Positions 1 to 64,000 of a stretch of DNA of 64,000 nucleotides are shown piece after piece. The first letter of the stretch is position 1; every line of letters starts with the position of its first letter. A program made the translations under genes and the position numbers. This stretch comes from Noviherbaspirillum massiliense JC206. GTDB taxonomy: Bacteria > Pseudomonadota > Gammaproteobacteria > Burkholderiales > Burkholderiaceae_D. The notes beneath the pieces were generated by a model. The model saw nothing but the letters and a program-made list of their open reading frames with translations, did no database searches and was not told the origin of the DNA. The DNA lies in the NCBI RefSeq assembly GCF_000312045.1, contig NZ_HE978634.1:62001-126000 (forward strand), read 5' to 3'.

Positions 1-673
1 CGGAGACCGGCTCGGTCGAATCGGCTGCGAGCTGGGCGGCACCGACGAAGGTGGCGATCGCGAGCTGCGTCCCCTGCTCTGGGCTCAAGCCCATTTCCTG
101 CGCCGCCTGCTGCATGGCTTCGATGAAATAGAACACATAGGCCGGGCCGCTGCCCGACACTGCGGTCACCGGATCGATCAGCGCCTCGTCATCCAGCCAC
201 ACTGTCGCACCGACCGCGCGCATGATTGCATCCGCCACGCTGCGCTGCTGCGGCGACACGCCCTGCAGCGCGACCATGCCGGCAATGCCCTTGCCGATCA
301 GTGCCGGCGTATTCGGCATGGTGCGTACGATGGCCGTATGCCCGTTCAACCAGCGCGACAAGTCGGCAGCGCGGATGCCGGCGGCAATCGACAGGATCAG
401 TTGCGATGACAATTGCGGCTGCAGCTGCGCCACCACGTCCTTCATCTGCTGCGGCTTCACTGCAAGCACGATCACGTTGGCTTGCCGCACCGCTGCATCG
501 ATCTGCGTGGCCGTCGTGACGCCGAACTGCTGCGCAAGCTTCTGCAGGGAGTCCGGGTTGATGTCGACCACATGGATATTGGCCCCCGCCGTCAGTTTGC
601 CGGCCAGCCCGCCGATCAGGGCCGTGGCCATGTTGCCGCCGCCGATGAAGCAGATTTTCACATCATTTTGCAT
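1..673 (-). CDS. proC: Pyrroline-5-carboxylate reductase, partial (C-terminus outside window)
   Basis: Catalyses the last step of proline synthesis, the NAD(P)H-dependent reduction of 1-pyrroline-5-carboxylate, in the cytoplasm. 224 residues are visible of a family that is usually about 270. The Rossmann nucleotide-binding motif GGGNMATALIGG lies at residues 11-22, AVKPQ at 71-75, RTMPNTPALIGKG at 117-129 and the signature SGSGPAY at 173-179. The frame is open at the window edge, so the missing part is simply outside the window. The ATG overlaps the last 11 bases of yggS, which suggests translational coupling; yggS-proC beside pilT is a common proteobacterial arrangement. Confidence 0.95.
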   Translation of the reverse strand, partial: MQNDVKICFIGGGNMATALIGGLAGKLTAGANIHVVDINPDSLQKLAQQFGVTTATQIDAAVRQANVIVLAVKPQQMKDVVAQLQPQLSSQLILSIAAGIRAADLSRWLNGHTAIVRTMPNTPALIGKGIAGMVALQGVSPQQRSVADAIMRAVGATVWLDDEALIDPVTAVSGSGPAYVFYFIEAMQQAAQEMGLSPEQGTQLAIATFVGAAQLAADSTEPVS

Positions 674-1367
674 AGTCTCTTTTTCCAAAAATTGCCGTAC
701 CTATTCTGACGATGGTCGCGCCTTCCGCGATCGCCGCCGCGAGATCGGCCGACATGCCCATCGAGAGCGTATCCAGCTTCAGTCCTGACGCGCGCAAGCG
801 TTCGGCCAGCATGCGCAATTCGCGGAACGGCGCGCGCTGTTTTTCTGGATCGGCAACCGGCTCGGGAATCGCCATCAGCCCGCGCAAATTCAGCCGCGGC
901 ATGTCGGCAATCCTGCGCGCAAGATTTTCGGCTTCCTCGGCGCTTGCGCCGCTCTTGCTTGCCTCGCCACTGATGTTGACCTGCAAGCATACATTCAATG
1001 GCGGCAGGTGCGGCGGCCGCTGTTCCGACAGGCGCAGCGCGATTTTTTCGCGGTCGACGGAATGCACCCAGTCGAAATGCTCCGCGATCGGCCGTGTCTT
1101 GTTGCTCTGAATCGGGCCGATGAAATGCCATTCCAGCTGCAGGTCCGGATGCAGGGCGCGGACCGCTTCCATCTTGTCCAGGGCTTCCTGCAGATAGTTT
1201 TCCCCGAATGCCATCTGCCCGGATTGCGCGGCCTCGATCACTGCATCCGGCCCGAAAGTTTTCGAGACCGCCAGCAGGTGAATGTCGTGGGGATCGCGCG
1301 ACATTGCGCGCGCTTCGGCCATGATCCGGTCTCGCACAGCTTGCAAGTTGTAAGAGATTGAAGACAT
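663..1367 (-). CDS. yggS: YggS/PLPBP family pyridoxal phosphate homeostasis protein
   Basis: Cytoplasmic PLP-binding protein of the alanine-racemase-like TIM-barrel fold; the family buffers free PLP and has no well-defined catalytic activity. The PLP lysine motif LLAVSKTF is near residues 31-38, followed by FGENYLQEALDK and WHFIGPIQSNKTR, both typical of the family. The 234-residue length is normal. The frame could begin at a TTG at 1373, but the ATG at 1367 gives the usual N-terminus MSSISYNLQAV. It overlaps proC by 11 bases and is divergent from pilT. Confidence 0.93.
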   Translation of the reverse strand: MSSISYNLQAVRDRIMAEARAMSRDPHDIHLLAVSKTFGPDAVIEAAQSGQMAFGENYLQEALDKMEAVRALHPDLQLEWHFIGPIQSNKTRPIAEHFDWVHSVDREKIALRLSEQRPPHLPPLNVCLQVNISGEASKSGASAEEAENLARRIADMPRLNLRGLMAIPEPVADPEKQRAPFRELRMLAERLRASGLKLDTLSMGMSADLAAAIAEGATIVRIGTAIFGKRDYAK

Positions 1368-1449
1368 AATCAATTTACTTTAGGCAACACTCTGCCGGTG
1401 TTGCTCTTTTCTCATGGCATTTTGCCAGCTCAGGGATTATAGGCTCACT

Positions 1450-2493
1450 ATGGATATTTCCGAACTGCTCGCTTTCTCCGTCAAGAACAAGGCTTCCGAC
1501 TTGCATCTGTCGGCAGGCCTGCCGCCGATGATCCGCGTGCACGGCGATGTACGGCGCATCAACCTGCCGCCACTGGAACACCAGGATGTGCACGGCATGA
1601 TCTATGACATCATGAACGACGGGCAGCGCAAGATTTACGAGGAAACCCTGGAATGCGATTTCTCCTTCGCGATTCCCGGCCTCGCACGCTTCCGCGTGAA
1701 TGCCTTCAACCAGGACCGCGGCGCGGCTGCCGTGCTGCGTACCATTCCCTCCAAGGTCCTGACGCTGGAGCAGCTGAATGCCCCCAAGATCTTCGCCGAC
1801 CTGGCCCTGAAGCCACGCGGACTGGTGCTGGTGACCGGGCCGACCGGCTCCGGCAAATCGACCACGCTGGCGGCGATGATCAATCACCTGAATGAAACCG
1901 AATACGCGCACATCCTCACCGTCGAGGACCCGATTGAATTCGTGCATGAATCGAAGAAGAGCCTGATCAACCAGCGCGAAGTCGGCCCGCATACCATGTC
2001 CTTCAACAATGCCTTGCGTTCGGCATTGCGTGAAGACCCGGATGCCATCCTGGTCGGCGAATTGCGCGACCTCGAAACCATCCGCCTTGCGCTGACCGCC
2101 GCCGAAACCGGTCACCTGGTGTTCGGCACCCTGCACACATCCTCTGCGGCCAAGACCATCGACCGTATCGTCGACGTGTTCCCGTCGGAGGAAAAGGAAA
2201 TGGTGCGCGCGATGCTGTCGGAATCGCTGCAGGCGGTGATTTCGCAAACCCTGCTCAAGACCAAGGATGGCTCGGGCCGCGTGGCGGCGCACGAGATCAT
2301 GCTGGGCACCCCGGCGATCCGCAACCTGATCCGCGAAGCGAAGATCGCCCAGATGTATTCCGCGATCCAGACTGGCGCCAACATCGGCATGCAGACCCTG
2401 GACCAGAACCTGACCGACCTGGTCCGCCGCAACGTGATTTCCAACGCAACTGCGCGCGCCGCAGCGAAAACGCCGGAAAATTTCCCGGGATGA
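1450..2493 (+). CDS. pilT: Type IV pilus retraction ATPase PilT
   Basis: Hexameric secretion-type ATPase that depolymerises type IV pili, powering twitching motility and DNA uptake. It is 347 residues, the family norm. The N-terminus MDISELLAFSVKNKASDLHL is characteristic, so the ATG at 1450 is preferred over one in frame at 1414. Walker A GPTGSGKST is near residues 131-139, Walker B ILVGELRD near 199, and the PilT C-terminal motif AIRNLIRE near 288, which separates it from PilB and PilU. It is followed after 254 bases by its paralogue pilU. Confidence 0.96.
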   Translation: MDISELLAFSVKNKASDLHLSAGLPPMIRVHGDVRRINLPPLEHQDVHGMIYDIMNDGQRKIYEETLECDFSFAIPGLARFRVNAFNQDRGAAAVLRTIPSKVLTLEQLNAPKIFADLALKPRGLVLVTGPTGSGKSTTLAAMINHLNETEYAHILTVEDPIEFVHESKKSLINQREVGPHTMSFNNALRSALREDPDAILVGELRDLETIRLALTAAETGHLVFGTLHTSSAAKTIDRIVDVFPSEEKEMVRAMLSESLQAVISQTLLKTKDGSGRVAAHEIMLGTPAIRNLIREAKIAQMYSAIQTGANIGMQTLDQNLTDLVRRNVISNATARAAAKTPENFPG

Positions 2494-2624
2494 GCGCGGG
2501 GTTTCACAAAGCATGCTTTACGCCCTGCGAATCCGGGCCGCTTGCAAGTCACGAGCTGGGCCGCTTGTCGGCAGCGCGGGGGCAAGTCGGGGCGGCAGAC
2601 GGATTGCCATCTGCCGGCGAACCG

Positions 2625-2668
2625 AAGCAAGCTTTGCACCGCTTGAAGCCGAGCGGCTTGCAAGCCGC
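2625..2668. repeat. Short dispersed repeat, copy A (pilT-pilU gap)
   Basis: It consists of the 12-mer GCTTTGCACCGC, ten unconserved bases, then a palindromic block GCGGCTTGCAAGCCGCG. The same 12-mer, the same ten-base spacing and a block matching at 14 of 17 positions occur at 8521-8566. A related half-block lies earlier in the same gap around 2536. The remainder of the 254-base pilT-pilU gap shows no credible gene. Identity as a genomic repeat family is inferred from only two copies. Confidence 0.5.
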
Positions 2669-2747
2669 GAGGTGGTGGTAGTGTACTGATATCTCTTCTC
2701 CCTCGAAGAGCTTGAAGAGGGGAAGCAAAGACTAAGGAAACCCAAAC

Positions 2748-3884
2748 ATGGAACGCGATCAGGCGACTAAATTCATGCATGACTTGCTGCGGCTGATGCT
2801 CAGCAAGAATGGCTCCGACCTTTTCATCACCGCCGATTTTCCGCCGGCATTCAAGATCGACGGCAAGATGACGCCGGTGTCGAACCAGCCTCTGTCCGCG
2901 ACGCATACCGTCGAACTCGCGCGCGCCATCATGAATGACAAGCAGTCGGCGGAATTCGAAGCGACCAAGGAATGCAATTTCGCGATCAGCCCCGGCGGCC
3001 TGGGGCGCTTCCGTGTCTCCGCCTTCGTGCAGCAGGGACGGGTCGGCATGGTGCTGCGGACCATCACCACCACCATCCCGCGGCTGGAAGACCTGGGCGT
3101 GCCGGAAGTGCTGAAGGATGTGGTCATGACCAAGCGCGGCCTGGTGATCATGGTCGGTGCTACCGGTTCCGGCAAATCGACCACGCTGGCCGGCATGATC
3201 GGTTACCGCAATGAAAACAGCTACGGTCACATCATCACCATCGAAGACCCGGTGGAATACGTGCATCCGCACAAGAACTGCGTGATCACCCAGCGCGAAG
3301 TCGGCGTCGATACCGCCGACTGGAGCGCGGCGCTGAAGAATACGCTGCGCCAGGCGCCGGATGTGATCCTGATCGGCGAAATCCGCGACCGCGAGACCAT
3401 GGATTACGCGATTGCCTTTGCGGAAACCGGCCACCTGTGCATGGCCACCATGCACGCCAACAGTTCGAACCAGGCGCTGGACCGGATCATCAACTTCTTC
3501 CCGGAAGAGCGCCGCGCCCAGCTGTTGATGGATTTGTCGCTGAATCTGAAGGCGATGATTTCGCAGCGGCTGATTCCCGCGAAGAGTGGCAAGGGCCGCT
3601 GTGCCGCGGTGGAAGTCATGCTGAACTCCCCCCTGATTTCCGACCTGATCTTCAAGGGCAATGTGCATGAAATCAAGGAAATCATGAAAAAGTCGCGCGA
3701 GCTGGGCATGCAGACTTTCGACCAGGCTTTGTTCGATCTGTATGAAGCCGACAAGATTTCCTATGAAGATGCCTTGCGCAATGCCGACTCGGTCAACGAC
3801 CTGCGCCTGGCGATCAAACTCCATGGAAAAGAGTCCAAGGACAGAGACCTGAGCAAGGGTACCGAACATCTGGGAATCGTATGA
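2748..3884 (+). CDS. pilU: PilT-like retraction ATPase PilU
   Basis: Accessory retraction ATPase working with PilT at the inner-membrane base of the type IV pilus. It is 378 residues, with the PilU-type start MERDQATKFMHDLLRLML. Walker A GATGSGKST is near residue 136 and Walker B VILIGEIRD near 205. It lacks the exact AIRNLIRE motif of PilT and has the longer acidic/lysine-rich tail usual for PilU. Its TGA overlaps the ATG of the glutathione peroxidase gene (ATGA), so the two are probably translationally coupled. Confidence 0.95.
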   Translation: MERDQATKFMHDLLRLMLSKNGSDLFITADFPPAFKIDGKMTPVSNQPLSATHTVELARAIMNDKQSAEFEATKECNFAISPGGLGRFRVSAFVQQGRVGMVLRTITTTIPRLEDLGVPEVLKDVVMTKRGLVIMVGATGSGKSTTLAGMIGYRNENSYGHIITIEDPVEYVHPHKNCVITQREVGVDTADWSAALKNTLRQAPDVILIGEIRDRETMDYAIAFAETGHLCMATMHANSSNQALDRIINFFPEERRAQLLMDLSLNLKAMISQRLIPAKSGKGRCAAVEVMLNSPLISDLIFKGNVHEIKEIMKKSRELGMQTFDQALFDLYEADKISYEDALRNADSVNDLRLAIKLHGKESKDRDLSKGTEHLGIV

Positions 3885-4366
3885 ACAGCATCTATGACAT
3901 CCAGGCCCCGAGCCTGACCGGCACGCCGGTCGACCTCGCCAGCTTTCGCGGCAAGGTGCTGCTGATCGTCAATACCGCAAGCAAATGCGGCTTCACGCCG
4001 CAGTATCAGGGCCTGGAAGCGCTGTACAAGCAGTTCAAGGACAAGGGCTTCGAAGTGCTGGGCTTTCCTTGCAACCAGTTCGGCCGGCAGGAGCCGGGCA
4101 CGGCGGACGAGATCGGCACGTTCTGCGAAAGGAATTACGGGGTAAGTTTCCCCATGTTCGCGAAGGTCGACGTCAACGGGGACGGCGCCCATCCGCTGTT
4201 CCGCCATCTGAAGAGCGCGGCACCGGGCATCCTGGGCACGCAAGCGATCAAATGGAATTTCACCAAGTTCCTGGTGAAAAAGGATGGCACGGTGTACAAG
4301 CGCTATGCGCCGAAAACGCCGCCGCAGGAATTGATCAGCGACATCGAGAGCTTGCTGGCGAAATGA
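3881..4366 (+). CDS. Glutathione peroxidase family protein
   Basis: Thiol-dependent peroxidase that reduces hydrogen peroxide and organic hydroperoxides; bacterial members usually use thioredoxin rather than glutathione. It is 161 residues. The catalytic tetrad is recognisable: Cys36 in NTASKCGFTPQY, Gln66 in FPCNQFG, and Trp125-Asn126 in KWNFTKFLV. Cys36 is a cysteine, not selenocysteine. No signal peptide is visible, so it should be cytoplasmic. It overlaps pilU by four bases. Confidence 0.93.
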   Translation: MNSIYDIQAPSLTGTPVDLASFRGKVLLIVNTASKCGFTPQYQGLEALYKQFKDKGFEVLGFPCNQFGRQEPGTADEIGTFCERNYGVSFPMFAKVDVNGDGAHPLFRHLKSAAPGILGTQAIKWNFTKFLVKKDGTVYKRYAPKTPPQELISDIESLLAK

Positions 4367-4477
4367 TGGGAGCCAAGCGCTTCCTTTCCCCTTGATCGTT
4401 CCCTGCCCTGTTCTTCCAATCCGTTTCGTCCATGAGCAGCAAGTCTTCTGCCCGGCCCGCCGGCGGGCATTCCTGAA

Positions 4478-5452
4478 TTATTGGAATCGGCCGCGCCGCG
4501 CTGGTTGCTCTGGGCGGTCCGATTCAGTCGTTTCGTAATCGCTCAGCATCTGGGCAATATCAGGATCCCTATCGAACGCGTCGGAAAAGAAATCGACAAA
4601 GCTGTTGATTTTCAGGGAAGGCCGGCGTGCGGGCTGGAACACCACATTCAATGGCAAGGGCGGCGGCCGAAAGCGAGTCAGAATCGGCTTCACCCGGCCG
4701 GCGCGAATATCATTGCCGTAAATCCAGATCGTTGAATAGCTGATGCCGAGCCCTTCGCATGCGGCCTGGCGGATTGCTTCCGAACTGTTCGATTGGAAAT
4801 TGCCGTTGACGCGTACCGTGTGCTGCTGGTCCTTGTCGTCGAGATATACCCATTCGTTAATGTTTGCAAGACCGGTATAGACAAGACAGTTATGCTCCAG
4901 CAGCTCGTCGGGATGCCGTGGTTCGCCGTATCTTGCCAGATAGTCGGGCGATGCCAGAGTGGCGCGATGGGCAGTGCCGATGCGGCGCGCAATCAGCCGG
5001 CTATCCTTCAGTTCGCCGACCCGGAACGCCACGTCGATTCCCGCCGCCACAAGATCGACAAAGCCATCCTCGAGCTGCAGGTCCACCTTGATCTTGGGGT
5101 GGCGGTCATAAAACGTCTGCAAGCGCGGCACGATATGCAGGCGACCGAAGGCCACCGGCGCAGCCACACGCAGGCTGCCGCTGATTTCATGTTCGACCTG
5201 GTGCACTTCGATGCGCGCCTCTTCCAGCGTATCCAGCACTTGCCGGCAACGCTCGTAGTACAGGTGGCCGGCTTCGGTCAGGGCATGGCTGCGTGTTGAA
5301 CGTACCAGTAGACGCGCCCCGACCTGCGCCTCCAGCGCCTGTACCTGCTTGCTGATGGCCGATTGCGTCGTGCGTCCTTCCCGCGCTACGGCTGAAAAGT
5401 TGCCGGTCTCCACCACCCGCACGAAGGTTTCCATCAAGCGCAATCGGTCCAT
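4478..5452 (-). CDS. LysR family transcriptional regulator
   Basis: 324-residue LysR-type regulator with an N-terminal winged helix (MDRLRLMETFVRVVETGNF, then TTQSAISKQVQALE) and a substrate-binding domain from about residue 90. The ATG at 5452 is chosen because GGAG stands nine bases upstream; an in-frame ATG at 5464 has no such site. It has an unusual charged C-terminal tail after residue 300. It is divergent from the Old Yellow Enzyme gene across about 206 bases, the classic arrangement for a LysR protein controlling its neighbour. The inducer is unknown. Confidence 0.9.
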   Translation of the reverse strand: MDRLRLMETFVRVVETGNFSAVAREGRTTQSAISKQVQALEAQVGARLLVRSTRSHALTEAGHLYYERCRQVLDTLEEARIEVHQVEHEISGSLRVAAPVAFGRLHIVPRLQTFYDRHPKIKVDLQLEDGFVDLVAAGIDVAFRVGELKDSRLIARRIGTAHRATLASPDYLARYGEPRHPDELLEHNCLVYTGLANINEWVYLDDKDQQHTVRVNGNFQSNSSEAIRQAACEGLGISYSTIWIYGNDIRAGRVKPILTRFRPPPLPLNVVFQPARRPSLKINSFVDFFSDAFDRDPDIAQMLSDYETTESDRPEQPARRGRFQ

Positions 5453-5658
5453 TTTCCGCTCCATTCCAACCAGGAATAAATACTATCACCCTGAGTGTGT
5501 ATTCATCTCCGACAGGAATACGCATAATTACACCTTTCGGCTCCGCGATGATGTTACGGCAATGCCCGGTGGATAGCCGGTTGCCTTGCCTTCATCCATC
5601 GTGCCGAAGGTTTCAGCTATTGTTCAACAATAAGCATTTTTCCAAAGAACTCGAAAAT

Positions 5659-6798
5659 ATGAAGACTTCCTTGCCACAAGAAAATACCAACCCTTCCCGC
5701 TCCGCTCTCCCCAAACTGTTTCAACCCGCCCGCATTGGCGACATCGAAGTCGCGAATCGGATCGTCATGGCGCCGCTGACGCGCAGCCGCGCCGACGAAG
5801 CCAATGGCGACATTCCGGGCAGCGAAATGAATGTCGAATACTATCGCCAGCGCAGCAATGCGGGACTGATCATCAGCGAGGGCACGCAAGTATCGCCGGC
5901 AGGCAAAGGCTATATGGCGACGCCGGGCATTTATTCCGACGCGCAAGTCGAAGGATGGAAACCCATCACGGAAGCGGTGCATGATGCGGGCTCGAAAATC
6001 GTTGCCCAGATCTGGCACGTGGGCAGGATTACCCATCCCGATCTCACCGGTGGCGTGCAACCGGTAGCGCCTTCCGCAGTGCAGCCGAAAGCCATTGCCT
6101 ATACGCACAAGGGCAAAGTCGATATCCCGGTACCGCGCGCACTGAGCGTGGAAGAAATTGCAGCCGTCGTCGATGAATATCGCCGTGGCGCTGCGAATGC
6201 CATCCGTGCCGGTTTCGACGGCATGGAAATCCACGGCGCCAATGGCTACCTGATCGATCAGTTCCTGCGCGACGGCGCCAACAAGCGTGATGACCGCTAT
6301 GGCGGCTCAGTGGAGAATCGCTGCCGCTTCGCGCTTGAAGTGGTGGATGCCGTCATTGCCGAAGTCGGTGCCGGCCGCGTCGGCATTCGCCTGTCTCCCG
6401 TGACACCCGCCAACGACCTGTCGGACAGCAACCCTCAGGCAGTCTTCGGCTATCTGATCGAACAGCTGAACAAGCGCGGCATCGCCTTCATCCACTTCAT
6501 CGAAGGCGCAACCGGCGGGCCGCGCGATGTGCCGGGCTTTGACTTTGCCTGGGCGCGCAAGGCCTTCAACGGTACCTACATCGCCAACAATGGCTATGAC
6601 CGGGACATGGCGATCGATGCCGTGGAGTCTGGCAGAGCCGACGCGGTTGCATTCGGGCGCCTTTTCATCGCCAATCCGGATCTGGTGCAGCGTCTGCGTG
6701 TGAATGCGCCGCTCAACACCCCGAATCCGCAAACCTTCTACACGCCGGGGCCGGCCGGGTACATCGACTATCCGGCTCTGGACAAGAAGGCAGCCTGA
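5659..6798 (+). CDS. Old Yellow Enzyme family alkene reductase (NemA-like)
   Basis: FMN-dependent NAD(P)H:flavin oxidoreductase that reduces electrophilic alkenes, nitro compounds or quinones. 379 residues from the ATG at 5659; the open frame extends upstream but homology begins near LPKLFQPARIGDIEVANRIV. The motifs MAPLTRSRA, IWHVGRITHPD, the active-site region EIHGANGYLIDQFL, and the FMN-phosphate region near the C-terminus (VAFGRLFIANPDL) are all present. It is probably regulated by the divergent LysR gene. Exact substrate cannot be read from sequence. Confidence 0.93.
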   Translation: MKTSLPQENTNPSRSALPKLFQPARIGDIEVANRIVMAPLTRSRADEANGDIPGSEMNVEYYRQRSNAGLIISEGTQVSPAGKGYMATPGIYSDAQVEGWKPITEAVHDAGSKIVAQIWHVGRITHPDLTGGVQPVAPSAVQPKAIAYTHKGKVDIPVPRALSVEEIAAVVDEYRRGAANAIRAGFDGMEIHGANGYLIDQFLRDGANKRDDRYGGSVENRCRFALEVVDAVIAEVGAGRVGIRLSPVTPANDLSDSNPQAVFGYLIEQLNKRGIAFIHFIEGATGGPRDVPGFDFAWARKAFNGTYIANNGYDRDMAIDAVESGRADAVAFGRLFIANPDLVQRLRVNAPLNTPNPQTFYTPGPAGYIDYPALDKKAA

Positions 6799-6825
6799 GC
6801 AGCGCTTCCATCGGTGTTGGAGCAA

Positions 6826-6851
6826 GGCGGCATGCGCAAGCGCATGCCGCC
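6826..6851. repeat. Perfect inverted repeat after the Old Yellow Enzyme gene
   Basis: GGCGGCATGCG at 6826-6836 and its exact reverse complement at 6841-6851, separated by four bases. It begins 27 bases after the stop codon, where a terminator would be expected, but no T-run follows on either strand. It may stabilise the 3' end of the mRNA or be a weak terminator. Confidence 0.5.
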
Positions 6852-6945
6852 GCCACGCAGTCTTCGCGATCGGAACGATGCCATCCATCCCTTGTCAGCA
6901 TCATGGCAAAGGAATGCCGCATGTTTGACCAGACAGGATGATTCG

Positions 6946-7272
6946 ATGAACCCTTGGCTAATGTTGACCGTCGCCATCGCCGCGGAGCTCTGCGCCACCA
7001 CCGCCCTGAAATTCTCAGACGGCTTCACCAGGCTCGGCCCCTCCTCGCTGGTGGTCGCAGGTTACATAATTTCCTTTTACCTGCTGTCCCAGGTGCTTAA
7101 GACGCTGGAAGTGGGGATTGTCTATGCGATCTGGAGCGGCGCAGGGCTGGCGATCATCGCCCTGATCGGAGTGGTTTTCCTTGGTGAATCGGTCAGCCTG
7201 TACAAGATCGCCGGATTGATCGCCATTCTCGTCGGCGTGCTGCTCCTTAATCTCGCGGGCACGGCACACTGA
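6946..7272 (+). CDS. Small multidrug resistance (SMR) transporter, EmrE-like
   Basis: 108-residue inner-membrane protein with four predicted transmembrane helices, the usual SMR size. The conserved membrane-embedded glutamate sits in AIAAELCATTALK near residue 14, and the motif EVGIVYAIWSGAGLA near residues 51-65 matches the EmrE (Qac) branch rather than the SugE branch. The start ATG at 6946 has AGGA about eight bases upstream. Family function is proton-coupled export of cationic compounds. A second SMR gene of the SugE type is at 42.6 kb. Confidence 0.92.
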   Translation: MNPWLMLTVAIAAELCATTALKFSDGFTRLGPSSLVVAGYIISFYLLSQVLKTLEVGIVYAIWSGAGLAIIALIGVVFLGESVSLYKIAGLIAILVGVLLLNLAGTAH

Positions 7273-7397
7273 CGCCTGTCCTGAAGAATGAAGAAGCTTG
7301 AAGGCATTCAATCCGACCTGCTTACGCAGCCGGGCAACGGGCATCAGGCAACCGTCCCGATGACTATGCTGTCGCGGACACTCGCCCGGGATGGATG

Positions 7398-8123
7398 CTA
7401 AAACACCCCAAACAGCTTCAATAACAGCGGCAGCAATACCGCGGTCAAGACGCCTGAAATCCCCATCGCCAGTCCGGCGAACGCGCCCATTTCCTCGCTC
7501 ACCTGGAACGCGCGCGCAGTGCCGATGCCATGCGAAGTCACGCCGAGCGCAAAGCCGCGCACGGCATGGTTCTCGATCTTGAGGAAATTGAAGAGATAGC
7601 GGGCAGTGGCCGCTCCCAGCACGCCCGTCAGCATGACCAGCACTGCCGTCAGCGAAGGCAGGCCACCCACCTTCTCGGCGATGCCCATCGCAATCGGCAT
7701 GGTGACGGATTTGGGTGCGATCGACAGAACGGTCGCCGGCGAGGCGCCCAGCGCCCATGCCACACCCATGGCCGACGCGATCGCAGCCGCACAACCTGCC
7801 AGCGCGCTGGCCAGCAAGGCGAACCAGTTGCGCCTGAGCTTGTCGATCTGCTGATAGAGCGGAATCGCCAGCGCGACCGTCGCCGGCCCGAGCAGGAAGT
7901 GCACGAATTGTGCGCCGTCGAAATAGGTCCGGTAGGGCGTGTCCGTGAGCACCAGGATCAGGACCAGGATCGCGATGGCGATCGCAACCGGGTTGACCAG
8001 GGGATTGAACTTGCTGCGCGCATAAAGCGAATACGCCAGCTGATATGCCACGAGCGTGGCGGTCAGCCACAGCAAGGGCGAAGTCGCAAGATAAACCCAG
8101 ATCTGGTTGAGGCCGGACGTCAT
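7398..8123 (-). CDS. lrgB: LrgB family membrane protein
   Basis: 241-residue polytopic inner-membrane protein of the LrgB/CidB (YohK) family. The diagnostic motifs PKSVTMPIAMGIAE and GVTSHGIGTARA are present. Its ATG overlaps the stop of lrgA (ATGA), so the two subunits are coupled. The family was first linked to murein hydrolase control, but the Bacillus PftAB pair transports pyruvate and the plant fusion homologue PLGG1 transports glycolate/glycerate. Lying directly downstream of glcDEF on the same strand makes a hydroxyacid transport role attractive here; that is inference. Confidence 0.93.
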   Translation of the reverse strand: MTSGLNQIWVYLATSPLLWLTATLVAYQLAYSLYARSKFNPLVNPVAIAIAILVLILVLTDTPYRTYFDGAQFVHFLLGPATVALAIPLYQQIDKLRRNWFALLASALAGCAAAIASAMGVAWALGASPATVLSIAPKSVTMPIAMGIAEKVGGLPSLTAVLVMLTGVLGAATARYLFNFLKIENHAVRGFALGVTSHGIGTARAFQVSEEMGAFAGLAMGISGVLTAVLLPLLLKLFGVF

Positions 8124-8452
8124 TTCTGCAACCAGCGCAAGACGTAAGCGGTCACCACCAGCGACACCATGGTGCTGATGAGGAGTGCTGCCGCGATCGG
8201 CAGCCATTCGGTCGCGACGCGGTGTGCATGCACCATGATGCCCACGCCGGCGGGCACGAACAGCAGTGACAGGTGCTTGAGGAATTCGACCGTAGTGGGC
8301 GCCAGCTTTTCCGCCGCGCCACGTTTCACCAGCAGATAGCAGAACAGCAGCAGCATGCCGATCACCGGGCCGGGGATAGGCAGCGAAAGTGCATAGGCCA
8401 GACTCTCGCCCAAGGTCTGGAATATGAGCAGGGTGGCGAAGGTATTGATCAT
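8120..8452 (-). CDS. lrgA: CidA/LrgA family holin-like protein
   Basis: 110-residue hydrophobic protein with four predicted membrane helices. The family motif LPIPGPVIGMLLL is near residues 24-36, followed by LLFVPAGVGIM. The start MINTFATLLIFQTLGE at 8452 is preferred; the frame runs further upstream without homology. It is the partner of LrgB, with which it overlaps by four bases. 135 bases separate it from glcF, and this gap holds a perfect 16-base inverted repeat. Confidence 0.92.
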   Translation of the reverse strand: MINTFATLLIFQTLGESLAYALSLPIPGPVIGMLLLFCYLLVKRGAAEKLAPTTVEFLKHLSLLFVPAGVGIMVHAHRVATEWLPIAAALLISTMVSLVVTAYVLRWLQK

Positions 8453-8509
8453 GGTTTTGGCATTTGCATGCGCATGAGGGAGATCATGCGATTTTAATAC
8501 CGTGAAATA

Positions 8510-8566
8510 GTTGCGGTGCAAAGCATTGCTTTGCACCGCAACCATCCCCGCCGCTTGCAGGCGGCG
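8510..8566. repeat. Perfect 16-bp inverted repeat plus dispersed repeat copy B (glcF-lrgA gap)
   Basis: Bases 8510-8525 and 8527-8542 are exact reverse complements around a single central T, giving a very stable hairpin in either transcript. Overlapping it, 8521-8566 matches the repeat in the pilT-pilU gap: the 12-mer GCTTTGCACCGC, ten bases, then a GCCGCTTGCAGGCGGCG block. It lies 45 bases past the glcF stop, so it may end or process the glc transcript; no strong T-run follows. Confidence 0.6.
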
Positions 8567-8587
8567 CGGCGAAGGGAACAACCCGGA

Positions 8588-9817
8588 TCAGGCAGCTGCC
8601 AGCGCGCTGTCCACCAACTCGATCCAGTGCCGGACCGGCGTTTCGGTACCCGATTGCAAATGCGTCAGGCAACCGATGTTCGCGGACACGATCATTTCCG
8701 GATTGCCCGCCTCCAGGTTGGCCAGCTTGTTGTCGCGCAGCTGGTAAGCCAATGCCGGTTGCAGCACCGAATAGGTTCCGGCCGAGCCACAGCACAGGTG
8801 GCTGTCGGCGCACAGTTGCACATCGACGCCGATTGCGCGCAGCAAGCCTTCGACCTTGCCGCGGATCTGCTGGCCATGCTGCAGCGTGCAGGGCGGATGA
8901 TAGGCTACGCGCCTGGTCACTTTCCCGTCGAGCTTGCGCAGCAGTTCGCTTTCAAATGCGGGCAGGATTTCGCTCAAGTCCTTCGTCAGCGCCGAAATGC
9001 GCTTTGCCTTTTCGGCGTAGTGGGGGTCGTCCGCCAGCAGATGGCCGTAATCCTTCACCATCACACCGCAGCCGGAGGCGGTCATCACGATCGCTTCCGC
9101 TCCGGCTTCGACATGCGGCCACCATGCATCGATATTGCGGCGCATGTCTTCCAGGCCGCCCGCGTGGTCGTTCATGTGATAGCGGATCCCGCCGCAGCAG
9201 CCCGCCTTGGGCGCGACCACCAGTTGCACGCCGAGCGCATCGAGTACGCGTGCCGTGGCGGTATTGATGTTCGGCGCCATCGATGGCTGTACGCAGCCGT
9301 CCAGCAGCAGCATCTTGCGCGCATGTTCGGTGCGCGGCCACTTGCCCGCCTGCTGTCTTGCCGGCACCTTGTTGCGCAGGGCTTGCGGCAACAGCGGACG
9401 CACCGCCTGTCCCACTTTCATCGCGGGAGAGAACAGCCACTTGCGCGGCAGCGCTTCCTTCAGCACGGTGCGCGAGATGCGCTGCGACAGGGGCCGCGGC
9501 ACCTGATCCTCGACGATCTTGCGTCCGATGTCGACCAGGCGGCCGTATTGCACGCCGGAAGGACAGGTCGATTCGCAATTGCGGCAAGTCAGGCAGCGAT
9601 CCAGATGCAGCTGGGTCTTTTCGGTGGCCGGCTTGCCTTCCAGGACCTGCTTCATCAGGTAAATGCGTCCACGTGGTCCGTCGAGTTCGTCGCCGAGCAA
9701 TTGGTAGGTGGGACAGGTCGCAGTGCAAAAGCCGCAATGCACGCACTTGCGCAGGATGACATCCGCTTCCTTGCCTTCGCGGGTGTCCTTGATGAAATCA
9801 GCCAGATTGGTTTGCAT
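8588..9817 (-). CDS. glcF: Glycolate oxidase iron-sulfur subunit GlcF
   Basis: 409-residue subunit of membrane-associated glycolate dehydrogenase, which oxidises glycolate to glyoxylate and passes electrons to the respiratory chain. Two 4Fe-4S motifs are clear near the N-terminus: CVHCGFCTATCP around residue 26 and CLTCRNCESTCP around residue 77. Two CCG-type domains follow (KAGCCGG and HLCCGSAG). It starts two bases after the glcE stop, making glcDEF a tight operon. Confidence 0.95.
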   Translation of the reverse strand: MQTNLADFIKDTREGKEADVILRKCVHCGFCTATCPTYQLLGDELDGPRGRIYLMKQVLEGKPATEKTQLHLDRCLTCRNCESTCPSGVQYGRLVDIGRKIVEDQVPRPLSQRISRTVLKEALPRKWLFSPAMKVGQAVRPLLPQALRNKVPARQQAGKWPRTEHARKMLLLDGCVQPSMAPNINTATARVLDALGVQLVVAPKAGCCGGIRYHMNDHAGGLEDMRRNIDAWWPHVEAGAEAIVMTASGCGVMVKDYGHLLADDPHYAEKAKRISALTKDLSEILPAFESELLRKLDGKVTRRVAYHPPCTLQHGQQIRGKVEGLLRAIGVDVQLCADSHLCCGSAGTYSVLQPALAYQLRDNKLANLEAGNPEMIVSANIGCLTHLQSGTETPVRHWIELVDSALAAA

Positions 9818-9819
9818 GG

Positions 9820-10887
9820 TTAAAAATCTTGGTACATCCGGCCCGGATTGAAAATGCCGGCCGAATCAAATGCCTTCTTCAAGTTGCGATGAATTTTGGC
9901 GACGGCGGGCGCGAGCGGATGGAAGACGCCAACGCTCTTGTCGCCGCCATGGAACAAGGTAGCGTGTCCGCCGACATCCTGTGCAGCCTTGCGGACCGCG
10001 GCTGCATCCACCTCGGTTTTCAGCCAGCGCTGGGCGCCGCCCCACTCGATCAGCTGCTCGCCCGGCAAGGCCAGCGGCGGCAAGGTGGAAGGCACCGACA
10101 GCCGCCACAGGCTGCTGCCCTCGCCCAGGCTGGTGAAGTAATCATTGCTCTGGTCGCGCAGGCCGGCCCACAGCGGTTCGGCTTGTGTAATTTCTTCGCC
10201 GCCCATCTTCTGCTTCGCGGCTTTCAGCGCCGCTTCGGAACCGGACAGGCGCACGATCAGGTGGCCGCCGTGCCAGGCGCTGGCCGAAATCGGCAAGGGC
10301 TGGCCGCCCCACTGGTTCAGCTGGCGAATCGCATCGGTCTTGCCCATGGTGAAGCGCAGCGTGGATTCGGCGAAGGGCTTGGGCAGCACCTTCAGCGACA
10401 CTTCCAGGATCAGGCCGAGCATGCCGAGCGATCCCGCCAGGAGGCGCGACACGTCATAGCCGGCGACATTCTTCATCACCTGCCCGCCGAAATGCAGCAC
10501 TTCGCCCTTGTCGTTCATCAGGACAGCGCCGAGCACGAAGTCGCGCACTGCCCCCGCTGCCTGCCGGCGCGGGCCGGACAGACCGGCAGCAACCACGCCG
10601 CCGATGGTGGAAGCCGCGCCGAAACGCGGCGGTTCGAAAGCCAGCATCTGATTGTGCTGCGCCAGCGTCACCTCGATCTCGGCCAGCGGCGTGCCGCTGC
10701 GCGCGGTGATCACCAGCTCGGTCGGATCGTAGGCGACGATGCCGCTGTAGCTTGCCGTATCCAGCACATTCCCTTGCAGGGACTGGCCATACCAGTCCTT
10801 GGTGCCACCACCGCGGATGCGCAGGGGCGTCTTGTCGACGCTCGCCGCTAGGATGCGGTCCTTGAATTGTCGCAATGCCTGTTCCAT
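9820..10887 (-). CDS. glcE: Glycolate oxidase FAD-binding subunit GlcE
   Basis: 355-residue FAD-binding (PCMH type) subunit of glycolate dehydrogenase. The motifs RIRGGGTKDWYG and GGVVAAGLSGPRR belong to the FAD-binding domain. The start MEQALRQFKDRI at 10887 is preferred to the long upstream extension of the frame, which lies inside glcD and is arginine-rich shadow sequence. Two bases separate it from the glcD stop and two from the glcF start. Confidence 0.94.
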   Translation of the reverse strand: MEQALRQFKDRILAASVDKTPLRIRGGGTKDWYGQSLQGNVLDTASYSGIVAYDPTELVITARSGTPLAEIEVTLAQHNQMLAFEPPRFGAASTIGGVVAAGLSGPRRQAAGAVRDFVLGAVLMNDKGEVLHFGGQVMKNVAGYDVSRLLAGSLGMLGLILEVSLKVLPKPFAESTLRFTMGKTDAIRQLNQWGGQPLPISASAWHGGHLIVRLSGSEAALKAAKQKMGGEEITQAEPLWAGLRDQSNDYFTSLGEGSSLWRLSVPSTLPPLALPGEQLIEWGGAQRWLKTEVDAAAVRKAAQDVGGHATLFHGGDKSVGVFHPLAPAVAKIHRNLKKAFDSAGIFNPGRMYQDF

Positions 10888-10889
10888 GT

Positions 10890-12377
10890 TCAAAACCGTG
10901 GTAGATCCGCGAACTTCATCTGCCCGCGCTTGATATGCATCTTGCCGTACTCGGCGCAGCGATGCAGGGTGGGGATGGCCTTGTCGGGGTTGAGCACGAA
11001 TGCGGTGTCGAATGCACGCTTGACCGCAAAGAACGCGTCGCGCTCGAGCGGCGAGAATTGCACGCACATCGAGTTGATCTTTTCGATGCCCACGCCGTGT
11101 TCGCCGGTGATGGTGCCGCCGACTTCGACGCACAGTTCGAGGATTTCGGCGCCGAACAATTCGGCACGATGAAATTCGCCTTCCTGGTTGGCATCGAACA
11201 GGATCAGCGGATGCAGGTTACCGTCGCCCGCATGGAACACGTTCGCGCAGCGCAAGCCGTACTTGCTTTCCATCTCCGTGATGCGGGTCAGCACGTCCGC
11301 CAGCCGCTTGCGGGGGATCGTGCCGTCCATGCAATAGTAGTCGGGCGAAATGCGGCCGGCTGCCGGGAAGGCATTCTTCCGGCCCGACCAGAATTTCAGG
11401 CGCTCGACTTCATTCTGCGACACCGCGATCGCGGTCGCGCCCGAAGCCTGCAGCACGTCGGTCATGCGCGCGATTTCCTCTTCAACTTCTTCCGGCGTAC
11501 CGTCGGATTCGCACAGCAGGATCGCTTCGGCATCGGTATCGTAGCCGGCCTTCACGAAAGGTTCCACCATGCGCGAGGAAGTCTTGTCCATCATCTCCAG
11601 CCCGGCCGGGATGATGCCGGCGGCGATCACGTTCGCAACCGCATTCCCGCCTTTGACCACATCGTCGAAGCTGGCCATGATCACGCGCGCCAGCTGCGGC
11701 TTGGGCACTAGCTTGACCGTCACTTCCGTCACCACGCCGAGCATACCTTCGGAACCAATGAACACTGCCAGCAGATCCAGTCCGGCCGCGTCGAGCGCCT
11801 CGCTGCCGAGTTCGACGATCTCGCCTTCCGAGGTCACCATCCGCACCCGCAGCACGTTGTGCACGGTCAGGCCATATTTCAGGCAGTGCACGCCGCCGGA
11901 ATTTTCCGCGACGTTGCCGCCGATGCTGCAGGCGATCTGCGAGGAAGGATCGGGCGCGTAATACAGACCGTGCGGCGCCGCGGCCTCGGAGATGGCGAGG
12001 TTGCGCACGCCGGGCTGAACTACCGCGGTGCGTGAATACGGGTCGAGCTTCAGAATCCGGTTGAATCTGGCGGTCGACAGCACCACGCCATCGGCAATCG
12101 GCATCGCGCCGCCGGACAGGCCGGTACCTGCACCGCGCGGCACGATCGGCACCTGCAGCTCGCGGCAGGTTTTCAGGATGGCGACGACCTGCTGCTCGTT
12201 CGAAGGCAACACCACCACCATCGGCAGCTGGCGGTAGGCCGCCAGACCGTCGCATTCATAGGGGCGCGTATCTTCCTCGTTAAAGAGGACGCTGCCTTCG
12301 GGCAGGAGCTGCCGCAAGGCGGCAACCACTTGGCGCTGACGCTCCAGGGTAAATCGGTTTTCTACGGGGGCATTCAT
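10890..12377 (-). CDS. glcD: Glycolate oxidase FAD-linked subunit GlcD
   Basis: 495-residue flavoprotein catalytic subunit of glycolate dehydrogenase. The FAD-binding region PRGAGTGLSGGA lies near residue 90, and the C-terminal oxidase domain has FHAGDGNLHPLILFD and TGEHGVGIEKI. The start MNAPVENRFTLERQRQVV at 12377 has AGAGG upstream and matches typical GlcD N-termini. First gene of glcDEF, downstream of a LysR gene in the same orientation. Confidence 0.95.
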   Translation of the reverse strand: MNAPVENRFTLERQRQVVAALRQLLPEGSVLFNEEDTRPYECDGLAAYRQLPMVVVLPSNEQQVVAILKTCRELQVPIVPRGAGTGLSGGAMPIADGVVLSTARFNRILKLDPYSRTAVVQPGVRNLAISEAAAPHGLYYAPDPSSQIACSIGGNVAENSGGVHCLKYGLTVHNVLRVRMVTSEGEIVELGSEALDAAGLDLLAVFIGSEGMLGVVTEVTVKLVPKPQLARVIMASFDDVVKGGNAVANVIAAGIIPAGLEMMDKTSSRMVEPFVKAGYDTDAEAILLCESDGTPEEVEEEIARMTDVLQASGATAIAVSQNEVERLKFWSGRKNAFPAAGRISPDYYCMDGTIPRKRLADVLTRITEMESKYGLRCANVFHAGDGNLHPLILFDANQEGEFHRAELFGAEILELCVEVGGTITGEHGVGIEKINSMCVQFSPLERDAFFAVKRAFDTAFVLNPDKAIPTLHRCAEYGKMHIKRGQMKFADLPRF

Positions 12378-12587
12378 AAGCAGCCTCTGGGGACTCAATG
12401 CTTGCGCCATGCCGACATGGCAATGGAGAACGGAAACTCATGCAGAATAAGGGAATTGTAGGCTCCGGCGAACCAAAAATGTGCATCTGCAAACGTGAAA
12501 TATTTTCACGCCGGCATGTTCGCCATCGAGAAGATTCCGGCGAAGCCTTTGGCCGAACTGCTGCCGCACTGAGGCAGGCAGCGAAGT

Positions 12588-13475
12588 TCATCTATTGCCG
12601 AAGACCTCCAGCAGCCAGTCGATGAAAAGGGCCGTGGCGGGCCGATCACGGGCCGCATACTCGTGCACCATGTAGTAGCCGTGCGGCGGTGTGGCCAAAC
12701 AAATATCGAAGAGTTGCACGATCTCGCCGCTGTCGATCAAATGCTGCGCGAAGTGCGATCTTGCCAGACCCACTCCGTATCCCTGGCGAATGGCTTCCAT
12801 CAGCAGGCCGAGATCGTCTAGGCGCAGGCCGGTGGATGGTTCCGGCCAATCGAGGCCAGCCACTTCGAACCAGGGCTGCCAGGGTTCGAGTGCGGACCGC
12901 AGCAGGGTTGCCCTTTGCAAGTCCGCCGGAGTGTTGATCGGGCCAATCTTTTCCAGATATGCCGGGCTGGCTGCGGGAAATGTCGGTTCGTCAAACAGCT
13001 TTTCAGTGACCAGATCCGGATATTTCCCGATACCAAAACGCACTTCCACATCGCTTTCGGCAAGACTCAGGTCATACAGCGGAACCGAGAGGAACAATTC
13101 GATGACGATGTCCGGGTGACGGCTGGTGAATTCATGCAGGCGCGGCACCAGCATGCAGCGGGCGAAGGTCGGAGGCACAGTGACCTTCACCCGTGGCTGC
13201 GCCGGCGTGCTCTTGTGCGGCATCGGGAAATCGCTCAGCGCCCGCAAGGCGCCACGCACCACCTCGAGGTAGCGGCGACCGAATTCCGACAGGCTGACTG
13301 TACGCCCGTCGCGGATGAACAGGCGCTCGCCGACGTATTCTTCCAGCAGACGAATGCGGTGCGAAAGCGCCGAAGGGGTAATGCACAACTCTTCTGCTGC
13401 AACTGCGAAAGAGCCGTGGCGGGCTGCTGCCTCGAAAGCGGACAGGGCATGAACCGGTGGCAGGCGTGTGGCCAT
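12588..13475 (-). CDS. LysR family regulator, GcvA-like
   Basis: 295-residue LysR regulator. The N-terminus RLPPVHALSAFEAAARHGSF and the helix-turn-helix ITPSALSHRIRLLEE are typical of the GcvA branch; the effector-binding domain fills the rest. It lies upstream of glcDEF in the same direction with a 210-base gap, and downstream of the D-lactate dehydrogenase-type gene. Control of one or both hydroxyacid oxidation units is the simplest guess from position; no operator was identified. Confidence 0.9.
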   Translation of the reverse strand: MATRLPPVHALSAFEAAARHGSFAVAAEELCITPSALSHRIRLLEEYVGERLFIRDGRTVSLSEFGRRYLEVVRGALRALSDFPMPHKSTPAQPRVKVTVPPTFARCMLVPRLHEFTSRHPDIVIELFLSVPLYDLSLAESDVEVRFGIGKYPDLVTEKLFDEPTFPAASPAYLEKIGPINTPADLQRATLLRSALEPWQPWFEVAGLDWPEPSTGLRLDDLGLLMEAIRQGYGVGLARSHFAQHLIDSGEIVQLFDICLATPPHGYYMVHEYAARDRPATALFIDWLLEVFGNR

Positions 13476-13529
13476 AAGAAACTAATCCTCGTGCTGGCAA
13501 GCTGTTCTGAAAGACTTCGAACAGATCTC

Positions 13530-14939
13530 TTACCAGCGAATAATTTTACCGGGATTCATGATGTTCTTCGGATCGAAAGCATGCTTGAGGGTGCGCATGG
13601 TGTCGATCGCGGCTTCGCCATGTTCCTGGACCAGGAAATCGATCTTGTGCAGGCCGACGCCATGCTCGCCGGTGCAAGTGCCATCCATCGAGATTGCCCG
13701 TGCGACCATCCGTGCATTTACGCCTTCCGCTCTTGCCAGATCGGCAGGATCGTGCGGATCGACCATGAGCAGCACATGGAAATTGCCGTCACCGACATGG
13801 CCGATGATGGAATAGATCATGCCGCTCTTCTCGCAATCGGCCTGGGTGTCGAGTATGCATTCCGCCAGCCGCGAAATCGGCACGCAGCAGTCAGTGGAGA
13901 TTGCCCGCGCGCCGGGCCGCATCTGCAACATCGCAAAGTAGGCATGATGGCGCGCCTTCCACAGGCGCGAGCGGTCCTCCGGCCGGGTCGCCCATTCGAA
14001 ACCGGTGGCATGGTACTCGGCGGCGATTTCCTGCACGACCTGCGCCTGTTCCTGCACGCCGCTTTCGCTGCCATGGAATTCGCACAGCAGCAGCGGCTTT
14101 TCCGGCAGGTTCAGCTTGTCATGGGCATTGATCGCCCGCACGCCGTTTTCATCGAGAAATTCCACGCGCGCAATCGGCACGCCCATCTGCATCGTCCTGA
14201 TCACGGTATTGACCGCATCCGCCGTCGAGGAGAAGGAGCACACTGCTGCCGAGACGGCTTCCGGCTGCGGATACAGCTTGACCGTCACTTCGGTGATGAT
14301 GCCGAGCGTGCCCTCGCTGCCGACGAAGATGCGCGTCAGGTCATAGCCGGCAGACGATTTCTTGGCGCGCGTGCCGGTCTTGACGATGCGGCCATCGGCA
14401 GTGACCACGGTCAGCGCCAGGACGTTTTCGCGCATGGTGCCGTAGCGCACCGCGTTGGTGCCGGAGGCGCGCGTCGCCGCCATGCCGCCAAGCGAAGCAT
14501 CGGCGCCCGGATCGATCGGGAAGAACAGGCCGGTGTCGTGGAGCTCGCGGTTCAGTTGCATGCGCGTCACGCCGGCCTGCACCGTGGCCGTCAAGTCGTC
14601 GGCATCGACTGCGATCACATTGTTCATCTGCGACAGATCGATGCATACCCCGCCCTGCAATGCCAGCACATGGCCTTCCAGCGAAGTCCCGGCGCCATAG
14701 GGAATCACCGGAATCTCATGGCTGGCGCAGAGCCGCACGGCTTCTGCGACTTCTTCCGTAGTCTGGGCGAACACGACCGCATCCGGCGGCATCGGGTCGT
14801 AGGAAGATTCGTCTCGGCCGTGCTGGTCGCGCATTGCCTGGGCGATTGACAGGCGGTCGTCGAACAGAGATTGCAGCGCTGCCAGCAGGGTTTCGGGAAG
14901 CGGCTTTCGCAGGGCAAGTAGTTGGGCGGGATGGTTCAT
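13530..14939 (-). CDS. FAD-linked D-lactate dehydrogenase (cytochrome/DLD type)
   Basis: 469-residue flavoprotein of the same superfamily as GlcD but of the eukaryote-like DLD branch. The motifs IPYGAGTSLEGHVLA, DPGADASLGGMAATRASGTN, IGHVGDGNFH and CTGEHGVGLHKI are clear. The likely reaction is D-lactate (or a related 2-hydroxyacid) to pyruvate with electron transfer to quinone or cytochrome. The start MNHPAQLLALRKPLPETLL at 14939 is preferred. With glcDEF, lrgAB and the LysR gene it forms a short-chain hydroxyacid neighbourhood. Confidence 0.9.
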   Translation of the reverse strand: MNHPAQLLALRKPLPETLLAALQSLFDDRLSIAQAMRDQHGRDESSYDPMPPDAVVFAQTTEEVAEAVRLCASHEIPVIPYGAGTSLEGHVLALQGGVCIDLSQMNNVIAVDADDLTATVQAGVTRMQLNRELHDTGLFFPIDPGADASLGGMAATRASGTNAVRYGTMRENVLALTVVTADGRIVKTGTRAKKSSAGYDLTRIFVGSEGTLGIITEVTVKLYPQPEAVSAAVCSFSSTADAVNTVIRTMQMGVPIARVEFLDENGVRAINAHDKLNLPEKPLLLCEFHGSESGVQEQAQVVQEIAAEYHATGFEWATRPEDRSRLWKARHHAYFAMLQMRPGARAISTDCCVPISRLAECILDTQADCEKSGMIYSIIGHVGDGNFHVLLMVDPHDPADLARAEGVNARMVARAISMDGTCTGEHGVGLHKIDFLVQEHGEAAIDTMRTLKHAFDPKNIMNPGKIIRW

Positions 14940-15069
14940 GGGCGTCTCCTTTGCAGCCGATTCTACTCCCTGCACGTGCATGGCGGCATGGCTGAGCATG
15001 ACATTTAGCAAAGAGGAGGGTTTTGCCTTATCCTCGCTTCGTCTTCAACCAATTCCGCGGAAATCAGAC

Positions 15070-15627
15070 ATGGGCAACCGACTCTCCAAGATCGCCACCC
15101 GTACCGGCGACAATGGCACGACCGGACTGGGCGACGGCAGCCGCACGACCAAGGACAGCCTGAGGATCCAGGCGATCGGTGACGTGGATGAATTGAATTC
15201 TCATCTCGGCCTGCTGCTGTGCGAAGACTTGCCGCAGGCAATGGCGGAGGAGCTGATCTCGATCCAGCATGACTTGTTCGACCTGGGCGGCGAACTGTGC
15301 ATTCCGGGTTATGCCATGCTTGGCGAAACGCATGTGACCCGCCTCGACGGACTGCTGCAGAAATACAATGCGGACTTGCCGCCCTTGAAGGATTTCATCC
15401 TGCCGGGCGGGTCGCGAGCCGCTTCGCTTGCGCATGTCTGCCGCACGGTCTGCCGCCGCGCGGAACGCTCGCTCGTCAGCCTCGGCAATCATGAAGCGCT
15501 GAACGATCCGCCGCGCCAATATCTGAACCGCCTGTCCGACCTGCTGTTCGTGCTGTCGCGGGTTCTTAACCGGCATGCCGGCAGAGGAGATGTGCTGTGG
15601 GAAAAGGACAGGAAACGGGATGGATGA
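15070..15627 (+). CDS. Cob(I)yrinic acid a,c-diamide adenosyltransferase, PduO type
   Basis: 185-residue ATP:cob(I)alamin adenosyltransferase that makes adenosylcobalamin. The P-loop-like N-terminal motif KIATRTGDNGTTGLGDGSR and the later RRAERSLVSL and YLNRLSDLLFVLSR motifs are diagnostic of the PduO/MMAB family. The ATG at 15070 is preferred over 14938 because homology starts at MGNRLSKI. Divergent from the D-lactate dehydrogenase gene; no other cobalamin gene is nearby. Confidence 0.94.
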   Translation: MGNRLSKIATRTGDNGTTGLGDGSRTTKDSLRIQAIGDVDELNSHLGLLLCEDLPQAMAEELISIQHDLFDLGGELCIPGYAMLGETHVTRLDGLLQKYNADLPPLKDFILPGGSRAASLAHVCRTVCRRAERSLVSLGNHEALNDPPRQYLNRLSDLLFVLSRVLNRHAGRGDVLWEKDRKRDG

Positions 15628-15704
15628 GACAGGAGCGGTTGATGCCGCTGGCGCGGTCCGCTCCTCTCAGGCCGGACACCGGCGATAGCCGCCGGCCCGC
15701 ATTT

Positions 15705-17591
15705 TTACTTTCTCAGGATAGTTTCCTGATTGTTGACAACCAGGCGCGGCTCGTTCTTGCCGAAACGCCTCCTGATCGATGCAGCAATGCCCTTGCCATC
15801 CAGGCCGCAGGTCGCAAGCAATTGCTGGGCGTCGCCATGGTCGATGAACTTGTCCGGCAGGCCGAGATGCAATACCGGTTTCACGACGCCGGCCGCCGCC
15901 AGTGCTTCCGCCACTGCTGAACCTGCACCGCCCATGATGCAACCCTCTTCCACCGTCACCAGGGCATCGTGGGATTGGGCCAATTGCTTCACCAGCTCGA
16001 CATCGAGCGGCTTGACGAAGCGCATGTTGGCAACCGTGGCATCCAGTTCGTCGGCCGCCGCCAGGCTGGGAGCGACCATTGTGCCGAAAGCCAGGATGGC
16101 AATGTTCTTGCCTTCGCGCCGGATCTCGCCCTTGCCGATTGGCAGCGTGCTCAACTCCTTGTCTACTGCCGCGCCGATGCCGGCGCCACGCGGATAGCGC
16201 ACCGCGGCCGGACCGGAATAATGGAAGGCAGTCGACAGCATCTGGCGGCACTCGTTTTCATCAGAAGCCGCCATCACCACCATGTTCGGGATGCAACGCA
16301 GGTAGGCAATGTCATAGTTGCCGGCATGAGTCGCGCCGTCGGCACCGACCAGGCCGGCGCGGTCGAGGGCGAAAGTCACGTCCAGGTTTTGCAGCGCGAC
16401 GTCATGGATCAATTGGTCGTACGCGCGCTGCAGGAAGGTGGAATAGATCGCCACGACCGGCTTCAAGCCTTCGCAGGCGAGACCGGCGGCAAACGTGACC
16501 GCATGCTGCTCGGCGATGCCGACGTCATAGTAGCGGTCGGGGAAGCGCTGCTCGAACTGCACCAGGCCGGAACCTTCGCGCATGGCCGGCGTAATGCCGA
16601 TCAGGCGCTTGTCCTGCGCCGCCATGTCGCACAGCCAGTCACCGAATACTTGAGTATAGGTGAGCTTGCTGCTGGCAGCAGGCTTGATGCCTTCGGCCGG
16701 ATTGAACTTGCCCGGGCCGTGGTATAGCACCGGGTCGGCTTCGGCCAGCTTGTAGCCCTGCCCCTTCCTGGTCACCACATGCAGGAACTGCGGGCCTTTC
16801 AAATGCTTCAGGTTTTGCAGCGTCGGGATCAGGGAATCGAGGTCGTGGCCGTCGATGGGGCCGATGTAGTTGAATCCGAATTCCTCGAACATGGTGGCAG
16901 GCACCACCATGCCTTTCGCATGTTCCTCGATACGCTTGGCGAGTTCCAGCATCGGTCCGGGCAGGACCGACTTGCCGACATTCTTCGCCGCCGCGTAGAA
17001 CTTGCCCGACATCAGGCGCGCCAGATAGCGGTTGAGCGCACCCACCGGGGGTGAAATCGACATGTCGTTGTCGTTCAGGATCACCAGCAGGTTGATGTCG
17101 TCATACACCCCGGCATTGTTCAAGGCTTCGAAGGCCATGCCCGCAGTCATCGCGCCGTCGCCGATCACCGCGATCGAATGACGATTCTCGCCTTTCGTCT
17201 TCGCTGCCAGCGCCATGCCGAGCGCCGCGGAAATCGAGGTCGAGGAATGCGCCGTCCCGAAAGTGTCGTATTCGCTCTCCACCCGGCGTGGGAAGCCGGA
17301 GATGCCGTTCAGCTGGCGCAGCGTGCCCATCCGGTCGCGACGTCCGGTCAGGATCTTGTGCGGATAGGTCTGGTGGCCGACATCCCACACGATGCGGTCT
17401 TCCGGCGTGTTGAATACGTAGTGCAAGGCGATCGTCAGTTCGACCGTGCCGAGATTGGACGAGAGGTGGCCGCCGGTCTTCGATACCGAATCGAGCACGA
17501 AGGCCCTCAGCTCGTCGGCCAGCGGTATCAGCTGCGTGCGCGGAAGTTTGCGTAAATCCGCAGGTCCATCAATCTGTTTGAGCAATTCCAT
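15705..17591 (-). CDS. dxs: 1-deoxy-D-xylulose-5-phosphate synthase
   Basis: 628-residue thiamine-diphosphate enzyme of the MEP isoprenoid pathway, condensing pyruvate and glyceraldehyde 3-phosphate. The TPP/Mg motif GDGAMTAG is at residues 144-151 with the downstream Asn in ILNDNDMSI. The transketolase pyrimidine domain ([17 protein letters not shown]) and the C-terminal domain are complete. Third gene of xseB-ispA-dxs, 15 bases after ispA. Its TPP requirement is met by the thi operon elsewhere in this window. Confidence 0.97.
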
Positions 17592-17606
17592 AAGGCCTAT
17601 ACCAGT

Positions 17607-18518
17607 CTATGCTTTACGCTGCACGATCAAATCAGCAAGTTCGCGCAGGCGCCGTGCGCCGTCGCCGAACGGAGCAAGCGCTGCATGCGCGTCATTGCGC
17701 AGCTTTTCCGCCAGTACCCGCGATTCTTCCAGGCCGAGAATCGACACATAGGTCGGCTTGTTGGCCGCCGCATCCTTGCCGGCAGTCTTGCCCAGCGTTG
17801 CGGAATCGGCGGTGGCGTCGAGCACGTCATCCACCACCTGGAAGGCGAGGCCGATGGCACCGGCATAAGCATCGAGCGCTGCCGTCTCCGCTGCCGTCAA
17901 GGCCTTGCCGGCCAGAGCCCCCAGCAGCACCGAAGCCCGCAGCAAGGCGCCGGTTTTCAGGCGATGCATTTGCTCCAGCTCCGCCAGCGACAATGTAATG
18001 CCAACGCTTTCCAGATCGATTGCCTGACCGCCGCACATGCCGCAAGAGCCTGCCGCATGTGCCAGCACCCTGATCATTGCCAGGCTGCGGCGGGCGGCAT
18101 CGCCATCACTCATGGCTTCACCAAGCTCCGATAGCACCAGAAAGGCCTGCGCCTGCAGCGCATCGCCCACGAGTAGCGCGGTGGCTTCGTCGAACTTCAC
18201 ATGCACAGTCGGCTTGCCGCGCCGCAGTTCATCATCATCCATGCAAGGCATGTCGTCATGCACCAGCGAATACACATGGATCATCTCGACCGCGGCCGCC
18301 ACGCGCGCCAGCGCTTCCGCATTTGCATGAAACAGATCGCCTGCCGCAAAGGCGAGCAGCGGCCGGATGCGCTTGCCGCCGTCCAGAGCCGCATACCGCA
18401 TCGCCTGATGCAATCGTGCCGGCACTTCGATCTCTGGCGGCAGGTATGCCGCCAGTGCCTGCTCCATCCTCGACTGGACGCCTTTCATCCAATCGCCGAT
18501 ATCCTGGGTCCCGGTCAT
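17607..18518 (-). CDS. ispA: Farnesyl diphosphate synthase (polyprenyl synthetase)
   Basis: 303-residue prenyltransferase that extends DMAPP with two IPP units. GGKRIRP is at residues 47-53, the first aspartate-rich motif DDMPCMDDD at 88-96 and the second DDVLD at 230-234. Its ATG overlaps the stop of xseB (ATGA). xseB-ispA-dxs is a standard proteobacterial operon. Confidence 0.96.
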   Translation of the reverse strand: MTGTQDIGDWMKGVQSRMEQALAAYLPPEIEVPARLHQAMRYAALDGGKRIRPLLAFAAGDLFHANAEALARVAAAVEMIHVYSLVHDDMPCMDDDELRRGKPTVHVKFDEATALLVGDALQAQAFLVLSELGEAMSDGDAARRSLAMIRVLAHAAGSCGMCGGQAIDLESVGITLSLAELEQMHRLKTGALLRASVLLGALAGKALTAAETAALDAYAGAIGLAFQVVDDVLDATADSATLGKTAGKDAAANKPTYVSILGLEESRVLAEKLRNDAHAALAPFGDGARRLRELADLIVQRKA

Positions 18519-18769
18519 TCGTCCGCCTCGTCCGTGGTGTCGCCTGGGAAAGGTTTGAGCATGTCGCCTTCCAGCACCTTGACCTGGCTGGCCACCTTGT
18601 CAAGCTGCCCGGAACAAAACTTGACCAGTTCGGAGCCGCGCTTGTAGGCAGCGACCGAGGCTTCGAGCGGCAAATCTCCCGCCTCCATCTGGGCAACCAA
18701 CTGCTCCAGCTCCGCCATGGCTTCTTCGAAGGATGCGGGCTGATTGGAGGAAATCGGGTTTTTCGGCAT
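18515..18769 (-). CDS. xseB: Exodeoxyribonuclease VII small subunit
   Basis: 84-residue helical small subunit of exonuclease VII. The motif FEEAMAELEQLVAQMEAGDL followed by SVAAYKRGSELVKFC is diagnostic. The start MPKNPISS at 18769 is chosen over in-frame upstream codons at up to 18841, which add an atypical hydrophobic stretch. First gene of the isoprenoid operon, four-base overlap with ispA. Confidence 0.94.
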   Translation of the reverse strand: MPKNPISSNQPASFEEAMAELEQLVAQMEAGDLPLEASVAAYKRGSELVKFCSGQLDKVASQVKVLEGDMLKPFPGDTTDEADE

Positions 18770-19200
18770 GATGAAGAAAAAAAGTTTAGCCCGGTATTTT
18801 AGAGCAAACGCCCCTCTTGGGTTGAGAATCAGCAATTGCACCGCAGTGCCAGAGCCTCACAAAATTTCCGGGCGAGAAGGCCACTGTGAAACTCCCCTAC
18901 ACTTCGGCGACAGGCCGAAAACATCTTGAAAACCTGGCAAACAATGACCGGTCCAAGTTTCAGGCGAATGCATGCACCTTCTGCAAGCTAGGAGTACAAC
19001 AAAATACTGCAAGTTTCATTATAGGTTTCATCACAAGTTTATACGCCCAATTTTTGTGCATTGACGATTTGCAGGGCCGAAATTGTCATCTCGGGTATAA
19101 TTACAGGTTCTGTCCAAAATTTCCGTTTCATCTTATTTGAATACTGGTTTTTGCGGATTCTTTCTCTCTTAGGTTGGTGCAAATTAATTTGGGGGTGGGG
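18770..19200. other. Divergent intergenic region xseB / Rieske oxygenase, no gene seen
   Basis: 431 bases between divergent genes. A perfect TATAAT at 19096-19101 on the + strand is 105 bases upstream of the Rieske start but has no good -35 box at 17 bases; TTGACG at 19061-19066 is too far from it. A small stem-loop (TTCGGC/GCCGAA) lies near 18903-18919. Short open frames here resemble no known protein and lack ribosome-binding sites. Confidence 0.4.
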
Positions 19201-20301
19201 ATGTCCGATCTGGCTCAAATCGCCAAACTTGCGCGTTCTGACGCGCAACTTCCTGTCAACGTCTACTTCGACGAAGCATTACTAAAGCAGGAAATCCAGC
19301 AACTATTCCAGCAGGGGCCACGCTATGTCGGGCATGAACTCATGGTGCCGAATGTCGGCGACTATGCGACGCTGGCCTGGGAAAACGAAGGGCGCATGCT
19401 GGTGCGCAACAAGCACGGCATTGAACTGATGTCCAACGTCTGCCGCCATCGCCAGGCGAAGATGTTCGACGGCCGCGGCAACGCGGATCTCATCGTCTGC
19501 CCGCTGCATCGCTGGACTTACGACTTGAAAGGTGAATTGATCGGCGCGCCGCATTTCGGCGAAACGCCGTGCATGAACCTGTCGAAGACACAACTGCAAA
19601 GCTGGAACGGCCTGCTGTTCGAACGGAACGGCATGAATGTCGCACAGCAGATGGCGCAACTGAGCGTCACCAGGGACCTCGATTTCAGCGGCTACATGCT
19701 GGACCACGTCGAAGTCCATGAATGCGACTACAACTGGAAGACCTTCATCGAAGTCTATCTGGAAGACTATCACGTCGAGCCCTTCCATCCGGGCCTGGGC
19801 AGCTTCGTGACCTGCTCCGACCTGCGCTGGGAATTCGGCGACACCTACAGCGTGCAGACTGTCGGCGTCAACCACGCGCTGTCGCGCTCCGGCACGCCGA
19901 AGTACAAGCGCTGGCAGGAACAGGTGCTGAAGTTCCGCAACGGGGAACCGCCGCCCTACGGCGCGATCTGGCTGACGCTTTATCCGAACATCATGGTCGA
20001 GTGGTATCCGCACGTGCTGGTGGTATCCACCCTGTGGCCGAAAGGTCCGCAGAAAACCGTGAATGTGGTCGAGTTCTATTATCCAGAAGAAATCGTGCTG
20101 TTCGAGCGCGAATTCGTCGAAGCCGAGCGCGAAGCCTACATGGAAACCTGCATCGAGGACGATGAAATCGCACTGCGCATGGATGCCGGCCGCCGCATCC
20201 TGATGGAGCGCGGCACCAGCGAAGTCGGCCCGTACCAGTCGCCGATGGAAGACGGCATGCAGCATTTCCATGAGTGGTACCGCAAGCACATTGCCGTCTA
20301 A
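19201..20301 (+). CDS. Rieske non-heme iron oxygenase, alpha-subunit type
   Basis: 366-residue ring-hydroxylating oxygenase. The 2Fe-2S Rieske ligands are Cys81 and His83 (CRHRQ) and Cys100 and His103 (CPLHRW). The mononuclear iron site is seen in LEDYHVEPFHP with His191 and His196. The start ATG at 19201 follows a G-rich ribosome-binding site. No ferredoxin, reductase or small subunit is nearby, so electrons must come from elsewhere. Substrate cannot be deduced. It faces xseB-ispA-dxs and is followed by a strong terminator. Confidence 0.9.
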   Translation: MSDLAQIAKLARSDAQLPVNVYFDEALLKQEIQQLFQQGPRYVGHELMVPNVGDYATLAWENEGRMLVRNKHGIELMSNVCRHRQAKMFDGRGNADLIVCPLHRWTYDLKGELIGAPHFGETPCMNLSKTQLQSWNGLLFERNGMNVAQQMAQLSVTRDLDFSGYMLDHVEVHECDYNWKTFIEVYLEDYHVEPFHPGLGSFVTCSDLRWEFGDTYSVQTVGVNHALSRSGTPKYKRWQEQVLKFRNGEPPPYGAIWLTLYPNIMVEWYPHVLVVSTLWPKGPQKTVNVVEFYYPEEIVLFEREFVEAEREAYMETCIEDDEIALRMDAGRRILMERGTSEVGPYQSPMEDGMQHFHEWYRKHIAV

Positions 20302-20329
20302 GACCGGTTTCCGAGATTGACCATCACAA

Positions 20330-20362
20330 GGCCGCCCGGATCATTTCGGCGGCCGTTTTTTT
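20330..20362 (+). terminator. Rho-independent terminator after the Rieske gene
   Basis: Stem GGCCGCC (20330-20336) pairs with GGCGGCC (20348-20354), followed by G and seven T residues. Confidence 0.9.
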
Positions 20363-20441
20363 GGTGCAGCACAAATTGAATCCTCCTCAATCCGACCGCC
20401 ACGCATCATCCGCGGCTGAGTCTTACTACCCCAGTCATTCC

Positions 20442-21377
20442 ATGCAGTCCCTCTGGATGCTCTTTGCCAGCTTCATGTTCGCCATCATGGGCGTATGCGT
20501 CAAACTGGCTTCCGACCTGTATTCAACCTCCGAAATCGTGATGTACCGCGGCATGATCGGCGTGTTTTCCCTGTTCATCCTGATCATGCTGCAGGGCGGT
20601 ACGCTCAAGACCTCCCTGCCCTGGCATCATCTGTGGCGCGGCACCGTCGGCGTGATTGCGCTCTGGCTCTGGTTCTACGCAATCGGCAAACTGCCGCTGG
20701 CCACCGCCACCACCCTCAATTACATGGCGCCGATCTGGATCGCGGCCTTCCTGTTCACTGCGGGACTATGGCGCGGGGACAAGAAATTCGAGTGGGGCCT
20801 CGCGGCCGCCATCCTGATGAGCTTCGTTGGCGTGACGCTGCTGCTGCGCCCGGCGATTCATGCAGACCAATGGCTGAGCGGATTGATGGGACTGGGATCC
20901 GGCGTGCTGTCCGCGCTTGCCTACCTTCAAGTCAAGAAGCTGGGGCACATGGGTGAACCGGAATATCGGGTCGTCTTTTATTTTTCCGCCACGGGCATCG
21001 TGGCCGGCTTCCTGGGTGCCCTCGCAGGACCTTACTTCTCCGGCGCGGATACGGCGGGCTGGCATGCCCACACCGGCACCGGCATCGCCCTGCTCCTGGG
21101 CAGCGGCATCTGCGCCACGATCGCGCAAATGGCCATGACCCGCGCCTACCGGCTTGGCAACACCCTGGTCACCGCCAACCTGCAGTACACCGGCATCATC
21201 TTTTCAAGCTTCTGGGGCATCCTGATCTGGAAGGACACCTTGAGCTGGATGGGCTGGACCGGCATCGCCGTGATCCTGGTCAGCGGGTTGACTGCAACGT
21301 ACTACAATACACGCGGCTTCCGGAAAATGACGCCGAAGGCTGCGCAAGCCGAAGCCGATGCGCCGAGCGCCACCTAG
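20442..21377 (+). CDS. EamA/DMT superfamily transporter
   Basis: 311-residue polytopic inner-membrane protein with about ten predicted helices in two EamA repeats (first MQSLWMLFASFMFAIMGVC, second from about residue 160). DMT transporters export amino acids, nucleobases or other metabolites; the substrate is not evident. The ATG at 20442 starts the first helix directly; the frame is open further upstream through the preceding terminator, so that extension is rejected. Confidence 0.9.
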   Translation: MQSLWMLFASFMFAIMGVCVKLASDLYSTSEIVMYRGMIGVFSLFILIMLQGGTLKTSLPWHHLWRGTVGVIALWLWFYAIGKLPLATATTLNYMAPIWIAAFLFTAGLWRGDKKFEWGLAAAILMSFVGVTLLLRPAIHADQWLSGLMGLGSGVLSALAYLQVKKLGHMGEPEYRVVFYFSATGIVAGFLGALAGPYFSGADTAGWHAHTGTGIALLLGSGICATIAQMAMTRAYRLGNTLVTANLQYTGIIFSSFWGILIWKDTLSWMGWTGIAVILVSGLTATYYNTRGFRKMTPKAAQAEADAPSAT

Positions 21378-21448
21378 TGCCGCGGCAGGATTGATCGCCC
21401 GAATTCCGGCCGGCAGTGCCGGCAGAAGAAACAAAGAAACTTCACGGT

Positions 21449-23272
21449 ATGTCTCAATTATTGAAGCGAGCGGAGCAACTCCTGGCGGCCGGCGAATTCG
21501 CCGCGGCAGAAGAACTGTGCCGGCAGGTGCTTGCCGCGCCCGGGCCAGCGGGAGCTGCACGAAAACTGCTTGGCGAGTGCCTGTACAACCAGGGCGTACT
21601 GCTGATGTACAGCGGGATGCACACTGAAGCGGAGGAGCGCTTTGGCGAAGCATTGCAGGCCAATCCGAAACATGTCCTCGCGCTCAACAATCTTGGCAGC
21701 TTTGCCGAAAGCGCCGGCCTGTTCGACAAGGCGATTGCGCTTTACAAGGAAGCCCTGGCCGCGGATCCGCGCTCGGTCATTTGCCTGCGAAACCTCGCGA
21801 CCTGCTACCAGCGCACCGACCGGATAGAGGAGGCTGCGCCCCTGTTCGATCGCCTGGCACGACTGGACCCGGGCAACACCGGCCTCTACATGCTGAGAAA
21901 TGCGACACTGATCAAGGCCATCATTCCGGACCGGTTTTATCCGGAACAGGTCCGGGAACGCATGCATGCCATGCTGGGCAAATGTCTCGAAACCAGATCG
22001 AGAAGCAGTCATCCGGAAAAGCTGGCCTCGCCCTACTTCTATCTTTCCTACCACGGCAAATCCAACAGGGAACTTCACTCCAGGATTGCGCAGGCTTACC
22101 TGCATGTCTGCCCCTCGCTCGGATGGGAAGCGCCGCACATCAGGCATGAACACAATGCCTCGAACCGCATCCGGATAGGCATAGTGTCGGCGCACATGTA
22201 CAACCACAGTATCGGCCATACGACTCGCGGCCTGGTGGAGCATCTGGACAAGGCGCAGTTTCATGTCACTGTCATCCGTCTCGGAAGCCATCCGCAGGAC
22301 GAGATTGCAACCGCAATCGACCAAGCCGCCGATGCCGTCATCAAAGTCGGGACTTCGGACCTGCAACAGAGCCGCGAACAAATCGCGGCGCTTGAACTGG
22401 ACCTCCTGTTTTACCAGGACATCGGGATGGAACCGTTCAGCTACCTCCTGTCGTTTTCGCGCCTGGCACGGGTACAAGTCACGTCGTTCGGGCATCCTGA
22501 TACGACGGGTATTCCGAACATGGATTACTTCATCTCGTCCGAATTGTATGAACCGGAAAACGCGCAGGACGACTATTCGGAAAAACTGGTGCTGATCCCC
22601 AATGCGGGCACGCTGTCCTACTACTACCGTCCATTGCCTCCGGCGGAAGCGATGCTTCGCTCCGAATTCGGTTTGGACGAGAGCGACCATATTTATTTCT
22701 GCCCGCAAACGCTCTTCAAGATCCATCCCGACATGGATGCGGTTTTCGCCGGCATCGTTCAGCGCGACGCGCAAGCAAGGATCGTCCTGATCGAACCCAA
22801 GGATGCCTTCTTCCGCCAGGCACTCGAAAAACGATTCCAAACCATGCCGCACGCCGCTTCCGAGCGGATCCAGTTCATCAAGCGCATGCCGCATGCCGCC
22901 TACCTGAGGCTGATGAGTTGCGCGGACGTCATGCTGGACACGATCCACTTCAACGGGCAAAACACGAATCTCGAAGCGTTTTCCATCGGAATCCCCGTCG
23001 TGACCTGGCCCGGCACGATGCAGCGTGCCCGGCATACCCTGGGCATGTACAAGAAGATGGGCGAAGACCTGTTCGCGGACCTGATCGCTGAAAGCGCGGA
23101 TGACTATGCCGACAAGGCGGTGAAGGTCGCATCCGACCAAGCACATCGAGAAACGCTGCAGGCCAGAATTGCCAGCCGCCGGTCCATGCTGTATGAAGAC
23201 ATCGAGTTCGTACGGTCCTGTGAAAGGCTGTTCCGGCAGATGCTGCAGGCGCCGGCGAAACCCGCAAACTGA
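21449..23272 (+). CDS. TPR-repeat glycosyltransferase, O-GlcNAc transferase/SPINDLY (GT41)-like
   Basis: 607-residue protein. Residues about 1-135 form tetratricopeptide repeats (for example NPKHVLALNNLGSFAESAG). The C-terminal half has the GT41 pattern: RIGIVSAHMYNHSIGHTTRG, YFCPQTLFKIHPDMDAVF, then HFNGQNTNLEAFSIGIPVVT and RARHTLGMYKKMG. GT41 enzymes transfer GlcNAc or related sugars to proteins. It stands alone, with no flagellin or polysaccharide genes nearby, so the acceptor is unknown. Confidence 0.85.
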   Translation: MSQLLKRAEQLLAAGEFAAAEELCRQVLAAPGPAGAARKLLGECLYNQGVLLMYSGMHTEAEERFGEALQANPKHVLALNNLGSFAESAGLFDKAIALYKEALAADPRSVICLRNLATCYQRTDRIEEAAPLFDRLARLDPGNTGLYMLRNATLIKAIIPDRFYPEQVRERMHAMLGKCLETRSRSSHPEKLASPYFYLSYHGKSNRELHSRIAQAYLHVCPSLGWEAPHIRHEHNASNRIRIGIVSAHMYNHSIGHTTRGLVEHLDKAQFHVTVIRLGSHPQDEIATAIDQAADAVIKVGTSDLQQSREQIAALELDLLFYQDIGMEPFSYLLSFSRLARVQVTSFGHPDTTGIPNMDYFISSELYEPENAQDDYSEKLVLIPNAGTLSYYYRPLPPAEAMLRSEFGLDESDHIYFCPQTLFKIHPDMDAVFAGIVQRDAQARIVLIEPKDAFFRQALEKRFQTMPHAASERIQFIKRMPHAAYLRLMSCADVMLDTIHFNGQNTNLEAFSIGIPVVTWPGTMQRARHTLGMYKKMGEDLFADLIAESADDYADKAVKVASDQAHRETLQARIASRRSMLYEDIEFVRSCERLFRQMLQAPAKPAN

Positions 23273-23293
23273 TAAGCGCTCCAGGAGTTTGTC

Positions 23294-24148
23294 ATGCGAC
23301 ACACCACACTTATTTCCGCCACAGATCTTGTGCAGCATATCCAGGATCCAAACTGGGTCGTGCTCGATTGCCGACACGACCTGACCAACCCCGATGCCGG
23401 CCGCCTGGCCTTTGATGCGGGACATATCCCGAACGCGCAGTTTGCGCACCTGGATGTCGACCTGTCCGACAAGCGCCCGGACCCGAATGGCGAATTCCGT
23501 GGGCGCCATCCTCTGCCCGACCGGAATGCATTCGTCGACACCTTGCGCCGCTGGGGCATCAACCAGGATACTCAAGTAGTTGCTTACGATGCGCATGGCG
23601 GCATGTTTGCCGCACGGCTTTGGTGGATGCTGCGCTGGGTCGGGCATGATGCCGTCGCCGTACTGGATGGCGGATTGTCTGCATGGCAGGCGCAAAGTCT
23701 GCCGTTAACTTCCGAAACCATCACCAAGCCACAGGGCAACTTGCAGGCAGCCGCGCCGCTGGTCTCCGCCGTCGGCGTCACTGAGGTATTCGACAATCTG
23801 AATGGGGGCTCACGGACCGTCATCGACGCACGCGCGCCCGACCGCTTCCGCGGCGAGAATGAAACGCTGGATCCGGTCGGCGGCCATATCCCGGGCGCGA
23901 AGAACCGCTTCTTCAAGGACAACCTGCAGGCCGACGGGTGCTTCAAGCCAGCCGCGCAACTGCATCAGGAATGGCAGGCACTGGTTGCCGCGCCGCAGGA
24001 TGCGATCATGCAGTGCGGCTCCGGCGTCACTGCCTGCCACAACCTGCTGGCGCTGGAAGTTGCCGGGCTGACGGGAGCTGCGCTGTATCCCGGCTCGTGG
24101 AGTGAATGGTGCGCCGATGGCTCGCGGCCGGTGGCGACCGGAAGCTGA
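23294..24148 (+). CDS. sseA: 3-mercaptopyruvate/thiosulfate sulfurtransferase
   Basis: 284 residues with two rhodanese domains. The C-terminal domain holds the active cysteine Cys241 in the loop CGSGVTA, which favours mercaptopyruvate over thiosulfate as donor. The N-terminal domain has YDAHGG in place of a cysteine loop and is structural, as usual for the family. Cytoplasmic; 21 bases after the glycosyltransferase and convergent with the ZIP transporter. Confidence 0.92.
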   Translation: MRHTTLISATDLVQHIQDPNWVVLDCRHDLTNPDAGRLAFDAGHIPNAQFAHLDVDLSDKRPDPNGEFRGRHPLPDRNAFVDTLRRWGINQDTQVVAYDAHGGMFAARLWWMLRWVGHDAVAVLDGGLSAWQAQSLPLTSETITKPQGNLQAAAPLVSAVGVTEVFDNLNGGSRTVIDARAPDRFRGENETLDPVGGHIPGAKNRFFKDNLQADGCFKPAAQLHQEWQALVAAPQDAIMQCGSGVTACHNLLALEVAGLTGAALYPGSWSEWCADGSRPVATGS

Positions 24149-24181
24149 GTTTTCAGGCGCTGCAAGACCGGCGCCGCGCCA

Positions 24182-24916
24182 TCAGTGCCGGTGCGCCGAA
24201 TTCGTCAGGAACAGCACGACGGCGACGCCGACCGCGATCAGCAATACTTGCGGAATGGTTTCGCGGATGGTGGCGCGGCGCTGCATCTGGGGCATCAGGT
24301 CGCTGACGGCGATATAGATGAAGCCGGACGAGGCAAACACCAGCACATACGGAATCCACCCTGAGGCGCGCTCCAGCGTCAGATAGCCGAGCACGCCTCC
24401 CACCACCGCCATCAGGCTGCACAGCAGGTTGTAGACGTAAGCGCGCGCACGGCTGAAGCCGGCATTGAGCAGCACGATGAAGTCGCCGATCTCCTGGGGG
24501 ATCTCGTGCGCGATGATCGCCAGACCGGTGATCACGCCAAGGTTCGGATCCGCGAGGAAAGCCGCGGCGATCAGGATGCCATCGGTGAAGTTGTGCAAAC
24601 CGTCGCCGATCAGGATCATCCACCCAGCCTTGCCCGCTTCATGCGCGTCGTGGCCATGTTCATGGGCATGGCCGTCGCCTTCGTAATGATGAGAATGGCG
24701 CAGGATCGCGAGCTTTTCGAGCAGGAAGAATCCGAGCAGGCCACCCAGCAGCGTGGCAAACAGCGCATGCGCATTCGCCTGCGACTCGAAGGCCTCCGGC
24801 AGGGCATGCAGGAGCGAAGTCGACAGCAGGATGCCGACCGACAGACTGACCATGCGCTCGACCATTTTCGACAGCAGCGAAAAGGAAAATGCCGCCGCCG
24901 CCGAGATGCTGATCAC
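24182..24916 (-). CDS. ZIP family divalent metal transporter
   Basis: At least 244 residues, inner membrane, importing zinc or other divalent metals. A histidine-rich loop lies at residues 74-92 (HSHHYEGDGHAHEHGHDAH). The metal-site helices are IGDGLHNFTDG (His108, Asn109, Asp112) and AHEIPQEIGDF (His137, Glu138, Glu142). The first canonical start is the GTG at 24916, but it truncates the first helix: in the same frame the residues INPTLLSILLATTISG continue upstream to an ATC codon at 24964, with no ATG, GTG or TTG. The true start may therefore be non-canonical. Confidence 0.88.
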   Translation of the reverse strand: MISISAAAAFSFSLLSKMVERMVSLSVGILLSTSLLHALPEAFESQANAHALFATLLGGLLGFFLLEKLAILRHSHHYEGDGHAHEHGHDAHEAGKAGWMILIGDGLHNFTDGILIAAAFLADPNLGVITGLAIIAHEIPQEIGDFIVLLNAGFSRARAYVYNLLCSLMAVVGGVLGYLTLERASGWIPYVLVFASSGFIYIAVSDLMPQMQRRATIRETIPQVLLIAVGVAVVLFLTNSAHRH

Positions 24917-25096
24917 GCCGGAAATGGTGGTGGCAAGCAGGATGGAAAGCAGTGTCGGATTGATTTTGGGCCCCGGGTGTGATGCGGCAAGGTTGCAGAT
25001 TATAGATCACAGGGCGCAGAGGTTTCAGCAAACGACCTGGGAAACCCCGCTTTCGTCAGACGGCGAACCTGGCGCCGCAGACATTCATGCATCCTC

Positions 25097-25127
25097 AAAA
25101 AGAAACATCCCGGCCTGAGCCGGGATG
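25097..25127 (-). terminator. Rho-independent terminator for the dienelactone hydrolase gene
   Basis: CATCCCGGC (25106-25114) and GCCGGGATG (25119-25127) form a nine-base-pair stem with a four-base loop; on the minus strand it is followed by a T-rich run (25097-25105). Confidence 0.85.
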
Positions 25128-25164
25128 GATTTGGATCGGCAAAACTCTTTTCCAGTGACGCGGA

Positions 25165-26049
25165 TCAGGCGACGCCGTGCTGCCGGAACCATGCCAGGCA
25201 ACGCTTCCAGCCTTCCTTCGCATCGGCCTCCACATAGCTCGGCCGGTAATCCGCATGGAAGGCGTGGCCGGAATCCGGAAACACGACGATCTCGGACTTG
25301 CTGCCACCTTCTGCCAGCGCCACCTTCATCTTGTCGACAGTGTCGAGCGGAATGCCGCTGTCCTTGCCGCCATACAGGCCGAGCACCGGCACCTTCAGGT
25401 CGGCGGCAATGTCGACCGGATGTTGCGGCGTACGCGCATTCTTGTCGCCAACCAAGCGGCCGTACCAGGCCACGCCAGCCTTGACCTTGGGATTATGGGC
25501 GCAATACAGCCAGGTGATGCGCCCGCCCCAGCAGAACCCGGTGATGCCGACCTTGCCGGCATTGCCGCCGTTCTGCCCGGCCCATGCCACCACCGCGTCG
25601 AGATCTTCCATGACCTGCTGGTCCGGCACTTTCGATACCACTTCCTTCATCAACTCGGGAATCGAAGAATAGGCAGCCGGATTGCCCTGGCGTATGAACA
25701 GGTCCGGCGCCAGCGCAAGATAGCCCAGCTTGGCAAATCGCCGGGCCACATCGGCGATATGCTCATGCACGCCAAAGATTTCGGACACCACGATCACCAC
25801 CGGCAAATCCTTCTTGCCTTCCGGCTGCGCCCGGTACACGGGCACCGCATGGCCATTGACGCTGATCTTCATCTCGCCCGCCGTCAGTCCCGCGGTATCG
25901 GTTTTGATCATGCTTTGTGCAGCCACCGGCAGTACGGCGGCGGCAAAACCAGTGCCGAGCGCCGTCTGCAGGAATGTCCGCCTGTCCATGCCATCGGACA
26001 GCGGAGTTCTTGCGACCAGACTATCGAAATCTTCCTTCAAATCCTGCAT
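25165..26049 (-). CDS. Dienelactone hydrolase family protein with Tat-like signal
   Basis: 294-residue alpha/beta hydrolase. A twin-arginine-like signal lies at residues 22-45 (DRRTFLQTALGTGFAAAVL), after an unusually long polar n-region, so export to the periplasm is likely. The nucleophile is Cys173 in GFCWGG, the acid is in YGGKDSGIP near 230 and the histidine in SGHAFH near 264; Glu90 in VSEIFG is also conserved. No chlorocatechol genes are nearby, so the substrate is open. Confidence 0.9.
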   Translation of the reverse strand: MQDLKEDFDSLVARTPLSDGMDRRTFLQTALGTGFAAAVLPVAAQSMIKTDTAGLTAGEMKISVNGHAVPVYRAQPEGKKDLPVVIVVSEIFGVHEHIADVARRFAKLGYLALAPDLFIRQGNPAAYSSIPELMKEVVSKVPDQQVMEDLDAVVAWAGQNGGNAGKVGITGFCWGGRITWLYCAHNPKVKAGVAWYGRLVGDKNARTPQHPVDIAADLKVPVLGLYGGKDSGIPLDTVDKMKVALAEGGSKSEIVVFPDSGHAFHADYRPSYVEADAKEGWKRCLAWFRQHGVA

Positions 26050-26106
26050 GGCAATCCTCCAGAAAAATATTCAACTTCCGACTTCACCAGGAGACGTCCC
26101 GATTCC

Positions 26107-28851
26107 TCAGTGCGCCTCATCCCAATTGCTGCCGACACCAACCTCTGCGATCAGCGGCACTTTCAGCTTGGCCACGCCGCTCATCAGTTCCGGCAATCTC
26201 TGCCGTACTATTTCCAGTTCCTCCTGCGGCACTTCCAGCACCAGCTCGTCATGCACCTGCATCACCATCATCGACTGCATGCGCTCGGCTTCGAGCCAGT
26301 CCTGCACCGCAATCATCGACAGCTTGATCAGGTCGGCAGCCGTGCCCTGCATCGGCGCATTGATCGCAGCGCGCTCGGCTGCCTGGCGCCGCGGGCCGTT
26401 CGGCGAATTGATCTCGGGCAGCCACAGGCGACGGCCGAACACGGTTTCCACATAGCCGCGTTCCTTCGCCTGCACACGCGTATCGTTCATGTATTGCGCC
26501 ACCTTGGTATAGCGGGCGAAATACCTGTCGATATACATCTGCGCCGCCGAACGCTCGATGCCGAGATTGGAGGCCAGCCCGAAAGCGCTCATGCCATAGA
26601 TCAGGCCGAAATTGATCACTTTGGCATAGCGGCGCTGCTCAGCGCTCACTTCAAGCGGCATCACGCCGAAGATCTCGGCGGCAGTCGCGCGGTGGATATC
26701 CTCCCCTTGCGCAAAGGCGCGCAACAGGCTTTCATCGCCGGAGATATGCGCCATGATGCGCAACTCGATCTGTGAATAATCCGCCGACACGATCACCTTG
26801 CCGGGTGAAGCGACGAAGGCTTCGCGGATGCGCCGGCCTTCGGCGGTACGGATCGGGATGTTCTGCAGGTTGGGGTCGTTCGAGGCGAGCCGGCCGGTTA
26901 CCGCGACCGCCTGCGCATAATTGGTGTGCACCCGGCCGGTAGCGGGATTCACCATCTTCGGCAGCTTGTCGGTATAGGTGGACTTCAGCTTGGACAGTCC
27001 GCGGTATTCCAGCAGGATTTTCGGAAGCGGATAGTTTTCCGCCAGCTTCTGCAGCACTTCCTCGTCGGTGGATGGCGTGCCGGAAGGCGTCTTCTTCACG
27101 ACCGGCAACTGCAGCTTGCCGAAGAAAATCTCCCCCAGCTGCTTCGGTGAGTTGAGATTGAACGGCTGTCCCGCCATCTCGTATGCCTTCTGCTCCATCT
27201 CCAGCATGCGCGCGCCGAGCTCGTTCGATTGCGACGCAAGCAGGTGGGTGTCGATCAGCACGCCGTTTCGCTCGATCTTGCGCAGCACGACCGACGTCGG
27301 CAGTTCGATCTTTTCATAAATGAATGTCAATCCGGCGTTTTCAGTCACATGCGGCCACATGGCATGATGCAGCTGCAGCGTGACGTCGGCATCTTCCGCC
27401 GCATAGTCGGTCGCGCGCTCGATCGCGACTTCATCAAAGCCGATCTGCGACGCGCCCTTGCCGCACACTTCTTCGAAGGTGATGGTCTTGCGGTCCAGGT
27501 GGCGCAGCGCGAGGCTGTCCATGTCATGGCTCTTGTGCGACTCGAATACATAGGATTCGAGCAGCGTGTCGTGCGCGATGCCGCGCAGCTCGACGCCATG
27601 GTTGGCGAACACGTGGCTGTCGTATTTCAGATTCTGCCCGACCTTGGGCTTGCCTTCATCTTCGAGCCAGGGTTTGAGTTTCGCCAGCACCAGTTCGAGA
27701 GGCAGCTGCTGCGGCGCGCCCTGGTAGCGATGCGCGACCGGAATATACGCGGCGATGCCCGGCGTGCAGCACAAGGAAATGCCGACCAGCCGCGCCTGCA
27801 TCGGGTCGAGCGACGTGGTCTCGGTGTCGACCGAGGTCAGCGCAGCGTCATGGATGATTGCCAGCCACTTGTCGAGCTGCTCCTCCGTCAGCACGGTCTC
27901 ATACTCGGTTTTTTCCGGAGCAGCAGGGGCAGAAGCGCGTCCGGTGCCGCCCTCTGCGGGCTGGCTCGCTGACGCTGCATTGCCGGCAGATTTGGCACTC
28001 AGCTCGCGCAGCCAGGTCTTGAAGCCATAGCGCTTGAAGAAATCGATCATGGCGTCGTCGTCCGCCGGCTTTGCTACCAGCGATTCCTGGATCGACACCA
28101 TGTGCCCAACCAGTTCGCAGTCGGTCTTCACGGTCACGAGGGTGCGCGCCGTGGGCAGCCAGTCGAGGGCGCGCCGCAGGTTTTCCCCGACCGCACCGCC
28201 GATGTCGGCGGCATGTTCAATGATGCCGTCGAGGCTGCCGTACTGGTTCAGCCACTTCACCGCCGTCTTCGGGCCGACCTTGTCGACGCCCGGCACATTG
28301 TCGACAGTGTCACCGACCAGAGTCAGGTAATCGACGATGCGGTCCGGCGGCACGCCGAACTTGGCGATCACGCCCTCCCGGTCCAGCTTTTCATTGCTCA
28401 TCGTGTTGATCAGCGTGACATGCTCGTTGACCAGCTGCGCCAGGTCCTTGTCGCCGGTGGAGATCACGGTTTTCAGTCCGTGCGCCGTCGCCTGCGTCGC
28501 CAGCGTGCCGATCACGTCATCCGCCTCGATTCCCTCCACCATCAGGATCGGCCAGCCGAGCGCGCGTACCGCTTCATGGATCGGCTCGATCTGCCGGACC
28601 AGGTCCTCCGGCATCGCGGCCCGCTGCGCCTTGTATTCCGCATACAAGTCATCCCGGAAGGTCTTGCCTTTTGCATCGAAGACGCAGGCGATGTATGCTG
28701 CGCCGTAATCGTTGCGCAAGCGCCGCAACATGTTGATCATGCCGTAGATGGCGCCGGTCGGCGCGCCTTCCGCGTTCCGCAGATCGGGCATCGCGTGAAA
28801 CGCGCGATACAGATAACTCGAGCCGTCAACCAGCAACAGGGTTTTATTCAT
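26107..28851 (-). CDS. polA: DNA polymerase I
   Basis: 914-residue repair and Okazaki-fragment polymerase. The 5'-3' exonuclease domain starts at the N-terminus (LLLVDGSSYLYRAFHA), the 3'-5' exonuclease domain has DTETTSLDP near residue 343, and the polymerase domain has DYSQIELR near 688 and VHDELVLE near 869. The proofreading acidic residues look intact. The start codon at 28849-28851 directly abuts the start codon of the divergent LOG gene, and no Shine-Dalgarno motif is visible in the proper place. Confidence 0.97.
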   Translation of the reverse strand: MNKTLLLVDGSSYLYRAFHAMPDLRNAEGAPTGAIYGMINMLRRLRNDYGAAYIACVFDAKGKTFRDDLYAEYKAQRAAMPEDLVRQIEPIHEAVRALGWPILMVEGIEADDVIGTLATQATAHGLKTVISTGDKDLAQLVNEHVTLINTMSNEKLDREGVIAKFGVPPDRIVDYLTLVGDTVDNVPGVDKVGPKTAVKWLNQYGSLDGIIEHAADIGGAVGENLRRALDWLPTARTLVTVKTDCELVGHMVSIQESLVAKPADDDAMIDFFKRYGFKTWLRELSAKSAGNAASASQPAEGGTGRASAPAAPEKTEYETVLTEEQLDKWLAIIHDAALTSVDTETTSLDPMQARLVGISLCCTPGIAAYIPVAHRYQGAPQQLPLELVLAKLKPWLEDEGKPKVGQNLKYDSHVFANHGVELRGIAHDTLLESYVFESHKSHDMDSLALRHLDRKTITFEEVCGKGASQIGFDEVAIERATDYAAEDADVTLQLHHAMWPHVTENAGLTFIYEKIELPTSVVLRKIERNGVLIDTHLLASQSNELGARMLEMEQKAYEMAGQPFNLNSPKQLGEIFFGKLQLPVVKKTPSGTPSTDEEVLQKLAENYPLPKILLEYRGLSKLKSTYTDKLPKMVNPATGRVHTNYAQAVAVTGRLASNDPNLQNIPIRTAEGRRIREAFVASPGKVIVSADYSQIELRIMAHISGDESLLRAFAQGEDIHRATAAEIFGVMPLEVSAEQRRYAKVINFGLIYGMSAFGLASNLGIERSAAQMYIDRYFARYTKVAQYMNDTRVQAKERGYVETVFGRRLWLPEINSPNGPRRQAAERAAINAPMQGTAADLIKLSMIAVQDWLEAERMQSMMVMQVHDELVLEVPQEELEIVRQRLPELMSGVAKLKVPLIAEVGVGSNWDEAH

Positions 28852-29589
28852 ATGGAATTCAAGGGAAAAAATGTGCCGCGCCTGCGGCAGGTGGCCGATC
28901 TTGAGCGCGCCACTTCGAAGAAGGCGCGCGAATCGTGGCATATTCTGACGATTATGGCAGAGTTTATCGACTCGACCGAGCGCCTCTCAGAACTGCGCCC
29001 GGCAGTCTCGATTTTCGGATCAGCCCGCATCCAGCCTGACAATCCCTACTATGCCATCTGCGTCGACATCGCCCGCCGCCTTTCCGATGCCGGCCTGGCC
29101 GTCATTTCCGGCGGCGGACCGGGCCTGATGGAAGCGGCCAACAAGGGGGCTTTCGAAGGCAAGTCTTCATCGGTCGGACTGAACATCGAATTGCCGCATG
29201 AACAGAAGTCCAACACCTGGCAAGACATTTCCATCAGCTTCCGCCATTTTTTTGCGCGCAAGGTCGCCTTCGTCAAATATGCGGACGCTTATGTCGTGCT
29301 GCCGGGCGGCTTTGGTACGCTGGATGAACTCACGGAAGTGCTGACCCTGATCCAGACTGGCAAAACCAGGCGCATTCCAGTGATCCTGGTCGGCACCACC
29401 TTCTGGCGCGGACTGCTCGACTGGTTCCAGACCCAGCTGGTGGGCAATGGAATGATCAACCCGAAGGACATGGAACTGGTGCAGCTGATCGATGAGCCGG
29501 CCAATGTAGTGGATGCGATCTTTGCCTTTTACGAGGCGCGGGACATCGTGCTTGCGGATTCCGACAAGCAAAATGGAGCCTTTCTGTAG
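28852..29589 (+). CDS. LOG family protein (cytokinin riboside phosphoribohydrolase-like)
   Basis: 245-residue Rossmann-fold protein of the TIGR00730/LOG family, nucleoside 5'-monophosphate phosphoribohydrolases. The motifs SGGGPGLMEAANKGA near residue 87 and PGGFGTLDEL near 150 are diagnostic. The start MEFKGKN at 28852 keeps the N-terminal region (ATSKKARESW) that orthologues appear to share; an inner ATG at MAEFIDSTERL is possible. AGGG lies about ten bases upstream, inside polA. The open frame continues far upstream antisense to polA, which is shadow. Confidence 0.88.
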   Translation: MEFKGKNVPRLRQVADLERATSKKARESWHILTIMAEFIDSTERLSELRPAVSIFGSARIQPDNPYYAICVDIARRLSDAGLAVISGGGPGLMEAANKGAFEGKSSSVGLNIELPHEQKSNTWQDISISFRHFFARKVAFVKYADAYVVLPGGFGTLDELTEVLTLIQTGKTRRIPVILVGTTFWRGLLDWFQTQLVGNGMINPKDMELVQLIDEPANVVDAIFAFYEARDIVLADSDKQNGAFL

Positions 29590-29685
29590 CCAGGGATTGC
29601 TGAGTGGCGGGACCGGTTTGCTACAATGCTTCATAGGGAGTCCCGACTCACCCATTGCACCAATAACAATCACCCACGAATTGCC

Positions 29686-30123
29686 ATGCGCACTCTGAAG
29701 GTCTGGTCGCTTGTCCTGGTATGCCTTGCTGCAAGGCCGCTCATCGCCGATGCGCAGCAACCGGACGGGAAGGCGCCGCCGCCGCCACAGCTTGAGAACC
29801 TGGAAGAAGGCGAAGAAGCGCCGGCGATCACCATTCGCAAACCGGAGGGCGGCAGCAGGAGCGAGGAAAAGCGCGCGCCCGGCGGCAAAGTGACGGAAAT
29901 AAAAGTCAGCAGCGGCGGGAGCACGTATTATCTGAAGCCGAACGACCAGGCGGGGAGCGCAGCGCCAGGTGATATCCAGGGCAGCATGATGCGTGCGGCA
30001 CAGTGGGAAATCCTGACCTTTGATCTTGGACGTCCCGAGCAATCCCAGCCAGTGGAAGATGCCGAGGGTCCTGCCCCGCTACCGCCCGGAGCAACCGAGC
30101 CTCCCGATCGGCAAAAGAAATAA
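29686..30123 (+). CDS. DUF2782 family secreted protein
   Basis: 145 residues. A signal peptide covers about residues 1-23 (hydrophobic [20 protein letters not shown]), followed by a low-complexity proline/glutamate-rich linker and the compact DUF2782 core [20 protein letters not shown]. The C-terminus is proline-rich. It lies between the LOG gene and thrB, a position common in Betaproteobacteria. Function is unknown; periplasmic location is inferred. Confidence 0.85.
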
Positions 30124-30170
30124 TTTCTTTGCGGTTCCCCTCTTTCAAACTCAACACCACTCACGCGCAC

Positions 30171-31127
30171 ATGGCAGTATTCACCCCGGTCAATCTGGAT
30201 GACCTCAAGCACTGGATCACCCAGTTTTCCCTCGGCAAGGCACTCGCCATCAAAGGCATTTCATCCGGCATCGAAAACAGCAATTTCTTCCTCACCACCG
30301 AGACCGGCGAATATGTGCTGACCATATTCGAAAAACTGACTTTCACCCAGCTGCCGTTTTACCTGCAGCTGATGCGCCATCTCGCCGAACGCGGCGTGCT
30401 GGTGCCAGCGCCCATCGCCAACAAGCAGGGAGACATCCTGCATACGCTGCACGGCAAGCCTGCGTCGATCGTCACCAAGCTGGAAGGCACATCGCAACTC
30501 GCGCCGAAGCCGGTGCATTGCGCCGAAGTCGGTGCGATGCTGGCGAAAATGCATTTGGCCGGGCAGGATTTTCCGCTGCGCCAGCCGAACCTGCGCGGCC
30601 TCGAATGGTGGAAGGCCGCGACTCCGGTCGTGCTGCCTTATCTTCCGGAAGAAGGCCAGCACCTGTTACGCGCGGAAATGCATTTCCAGGAAGCGTACGC
30701 CACATCCCGCGCCTACAAGCAGCTGGCGCGCGGCCCGATCCATGCCGACCTGTTCCGCAACAATGTGATGTTCAACGGCGAACGGCTCACCGGCTTTTTC
30801 GACTTTTATTTTGCCGGCTGGGATACCTGGTTGTTCGACGTGGCGGTCACCGTCAACGACTGGTGCATCGACCTCGAATCCGGGGCGTTCGATGTGCCGC
30901 GGGTACGCGCCATGCTCGACGCCTATCATGCGGTGCGTCCATTTACCGAGGCGGAACAAGCCGCATGGCAAGCGATGCTGCGTGCAGGCGCATTGCGCTT
31001 CTGGCTGTCGCGCCTGTACGATTTCCATCTGCCGCGGGAGGCGGAAATGCTGACGCCGCACGATCCGGCGCATTTTGAACGAATCCTGCGGCAAAGAATC
31101 AACAATCCTGTCCCGGCTCTCTTCTGA
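30171..31127 (+). CDS. thrB: Homoserine kinase (APH-fold ThrB)
   Basis: 318-residue kinase of threonine synthesis, phosphorylating homoserine. It belongs to the aminoglycoside-phosphotransferase-like ThrB type used by beta- and pseudomonad-type proteobacteria, not the GHMP type of enterics. The N-terminus [16 protein letters not shown] is characteristic, and the catalytic loop [12 protein letters not shown] is near residue 191, followed by DFYFAGWD. 47 bases after DUF2782 and two bases before the next gene. Confidence 0.93.
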
Positions 31128-31129
31128 CC

Positions 31130-31897
31130 ATGGAAAAATTGCCTGCAAGCGCCGGCTGGCAGTGGGTCAAGGATGGATTTTCCCTGTTCCGCAAACAGCC
31201 TGCCGAAATGTCGACGCTGTTCCTGAGCTACCTGTTCCTGATGCTGGCGGTCGGGATCATCCCGCTGCTCGGTCAGGTATTGCCGATCATACTGGTGCCC
31301 GCGTTTTCGATGGCCTTCATGCAAGCCTGTCTGCAGATCGAGCGCGGCAAGCGGGTGTATCCGAGCATGCTGTTCAAGATTTTCCGCACCCCCGCGCTGG
31401 GCCGGCTGCTGCAGCTTGGCGCCTTGTACCTGATCGCCGCCATCGTTGCGGTGGCGTCCTCGGCCCTTATTGATGGTGGGGTTTTCTGGCAGGTGATGAG
31501 CGGCCAGCTGCCATTGAATGCAACCGCAGTGCGCAGTTCCAACATGACGCTGGCGATGATTTTTGCCGCCGTGGTGTACACCCCGGCCATCATGGCCTTC
31601 TGGCATGCCGCGCCGCTCATCACCTGGCAGAACATGGGCGTGGGCAAGGCGCTGTTCTACAGCTTCTTCGCGGTGCGCCGCGCTGGCAAGGCTTTCCTGG
31701 TGTACGGACTCGCCTGGGTCGCGATCGGCGTCATCCTGCCCTCGATTGCCAGCAGCATCCTCGCGCTGGTGTTCGGCCAGCCGGGGATCGTGATGATGCT
31801 GCTGCTGCCGCTGACGCTGGTCATGACCGTGGTGATGTACTGTTCGTTCTATCCCACCTATACCCAGATCTTCGGCAAGCCGGAACAACCTGCGTGA
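31130..31897 (+). CDS. BPSS1780-type integral membrane protein
   Basis: 255-residue inner-membrane protein with about six hydrophobic helices. The N-terminal GWQWVKDGFSLFRKQPAEM followed by a helix is typical of the BPSS1780 family of uncharacterised membrane proteins in Burkholderiales. It starts two bases after thrB, suggesting cotranscription. Function is unknown. Confidence 0.8.
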   Translation: MEKLPASAGWQWVKDGFSLFRKQPAEMSTLFLSYLFLMLAVGIIPLLGQVLPIILVPAFSMAFMQACLQIERGKRVYPSMLFKIFRTPALGRLLQLGALYLIAAIVAVASSALIDGGVFWQVMSGQLPLNATAVRSSNMTLAMIFAAVVYTPAIMAFWHAAPLITWQNMGVGKALFYSFFAVRRAGKAFLVYGLAWVAIGVILPSIASSILALVFGQPGIVMMLLLPLTLVMTVVMYCSFYPTYTQIFGKPEQPA

Positions 31898-31931
31898 CGG
31901 CAGGCGTCCGGCGCGGTCTCAGCGGTTGACC

Positions 31932-34223
31932 TCAGCTTCCGATTTTCGGCGCGACCTTTTCCAGCTTGGCGATATTCAGGTCCAGCAGCTTCATCCCGTG
32001 GCGGCCGAAGTTGATATGGGCCCGTGTATTGGCGCCGCCGCCTTCGATGTTGACGATCACGCCCTCGCCGAATTTCGGATGCGCCACCGTCTCGCCGATG
32101 CGCCAGCCGGCATCCTGCTTGGTAAAGCTTTGCGCGATGGCATTCACCCCCGACTCGGGCGCATCGTCCCATGCCGATTTCCTGGGAGCGAACCACTGGT
32201 GCTGCACCTTCGGTGACAGCCACTTCAGCGCCTCTTCCGGCAATTCATCGAAAAAGCGCGACCGCATGTTGAAGCGCGTCTGGCCGTGCAGCATGCGGGT
32301 TTGGGAAAAGCTGAGATACAGCCGCTTCTTGGCGCGCGTGATCGCCACGTACATGAGACGCCGCTCTTCCTCCAGGCCGCCCTCTTCCTGGGTGCTGTTC
32401 TCATGCGGGAACAAGCCTTCTTCCAGGCCGGTGATGAACACCGCGTCGAATTCCAGCCCCTTGGCGGAATGCACCGTCATCAGTTGCAGCGCATCCTGGC
32501 CCGCCGCCGCCTGATTGTCGCCGGCTTCCAGCGAAGCATGCGACAGGAAGGCCGACAGGGGCGACATCACGGTGGGCAATGGCGCGTCGGCATCGAGCAC
32601 CTCGCTGCCATTCCCGTCTGCCAGCGCCTCTCCCGCAACTGGCTGCGCCTTCGGACCCAGCAGCGCCGGGCTGTCAATGCCGAAGCCTTCTTCGGACACG
32701 AACAGCATTGCCGCACTGACCAGCTGCTCCAGGTTTTCGATGCGGTCGGCGCCATCCTTCTCATTCCGGTAGTGCTCCATCAGGCCGCTCATTTCGAGCA
32801 CCACCTGCACCATTTCCTGCAGCGGCAACTGCTGGGTTTCGAAGCGCATGCCCTCGATCAGCTTGACGAAGGCGCCGAGCACGGAACCCGCCTTGCCCGT
32901 GACATAGGGAACCGCAGCGTAGAGGGAGATGCCGTACTGGCGCGCCGCGTCCTGCAACTGTTCGATCGAGCGCGCACCGATGCCGCGAGTCGGGAAATTC
33001 ACCACCCGCAGGAAGGCGGAGTCATTGTGCAGGTTGTCGATCAGCTGCAGGTAGGCGATCGCATGCTTGATCTCGGCGCGCTCGAAGAAGCGCTGGCCGC
33101 CGTACACGCGATAGGGAATGCCGGCGGTGAACAGCGCATGCTCGATCACCCGCGACTGCGCGTTCGAGCGATACAGGATGGCGATCTCGCTGCGCGCCGC
33201 GCCTTCGTTGATCAGGCTTTTCGCTTCCTCGATGATCCATTGCGCTTCCTGCAGGTCGCTGCTGGCTTCATAGATGCGCACCGGCTCGCCATGACCGGCA
33301 TCGGTGCGCAGGTTCTTGCCAAGGCGCTTGCTGTTGTTGGCGATCAGGGTATTCGCGGCGTCGAGGATGTGGCCGTGCGAACGGTAATTCTGCTCCAGCT
33401 TGATCAGGTTTTCGACCTTGAATTCGCGCTCGAAGGCAATCATGTTGCCGACGTTCGCGCCGCGGAAGGCATAGATGCTCTGGTCGTCGTCACCCACCGC
33501 GAACACCGCGTTGTGCTGCCCGGCCATCAGCTTGAGCCAGTTGTATTGCAGGTTGTTGGTATCCTGGAATTCGTCGATCAGGATGTGGCGAAAGCGCGCC
33601 TGGTAATGTTCGCGCAGCGGCTGGTTACGCTGCAACAATTCATAGGTGCGCAGCAGCAGCTCGGCGAAATCCACCACACCTTCGCGCTGGCACTGGTTGT
33701 CATAAATCTCGTACAGCTCGACGAACTTGCGGTTGTAATCGTCGTAGGCCTCCACATCCTTCGCGCGCAGGCCTTGCTCCTTCGCGCTGTTGATGAAGTA
33801 CATCAGGTTACGCGGCGGGTATTTCTCGTCATCGACATTCAGCGCCTTCAGCAGGCGCTTGATCATCGACAGCTGGTCTTGCGAATCGAGGATCTGGAAG
33901 GTTTGCGGCAAGCCCGCATCGCGGTAATGCGCGCGCAGGAGACGGTTGCACAGGCCATGGAAGGTGCCGATCCACATGCCGCGCGTATTCACCGGCAACA
34001 TCGCTGACAGGCGCGAGATCATTTCCTTCGCCGCCTTGTTGGTGAACGTGACCGCCAGTATGCCGGCGGGAGAGACTTGTCCAGTCTGGATCAGCCATGC
34101 GATCCGCGTCGTCAATACCCGGGTCTTGCCGGACCCCGCGCCTGCAAGAATGAGCGCATGCTGCGGGGGCAAGGTGACTGCTGCAAGTTGTTCGGGATTG
34201 AGATTGTGGAGGAGGTTCTGCAT
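31932..34223 (-). CDS. uvrD: ATP-dependent DNA helicase UvrD/PcrA type
   Basis: 763-residue superfamily 1A 3'-5' helicase in nucleotide excision and mismatch repair. Walker A GAGSGKT is at residues 28-34, motif II DEFQDTN near 217, and the motifs VGDDDQSIYAFRGA, LEQNYRSHG and LMTVHSAKGLEFD follow in order. The C-terminal fold with the KFGEGVI tudor-like end is present. The start MQNLLHNLNPEQLAAV at 34223 is preferred to an upstream extension that looks like shadow. Confidence 0.96.
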   Translation of the reverse strand: MQNLLHNLNPEQLAAVTLPPQHALILAGAGSGKTRVLTTRIAWLIQTGQVSPAGILAVTFTNKAAKEMISRLSAMLPVNTRGMWIGTFHGLCNRLLRAHYRDAGLPQTFQILDSQDQLSMIKRLLKALNVDDEKYPPRNLMYFINSAKEQGLRAKDVEAYDDYNRKFVELYEIYDNQCQREGVVDFAELLLRTYELLQRNQPLREHYQARFRHILIDEFQDTNNLQYNWLKLMAGQHNAVFAVGDDDQSIYAFRGANVGNMIAFEREFKVENLIKLEQNYRSHGHILDAANTLIANNSKRLGKNLRTDAGHGEPVRIYEASSDLQEAQWIIEEAKSLINEGAARSEIAILYRSNAQSRVIEHALFTAGIPYRVYGGQRFFERAEIKHAIAYLQLIDNLHNDSAFLRVVNFPTRGIGARSIEQLQDAARQYGISLYAAVPYVTGKAGSVLGAFVKLIEGMRFETQQLPLQEMVQVVLEMSGLMEHYRNEKDGADRIENLEQLVSAAMLFVSEEGFGIDSPALLGPKAQPVAGEALADGNGSEVLDADAPLPTVMSPLSAFLSHASLEAGDNQAAAGQDALQLMTVHSAKGLEFDAVFITGLEEGLFPHENSTQEEGGLEEERRLMYVAITRAKKRLYLSFSQTRMLHGQTRFNMRSRFFDELPEEALKWLSPKVQHQWFAPRKSAWDDAPESGVNAIAQSFTKQDAGWRIGETVAHPKFGEGVIVNIEGGGANTRAHINFGRHGMKLLDLNIAKLEKVAPKIGS

Positions 34224-34311
34224 GCCGAGATTATAGCCGCGCCGCCCGCACGGCTTCGGATAAATCTGCGCACTTGCCTCACTGGCAATGCCGGGATGCG
34301 AAGAGCCGGGC

Positions 34312-34926
34312 TCAGCCAGGCATGAACATTTGTGCAAACCTGCGAGCAGCCGCCTCCGGTTCATCGACCATGTACACGCTGCTGATCACCGCCACCATGT
34401 CGGCGCCCAGCGCCACGAGCGGTGCGGCATTTTCATGCGTCATGCCGCCGATCACCACGTTCGGCAAGGGGATCTCGGCCCTGGCGCGCGTGACGATCTC
34501 CGGCTGTGTGGCGACTTCATATTTCTTGACGCGCGAAGGATAAAAGCCGCCGAACGCGACATAGCTCGCGCCAGCACTATGAGCATCGCGCGCGAGCTCC
34601 AGGCTGCCGTAGCAGGAAGCGCCGACGATCTTGCCGGGCCCCACTGCGGCACGCACGTCGGCGACCGGCACGTCGGTGCCGCCGACATGGATGCCATCGG
34701 CGTTCAGCGCCAGGCACAAGTCCACGAAGTCATTGATGATGAACGGCCGTCCATGGCGCCGGCACAAGGCCTGCAGCTGCCGCGCCTGTTCCTCGCGCAG
34801 CTGCGGGCTCGCGGTCTTGTGCCGGTACTGCACCAGCGCCGCGCCGCCGCGCAGCGCAGCCTCGGTCACTTCCAGCAACCTGGTGGTGTCATCCCAGTCG
34901 GGCGTGACGATATACAAACCTTTCAT
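34312..34926 (-). CDS. thiE: Thiamine-phosphate synthase
   Basis: 204-residue TIM-barrel enzyme joining HMP-PP and thiazole phosphate to give thiamine phosphate. Seen motifs: LVQYRHKTA, FIINDFVDLCLALNADGIHVG, GASCYGS and VVIGGMTHENA. The start [11 protein letters not shown] at 34926 overlaps the thiD stop (ATGA). Last gene of thiC-thiS-thiG-thiD-thiE. Confidence 0.94.
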   Translation of the reverse strand: MKGLYIVTPDWDDTTRLLEVTEAALRGGAALVQYRHKTASPQLREEQARQLQALCRRHGRPFIINDFVDLCLALNADGIHVGGTDVPVADVRAAVGPGKIVGASCYGSLELARDAHSAGASYVAFGGFYPSRVKKYEVATQPEIVTRARAEIPLPNVVIGGMTHENAAPLVALGADMVAVISSVYMVDEPEAAARRFAQMFMPG

Positions 34927-35717
34927 GCATTTCCCGTGAAAGAAGGAACCCATCGGTTCGGAATGCGCTGGCCCTGGGCGATCGCATACGAAGACAGCAG
35001 CGCCTGGTGGCAATAGGATTGAGCCCGTTCCAGCGCGTCGACGAGCGGCACTCTCTGCGCCAGCAGGGCCGCGATCGCCGATGCCAGGGTACAGCCGGTG
35101 CCATGGAAGCTGCCTTGTAAGCGCGGCCAATTCCAGGAGCGGGAATCGCCAACGGCGAACCAATGGTTCATCACTTCCGGTCCGCTGCCATGGCCGCCCT
35201 TGATCAGCACATTCGGACAGCGGCGCAACAGTTTTTCCACCTGCTCGTCGAGCCGGCGGTCGCCGTCGCACAATGCTGCCGCCTCGAGAAGATTCGGCGT
35301 GATCAGCGTCGCCACCGACAGCAGTGGCTCGATCGCCTGCACCGCATTGTCCGTCGACAGCGCATCGCCATGGCCGCTGGCCAGTACCGTGTCCACGACG
35401 ACGGGCAGGTCCGGCCTGCGCCGCTTGAGCTGTTCGACGATGCCGGCAATTGCCGCAGTATTGGCATGGTTGCCGGCGATGCCGACCTTGACCGCCGCCA
35501 CCTCGATCTTGTCGATCAAGGCTTGGGCCTGCTGCTGCACCAGCGCAGCCGGCACCGGATGCACGGCATGCACCCGGTCATTGTCCTGTACCGTCAGCGC
35601 GGTTGTCACCGACAGCGGATGCGCGCCCAGTGCGGCAACGGCCTGGATATCGGCCTGCAGTCCGGCTCCGCCGCTCGGATCCGAGCCGGCGAAGATCAGC
35701 ACGCTGGGTCGATTCAT
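34923..35717 (-). CDS. thiD: Hydroxymethylpyrimidine / phosphomethylpyrimidine kinase
   Basis: 264-residue ribokinase-like kinase that makes HMP-PP. The N-terminal [29 protein letters not shown] and the anion-hole motif [14 protein letters not shown] are diagnostic. Four-base overlaps with thiG upstream and thiE downstream show a tightly coupled operon. Placing thiD inside thiC-S-G-E, while no thiO is present, differs from the common betaproteobacterial thiCOSGE order. Confidence 0.95.
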
Positions 35718-36514
35718 GCGACCCGCCCTTCAACCGGCGATGACGGCGATGCGGCGAACTTCTTCGGAATGCGTCCGGCAAGATAGGCTTCGCGGCCGGC
35801 TTCCACCGCCAGCTTCATGGCACGCGCCATGCGAATGGGGTCGCGCGCGCCGGCAATCGCGGTATTCATCAGCACGCCATCGCAGCCCAGCTCCATTGCA
35901 ATCGCCGCATCCGACGCCGTGCCGACGCCGGCATCCACCAGCACCGGCACTTTCGACTGCTGAATGATCAGCGACAAATTCCATGGATTGAGGATACCCA
36001 TGCCGGAACCGATCAGCGATGCCAGCGGCATCACCGCGACGCAGCCGATGTCTTCCAGCATGCGGGCCTGGATCGGGTCGTCGCTGCAATACACCATGAC
36101 GTCGAAGCCATCCTTCACCAGCAGCTCGGCTGCCTTCAGCGTTTCCGGCATGTTGGGGAACAGCGTCTTTTCATCGCCAAGCACTTCGAGCTTGACGAGC
36201 TTGTGCCCGTTGAGCAGTTCGCGCGCGAGCTGCAGGGTGTAGACGGCGTCCTTCGCGTTGTAGCAGCCGGCGGTGTTCGGCAGGATCGTGTATTTCGAGG
36301 GCGGAACCGCATCCAGCAAGCTGGGCGCATTCGGATCCTGGCCAATGTTGACCCGGCGGATCGCCACCGTGATGATTTCCGCGCCGCTGGCTTCCGTCGC
36401 TGCGCGGGTCTGCTCCAGGTCACGATACTTGCCGCTGCCGACCAGCAGGCGCGAGCGATAGGTTTTGCCGGCGATGGTGAGGCCGTGGTCCTGAGTCGTA
36501 TCTTGTGTATGCAT
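35714..36514 (-). CDS. thiG: Thiazole synthase
   Basis: 266-residue TIM-barrel enzyme forming the thiazole phosphate moiety from deoxyxylulose phosphate, ThiS thiocarboxylate and dehydroglycine. Motifs: [24 protein letters not shown], the lysine-bearing [10 protein letters not shown], and [20 protein letters not shown]. The DXP substrate is also the product of dxs in this window. A ten-base-pair hairpin separates it from thiS. Confidence 0.96.
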
Positions 36515-36530
36515 AAAAGCTCCATTGCCA

Positions 36531-36555
36531 CACCCTCCCCTTCAAGGGGAGGGTG
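36531..36555. repeat. Perfect hairpin between thiS and thiG
   Basis: CACCCTCCCC (36531-36540) and GGGGAGGGTG (36546-36555) form a ten-base-pair stem around a five-base loop. It stands in the only sizeable gap between thiS and thiG and lacks a T-run. It may tune downstream expression or mRNA processing, or be a REP-like palindrome. Confidence 0.6.
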
Positions 36556-36560
36556 CATTA

Positions 36561-36761
36561 TCACCCACCGCCTATTGCGCGGACGATATCCACCCGGTCG
36601 CTCGGCTGCAGCACGCGCTGCGACCACAACTGCCGCGGCACCACTTCCCGATTGACTGCGACCGCCAGCGACTTGCCTGCCAGGTCGAGCGAAGCGATCA
36701 GATCCTGCACATTCTGGTTTGCCGCAATCGGATGCGGCACGCCGTTCAGTTCGATTTCCAT
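36561..36761 (-). CDS. thiS: Sulfur carrier protein ThiS
   Basis: 66-residue ubiquitin-like carrier that donates sulfur to thiazole synthesis. It begins MEIELNG and ends with the required diglycine (AIGGG). An in-frame ATG six bases upstream at 36767 is possible. It begins 12 bases after thiC. No thiF is in the window, so the activating enzyme must be elsewhere. Confidence 0.93.
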   Translation of the reverse strand: MEIELNGVPHPIAANQNVQDLIASLDLAGKSLAVAVNREVVPRQLWSQRVLQPSDRVDIVRAIGGG

Positions 36762-36772
36762 CGCCATTTCGC

Positions 36773-38704
<1,932 letters not shown>

Positions 38705-38752
38705 CTAGAAACAGCGAAGGAGCGGCGGAAACAGGGAAAGGCCTTCCGATTG

Positions 38753-38842
38753 CTTCCCTTCGCTGGCATTACCCAGATCAGGTTTGAGGGTATTTCTCAC
38801 CCGGCCCGCAAAATGCGTTTGTTCTGGCCAGGACCCCTAGCG
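38753..38842 (-). promoter_or_regulatory. TPP (THI-box) riboswitch of the thiC operon
   Basis: Read on the minus strand, the leader has CTAGGGGTCC at the 5' side, then GGGTGAGAAATACCC (the pyrimidine-sensing arm) and ACCTGATCTGGGTAATGCC followed by AGCGAAGGGAAG, the conserved THI-box core. A GGAAGGCCTTTCC hairpin follows at about 38737-38749, before the thiC ribosome-binding site. High TPP should lower expression of thiCSGDE. Confidence 0.96.
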
Positions 38843-38870
38843 TTTTGCCTCATAAAAACAGCATTGGCGA

Positions 38871-38918
38871 ATTATACGCCTCGTTCCAAGGCAAGTCAGC
38901 GACCGCCTCCCTTATAAT
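38871..38918. promoter_or_regulatory. Divergent -10 elements for thiC and valS
   Basis: A TATAAT reads on the minus strand at 38871-38876, with CTGACT 17 bases upstream, and would start transcription just ahead of the riboswitch. A second TATAAT reads on the plus strand at 38913-38918, 30 bases before valS, without a clear -35 box. Confidence 0.5.
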
Positions 38919-38947
38919 GTGAGGTTTCGCAAAACTTACGTCCAATC

Positions 38948-41758
38948 ATGGAATTAGCCAAATCCTTCGAGCCCACCGACATTGAAAAGCACTGGCGCGT
39001 CGAATGGGAAAAACGCGGTTACTACACCGCTACTACCGATGCCGGCAAGCCTTCCTTCAGCATTCAGTTGCCGCCGCCCAATGTCACAGGCACCCTGCAC
39101 ATGGGGCATGCCTTCAACCAGACCATCATGGATGGCCTGACCCGCTATTACCGGATGCGCGGCTTCAATACCGCGTGGATCCCGGGCACCGACCATGCGG
39201 GCATTGCCACGCAAATCGTGGTCGAACGCCAGCTCGACGCGCAAAAGGTTTCGCGCCATGACCTCGGACGCGCAAAATTCCTGGAAAAAGTGTGGGAGTG
39301 GAAAGAGCATTCCGGCTCCACGATTACCGGCCAGATGCGCCGCCTCGGCGCTTCCACCGACTGGAGCCGCGAATACTTCACGATGGACGCGAAGATGTCC
39401 AAGGCGGTGACCGAAGTCTTCGTGCGCCTGTACGAGCAGGGTCTCATCTATCGCGGCAAGCGCCTGGTGAACTGGGACCCGAAACTCCTGACCGCGGTCT
39501 CCGACCTGGAAGTGGTGTCGGAAGAAGAAGACGGTTCCATGTGGCAGATCCGCTATCCGCTCGCCGACGGTAGCGGGCACATCACGGTAGCCACCACCCG
39601 CCCCGAGACCATGCTGGGTGACGTCGCGGTGGCGGTCGATCCGACCGACGAACGCTATACGCACCTGCACGGCAAGCTGCTGAAGCTGCCCCTGACCGGC
39701 CGCGAAATCCCGATCATCGCCGACGATTACGTGGACAAGGAATTCGGCACCGGCTGCGTGAAGATCACGCCGGCGCACGACTTCAACGACTATGCCGTCG
39801 GCCAGCGCCACCAGCTCCCCCAGATCAACATCTTCACGCTCGACGCCAAGATCAACGAGAACGGTCCCGAGAAATACCGCGGCCTGGACCGCTACGAAGC
39901 GCGCAAGCAGATCGTTGCCGACCTTGAAGCCCAAGGCTTGCTGGACTCGGTCAAGCCGCACAAGCTGATGGTGCCGCGCGGCGACCGCACCAGTGTGGTG
40001 ATCGAGCCGATGCTGACCGACCAGTGGTTCGTCGCCATGAGCAAGCCGGCGCCGGCAGGCACGTACTTCCCGGGCAAGTCGATCGCCGAAGTCGCGCTGG
40101 AAAAGGTCGCGGATGGCTCGATCAAGTTCATCCCGGAAAACTGGACTACCACCTATAACCAGTGGCTCAACAATATCCAGGACTGGTGCATTTCCCGCCA
40201 GCTCTGGTGGGGTCACCAGATTCCGGCCTGGTATGACGACGAAGGCAAGATCTACGTCGCGCGCAACGAGGAAGATGCGAGGAAGCAGGCCGGCGGCAAG
40301 GCGCTGCGGCGCGAAAGCGATGTGCTCGACACCTGGTTCTCGTCGGCGCTGGTGCCCTTCTCTTCCCTCGGCTGGCCGGAAGAAACCCCGGACTACAAGC
40401 TGTTCCTGCCATCCTCGGTGCTGGTGACCGGCTTCGACATCATCTTCTTCTGGGTGGCGCGGATGGTAATGATGACCACCCACTTCACCGGCAAGGTGCC
40501 GTTCGAGAACGTGTACGTGCACGGCCTGGTGCGCGACGCCAGTGGCCAGAAGATGTCCAAGTCCAAGGGCAATACGCTTGACCCGATCGACCTGATCGAC
40601 GGCATCGATGTGGAATCGCTGGTCGCGAAACGCACCACCGGCCTGATGAATCCAAAACAGGCAGAAAGCATCGCGAAGGCCACGCGCAAGGAGTTTCCGA
40701 ATGGCATTCCGGCTTTCGGCACCGACGCCCTGCGCTTCACCATGGCGAGCTACGCCTCGCTCGGCCGCAACATCAACTTCGACCTGAACCGCTGCGAAGG
40801 CTATCGCAATTTCTGCAACAAGCTGTGGAACGCGACCCGCTTCGTGCTCATGAATACCGAAGGCAAGGATTGCGGTTTCGAGGGCGCCTCCTGCAAGGAA
40901 GGCGGCCGCGACTTTTCGCAGGCCGACCGCTGGATCGTGTCGCTTCTGCAGCACACCGAAGCCGAAGTCGAGAAAGGCTTTGCCGACTACCGCTTCGACA
41001 ACATCGCCTCCGCCATCTACAAGTTCGTCTGGGATGAATACTGCGACTGGTATCTGGAGGTCGCGAAAGTGCAGATCCAGAACGGGACCGAAGCACAGCA
41101 GCGCGCCACCCGTCGCACCCTGCTGCGCGTGCTGGAAACCGTGCTGCGCCTGGCGCACCCGATAATTCCCTTCATCACCGAAGAACTGTGGCAGACCGTG
41201 GCGCCGCTGACCGGCCGTACCATGAATCCGGGCGATTCGATCATGTTGCAGCCGTATCCGGCCGAGAACCGCGAAAAGCTGGATGAACAGGCGGAAGCCT
41301 GGATGACGCAGCTGAAGGCGCTGACCGATGCCTGCCGCAACCTGCGCGGCGAGATGCAGCTCTCGCCCGCCCAGCGGGTGCCGCTGGTGATCGAATCCAG
41401 CGCGGACGACAGGCAGCAATTGCTATCCTTCGTGCCCTACCTGCAGGCGCTGGCCAAGCTGTCTGACATACAAGTGCTCGAAGCCCTGCCCGCCTCCCCT
41501 GCGCCGGTGTCAGTCGTCGGCGCGGCGAAGCTGATGCTGAAGGTGGAGATCGACCTGGCGGCAGAACGCGAACGCCTGTCGAAAGAACTCAGCCGCATCG
41601 AGGGAGAAATCGCGAAAGCCAATGCCAAGCTGAGCAACGACAGCTTCATCGCACGCGCGCCGGCCCAGGTGGTCGCCCAGGAGAAGGATAGGCTGGCCAA
41701 TTTCATGACCACACAAGCCAAGCTGCGTGAGCAGTTTGAGAAACTGCAAAAGTCTTGA
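38948..41758 (+). CDS. valS: Valyl-tRNA synthetase
   Basis: 936-residue class I aminoacyl-tRNA synthetase. The HIGH motif appears as HMGH near residue 47 and KMSKS as KMSKSKG near 534. The editing domain lies between them, the anticodon-binding domain after 640, and a C-terminal coiled coil near 860-930 binds tRNA. Divergent from thiC. Confidence 0.98.
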
Positions 41759-41819
41759 TTCGCCCCCTTGATAGGTTCTGATTCCAGGTTTTGACATTCA
41801 TATATATTGAGGAGGCGAC

Positions 41820-42278
41820 ATGCTTAAAAAAACAGCGATGGTCGTGGCTGCGGCCACGGCGATCATTTCCCTGGGCGCACACGCGCAGCAGGCTTCACCC
41901 GTCGGTCTGTGGAAAAACATCGATGACAAGACGGGCAAGCCGAAGGCCCTGATCCGCATTACCGAAAGCAATGGCGAATACAAGGGCAAGATCGAAAAGC
42001 TGTTCCGGGAACCGGGCGAAGACCCGAACCCGAAATGCGACCAGTGCCAGGATAGCCGGAAAGACCAGCCCATCATCGGCATGACGATCCTGACCGGCCT
42101 GAAACAGGACGGCGAGGAATTCACCGGCGGGCAAATCCTCGATCCGGCCAATGGCAAGGTCTACAAGAGCAAGATGGCCGTGGTCGATGGCGGCAAGAAG
42201 CTGGATGTGCGCGGCTATATCGGCATGCCGGCATTCGGACGAACCCAGACTTGGGTGCGCGCCGACCGGGCCGACTGA
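41820..42278 (+). CDS. DUF2147 domain secreted protein
   Basis: 152 residues. Signal peptide of about 22 residues (MLKKTAMVVAAATAIISLGA then HAQQA), followed by a DUF2147 beta-rich domain with GLWKNIDDKTGKPKALIRI and a Cys pair (KCDQCQD). A strong GAGGAGG ribosome-binding site is at about 41808-41815. Function unknown; likely periplasmic. Ends at a bidirectional terminator shared with the convergent SugE gene. Confidence 0.9.
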   Translation: MLKKTAMVVAAATAIISLGAHAQQASPVGLWKNIDDKTGKPKALIRITESNGEYKGKIEKLFREPGEDPNPKCDQCQDSRKDQPIIGMTILTGLKQDGEEFTGGQILDPANGKVYKSKMAVVDGGKKLDVRGYIGMPAFGRTQTWVRADRAD

Positions 42279-42674
42279 CTTGGCCATGCAAAGCAAAAAG
42301 GCGCCTCGTACGGCGCCTTTTTTCATGGGCTTGCGGAGTCCGCGTAGCTGACACCCGGGTTTAATGCGTAGCTTCAGCCCGACGATTCCCAGGATGATCA
42401 GTCCGACGCAGATGAGGCGCAGCGCATTTGCCGGTTCATTGAACAGCACGATGCCGACCAGAGCGCCTCCGGCTGCGCCCATTCCGGTCCAGATGGCATA
42501 GGCTGTGCCGACAGGCAAAGTTTTCAGCGTCCAGCCGACCAGGCCAAAGCTCACGAAGGAAACACTCAGAGCCGCCACGGCATACTCCCGTCGGGCATAG
42601 CCTTCCGACTGCTTGAACAATACCAGCCAGACCACTTCCAGCAATCCTGCAAAGAACAAGACGATCCAGGCCAA
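41895..42674 (-). CDS. sugE: SugE/Gdx family SMR transporter with run-on C-terminus (normal stop missing)
   Basis: The first 103 codons (42366-42674) encode a complete four-helix SugE/Gdx protein: Glu in FFAGLLEVVW, the Gdx motif LPVGTAYAIWTGMGAAGG and the end LGIVGLKLR. SugE/Gdx proteins export guanidinium. The start is a TTG at 42674 with GGAGGA upstream. Relatives stop just after GLKL; here a TAA at 42361-42363 is one base out of frame, as if a base was lost. The frame then runs through the terminator at 42295-42322 and antisense through DUF2147 to a stop at 41895. The tail is probably not a real domain, and the mRNA likely ends without a stop codon. Confidence 0.75.
   Translation of the reverse strand: MAWIVLFFAGLLEVVWLVLFKQSEGYARREYAVAALSVSFVSFGLVGWTLKTLPVGTAYAIWTGMGAAGGALVGIVLFNEPANALRLICVGLIILGIVGLKLRIKPGCQLRGLRKPMKKGAVRGAFLLCMAKSVGPVGAHPSLGSSECRHADIAAHIQLLAAIDHGHLALVDLAIGRIEDLPAGEFLAVLFQAGQDRHADDGLVFPAILALVAFRVRVFARFPEQLFDLALVFAIAFGNADQGLRLARLVIDVFPQTDG
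42295..42322. terminator. Bidirectional terminator between DUF2147 and sugE
   Basis: AAAAAGGCGCC (42295-42305) and GGCGCCTTTTT (42312-42322) form an 11-base-pair stem with a six-base loop and T-runs in both directions. On the minus strand it lies inside the extended sugE reading frame. Confidence 0.92.
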
Positions 42675-42758
42675 TTCTTCCTCCGTGGTGCCGCATGGGC
42701 GCATTGATCCATTCCAGCGCTTTCGCACCGTGCGCGAAAGCGCCGCAGGGAAGATGGC

Positions 42759-43586
42759 TTACACGAAGGAAATAGTCAATCCGGGCAGGAGCACGCCGGA
42801 ACATGCGGACGCCCAGGTTTCGCCGGGCGCGATCGGACAGACATCGGTCCAGGTGCCGGTGGTGATGATTTCGCCGGCGGTCAGCGGCTTGAATTGCTCC
42901 GACTGCGATTTGAGCATCTGATGCAGATGCCATACGGCATGCACGGGGCTGCCGAGCACGTCGCTCCCGAAGCCGGCCGAACGCAGCTCGTCATTGCAGG
43001 ACAGCGACAGGCTGGTGTTGGCCAGCAGCGCGGGCAGGTTCCTGCGCGTGGCGGACGAGAGCATCTTCGGTTCGCCGACGATCAGCGACCCATGCAAGCC
43101 GTAGGCGGCAATCGCATCGACCATCTCGAATTTCCAGTCGGGGAAAGGGCAGACGACGATTTCAAAGGCATGCGCCATCCATTCGATGCATTCGGCCATG
43201 TCCTCGACCGTTGCATCCGGCGGCGGCGTCTGCCCGAGCTTGAATACGACTTCCGGCCCGATGCGCGGCTGCAGCGCGCCGAGCAGGCTCTGGATGCCGC
43301 GGTTGTCCTCGGCAAACCGCACGGTGGAGTCGAACATCGGCGTCCAGACCGGATTCTGGATAGGCTCGGAAACCCCGTACTTCGACCAGATCTTGCGGTT
43401 GGTAAAGCCGATCTTGCGTCCGATCGGCACTTCCCCTTGCGCGATCCGCAAATCCAGCATGCTCTTGACGATGTCGTACCCGTCGGCGATCGACAACTCG
43501 GCGCTTGCCGACAAGGGCGCAATCAGTTTTGCATCCGCGCGCGCCTCCAGCAAGAGATGCGCGTAGCGGTTGGCTTGGGTGGACAT
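42759..43586 (-). CDS. 2-keto-4-pentenoate hydratase/fumarylacetoacetase-fold protein
   Basis: 275 residues from MSTQANRYAHLL (an ATG at 43592 is an alternative). The hydratase/decarboxylase (MhpD/HpaH-like) pattern is seen: GRKIGFTNRKIW, EPIQNPVWTPMFDS, PRIGPEVVFKLG and the C-terminal GEIITTGTWTDVCPI. Such enzymes hydrate 2-hydroxypentadienoates from meta-cleavage pathways. No other catabolic gene is nearby, so the role is open. It lies downstream of ruvB on the same strand. Confidence 0.85.
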   Translation of the reverse strand: MSTQANRYAHLLLEARADAKLIAPLSASAELSIADGYDIVKSMLDLRIAQGEVPIGRKIGFTNRKIWSKYGVSEPIQNPVWTPMFDSTVRFAEDNRGIQSLLGALQPRIGPEVVFKLGQTPPPDATVEDMAECIEWMAHAFEIVVCPFPDWKFEMVDAIAAYGLHGSLIVGEPKMLSSATRRNLPALLANTSLSLSCNDELRSAGFGSDVLGSPVHAVWHLHQMLKSQSEQFKPLTAGEIITTGTWTDVCPIAPGETWASACSGVLLPGLTISFV

Positions 43587-43917
43587 GAGCATAGCGGGAC
43601 CGGACCTGAAATGATGTGAATGCCGGCAACCGCATTCCCTGCAACCATGACGGATGCTGTAAAAAGTGGCACAACGGGAATGGCGGAGGCGCAGGCAAAA
43701 ACGGAACACCTCTGCTAGAACCGAAGATTATGAGGGAAAATGTCCGGGTTTTAATAAAAATCTGCAATCCGCGTATTTTCCCGGATTCCCTCCAATCCCC
43801 TCTAAAGATCATGCCTGTCCATCAAAAGTTCGGCGTCTTCAAGCCAGACTTGGGAGCGGTGGCGCTGGCCTGATATCCGGGCAGGCCGGGTGTGGACAGC
43901 TCAGTGTGCACCCGCTG
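43587..43917. other. Intergenic region hydratase / ruvB, no gene seen
   Basis: 331 bases. An inverted repeat GGCCTG/CAGGCC at 43867-43887 with a nine-base loop lies 30 bases after the ruvB stop and may act as its terminator, though no T-run follows. Two short plus-strand open frames here have no recognisable domain or ribosome-binding site. Confidence 0.35.
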
Positions 43918-44976
43918 TCACGGCGCATCCCATAAATCGCCGCTGGAACCGGTGCGAGGTGCCGTGATGCCGAAGTGGGTATAGGCAGCCGCAGTGGCGA
44001 TGCGGCCGCGCGGGGTGCGCTGCAGATAACCCTGCTGGATCAGGTAGGGTTCGAGCACGTCTTCGATGGTGTCGCGCTCTTCCCCGATGGCGGCAGCGAG
44101 GTTGTCCAGGCCCACCGGGCCTCCGTTGAACTTGAACAGCACGGCTTCGAGCAGCTTGCGGTCCATCACATCGAAGCCCACCGGGTCGACATCCAGCATC
44201 ACCAGCGCTGCATCCGCCATCGCTTTCGTGATTTCGCCCGTGCCCTTGACTTCGGCATAGTCGCGCACGCGGCGCAGCAGGCGGTTGGCAATACGCGGCG
44301 TGCCGCGGCTGCGCCTGGCGATTTCGAAGGCGCCGTCGGGAACGATGGGGGCATTCAGCAGCGAAGCGCTGCGGGTAATGATTTTTGCCAGTTCTTCCGG
44401 CGTATAGAACTCCAGTCGCGCCACAATGCCGAAGCGGTCGCGCAGGGGATTGGTAAGCATGCCGGCACGGGTGGTGGCCCCGACCAGGGTGAACGGCTGC
44501 AGGTCCAGCCGCACCGAACGCGCCGCCGGGCCTTCACCGATCATGATATCGATCTGGTAATCCTCGAGCGCCGGATACAGGATTTCCTCCACCATCGGCG
44601 ACAGCCGGTGGATTTCATCGATGAACAGCACATCGTTCGGCTCCAGGTTGGTGAGCAGCGCGGCCAGATCGCCGGCGCGCTCCAGCACCGGGCCGGAAGT
44701 CTGGCGCAGGTTCACCCCCATTTCGCGCGCAATGATGTGCGCGAGCGTGGTCTTGCCCAGGCCCGGCGGGCCGAACAGCAGGGTATGGTCGAGCGCTTCG
44801 CGCCGCTGGCGCGCAGCCTTGATGAAGATTTCAAGCTGGCTATGGATTTTTTCCTGCCCGACATATTCGTCGAGCTGTTTCGGCCGCAGCGCGCGTTCGA
44901 TGGCTTCTTCATTCGGCGACACCGGGGTGGCGGCAATGATGCGCTGTTCGCTGAAGTTGTCGGTCTGGATACTCAT
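43918..44976 (-). CDS. ruvB: Holliday junction branch migration ATPase RuvB
   Basis: 352-residue AAA+ motor of the RuvABC resolvasome. Walker [10 protein letters not shown] is near residue 69, Walker B DEIHRL near 120, sensor I GATTRAG and the C-terminal winged helix ending with QRTPRGR. It follows ruvA by 34 bases on the same strand. Confidence 0.97.
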
Positions 44977-45010
44977 GGTTCTGCTTCCTCAAGCGGGAAT
45001 GTATTGCGCC

Positions 45011-45589
45011 TCACCCCTTCGACAGGGCTTTCAGCGCCAGCTTGATGCCTTCGGACACGCCGCTCCCGGCAGGCACCTGCTTCATCGCCAGCATCGCTTC
45101 CTTGTCGGAATAGCCGAGCGCGAGTAGCGCGTTCAGGATGTCGGAGGTCGTGTCATGCTGCTGCAATCCGCCCGCCGCGCCCAAGTCGGCGCCGAGCTTG
45201 CCCTTCAGTTCGAGCAGCAGGCGCTCGGCCGTTTTCTTGCCGATGCCCGGGATCCTGGTCAGCCGCCCCGCTTCCTGCAGGGTGATGGCCTGGGCCAGGT
45301 CCGCCACCGACATGCCGGACAGGATCGCCAGCGCAGTGCGCGCGCCTATGCCGGAAATCTTGATCAGCTGCTTGAAGACATCGCGTTCCCCGGCAGTGCC
45401 GAAGCCATACAGCAGGTGCGCATCCTCGCGCACGGCAAGATGGGTCAGGAGGACGACCTTTTCTCCGGTGCCGGGCAAGTTGTAGAAGGTGCTCATCGGC
45501 ACATCGACTTCATAGCCGACACCACCGCAATCGACCAGCAACTGAGGGGGATTCTTTTCAAGCAGGATTCCGGAAAGGCGACCGATCAT
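45011..45589 (-). CDS. ruvA: Holliday junction branch migration protein RuvA
   Basis: 192-residue tetrameric junction-binding subunit. The N-terminal OB fold ([20 protein letters not shown]), two helix-hairpin-helix motifs ([13 protein letters not shown] and [16 protein letters not shown]) and the C-terminal RuvB-binding helices ([15 protein letters not shown]) are all present. Confidence 0.97.
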
Positions 45590-45780
45590 AGTGCGAAGAC
45601 CTTAAAAACGCAGATGGCATCATACAGGACAACGAATAGGACAACGACTGGGGTGATGAGGCAGAAGCAAGTTGAACATTCCACAAGGCAAGCAAGCGCT
45701 GCTTTCGATTTGCCGCGCACCTGCCTCAGCCTTGACGCCGCATAAGGATTTTTCTCAGAGTGCCATGCTCTAATAGGCTC

Positions 45781-46242
45781 ATGCGTACCCGGCAACGAAA
45801 ACTCCTGAACAACAATTACATACGCTTTCCCTTATTCTGGATAGGCACCATCCTGGGAATCGTATGGGCATCGCCATTGACCGTGCTCGGTCTGCTGATG
45901 GCGTTGCCGGTTGTTCTGATTCGCGGCCAGATGCAACTAGTCCGGCATCCGACGATTGCGATCCTGGTACGCGGCCCGTTTGCCGATCAGTTGCTGAGCC
46001 GTCACCCCTTTGGCGCCATGACAGCCATGGCGCTCGGCCATGTCGTCATTGCCGAGCAACAGGGATTGTCCTCACGCGTGCTGATACATGAACTTGCACA
46101 TGTACGCCAGGCGGCTCGCTGGGGCATTATCTTCCCCTTCGCCTACATCGCTTCCAGCGCCTGGGCGGGAATCCGCGGGCGCGATGCCTACTGGCACAAC
46201 AAGTTTGAAATCGACGCCCGGGAAGCGGAAAAGCAGTTTTAA
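45781..46242 (+). CDS. Uncharacterised membrane protein with HExxH zinc-peptidase motif
   Basis: 153 residues. Two hydrophobic segments near residues 18-50 form a membrane anchor. A metalloprotease-like HELAHVRQ follows near residues 107-114, then a short hydrophobic stretch and, near the end, FEIDAREAEKQF whose glutamates could supply a third metal ligand, as in small gluzincin-type peptidases. The family is not recognised with certainty. It is inserted on the opposite strand between ruvC and ruvA, which are otherwise a contiguous unit. Start chosen at 45781; an in-frame codon exists at 45760. Confidence 0.7.
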   Translation: MRTRQRKLLNNNYIRFPLFWIGTILGIVWASPLTVLGLLMALPVVLIRGQMQLVRHPTIAILVRGPFADQLLSRHPFGAMTAMALGHVVIAEQQGLSSRVLIHELAHVRQAARWGIIFPFAYIASSAWAGIRGRDAYWHNKFEIDAREAEKQF

Positions 46243-46302
46243 CGCCCTGTCCGCGCGACGCCAGGTCGCACTTGCCTGAAGCTCAAGTCTGGCGCAACGG
46301 TC

Positions 46303-46845
46303 TCACCCGACCAGCCTCCCGCGCCGTACCCGCAACCCCTTCTTCGCCAGCGCCGGCGCCAGTCCGCCAAGAGTGTCCAATATCTCGCCGCCATGCGCGT
46401 GGCAAATCGCGACGCCGAGCGCGTCCGCCGCATCCGGCCCCGGGACACCCGGCAACAGCAGCAGGCGCTGCACCATGTCCTGCACCTGCTGCTTTTGCGC
46501 CTTGCCATGGCCAACGACCGCCTGCTTGATTTGCAGCGCCGTGTATTCGGCAACCATGAGGTCCGCATTGACCAGCGCGCAGATCGCGGCACCGCGCGCC
46601 TGGCCGAGCAGGAGCGTGGATTGCGGATTGACGTTGACGAACACCTTTTCGATCGCGGCACAGTCGGGTGCATAGGTGCGGATGATTTCCGACACGCCCG
46701 AAAGGATGACCTTCAGCCGCTGCGGCAGATCGGCATCCGGCGTCTTGATGGTGCCGGAAGCGATATAGGACAGCTTGTTGCCCTGCTTGTGGATTACGCC
46801 GAAGCCGGTGGTGCGCAAGCCGGGGTCGATGCCGAGAATTTTCAT
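46303..46845 (-). CDS. ruvC: Crossover junction endodeoxyribonuclease RuvC
   Basis: 180-residue RNase-H-fold resolvase. The first catalytic Asp is in [14 protein letters not shown], the glutamate in [11 protein letters not shown], and the later acidic pair in [15 protein letters not shown]. It is separated from ruvA by the opposite-strand membrane protein gene. It follows purH after a 39-base gap containing a hairpin. Confidence 0.96.
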
Positions 46846-46851
46846 GCAGTC

Positions 46852-46875
46852 GCCCTTCCCGCTTGCAGGAAGGGC
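46852..46875. repeat. Hairpin between purH and ruvC
   Basis: GCCCTTCC (46852-46859) pairs with GGAAGGGC (46868-46875) across an eight-base loop. It lies between the purH stop and the ruvC start with no T-run, so it is more likely an mRNA structure than a strong terminator. Confidence 0.5.
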
Positions 46876-46884
46876 CCTTTACTA

Positions 46885-48450
46885 TCAATGTCTGAAATGG
46901 CGCGTGCCTGTCAACAGCATCACCACGCCGCGCTCGTTGGCGGCGTCGATCACTTCCTGGTCGCGCATGGAGCCGCCGGGCTGGATCACGCAAGTCGCGC
47001 CCGCATCCACCACCACATCGAGACCGTCGCGGAACGGGAAGAAGGCATCGGATGCCACCGCCGAACCGGCCAGCGACAGCCCGGCATTCTGCGCCTTGAT
47101 CGATGCGATGCGCGCGGAATCGACACGGCTCATCTGGCCGGCGCCGACGCCCAGCGTCATGCCATTGCCGCAGAATACGATCGCATTCGACTTGACGAAC
47201 TTGGCCACGCGCCAGGCGAACATCAGGTCCTGCATCTGCTGCAGGGTCGGCTGCTTCTGGCTCACCACTTTCAGCTCGGCCGGCAGGACATTTTTTGCGT
47301 CCGGCGACTGCAGCAGCAGGCCGCCGCCGACGCGCTTGAAGTCATAAGCATTGACGTCGGCAGCCAGCGGGATTTCCAGCAGGCGCACGTTCTGCTTGGC
47401 TGCGAAGACGTCCCGCGCTTCCTGGGTGAACGACGGTGCGATCAGGACTTCGACGAATTGCTTGGCTACGGCTTCCGCCGCCTTGCCGTCCAGCGTGCGG
47501 TTGAAGGCGATGATGCCGCCGAAGGCGGAAGTCGGATCGGTCTTGAATGCCTTGCTGTAGGCGTCCAGCGGGTTGGTGCCGGTCGCCACGCCGCAGGGAT
47601 TGGCATGCTTGATGATGACGCAGGCGCTTTCCTCGAAAGTCTTCACGCATTCCCAGGCAGCATCGGCATCGGCGATGTTGTTGTAGGACAGTTCCTTGCC
47701 CTGCAATTGGCGGTAATTGGCGAGTGCGCCTTCGACCGGCACCAGATCGCGGTAAAACGCCGCCGACTGGTGCGGGTTTTCGCCATAGCGCATGTCCTGC
47801 ACCTTTTCGAAATGCAGATTCAGCGTCTGCGGATAGGCGCTGCGGGTCGCATGCTGGCGGTCTTCGCCGAGCGAGGTGAAGTAGTTGGTGATGGCGCCGT
47901 CGTATTGTGCGGTATGGGCAAAGACTTTCTTCGCCAGCGCGAACCGGGTCTCGTAGCTCACCTCGCCCTTGTTCGCTTCCATCTCGCCCAGCACGCGGGC
48001 GTAATCGGCCGGATCGCAGATCACCACCACATCCTTGTGGTTCTTCGCCGAGGAGCGCAGCATCGCCGGGCCGCCGATATCGATGTTCTCGATCGCATCT
48101 TCCAGCGTGCATTGTTCCTTGGCCACGGTCTGCTGGAAGGGATACAGGTTCACCACCACCATGTCGATGGTTGGAATGGCATGCTTTTGCAGCGCCGCCA
48201 TATGCTCAGGAAAGTCGCGACGCGCAAGGATGCCGCCATGGACTTTCGGATGCAGCGTCTTCACGCGGCCGTCGAGCATTTCCGGAAATCCGGTGTAGTC
48301 GGCGACTTCGGTCACCTGCAGGCCGTTATCGGCCAGCAGTTTGGCGGTGCCGCCGGTGGAAAGCAGCTTGACGCCCATGGAAGAAAGCGCGCGTGCGAAT
48401 TCGAGTACGCCGGCCTTGTCGGACACGGAGATGAGGGCTTGTCTGATCAT
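46885..48450 (-). CDS. purH: Bifunctional AICAR transformylase / IMP cyclohydrolase
   Basis: 521-residue enzyme for the last two steps of IMP synthesis. The N-terminal MGS-like cyclohydrolase domain ([25 protein letters not shown]) and the C-terminal transformylase domain ([24 protein letters not shown]) are complete. Lies between fis and ruvC on the minus strand. Confidence 0.97.
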
Positions 48451-48558
48451 GATGAGGATGCCGAAAGTAATGGATAACCTAAAGGCGCCGGTTGCAGTCT
48501 TCGCTGCTCCGACGCCCTTATGTTATCGATCACCGCTGTCGATCAGTATGTCTGTCGA

Positions 48559-48792
48559 TCAAAGCAGGCCGTGCTGCTGCAGCTTCTTGCGCAGGGTATT
48601 GCGATTGATGCCCAGCATCTCTGCCGCCAGTGACTGATTGCCGCGGGCGCGCTCCATCACCGCTTCCAGTATCGGCTTCTCCACGGTAAACACCACCATT
48701 TCATAGACATTGGACGGCTGCTGCTCGCCCAAATCCTTGAAATATTTTTCAAGGCTTTTCTTGACGACGTCCTGAATGGTGTCTTTGCTCAT
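48559..48792 (-). CDS. fis: Fis family nucleoid-associated DNA-binding protein
   Basis: 77-residue regulator of rRNA promoters and DNA topology. The C-terminal helix-turn-helix ARGNQSLAAEMLGINRNTLR is typical. It is shorter than enteric Fis (98) but normal for Betaproteobacteria. It follows dusB by 30 bases in a likely dusB-fis operon. Confidence 0.95.
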   Translation of the reverse strand: MSKDTIQDVVKKSLEKYFKDLGEQQPSNVYEMVVFTVEKPILEAVMERARGNQSLAAEMLGINRNTLRKKLQQHGLL

Positions 48793-48822
48793 GTCTGTGA
48801 CAGATTTGTATTTTTGGGCAAT

Positions 48823-49839
48823 TTACGCCGCCAACTTTTGGTCGACGTGACCGTATTGTAACCGCTCGCCGTACGGCAACAATGACTCAAAATAGGTATC
48901 CACTGCAGCCAACTGCTCTTCGCAGTCTTCAATCCGGTTCATGCGCTGACGGAAGCTTTCGCCGCCCGGCAGGTCCTGCACATACCAGCCGATATGCTTG
49001 CGCGCCGTGCGCACGCCCAAGTACTCGCCATAGAAGGCATAGTGGGCGCGCAAATGCTCATCCATCAGGCGGCGCGCCTCGGCTACCGTGGGTGGTGTCA
49101 GGTGCTGGCCGGTGCGCAGGAAATGCTCGATTTCCCGGAAAATCCAGGGCCTCCCCTGGGCTGCACGGCCGATCATCACCGCGTCTGCGCCGGTATGGGC
49201 GAGCACAAACTGCGCCTTTTCCGGGGTGGTGATGTCACCGTTGGCGACGACCGGTATCGACACTGCCGCCTTGACCGCCGCAATCGTGTCGTATTCGGCT
49301 TCGCCGCGATAGCCGTCGGCGCGGGTGCGTCCATGCAGCGTCAGCATCGCGATGCCGCCGGCCTGCGCCATTTTCGCAATCGTCAATGCATTCTTGTTCA
49401 GCCGGTCCCAGCCGGTGCGGAATTTCAGGGTCACCGGAACGTCCACTGCGCCCACCACGGCATCGATGATGTCGCCGACCAGCTTTTCGTTTTGCAGCAG
49501 GGCCGAACCGCACCAGCTGTTGCAGACTTTCTTGACCGGACAACCCATGTTGATGTCGATGATCTGCGCACCGCGGTCCACGTTGAAGCGCGCGCAATCG
49601 GCGAGCATCGCAGGGTCGGCGCCCGCAATCTGTACCGCCTTCGGTTCCATCTCGCCGTCATGGTTGGTGCGACGGGCGGTTTTTTCGCTGGCCCACAGGC
49701 GCGGATTGGAAGCCGCCATTTCGGACACCGCGTATCCTGCTCCCAACTGCTTGCACAATTGCCGGAATGGCCGGTCGGTCACCCCTGCCATCGGGGCGAC
49801 GAACACATTGTTCCGCAAGGAATAGGGACCCAGTTTCAC
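48823..49839 (-). CDS. dusB: tRNA-dihydrouridine synthase B
   Basis: 338-residue FMN-dependent enzyme that reduces uridines in tRNA. Motifs: MAGVTDRPFRQLC near the start, DINMGCPVKKV with the catalytic cysteine region, TLHGRTRADGY and MIGRAAQGRPWIF. It precedes fis, as in many proteobacteria. Confidence 0.95.
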   Translation of the reverse strand: MKLGPYSLRNNVFVAPMAGVTDRPFRQLCKQLGAGYAVSEMAASNPRLWASEKTARRTNHDGEMEPKAVQIAGADPAMLADCARFNVDRGAQIIDINMGCPVKKVCNSWCGSALLQNEKLVGDIIDAVVGAVDVPVTLKFRTGWDRLNKNALTIAKMAQAGGIAMLTLHGRTRADGYRGEAEYDTIAAVKAAVSIPVVANGDITTPEKAQFVLAHTGADAVMIGRAAQGRPWIFREIEHFLRTGQHLTPPTVAEARRLMDEHLRAHYAFYGEYLGVRTARKHIGWYVQDLPGGESFRQRMNRIEDCEEQLAAVDTYFESLLPYGERLQYGHVDQKLAA

Positions 49840-49984
49840 GGCGTGATTGCTGCAAGGGAAAAAGCTGCTATTTTATCGCGATCACGCTTCCATCAGAAGG
49901 CCCGGGAAGACGCGGCCTCGGAGAAATTGCTGTGCCTGGCGTGCTGCCAACATGTTTCCAGGGCCATGCTGGAGGCATCCCTGC

Positions 49985-50635
49985 TTATTTGTCGACTTCG
50001 TCCAGCACTTTCGCTTCCGCTGCGAGGTGCGCGATATCACCCCAGTGCATCAACTGCAACGCGGCACCGTTCCAGCTCAGCCGGTTGATGCTGGCATTGA
50101 AGATGTCGAAGTCCCGCGCCCGCTCGAAGCCCATGCCCCTCGCTGCCCGATAGGCGCAATCCAGTACGCCGCCATGGGCGACGATGGCGATTTTCCGGTA
50201 GCCGTCCCGACTTGCCAGTCGGGCAATCGCACTGACGGCACGTTGCGAAAACTCGCGCAGGGATTCCGCCAAATTCTGCCCCGGCGGAAAACGCGCATCG
50301 GGATCGCGTGCCTTCCACGCCAGGTAGGCTTCCGGATAGCGCTCGCCGATTTCCTCATAGGTCAGCCCTTCGAATCCGCCATAGCAACGCTCGCGCAGGC
50401 CCGGATCGATCTGCACCGTCATCCCGCGCGGCGCGGCGATGGCCTCGGCAGTCTGCCGGGCGCGCTGCAAGTCGCTGGAAAAAATTGCGTCCAGCGGTTC
50501 ATCCAGAAGCGACCGGCCGAGTGCCGCAGCCTGGCGCCGGCCTTCGGCATTGAGCGGAATGTCGAGATGGCCCTGCAGACGCTTTTCAGCATTCCAGTCG
50601 GTTTCGCCATGGCGGATCAGCAGGATTTCCGTCAC
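49985..50635 (-). CDS. Histidine phosphatase (phosphoglycerate mutase-like) family protein
   Basis: 216 residues from a GTG start at 50635; the GTGA overlaps the TGA of the upstream gene. The phosphohistidine motif LIRHGETDWN is at residues 6-15, RERCYGGFEGLTYEEI follows, and the second histidine is in IVAHGGVLD. Members include GpmB, CobC and general phosphatases; the substrate cannot be assigned. Confidence 0.88.
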   Translation of the reverse strand: MTEILLIRHGETDWNAEKRLQGHLDIPLNAEGRRQAAALGRSLLDEPLDAIFSSDLQRARQTAEAIAAPRGMTVQIDPGLRERCYGGFEGLTYEEIGERYPEAYLAWKARDPDARFPPGQNLAESLREFSQRAVSAIARLASRDGYRKIAIVAHGGVLDCAYRAARGMGFERARDFDIFNASINRLSWNGAALQLMHWGDIAHLAAEAKVLDEVDK

Positions 50636-51294
50636 GCTGCCCCCGGCTTTCCGTATCCGCGCGCGACAACGGCAGGATTGAGCGAATACAGGCCGGTGAT
50701 CTTGGCTTCGCCCAGGATGTGTCCGCGGATCGCATCGCGCACCTGCTGGCCGGTAAATTTGCCCTCCACCGGCATGCGCTCGATATCCAGCGCATACAGC
50801 GTGAATACATAGTGGTGAACGATGGAATCGTTCCACGGCGGGCACGGGCCGTCATAGCCGAAATAGTCGCCCGCCATGTCCTTGTCGCCGGCGAACCAGC
50901 CAGTGTAGTCATTCAAGCCATGGCGCTCGCCGCTGCCGCTGCTGATGTCCGGCCCCGGCTTGCCGCGCGGCGTGACTTGGTTGCTGTACTGGCCGGCGGC
51001 GATTTCGGACACGCTGGGCTTTAGGTCCACCAGTACCCAGTGGAAGAAATCCACGCGCGGCAGGTCGGCCGGCACTTCGCGGCCTTCCTTGTTCACGTCG
51101 TCGCCGCGCGAAGGCACGTCATAGTCGTGACAGATCAAGGCCAACGACTTGGTGCCGGCAGGAAGCCCGCTCCAGGCCAGGTGCGGATTCTTGTTGGCGG
51201 ACAGTGCGACATGCGAAGCCGGATCGCTTACGCAAAACGCGAATTCACCGGGAATGGTCTCGCCATCCTTGAATGAGTTGCTACGAAGCTCCAT
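50632..51294 (-). CDS. YbhB/YbcL family PEBP (Raf kinase inhibitor-like) protein
   Basis: 220-residue phosphatidylethanolamine-binding-like protein. The ligand-site segments are recognisable: ANKNPHLAWSGLPAGTKSLA, HDYDVP, FHWVLVDLKP and CPPWNDSIVHHYVFTLYALD. The third of three successive ATG codons (51294) is best spaced from AAGGAG. No signal peptide. Function in bacteria is unclear. Confidence 0.9.
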   Translation of the reverse strand: MELRSNSFKDGETIPGEFAFCVSDPASHVALSANKNPHLAWSGLPAGTKSLALICHDYDVPSRGDDVNKEGREVPADLPRVDFFHWVLVDLKPSVSEIAAGQYSNQVTPRGKPGPDISSGSGERHGLNDYTGWFAGDKDMAGDYFGYDGPCPPWNDSIVHHYVFTLYALDIERMPVEGKFTGQQVRDAIRGHILGEAKITGLYSLNPAVVARGYGKPGAA

Positions 51295-51366
51295 CATCAT
51301 CTCCTTGGTATTGATGTTCGCAGATTGTGATGTCAAAAAAACAGTGATGTTCAGACAAATCGCAAG

Positions 51367-51816
51367 TCAGTCCCGGGGCCGCATCTGCAGCCAGAACGTG
51401 ACCGGCCCATCATTGGTCAGCCAGACTTTCATGTCTGCACCGAACTCGCCGGTCTGAACGATGGAATGCCGCTCTTGCGCCCTAGATACGAAATAGTCGA
51501 ACAGCCTGCGACCGTCTTCGGGCGCGGCCGCCGGGGTAAACGATGGGCGCGTGCCGGATTGGGTATCAGCCGCCAGCGTGAATTGCGGCACCAGCAGCAA
51601 TCCGCCAGCCACGTCCGTCAGGCTGCGGTTCATCTTGCCGGCCTCATCGGAAAACACGCGGTAGGCAAGCAGCTTGCTCAGCAGCGCATCCGCTTCCTTC
51701 TCCGTATCCTTGCGTTCGGCACAGAGCAGGACCAGCAGGCCGGCACCGATGGCGCCGACGGTCCTGCCCTCGACCGCGACGTTCGCCTGCGTCACCCGCT
51801 GCAAGAGGGCAATCAT
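51367..51816 (-). CDS. dtd: D-aminoacyl-tRNA deacylase
   Basis: 149-residue enzyme that removes D-amino acids (including D-Tyr) from tRNA. The signature [10 protein letters not shown] and the C-terminal [11 protein letters not shown] are present. Its ATG shares a base with the tyrS stop (TAATG), coupling it to tyrosyl-tRNA synthetase, a functionally sensible pairing. Confidence 0.95.
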
Positions 51817-53087
51817 TACAGGAGCGTGACGCGCGCAAACTTGCGCTTGCCGACCTGCAGGACGAAGGTGCCGGCATTGACCTTCAGGCCCTTGTCGCTC
51901 ACCGGCGCGCCATCGATGCGCACGCCGCCCTGCTCCACCATGCGCAGCGCTTCCGACGTCGACGGGCACAGGTTCGCCTGCTTGAGCAATTGGCCGATGC
52001 CGAGCGGCGCGCCTGACAAGGTGACTTCCGGAATATCGTCCGGAATGCCGCCGCGCGCGCGATTGTTGAAGTCCGCCAGCGCTTCTTCCGCCGCCTGTGC
52101 CGTATGGAAGCGCGCGACGATCTCCTGCGCCAGCAGAACCTTGATGTCGCGCGGATTGCGTCCGGCGTCGACTTCTTTTCTCAATTGTGTAATTTCTGCC
52201 AATGAGCGGAACGAGAGAAGATCGTAATAGCGCCACATCATCTCGTCGGAAATGCTCATCAGCTTGCCGAACATGGTGTTGGGCGGCTCGGTGATGCCGA
52301 CGTAATTGCCCTTGGACTTCGACATCTTTTCGACGCCGTCCAGACCCTCGAGCAGAGGCATGGTCAGGATGCATTGCGGCTCCTGCCCGTAATCCTTCTG
52401 CAGTTCGCGCCCCACCAGCAGGTTGAATTTCTGATCGGTGCCGCCGAGCTCCAGGTCCGACTGCAGGGCCACCGAATCGTAACCCTGCATCAGCGGGTAC
52501 AGCAGCTCGTGCACTGAAATCGGCGTGCCTGCCTTGAAGCGCTTCGTGAAGTCTTCCCGTTCCAGGATGCGCGCCACCGTGTACTTCGCCGCCAGCTGGA
52601 TCATGCCGCGTGCGCCGAGCGGATCGCACCATTCGGAGTTGTAGCGGATTTCCGTCTTGGATGGGTCGAGCACCAGGCTCGCCTGCGTGAAGTAGGTCTT
52701 CGCGTTTTCCTCGATCTGTTCGCGCGTCAGCGGCGGGCGCGTGACATTGCGGCCGGAAGGATCGCCAATCATGGAAGTGAAGTCGCCGATCAGGAAAATC
52801 ACTTGATGGCCCAGATTTTGCAGTTGGCGCATTTTGTTGAGCACCACTGTATGTCCGAGGTGCAGATCGGGCGCGGTCGGATCCAGGCCGAGCTTGATCC
52901 GCAAGGGCTTGCCGGTCTTTTCGGAACGCGCCAGCTTTTGTGCGAATTCGGATTCGATGAGCAATTCATCGATGCCGCGCTTGGCAATGGTCAGCGCTTC
53001 CTGGACGGCATCGGACAAGGGAAGAAGGGAGGTTGACGTAGCAGATTGAGTGGCATTGCCATTTTGCAATTGCTGGGAAGTGTCCAT
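51816..53087 (-). CDS. tyrS: Tyrosyl-tRNA synthetase
   Basis: 423-residue class I synthetase of the TyrRS type found in many proteobacteria. The HIGH-like motif is HLGHTV and the KMSKS motif KMSKSKGNY; a C-terminal S4 RNA-binding domain ([20 protein letters not shown]) follows. The N-terminal 25 residues are low complexity, and a later start is possible. Confidence 0.95.
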
Positions 53088-53135
53088 TTGATGACGAAAA
53101 TTAAGAGACGGCTGTAAAAGGTGAATAGGATGTGT

Positions 53136-53144
53136 TGGTATAAT
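53136..53144 (+). promoter_or_regulatory. Extended -10 promoter candidate for the M23 peptidase gene
   Basis: TGGTATAAT is an extended -10 element in the divergent tyrS/M23 gap. No good -35 is seen, which extended -10 promoters tolerate. It would give a leader of about 225 bases. Confidence 0.4.
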
Positions 53145-53377
53145 CGCTGCTCATTTTTTTCTTGCGATGCTGCAACAGATTGCAACAGTGGCAGCAAAGG
53201 AGAAATTTCAGGGGCTATGATGACACCGCGCGGCACCTTGTCCAGGCGCATTCCGCTGATGGCGCAGCAGGTGGTGCATTGAGCCCGCCTTGCGCGCATG
53301 CCGGACCAGCTGCTTGATGTCGCGTATCGAATTCCGTCATCGGCCCTTCGACGAAACAGCAAATTTTAACTGATTGC

Positions 53378-54736
53378 ATGCTCTCCAAAGATAAAATCCT
53401 TAACGCAGGCTCCAGTGTCCGGCTACTGTTCGGAGCATCGCGCAAGGCGCGGATCATCTCCGCGTCCGCATTGTTCCTTGCCGCCTGCGCTTTCGGTGCT
53501 GCCGGCGTCGCGCCGATGCCGCCCGACCCGTCCGACCTGCCGGTAAAGTCCATCACGGAAGAAATCGCCCTCCCCAGCCTGTCAGAACAGATCGCAAGCC
53601 TGCAGACGAAAGAGCAATTGTACTTGCGGGAAGAAACCGTCCGCGCCGGCGATACGCTGGGCACCCTGCTCAACCGTCTCGGCGTGGACGATCCTGCCGC
53701 TGCCGCCTTCATCAAGTCTGACCGCACTGCCTACGCCATCCTGCAACTCAGGACCGGCAAGCGGGTGCAGGCACAGATCGACGGCGACGGCCGGCTGAAG
53801 CGCCTGACTGCGACCGTTGGCGACGGCGGCAACGCCCTCAAAAACCTGGTGATCTCCCGCCAAGGCGAGCGCTTCACCGCGAGCGAAGCGACTGCGACCA
53901 TCGAGCGGCGCATCGAAATGCATTCCGGCGAAATCAGGTCTTCCCTGTTTGCCGCCACCGATGCGGCCCAGATCCCGGACAATGTCGCCAGCCAGATCGT
54001 CGACATGTTCTCGACCAATATCGACTTCGCCTCCGACCTGCGCCGCGGCGACCGCTTCAACGTCGTGTACGAGACCTTTTGGCAAAACGGCAATTTCATC
54101 CGTGCCGGCCGCGTGCTGGCGGGCGAATTCATCAATGCCGGCCGCACCTACCAGTCGGTATGGTTCGAGGAAGCCGGCAAGCAAGGCGGCTATTACACTT
54201 TCGACGGCAAATCCCTGAAGAAAGCCTTCCTGAAATCCCCCCTCGAATTTTCCCGGATTTCCTCCGGCTTTTCGATGCGCGTGCATCCGATTTCCGGCCA
54301 GTGGAAGCGTCACAAGGGCATTGATTTCGCAGCACCGACCGGCACCGCGATCCGCGCAGCCGGCGAAGGCACGGTCGATTTCGTCGGCCGGCAGAACGGC
54401 TATGGCAATGTGGTGATCATCAAGCACTGGAATAACTATTCGACCACCTACGCGCACATGAGCCGCTTCGCTAAGGGCATAAGAAAGGGCATGAAAGTCG
54501 CACAGGGCGATGTGATCGGTTATGTCGGCGCGACAGGCTGGGCTACCGGCCCACATCTGCACTATGAATTCCGCGTCAACAACGAGCCGCGCGATCCGAT
54601 GTCGATCCAGGTTCCGAACGTCCAGCCGCTTGCAGGCGCGGAACTCCAGCGCTTTCACAACGTGGCAGCCGATATCAAGCATCGTTTCGCGTTGCTGAAT
54701 GCGCGGGACGAGGGCACTAAGCTGGCTTCCAAGTAG
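53378..54736 (+). CDS. M23 family murein endopeptidase (MepM-like)
   Basis: 452-residue peptidoglycan hydrolase. A membrane anchor or signal lies near residues 24-46, an OapA/LysM-like segment (VRAGDTLGTLLNRLGV) near 83, and the peptidase M23 domain near 290-430. The zinc ligands are His and Asp in HKGIDFAAP (about 311 and 315) and the second histidine pair in HLHYEF (about 391). It probably cleaves peptide cross-links in the periplasm. Followed by a terminator and anmK, another murein gene. Confidence 0.93.
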   Translation: MLSKDKILNAGSSVRLLFGASRKARIISASALFLAACAFGAAGVAPMPPDPSDLPVKSITEEIALPSLSEQIASLQTKEQLYLREETVRAGDTLGTLLNRLGVDDPAAAAFIKSDRTAYAILQLRTGKRVQAQIDGDGRLKRLTATVGDGGNALKNLVISRQGERFTASEATATIERRIEMHSGEIRSSLFAATDAAQIPDNVASQIVDMFSTNIDFASDLRRGDRFNVVYETFWQNGNFIRAGRVLAGEFINAGRTYQSVWFEEAGKQGGYYTFDGKSLKKAFLKSPLEFSRISSGFSMRVHPISGQWKRHKGIDFAAPTGTAIRAAGEGTVDFVGRQNGYGNVVIIKHWNNYSTTYAHMSRFAKGIRKGMKVAQGDVIGYVGATGWATGPHLHYEFRVNNEPRDPMSIQVPNVQPLAGAELQRFHNVAADIKHRFALLNARDEGTKLASK

Positions 54737-54757
54737 TAGCCGCAAAACCTGCCGGAG

Positions 54758-54801
54758 CCGTTCAGGAGCTGTAAAATCAGCCTCTCCTGAACGGTTTTTT
54801 T
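54758..54801 (+). terminator. Terminator of the M23 gene, ending at the anmK start codon
   Basis: CCGTTCAGGAG (54758-54768) and CTCCTGAACGG (54784-54794) form an 11-base-pair stem with a 15-base loop, followed by seven T residues (54795-54801). The ATG of anmK begins at the next base. Confidence 0.88.
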
Positions 54802-55938
54802 ATGCCCGATACCCAATCCCTTCTTTTCATCGGCCTCATGTCCGGAACCAGCCTTGATGGCGTCGATGGCGTGCTTGCTTCCTTTCCCATGGACGGCAGT
54901 GCCGATGCCATTTCGACCTTGTCGGCTGCATATGTGCCCTTTCCTGCCGCACTGCGTAGCGACCTGATGGCCCTGCAGGCGGCTGGCGAGAATGAAATCC
55001 ACCGCGAAGCATTGGCTGCCAATGCGCTGGTGCGACACTATGCCGATTGCGTGCGGCATTTGCTGGAGCAAGCGAAGCTCGGCCCGGAAGCGGTATGCGC
55101 GATCGGCGCGCATGGCCAGACGATTCGCCACCGTCCCGAACTCGGTTATACCAGGCAAACCAATAATCCGGCGCTGCTGGCCGAACTGATCGGCATCGAT
55201 GTGGTGGCCGATTTGCGCAGTCGCGATATTGCCGCCCAAGGCCAAGGCGCGCCTCTGGTCCCGGCTTTCCATCACGCGATTTTCGGCAAGCCCGGCGAAA
55301 CGCGCGTCGTGGCAAATATCGGAGGCATCGGCAATATCAGCGTATTGCATGCGGACGGGTCGGTGATCGGCTTCGATACCGGCCCGGGCAATGTGTTGAT
55401 GGATGCCTGGATCCTGCAGCAGCAAGGCAAGGCTTATGATGAAAACGGCGCGTGGGCGGCAAGCGGCAAGCCTTTTGTGCCGCTTCTGGACGCCTTGCGA
55501 GATGAACACTTCTTCGCGCTCCCGGCACCGAAAAGCACTGGCCGAGACTTGTTCCGTCCGGCATGGCTGGCGGAGAAGCTTGCATCGTTTCCAGATCTTG
55601 CAGCCGCGGATGTGCAGGCGAGCCTGGCCGCATTGACTGCCTCGACTCTCGCTGATGCCATTACCAACTATGCGCCAGAGGCAAAGGCTGTCTATGTCTG
55701 CGGCGGCGGTGCCTACAATGCCTGCCTGATGCGGATGATCGGGCAAGAACTTCACGCGCGCGGCCATGGTGCAGGCGTGGAAACGACGGCCAGCCTTGGC
55801 GTGCCGCCCAATCATGTGGAAGCCCTGGCCTTTGCCTGGCTCGCATACCGCTTCACGTGCCGCCAGCCTGGCAATCTGCCAGCGGTCACAGGCGCCAAGG
55901 GCCTGCGGATTCTTGGCGCGCTTTATCCGGCAAACTGA
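54802..55938 (+). CDS. anmK: Anhydro-N-acetylmuramic acid kinase
   Basis: 378-residue kinase that phosphorylates and opens 1,6-anhydroMurNAc during cell-wall recycling. The N-terminal [19 protein letters not shown] and later [24 protein letters not shown] and YVCGGGAYN motifs are diagnostic. The ATG at 54802 gives the expected N-terminus, yet it directly follows the T-run of a terminator, leaving no separate ribosome-binding site; the GAG/CTCC stem and loop occupy the region. Expression may be leaderless, read-through dependent or low. Confidence 0.94.
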
Positions 55939-55969
55939 GTGATGCACAAAAATGACGCACAAAAACAAA

Positions 55970-55989
55970 AAGGACGCCGCAGCGTCCTT
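55970..55989. terminator. Bidirectional terminator between anmK and erpA
   Basis: AAGGACGC (55970-55977) and GCGTCCTT (55982-55989) with a four-base loop. A-rich sequence upstream supplies a T-run on the minus strand, so it chiefly ends the erpA transcript; a weaker T-rich tail follows on the plus strand. Confidence 0.85.
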
Positions 55990-56010
55990 CTTGTTTAAGC
56001 CTGATCCGGA

Positions 56011-56361
56011 TCAAACCGAGAATGAGGAACCGCAGCCGCAAGTTGTCGTTGCGTTCGGATTCTTGATGACGAACTGCGCACCTTCCAGGTCATCCTTGTA
56101 ATCGATCTCCGCGCCGACCAGATATTGGTAGCTCATTGAGTCGATCAGCAACTGCACGCCGTTCTTGGTCATCGTCGTATCGTCTTCATTGGCGATTTCA
56201 TCGAAAGTGAAGCCGTACTGGAAACCGGAGCAACCGCCGCCCTGCACGAACACGCGCAGTTTCAGGTCGGGATTGCCTTCCTCCTCGATCAGCTGGGCAA
56301 CCTTGGCTGCTGCGCTATCGGTAAAAACGATCGGATCAGGCATTTCGGTGACGGCATTCAT
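56011..56361 (-). CDS. erpA: Iron-sulfur cluster insertion protein ErpA
   Basis: 116-residue A-type carrier that delivers Fe-S clusters to respiratory and isoprenoid enzymes. The three conserved cysteines are seen in [11 protein letters not shown] and [10 protein letters not shown]. Last gene of an argC-DUF6776-bactofilin-erpA series on the minus strand. Confidence 0.95.
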
Positions 56362-56415
56362 TTCAAACTCCTGTGGGCAAACATCGATACCCGGATTATA
56401 GACTCTTGAGGATTT

Positions 56416-56805
56416 TCACGTATTGGACATGGCCAGCTTCAGCATTGGCTCGCCGACTTGTTCATGCGTCAATTTTCCGCAAACCAAGGCACCGCCATGC
56501 ATTTCGAGTGCCTTGTAATGCACATCTCCAGTTATGCGGGCTTTCGGCTGCAATTCAAGCAGTTCGGACGAAAAAACCGGCCCAACGATCTCGCCGTTGA
56601 CGACCAGATGCGCCACGCGCACTTCGCCTTCGACCTTTGCCTGCTCTGAAATCACCAGCATGCTGTCCTGATCGCTTTCCGCGATGACGTTCCCCTTGAC
56701 ATGCCCGTCTATGCGCAGGCCGCCCTTGAAATTCAAATTGCCTTCGATCGTGGTCGATATGCCGATCAGACTATCGATGGTGCTTTTTGCTTTGCGGCCT
56801 AACAT
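56416..56805 (-). CDS. Bactofilin family cytoskeletal protein
   Basis: 129-residue polymer-forming protein with the DUF583 beta-helix core: a run of short beta repeats such as IDSLIGISTTIEGNLNFKGG, LRIDGHVKGNV and PKARITGDVHYKALEMHGGA. No membrane segment. Bactofilins form membrane-associated filaments affecting cell shape or polarity. It lies 12 bases after the DUF6776 membrane protein, a likely partner by position. Confidence 0.92.
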   Translation of the reverse strand: MLGRKAKSTIDSLIGISTTIEGNLNFKGGLRIDGHVKGNVIAESDQDSMLVISEQAKVEGEVRVAHLVVNGEIVGPVFSSELLELQPKARITGDVHYKALEMHGGALVCGKLTHEQVGEPMLKLAMSNT

Positions 56806-56817
56806 GATGCCTCCCCT

Positions 56818-57561
56818 TTACAAATTGGCAGATTGCTGCGCCCGTATTTGACCTTTTTCAATTACGCGCGCCTGGACTGTCTTGATCGACGCGCCTTCCG
56901 GTAGATTTAACACACCTTCGACGCGTTGGTAATGTTTAAAAGCAAGCTTGAACTTATCTGAGTCCGTGGAGTTTCCTTCCGGAAAAGTCATCATGGTAGT
57001 CTTGCCGCCTTGCTCAGTCGACATGGCAAGTTGCAGATTTCCGACAAACTCTGGCTTGTTTCTGCCTCCCTGCATGATCAGCAGGCGATAGCGCAACTGG
57101 CCTGGCGCGATGAGATCGACCTTCAGGCGGCGGATTGCAACGCCTTGCACGCCTGTTGCATTCGGCAGCAGGCTTTCGAAGAAGGCCAAGTCTTCTTTCA
57201 GTCTGGCATTTTCGCTTTCCAGCGACCTAACCTGGTTGGCCAGTTGCTGTTTGGTCGAGCGCTCGATATTCAGCTGGCTTTCAGCCGCATTCACCGTCGT
57301 GGAATACTGATCACGCTCGGCGCTGAGCTTTTCGATCCGCTCCTGATATTCAACGAGGCGCTCCTTGATACCCGCAGAGGTCACGCCCGCCAAGCCGCGG
57401 CCCAGATCGTAGGTCCACATCGCGATGGCGCCGGCCAGGCCAAGCACGACAGCGAGATACAGAATGCGCAAGGGCCAAGGCAGTTGCGTTTTTATGGTCA
57501 TCCTTGGCGAAGAAATCGAAAGGTGTCGCAACCATAATTTAAGCTTCAAAGAATTCAACAC
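56818..57561 (-). CDS. DUF6776 family membrane-anchored coiled-coil protein
   Basis: 247 residues from a GTG at 57561 with a GAGGGCAGG ribosome-binding stretch upstream; an inner ATG at 57501 (MTIKTQLPWPLR) has AGG immediately adjacent, too close to work well. One transmembrane helix (ILYLAVVLGLAGAIAMW) is near residues 33-49, followed by a coiled coil to about 125 and a beta-rich C-terminal domain. The topology suggests a periplasmic domain. Function unknown; linked to bactofilin by 12 bases. Confidence 0.82.
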   Translation of the reverse strand: MLNSLKLKLWLRHLSISSPRMTIKTQLPWPLRILYLAVVLGLAGAIAMWTYDLGRGLAGVTSAGIKERLVEYQERIEKLSAERDQYSTTVNAAESQLNIERSTKQQLANQVRSLESENARLKEDLAFFESLLPNATGVQGVAIRRLKVDLIAPGQLRYRLLIMQGGRNKPEFVGNLQLAMSTEQGGKTTMMTFPEGNSTDSDKFKLAFKHYQRVEGVLNLPEGASIKTVQARVIEKGQIRAQQSANL

Positions 57562-57607
57562 TGCCTGCCCTCGAACATTCTGCTTCTTTTACCGTCGATG
57601 CCTAGCC

Positions 57608-58651
57608 TTACGGCAGGACCGGGACCTGCTTCAATCCTGCCGTTTCATCCAGCCCGAACATGATGTTCATGCACTGCACCCCTTGGCCGGCAGCGCCCTT
57701 GACCAGATTGTCTTCCACCACCAGGATCACCAGCAGGTCGCCGCCTTCCGGGCGGTGTACTGCGATACGCAGCTTGTTGGATGCGCGCACCGAACGGGTT
57801 TCCGGATGGCTGCCGGGAGGCATGACATCGACGAAGGGTTCATTCCGGAAATGCTGTTCATACAATGCCTGGAAGTCGGTGTTGCGCGCTTCCGGCAAAA
57901 TCGTCGCATAGAGTGTGGAATGGATGCCGCGAATCATGGGCACGAGATGCGGTACGAAAGTCAGGCCGATCTTGCGGCCCGCGATCGCCTGCAATCCCTG
58001 GGTCGTTTCCGGCAGATGCCGATGCCCCTTCACGCCATAGGCCTTGAAGTTGTCGGAGGCTTCTGCCAGAAGAGTGTGCACTTCTGCTTTGCGCCCTGCG
58101 CCGGAAACGCCGGACTTGCAATCCGCGATCAGGGCAGACTCGTTGACCAGAGCCTTGCCTTGCGCAAGCAATGGGGCAAAACCCAGTTGCATCGACGTCG
58201 GATAACATCCGGGCAAACCGATCAGGCGCGCATTCCGAATAGCTTCGCGGTTGACTTCCGGCAGTCCATACACCGCCTCGTCCAGCAAATCGGGGCAGGA
58301 ATGCGGCATGCCATACCATTTTTCAAATACCGCAGTGTCCTTGATGCGAAAGTCGGCAGCCAGGTCGATCACCTTCACACCTGCCGCCAGCAATTCGCGG
58401 GCCTGCGCCATCGCCACGCCATGGGGCGTCGCAAAAAAGACGACGTCGCACTCTGTCAACTTTGCCTTTTCCGGAGTAGAAAACGCAAGCGACACATAGC
58501 CGCGCAGCGACGGGAACATATCCGCGACCGGCATGCCGTCTTCCTTGCGCGATGTAATCGCTGTCAATTGCACTTGCGGATGTGCGGCGAGCAGGCGCAG
58601 CAATTCCACACCTGTATATCCCGTGCCACCAACGATACCAACCTTGATCAT
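57608..58651 (-). CDS. argC: N-acetyl-gamma-glutamyl-phosphate reductase
   Basis: 347-residue NADPH enzyme of arginine synthesis. The N-terminal [20 protein letters not shown] binds NADP, the catalytic cysteine is in [15 protein letters not shown], and VSGAGRKAE is conserved. The ATG at 58651 is chosen; the open frame extends 83 codons upstream without homology. Confidence 0.96.
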
Positions 58652-58776
58652 TTCTATTCCTTGCTGAAAGCGCCGCCAGCGAATTTTTATTGTAACAGCG
58701 GGTGTTTGAATCGCCGCCACTTCCCAATCGGCAAACAACGGCGCAAATGAAAGAAAATGTAATTCGCCAAAAGCAA

Positions 58777-58806
58777 AAAGCCGCCAGGCACGAACCTGAC
58801 GGCTTT
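58777..58806 (-). terminator. Terminator of the rplM-rpsI operon
   Basis: AAAGCCGCCAGG (58777-58788) and CCTGACGGCTTT (58795-58806) form a 12-base stem with one G-T pair. On the minus strand it is followed by TTGCTTTT. It lies just after rpsI. Confidence 0.88.
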
Positions 58807-58826
58807 CGCGGAACCCCGGAAGCGGA

Positions 58827-59219
58827 TTAACGCTTGGAGAACTGCTTGGCGCGGCGTGCCTTGCGCAGGCCGACCTTCTTACGCTCGACTTCACGTGCAT
58901 CGCGAGTCACGAAGCCGGCTTTTGCCAGTTCCGATTTCAGCGTTGCATCATAATCGATCAATGCACGGGTGATGCCATGGCGTACTGCGCCTGCCTGGCC
59001 GGATTCACCGCCGCCATGCACGTTCACCATGATGTCGAAGCGATCGACGTTGTTGGTCAGCTCCAGCGGCTGACGGATTACCATCAGGCCGGTTTCACGC
59101 GAAAAATACTCGCCGGCCGGCTTGCCGTTGACCACGATCTGGCCGGTGCCGGATTTGATGAATACGCGAGCCACTGCACTCTTGCGACGGCCGGTTCCGT
59201 AATTGTAGTTACCGATCAT
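58827..59219 (-). CDS. rpsI: 30S ribosomal protein S9
   Basis: 130-residue ribosomal protein. The start [18 protein letters not shown] and the lysine/arginine-rich end [17 protein letters not shown] are diagnostic; the C-terminal SKR reaches the ribosomal P site. Cotranscribed with rplM nine bases upstream. Confidence 0.98.
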
Positions 59220-59228
59220 GTCAATTCC

Positions 59229-59657
59229 TTAGATGTCGAGCGGCTTGGGTTGCTGAGCAGCGTGCGGATGGGTACCTTCCGCATACACCTTCAGTTTCTT
59301 GATCATCGCATAGCCGAGAGGACCTTTGGGCAGCATGCCCTTGACCGCCTTCTCGAGCGCACGACCCGGAAAACGCTGCTGCATTTTCTCGAAATTCGTT
59401 TCGTAGATACCGCCTGGGTAACCGGAGTGACGGTAGTACTTCTTGTTCAAGTTCTTGGTGCCGGTCACGCGCAGCTTGCCTGCGTTGATGACGACAATGA
59501 AATCGCCCGTGTCGACGTGCGGAGTAAATTCCGGTTTGTGCTTGCCGCGCAGTCGGAGTGCCACTTCGCTGGCGACACGCCCGAGGACCTTGTCCGTCGC
59601 GTCAATCACGAACCAGTCACGCTTGACCTCATGGGCTTTCGCGGAAAAGGTTTTCAT
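59229..59657 (-). CDS. rplM: 50S ribosomal protein L13
   Basis: 142-residue ribosomal protein. The start [19 protein letters not shown] at 59657 is the standard L13 N-terminus; upstream in-frame codons to 59690 are rejected. The motif [18 protein letters not shown] is diagnostic. It has a near-consensus promoter at 59777-59806. Confidence 0.98.
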
Positions 59658-59776
59658 GATGACTTCCTGAATAAAAAATGACTCGCTCAAACTGGCGGTT
59701 CCGCCGCCTCTTCGCCGAGGGCGCCGCGCGCGGACTCATCCTTGTTATCTTTTCCTGAGCGAACGGAAAGCCTGAA

Positions 59777-59806
59777 ATTATAGTCTTTTCAAAGACTTGG
59801 CGTCAA
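59777..59806 (-). promoter_or_regulatory. rplM-rpsI promoter with palindromic spacer
   Basis: On the minus strand TTGACG (59801-59806) and TATAAT (59777-59782) are separated by 18 bases. The spacer contains an inverted repeat AGTCTTT/AAAGACT (59782-59797) with a two-base centre, which could be an operator. Confidence 0.8.
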
Positions 59807-59827
59807 ACTCTTATGCACCAAAAGGGC

Positions 59828-59933
59828 AAAAAAAACCCGAAGTGCGTAAACTTCGGGTCAAAATCCACACCATTGGAGGGTGGAGGAGACAATGGTTCGA
59901 CTGAAACTTTCCAAACTTGCTTTAACAGTCGGC
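59828..59933 (-). ncRNA. Candidate small RNA with an anti-Shine-Dalgarno hairpin loop
   Basis: About 105 bases on the minus strand, upstream of rplM. Reading 5'-3': stem CGACTG/CAGTCG (59926-59931 with 59898-59903); then stem ACCATTG/CAATGGT (59890-59896 with 59869-59875) displaying the 14-base loop TCTCCTCCACCCTC; then a terminator stem ACTTCGGGT/ACCCGAAGT (59850-59858 and 59835-59843) followed by seven more T residues. A promoter fits just upstream. The loop is complementary to strong ribosome-binding sites, as in Cuckoo-type RNAs. No sizeable minus-strand gene lies between promoter and terminator. The family is not identified. Confidence 0.62.
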
Positions 59934-59945
59934 AATAAAGTCTAG
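59892..59945 (+). CDS. Possible 17-codon peptide opposite the small RNA
   Basis: A strong GGAGGAG at 59882-59888 precedes an ATG at 59892; the frame reads MVRLKLSKLALTVGNKV and ends in TAG at 59945. The ribosome-binding site is the complement of the small-RNA loop, so one of the two may be incidental. No promoter was seen on this strand; the minus-strand RNA is the better-supported reading. Confidence 0.2.
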   Translation: MVRLKLSKLALTVGNKV

Positions 59946-59967
59946 GCCGATTTATTGTGCGGCGCAA
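59939..59967 (-). promoter_or_regulatory. Promoter of the candidate small RNA
   Basis: TTGCGC (59962-59967) and TAGACT (59939-59944) on the minus strand, separated by 17 bases. The expected start is at about 59931-59933, at the foot of the first hairpin. Confidence 0.55.
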
Positions 59968-60186
59968 GAAATCATGTCTCCTTTTTCCTACAATTCTCGC
60001 AATTTTTGTCGATCAAAGGGTCTTTAGATTCAAAGGCATAGGCAGGTTTTTTCATCCTTTTTCCCGCCGGGACGGCCTGGCATTTGCCACTGCGCTGGCG
60101 CCCCAGATATTCCGCCACTTAGCAGCCTCCTGGCCTCGGAGCAGCTAAAATCATCTCTATTTTTAATTCAAGACACGAGAGATACA
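59968..60186. other. Intergenic stretch before the OsmC gene
   Basis: Together with 59658-59967 this forms a 529-base gap between rplM and the OsmC gene. This part shows only a possible -10 (TAAAAT at 60146-60151) for the OsmC gene and a 63-codon GTG frame with no recognisable domain. Confidence 0.35.
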
Positions 60187-60630
60187 ATGGAATGCACAGT
60201 GCGCTGGACCGGCTTATCCGGCATGACTTTTTTGGCTGAAACTGGCTCCGGACATTTGGTCGCCATGGATGGCGCCCCAGAAGGCGGCGGACGCAACCTT
60301 GCGCCGCGCCCTATGGAAGTGGTGCTTGCTGGCACAGGAGGCTGCACCGCCTATGACGTGGTACTTATCCTGCGCAAAAGCGGGCAGGATATCCGTGGCT
60401 GTGAAGTCTCACTCAAATCAGAGCGAGCGGAAAAAGATCCCAAGGTGTTCACCAAGATCCACTTCCACTTCACTGTACGGGGCCGCAATCTGAAACCGAA
60501 TTTGGTTGAACGTGCAATCAAGCTGTCGCATGAAAAATATTGCTCCGCCTCGATCATGCTCGAAAAAACCGCTGAATTGACGCATTCCTTTGAAATCGTC
60601 GATGACCTAGCGGAAACCACGAGCACCTAG
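60187..60630 (+). CDS. OsmC/YhfA family protein
   Basis: 147-residue OsmC-fold protein. Two conserved cysteines are present: Cys53 in LAGTGGCTAYDVV and Cys119 in HEKYCSASIML, the pair used for peroxide reduction in OsmC/Ohr proteins. The sequence is nearest the YhfA-like branch, whose role is less clear than Ohr. Cytoplasmic. Convergent with coq7. Confidence 0.9.
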   Translation: MECTVRWTGLSGMTFLAETGSGHLVAMDGAPEGGGRNLAPRPMEVVLAGTGGCTAYDVVLILRKSGQDIRGCEVSLKSERAEKDPKVFTKIHFHFTVRGRNLKPNLVERAIKLSHEKYCSASIMLEKTAELTHSFEIVDDLAETTST

Positions 60631-60819
60631 CCGACCTGATCGCAGTTCGCGCCGCCGTCAGGAAGAAAGGCATAGCAGGTCCAGCACAGACAGCATCTTT
60701 GGCCGCGGGACTGCAATTGATTACAGCGGGCCTGCGCCCCCCACGGAAAGCGATTCCTCGCACAGGAGGATCAACCGGTTCGCGCCTTCTCGGGCAGAAC
60801 GAGCCGGGGAACGCTTCTT

Positions 60820-61443
60820 TTACAAGTAATACGCGGTGGTCGTCATCACTTTTGCCATGGCCTGCATTGCCTTGCGCGCTAGGAACGGCACTTCAACTGC
60901 CCCCTTGGATTTCGCAGCCGCCCCGTGGGCAATTTCGTCCGCACGCATCTGCTCGACAATAGCCCGCGATTTTCCATCCTGAAGAGGCAATTTCTTCAGA
61001 TGACTGTTGAGATGCGCCTCAACCTGGCGCTCCGTCTCGACCACAAACCCCAGGCTCCGGGGATCGCCCAGACGTGCAGCAACCGCACCCAAGGCATAGG
61101 CTCCGGCATACCAAAATGGATTCAGGATGCTTGGCCGCGAACCGAGCTCACGCAAACGTTCCGCCGTCCAGGCCAGATGGTCCTCCTCCTCCCGCCCGGC
61201 CTGCGCAAACTGCTGCTTCAGCGCATCGTTTTGCGTAAATCGTCCCTGTGAATCATACAAAGCCTGCGCACAAACCTCCCCTACATGATTTACCCGCATC
61301 AGACCGGCGCTATGGCGACGCTCCGCCTCGCTGAGCCCCTCATCCAGAGCCTTTGCCCCCGGATTCGAACGGCCCGCCGAAACAACGCCGCCAATCACAC
61401 GCAGCACCTTGTCAAAGCCAATAATGAAATCATCCGCTCTCAT
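60820..61443 (-). CDS. coq7: 2-polyprenyl-3-methyl-6-methoxy-1,4-benzoquinone monooxygenase (Coq7)
   Basis: 207-residue di-iron hydroxylase of ubiquinone synthesis. The iron-binding motifs are [27 protein letters not shown] and [12 protein letters not shown]. The start [14 protein letters not shown] at 61443 is preferred to 61479. Ends at the AYYL C-terminus typical of the family. Confidence 0.95.
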
Positions 61444-61814
61444 AGATCTCGCCAAAACCAAAAAATTTCCTAACGACAAACAATATAAAAGTCAACAGTA
61501 TTGATGTGCATTTCCTTCCACGCCTTTGAAGCAGCAGCATTTTGGGTTTTATATTGCGGCACTGCTTTTCACAAAATAAAACAGCAAAGTCCCTTCGCAC
61601 GCTCGTTCATTTTTCTGTTGCTCGACCACCACATAAACAATGATACAGCCCAGCAAAACCGAAATTCCCTTTGCTCAACATACCGATATTTGTTGAAATT
61701 ACCATCAGCTTTTAGGTTCCGGCCGAGAAGTCGCAGCACGGCGGCTCGTTACGGGCATCCCTGCTGGCAACAATAAGTAGCAAGAAAAGCACCATAACCC
61801 TTGGAGATATCTTA
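61444..61814. other. Intergenic region coq7 / porin 1
   Basis: 371 bases. It holds the porin promoter block at 61662-61699 and a leader of about 100 bases. Nothing gene-like was recognised in the rest. Confidence 0.4.
61662..61699 (+). promoter_or_regulatory. Porin promoter block, copy 1
   Basis: Two conserved stretches, AAATTCCCTTTG and CGATATTTGTTGAAAT, separated by ten bases, are identical in sequence and spacing to the block before porin 2. TTGCTC and TGAAAT with 17 bases between them could be the -35 and -10 elements; the conserved CGATATTTGT between them may be an operator. Confidence 0.6.
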
Positions 61815-62954
61815 ATGAAAAAAACGCTTCTCGCCCTGGCAGTCATGGGCGCATTCGCAGGCACCGCACAGGCACAGCAGACCGATGGCGTCACGATTTA
61901 TGGCTCGATCGACGGCGGCGTACGTTACAAGAGCAACGTTAACGCAGCCGGCGACAAACTGTGGAGCGAAGGCGACGTAAGCAGTGGAGTCAAGCTGGGC
62001 ACCTATAACACCAACCGTCTCGGCTTCAAGGGCGTGGAAGATCTCGGCGGCGGCATGAATGCGCATTTCGTGCTGGAAAATGGCTTCGATGCTGGCACCG
62101 GTACGCTCGACAATGGTTCGAATCGCCTCTTCAACCGTACCGCTCTCGTGGGTATCACCACGCCGGTCGGTAACTTCGATTTGGGTCGCCAGTACTCCGT
62201 TTCGTTCAAGATGATCGGTCAGTACGATCCGTTCAACTACCACTACATCACTATCATCCCGCTGGCGAGCGCCGCCGCTGGTAGCCCCGGAAGCATTTCT
62301 GCCACCGCTCCTACCGGTACTCAGGGTGGCACTCGCTTCAACAACGACCTCCAGTACACCGCCAAGTTCGGCCCGGCATTGGTGATGGCAGAGTACGCCT
62401 TTGGCGAAACGGCTGGAGAAACCAGCGGCAACTCGGCTTTTGCAGTTGGTGGCGCGTACACCGCCGGCCCGATTACGGTTGGTGGCGCATATACCCGCAA
62501 GAAGCCTAGCGTTCCAGTAGCTGGTGGCGCCACTTCGTTCGAAGACAATAATCAGTGGACTGTTGGTGGCTCGTTCAAGACCGAGGCTTTCCGCGTAGCA
62601 GTAGGTTACATTGACGACAAGCAAGAGCGCGGTCTGCCAGGATTTGATGACAACAGAGTCCGGAATGCATGGGCTGGCGTTAGCGTTAACATTACCCCGG
62701 CGTTCGAATTGACTGGCGCCTTCTATCAGACAAGAGTGAATTTGGATCAGACGCCCACGGTCTCTGCTGATGGCAAGAGGAACCTGTTCATCGTCGGCGG
62801 CACCTATGCGCTGTCGAAACGCACAGTCCTCTATACTGAAGTTGATTATGCAAAACTTCACGGCATTGCACGAGTCAACCCGACGGGTGCAGGCGGTCTG
62901 GCGCCCCTCGACAACCAAAAAGGCGTGTCCATCGGTATCAACCACTTGTTCTAA
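61815..62954 (+). CDS. Gram-negative general porin (OmpC/Omp32-like), porin 1
   Basis: 379 residues. A signal peptide of about 20 residues (MKKTLLALAVMGAFAGTAQA) is followed by the typical start of strand 1, VTIYGSIDGGVRYKS, and motifs RLGFKGVEDLGGGMNAHFVLE and LFNRTALVGITTPVGNFDLG. The chain ends in phenylalanine (GINHLF), needed for outer-membrane assembly. It forms a trimeric 16-strand barrel by family. Followed by a strong terminator and a paralogue. Confidence 0.96.
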   Translation: MKKTLLALAVMGAFAGTAQAQQTDGVTIYGSIDGGVRYKSNVNAAGDKLWSEGDVSSGVKLGTYNTNRLGFKGVEDLGGGMNAHFVLENGFDAGTGTLDNGSNRLFNRTALVGITTPVGNFDLGRQYSVSFKMIGQYDPFNYHYITIIPLASAAAGSPGSISATAPTGTQGGTRFNNDLQYTAKFGPALVMAEYAFGETAGETSGNSAFAVGGAYTAGPITVGGAYTRKKPSVPVAGGATSFEDNNQWTVGGSFKTEAFRVAVGYIDDKQERGLPGFDDNRVRNAWAGVSVNITPAFELTGAFYQTRVNLDQTPTVSADGKRNLFIVGGTYALSKRTVLYTEVDYAKLHGIARVNPTGAGGLAPLDNQKGVSIGINHLF

Positions 62955-63031
62955 GCAAGCAGTATTTGCTGAAAACGAGCTAAGCGCCCGGGAAAACAAG
63001 GCAATTTAGTTACTTTCGGGTGCAAACCGCT

Positions 63032-63066
63032 AAAACCAGGCTTGCTCATGCAAGCCTGGTTTTTTT
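63032..63066 (+). terminator. Terminator after porin 1
   Basis: AAAACCAGGCTTG (63032-63044) and CAAGCCTGGTTTT (63051-63063) form a 13-base-pair stem with a six-base loop and a T-run to 63066. Confidence 0.93.
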
Positions 63067-63356
63067 ATTGGCGACAAGCGCTCTTCCAAATTTCTCCTTG
63101 CCAGTTCATTGCCTTGCTTTTGCACAATGCAAAAAGCCAATACCGGGATGGCAATCCTTTCGTTGTACCCCCGCCACAAAATTGCTGATATCAGCAGCAA
63201 AAGCCAAATTCCCTTTGTCCTCGCACTCGATATTTGTTGAAATACTTAGTAGCTTCTTAAACAAATCTTCAGGAAGCACTATTCGGCAGCGACGTGTCCA
63301 CTAGTGGCGTTGCCGAGTCTAATAACTCTTAGTTAACAACCTTTGGGGATTATTCG
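63067..63356. other. Intergenic region between the porins
   Basis: The remainder of the 402-base gap between the porins. It holds the second porin promoter block at 63206-63243 and a 12-base palindrome GCTGATATCAGC at 63184-63195 just upstream of it. No gene is seen. Confidence 0.4.
63206..63243 (+). promoter_or_regulatory. Porin promoter block, copy 2
   Basis: Same AAATTCCCTTTG, ten bases, CGATATTTGTTGAAAT arrangement as before porin 1. TTGTCC and TGAAAT are 17 bases apart. The distance to the start codon (about 113 bases) is close to that of copy 1 (about 115). Confidence 0.6.
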
Positions 63357-64000
63357 ATGAAAAAATCGCTTCTCGCACTCGCCGTACTGGGTGCTTTCGC
63401 AGGCGTTGCTCATGCCCAAACCAACGTGACGGTCTATGGTGTCGTCGACGCGGGCATCAACTATGACGACGGCAAGCAATCTGACAAAGTTTGGGCTTTG
63501 CAAAGCGGTCAGCAGAGCGGCAGCCGCATCGGCTTCCGCGGCACCGAAGATCTCGGCGGCGGTCTGTCTGCAGTCTTCACCCTGGAAAACGGCTTCAGCA
63601 CCGATGATGGCACGCTGGGCAATGGCGGCCGTCTGTTCGGTCGTCAGGCATGGGTTGGCCTGAACGGCGGCTTCGGTTCCGTCAAGCTGGGCCGTCAATA
63701 CAACGCCATTTATAACGCACTGAACGCAATCGACCCGTTCGGCATCAATCAGGCTGGCGACATGCAGCGCGTGTATGGCTATGGCCTGGGCAAGGTTGAT
63801 CCGATCTCCCGTTCGGACAACACCATCACCTACACCTCCCCGAACATCGCTGGCTTCACCGGCCAGGTTGGCTACAAGTTCGGCGAGAACGCTGGTGCGT
63901 TCAACACCGGCAGCAGCAAATTCGTTGGTCTGGCCTATGTTGCCGGTCCCGTCAATGTGCAAGCCGCTTACTCGAACACCAACGCCCTGTCTCTTGGAAC
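63357..64000 (+). CDS. Gram-negative general porin, porin 2 (partial, cut by window end)
   Basis: 214 codons visible. Signal peptide MKKSLLALAVLGAFAGVAHA, then VTVYGVVDAGINYDDG, SRIGFRGTEDLGGGLSAVFT and LFGRQAWVGLNGGFGSVKLG, all porin signatures. Paralogue of porin 1 in tandem. The 3' end lies outside the window. Confidence 0.95.
   Translation, partial: MKKSLLALAVLGAFAGVAHAQTNVTVYGVVDAGINYDDGKQSDKVWALQSGQQSGSRIGFRGTEDLGGGLSAVFTLENGFSTDDGTLGNGGRLFGRQAWVGLNGGFGSVKLGRQYNAIYNALNAIDPFGINQAGDMQRVYGYGLGKVDPISRSDNTITYTSPNIAGFTGQVGYKFGENAGAFNTGSSKFVGLAYVAGPVNVQAAYSNTNALSLG

Follow-up and report, generated by a model that had tools for sequence, protein, structure and literature searches.

A predicted RF02278-family small RNA upstream of rplM in Noviherbaspirillum massiliense JC206 and a possible link between its promoter and the PHB regulator PhaR

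Layout of the locus and family assignment

The window, that is, the whole stretch of 64,000 nucleotides of N. massiliense JC206 DNA that was analysed, carries on its minus strand a predicted small RNA (sRNA) gene upstream of the ribosomal protein gene rplM. An earlier note on this DNA had proposed a minus-strand promoter, an anti-Shine-Dalgarno (anti-SD) sequence and a terminator ending in T8, all of which lie at the coordinates collected in Table 1. From the position of the promoter, the RNA is expected to start near 59932. Taken literally, this promoter has 7 of the 12 consensus bases and was absent from the output of a consensus promoter scan; orthologs have a promoter in the corresponding place, many of them with a better -10. 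The anti-SD sequence UCUCCUCC occupies 59889-59882. Since rplM has its own promoter, located after the sRNA terminator, the sRNA appears to form a unit of its own, as the earlier note had held, and the independent anti-SD sRNA of about 105 nt predicted there is supported by sequence and comparison.

Table 1. Features at the sRNA locus (positions within the window)
Feature	Position	Strand	Basis
sRNA promoter: -35 TTGCGC 59967-59962, 17-base spacer, -10 TAGACT 59944-59939	59939..59967	-	sequence; place kept in orthologs
PhaR-operator-like box TTGCGCCGCACAA over -35	59955..59967	-	sequence; published operators
Predicted sRNA long form, ~105 nt	59828..59932	-	inferred from promoter and terminator positions
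5' hairpin of long form, 59931-59926 with 59903-59898	59898..59931	-	covariation: both-side changes in 4/6 pairs, 11 long-form sequences
RF02278 core, likely short processed form	59828..59891	-	Rfam, 53.8 bits, E 8.7e-10
Seed UGUCUCCUCC, anti-SD	59882..59891	-	almost unchanged across 34 orthologs and paralogs
Conserved central hairpin UCCACCC/GGUGUGGA	59864..59884	-	folding, alignment
Intrinsic terminator, stem 59859-59834, then T8	59828..59859	-	terminator sequence; covariation: both-side changes in 4/9 pairs, 11 long-form sequences
Separate rplM promoter TTGACG-18-TATAAT (TTGACG 59806 to TATAAT 59777)	59777..59806	-	11/12 consensus bases
rplM (ribosomal protein L13), next gene downstream, outside the sRNA	59229..59657	-	ORF; relatives by tblastn

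The core of the RNA matches Rfam RF02278, the Betaproteobacteria toxic small RNA, above the curated cut-off of 50 bits, while the matches to anti-hemB, Pseudomon-1/ErsA and ncS16 were far below their cut-offs. On folding, it shows the RF02278 layout of two hairpins, with an exposed UCUCC 5' of the first and the terminator as the second. The sRNA is a member of the already described "toxic" or double-hairpin family, and the suggestion that it was an undescribed regulator fell with this match. Members have been found experimentally in B. cenocepacia (PMC4603805, PMC5688073) and reported in Herbaspirillum (PMC7011215), and the family has been related to S17 of B. pertussis (PMC11722255). The slowing of growth by overexpression is published for family members, not for the JC206 copy. 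Family and place are thus already known, and what is new is a putative and testable regulatory link to PhaR.

Structure, processing and distribution

The RNA folds better than shuffled sequences, both as 112 nt (z -3.06) and as 73 nt (z -4.00). When the three stems taken from 11 aligned long-form sequences were checked for covariation, the 5' hairpin and the terminator showed it (Table 1). The conserved central hairpin, in which 59884-59878 are predicted to pair with 59871-59864, is invariant across these 11 sequences, and its inner positions are occupied by CG, UA, AU and GU pairs across 34 orthologs and paralogs; these were folded singly and the pairs tallied from the single-sequence folds, because the MAFFT alignment A2 misplaces gaps in this hairpin.

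The earlier note had instead drawn a perfect seven-base-pair stem, ACCATTG/CAATGGT, closing a 14-base loop; the letters are present, but the pair probability is 0.006. Enforcing this stem costs 3.4 kcal/mol (-29.1 vs -32.5), and 48.7% of its cells pair in the 11 aligned long-form sequences, with zero double changes, so that it was rejected. The JC206 copy has lost, at 59870-59881, a second CU stretch present in relatives (CCUCCUUU), creating the CAATGG of the rejected stem. The exact complement of GGAGGAG followed by ATG exists in the JC206 copy because it has CAT before TGTCTCC, but CAT is found in none of the 12 other loci compared.

By analogy with ncS27 and S17, the latter cut by RNase E, cleavage of the long form probably takes place near UGUCUCC. 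In several paralogs a -10-like box was seen by eye directly before YGUCUCC, and these are therefore probably made directly as the short form. Three paralogous loci (L001, L004 and L008) share, also by eye, AAAGCRGA about 30-50 bases before the RNA. Sass et al. reportedly described a common upstream motif in three homologues, with which AAAGCRGA is perhaps identical.

With regard to distribution, 80 rplM loci were fetched and 73 scanned with Rfam, leaving out L022, L024, L028, L029, L031, L041 and L049. Of the 73, 40 (11/20, 11/13, 16/20 and 2/20 by batch) carry RF02278 ahead of rplM and in the same orientation; among those with no Rfam match are the scanned loci of Massilia, Duganella, Janthinobacterium and Rugamonas and several MAGs. 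The same-genus locus L117 is identical to that of N. autotrophicum (L037) across the sRNA region. In B. aenigmatica (L064), RF02278 likewise lies upstream of rplM, and the RNA would measure about 93 nt from start to terminator by manual count. We take BCAL3348 to be rplM. The B. cenocepacia sRNA ncS27 is described as a processed RNA of 92 nt encoded between BCAL3348a and BCAL3349 (PMC4603805, PMC5688073). By place and length, ncS27 most likely has its positional ortholog in the JC206 sRNA.

The family is strongly multiplied in the genus: at E up to 1e-4, each of 14 same-genus genomes holds between 6 and 24 places; three to five copies have been published for Burkholderia (PMC5688073). JC206 itself has 10 places at E < 1e-4, four of them above the cut-off. 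The pattern CTCCTCC-T6 revealed nothing beyond the Rfam copies used. Arrays also occur, such as three copies 185 bp apart in one genome (G028, C1:961093-961529) and six within about 15 kb in another (G019, C113:125971-140862).

These observations bear on other accounts of the locus. That the RNA represents a new Cuckoo-type family, unrelated to known sRNAs, was the reading of the earlier note and draws on the CU-rich anti-SD sequence with independent promoter and terminator; the RF02278 match over the curated cut-off refutes this novelty and positional orthologs exist upstream of rplM, so that we regard it as very improbable. It is also highly unlikely that the element acts in cis on rplM, as a leader or attenuator, in spite of its position on the same strand upstream of that gene in 40 of 73 loci, since rplM has a promoter of its own after the terminator, one locus (L125) keeps the sRNA with no rplM found within 1.4 kb, paralogs are located elsewhere, and the sRNA pairs weakly with the start region of rplM (-8.5 vs a background median of -15.1). 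The plus strand offers GGAGGAGACAATG followed by 17 codons, which might be taken for a small peptide behind a GGAGGAG site; the ATG is missing in 12 of 12 other loci compared and the site is simply the complement of the sRNA seed, which leaves this peptide barely credible. The RNA is accordingly treated below as an RF02278 sRNA transcribed, by prediction, from its own promoter.

A PhaR-operator-like box at the sRNA promoter

A conserved box at the -35 was noted in the sRNA orthologs before any comparison with published PhaR operators. The JC206 promoter carries TTGCRNYGCAC over its -35, and the orthologs share YTTGCRNYGCACMA there. The operator consensus is given as YTKNTGCRNYGCANMAR for PhaR of R. 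eutropha (PMC12849132) and as TG[N]TGC[N]3GCAA for that of H. seropedicae (PMC3206438). The JC206 site, a TGC-N3-GCA palindrome, fits the published consensus, with two mismatches to YTKNTGCRNYGCANMAR, both flanking.

Among the 41 sRNA loci, which are mutually related and hence not independent, the R. eutropha consensus was found in 15 upstream regions with at most one mismatch (vs 0.5% of shuffles) and in 30 with at most two (vs 6.8%). The core TGCRNYGCA occurs within 300 nt upstream of 34 of them (vs 4.6% of shuffles) and at the -35 of 29. Core-positive loci include those of Noviherbaspirillum, Herbaspirillum, Glaciimonas, Collimonas, Undibacterium, Paraburkholderia, one of three Cupriavidus, Limnobacter and Polynucleobacter. 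Twelve of the 41 (L015, L051, L055, L056, L061, L064, L068, L071, L072, L076, L080 and L081) have no perfect core at the -35, namely an Undibacterium MAG, both Ralstonia, one Polynucleobacter, four of six Burkholderia, B. aenigmatica among them, both Caballeronia and two of three Cupriavidus; the Burkholderia-named records with the core at the -35 are L063 and L074. In the genus and its near relatives, 12 of 13 sRNA loci have the core, the window included, and it is absent at L118 of the same genus. It is kept at L125, even though no rplM was found there within 1.4 kb, and among the other nine JC206 sRNA copies it was seen within 300 nt at L007 only. Where rplM loci gave no Rfam sRNA match, the core was present in 4 of 33; in two of these (L079 and L083) a TCTCCTC string is present too, resembling an sRNA below the threshold, but L016, L018, L035 and L039 have the string without the core. 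PhaR itself is present in JC206 and in 37 of 39 other genomes searched; of the two genomes without a PhaR match, that of L055 has no motif and that of L069, a MAG of 1.1 Mb, keeps it.

A second conserved element, ATTTC-N-YA-N-TGCARAT, was observed immediately before the -35 at 12 of the 41 loci (L051, L052, L056, L061, L064, L067, L068, L070, L072, L073, L074 and L077), in some of them within a larger inverted repeat, and is perhaps another operator.

The motif was also related to PHB genes. A pattern derived from sRNA promoters has 11 matches in the JC206 genome, the sRNA included, vs one for the reversed pattern. Two of the 11 lie a short way ahead of phasin genes, one phasin gene being opposite a PHB depolymerase gene, and a Phasin_2 search of the genome returned three genes, all in those same two motif-bearing loci. 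In eight other genomes, picked for having the core in their sRNA promoter, a choice that favours matches at the sRNA, TTGCRNYGCACAA gave 49 matches vs 20 reversed, so that many of the 49 are due to chance. Six of them, in five of the eight genomes, fall 50-164 bp upstream of a phasin ATG, five fall at the sRNA and one upstream of phaC in Limnobacter; at 25 of the remaining 37 loci the motif falls within an ORF of at least 200 aa. Besides these, a DUF3683/FAD-oxidase gene of JC206 has two PhaR-like motifs close to its start (G000:C1:2719947-2720237; L108, L109) and such a gene in Collimonas has one (L178), which makes this gene possibly a PhaR target.

The main competing explanation accepts the known RF02278 sRNA and takes TTGCRNYGCAC for the site of another regulator, or in part just for a constrained -35 element, with PHB playing no part. 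In fact, TTGC coincides with the -35, 12 of 41 loci have no core there, and PhaR is present in 37 of 39 genomes, so that its co-occurrence with the motif tells little. Nevertheless, the conserved right half GCACAA sits outside the -35 hexamer, the motif finds phasin promoters in JC206 and in five of eight other genomes, and it matches two published operators, for which reasons we consider this explanation unlikely, if by no means negligible. The reading of the box as a PhaR operator is the one followed here.

Candidate targets, proposed circuit and known relatives

The extended site GGAGGAGACA-N(0-8)-ATG has seven matches in the JC206 genome and none when reversed: three complements of sRNA genes, one apparently spurious match (L159) and three start regions, those of a TctC solute-binding protein, a tannase-family protein and a propionate-CoA ligase. 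Nine further genomes gave 56 matches and none reversed. Loci were built for 30 of these, 25 having an ORF of at least 150 aa (23 distinct) and five having none; all 23 distinct ORFs were compared with Pfam, six also with NCBIfam, and sorted by hand. Nine concern uptake or porins (three MFS, two DctP, a lactate permease, two solute-binding proteins and a porin), six are enzymes (acetoacetate-CoA ligase, acyl-CoA ligase, 3-hydroxyacyl-CoA dehydrogenase, formaldehyde dehydrogenase and two 2Fe-2S subunits), five are regulators (two sigma-54 activators, AraC, LysR and IclR), and the other three are a GNAT protein, a pyrophosphatase and one without match. By these raw counts, uncorrected for how common such genes are, perfect seed matches at start codons often fall on uptake and acyl-CoA genes. 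Sigma-54 activators were reported by Sim et al. as targets of S17 and bdhR1 (PMC11722255).

As regards the triplet after GGAGGAG, ACA was the commonest of eight (18 of 48 matches in four genomes, four known sRNA genes removed), followed by AAC with eight; the excess has p 9e-6 against a uniform expectation, which ignores composition, and p 0.32 against one third, so that a preference for ACA is only suggestive. By pairing energy alone, no mRNA other than that of the tannase (-31.1) exceeds the 1% background value (-26.4), while TctC and PrpE (-24.6) pass the 5% background, and the PHB depolymerase mRNA just reaches the 5% value (-23.1). Phasin mRNAs were rejected as targets, the two start regions giving about background values (-16.5 and -14.6 vs a median of -15.1).

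PhaR is a PHB-sensing repressor. The present analysis shows the family, the synteny and the structure, as well as an operator-like motif that is linked to phasin promoters. From them a circuit may be proposed, in which the transcription, processing and targets of the sRNA, as well as the binding of PhaR and its direction, are predictions. The sRNA would be made from its own promoter as an RNA of about 105 nt and, as in ncS27 and S17, would be shortened to a core of about 64 nt that begins near UGUCUCC. The exposed UGUCUCC(UCC) would pair with extended ribosome-binding sites GGAGGAGACA and block translation, its main targets, according to seed matches and published relatives, being solute-uptake and acyl-CoA/carbon-catabolism mRNAs. 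PhaR would repress transcription through the operator over the -35; on formation of PHB granules PhaR would be titrated, the ncS27-type sRNA would rise, and carbon uptake and acyl-CoA activation would fall. Taken as a whole, this model of an RF02278/ncS27 ortholog repressed by PhaR, induced by PHB and damping carbon uptake is considered quite probable. The more general proposal, that many Burkholderiales link their PHB store to the translation of carbon-uptake genes through a PhaR-controlled anti-SD sRNA, is considered slightly less probable because of the loci without core and the reversed-pattern control. If true, the sRNA would report carbon storage and restrain further uptake.

The authors of the ncS27 work state that the regulation of ncS27-type sRNA accumulation is unknown, and report that overexpression slows growth and that the RNA is up in glucose medium and in starvation (PMC5688073). 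This induction cannot simply be credited to PhaR, because the nearest Burkholderia loci have no perfect core. A PhaR operator would offer, for many genera, a directly testable answer to what controls these sRNAs, and no publication on PhaR control of RF02278/ncS27-type sRNAs was found in the open-licence literature.

Among known sRNAs, ncS27/RF02278 is the nearest: the JC206 sRNA shares with it the covariance-model match, the seed, the two-hairpin core, a long form with extra 5' sequence and the place upstream of rplM, a likeness for which B. aenigmatica L064 and further loci stand in for ncS27. The relatives keep the second CU stretch (UCCUCCUU) that the JC206 copy has lost, the predicted long form is about 93 nt in L064 and about 105 nt in JC206, and the perfect PhaR-like core at the JC206 -35 was not found in the Burkholderia loci L056, L064 and L068.

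Cuckoo RNAs (CcsR and relatives) bear CU-rich anti-SD sequences in loops and adjoin a DUF1127 (CcaF-type) gene. The Cuckoo-type design proposed by the earlier note holds as a likeness in mechanism, but the JC206 sRNA is an RF02278 member whose neighbours are rplM, osmC and coq7, and no DUF1127 gene was among the three upstream neighbours scanned (OsmC, COQ7 and a porin); no papers linking DUF1127 to Burkholderia sRNAs were found in the open-licence literature.

S17 of B. pertussis resembles the JC206 sRNA in its conserved C/U-rich site and in lying near coq7, and differs, as far as the description in the source goes, in not being next to rplM, the two having been compared by description (PMC11722255). 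Its long form is processed by RNase E, it represses mRNAs at ribosome sites, including that of a sigma-54 activator, and tests in E. coli showed no toxicity under the conditions used (PMC11722255).

Finally, MmgR (alpha-r8) of S. meliloti is reported as a small anti-SD sRNA with a PhaR/AniA site in its promoter and repressed by AniA (PMC8401924, PMC7143759, PMC12542648). Being alphaproteobacterial, it is a precedent for the circuit and not for homology; the alpha-r8 family was absent among the six Rfam matches up to E 10, a result that depends on Rfam having such a family. According to the published accounts MmgR lowers phasins, whereas the two JC206 phasin start regions tested pair with the sRNA about as background. 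If the proposed circuit is true, the JC206 sRNA would be a betaproteobacterial counterpart of MmgR, perhaps by convergence, and a single storage regulator would have come to control anti-SD sRNAs in two proteobacterial classes, a point of relevance to PHB-producing strains.
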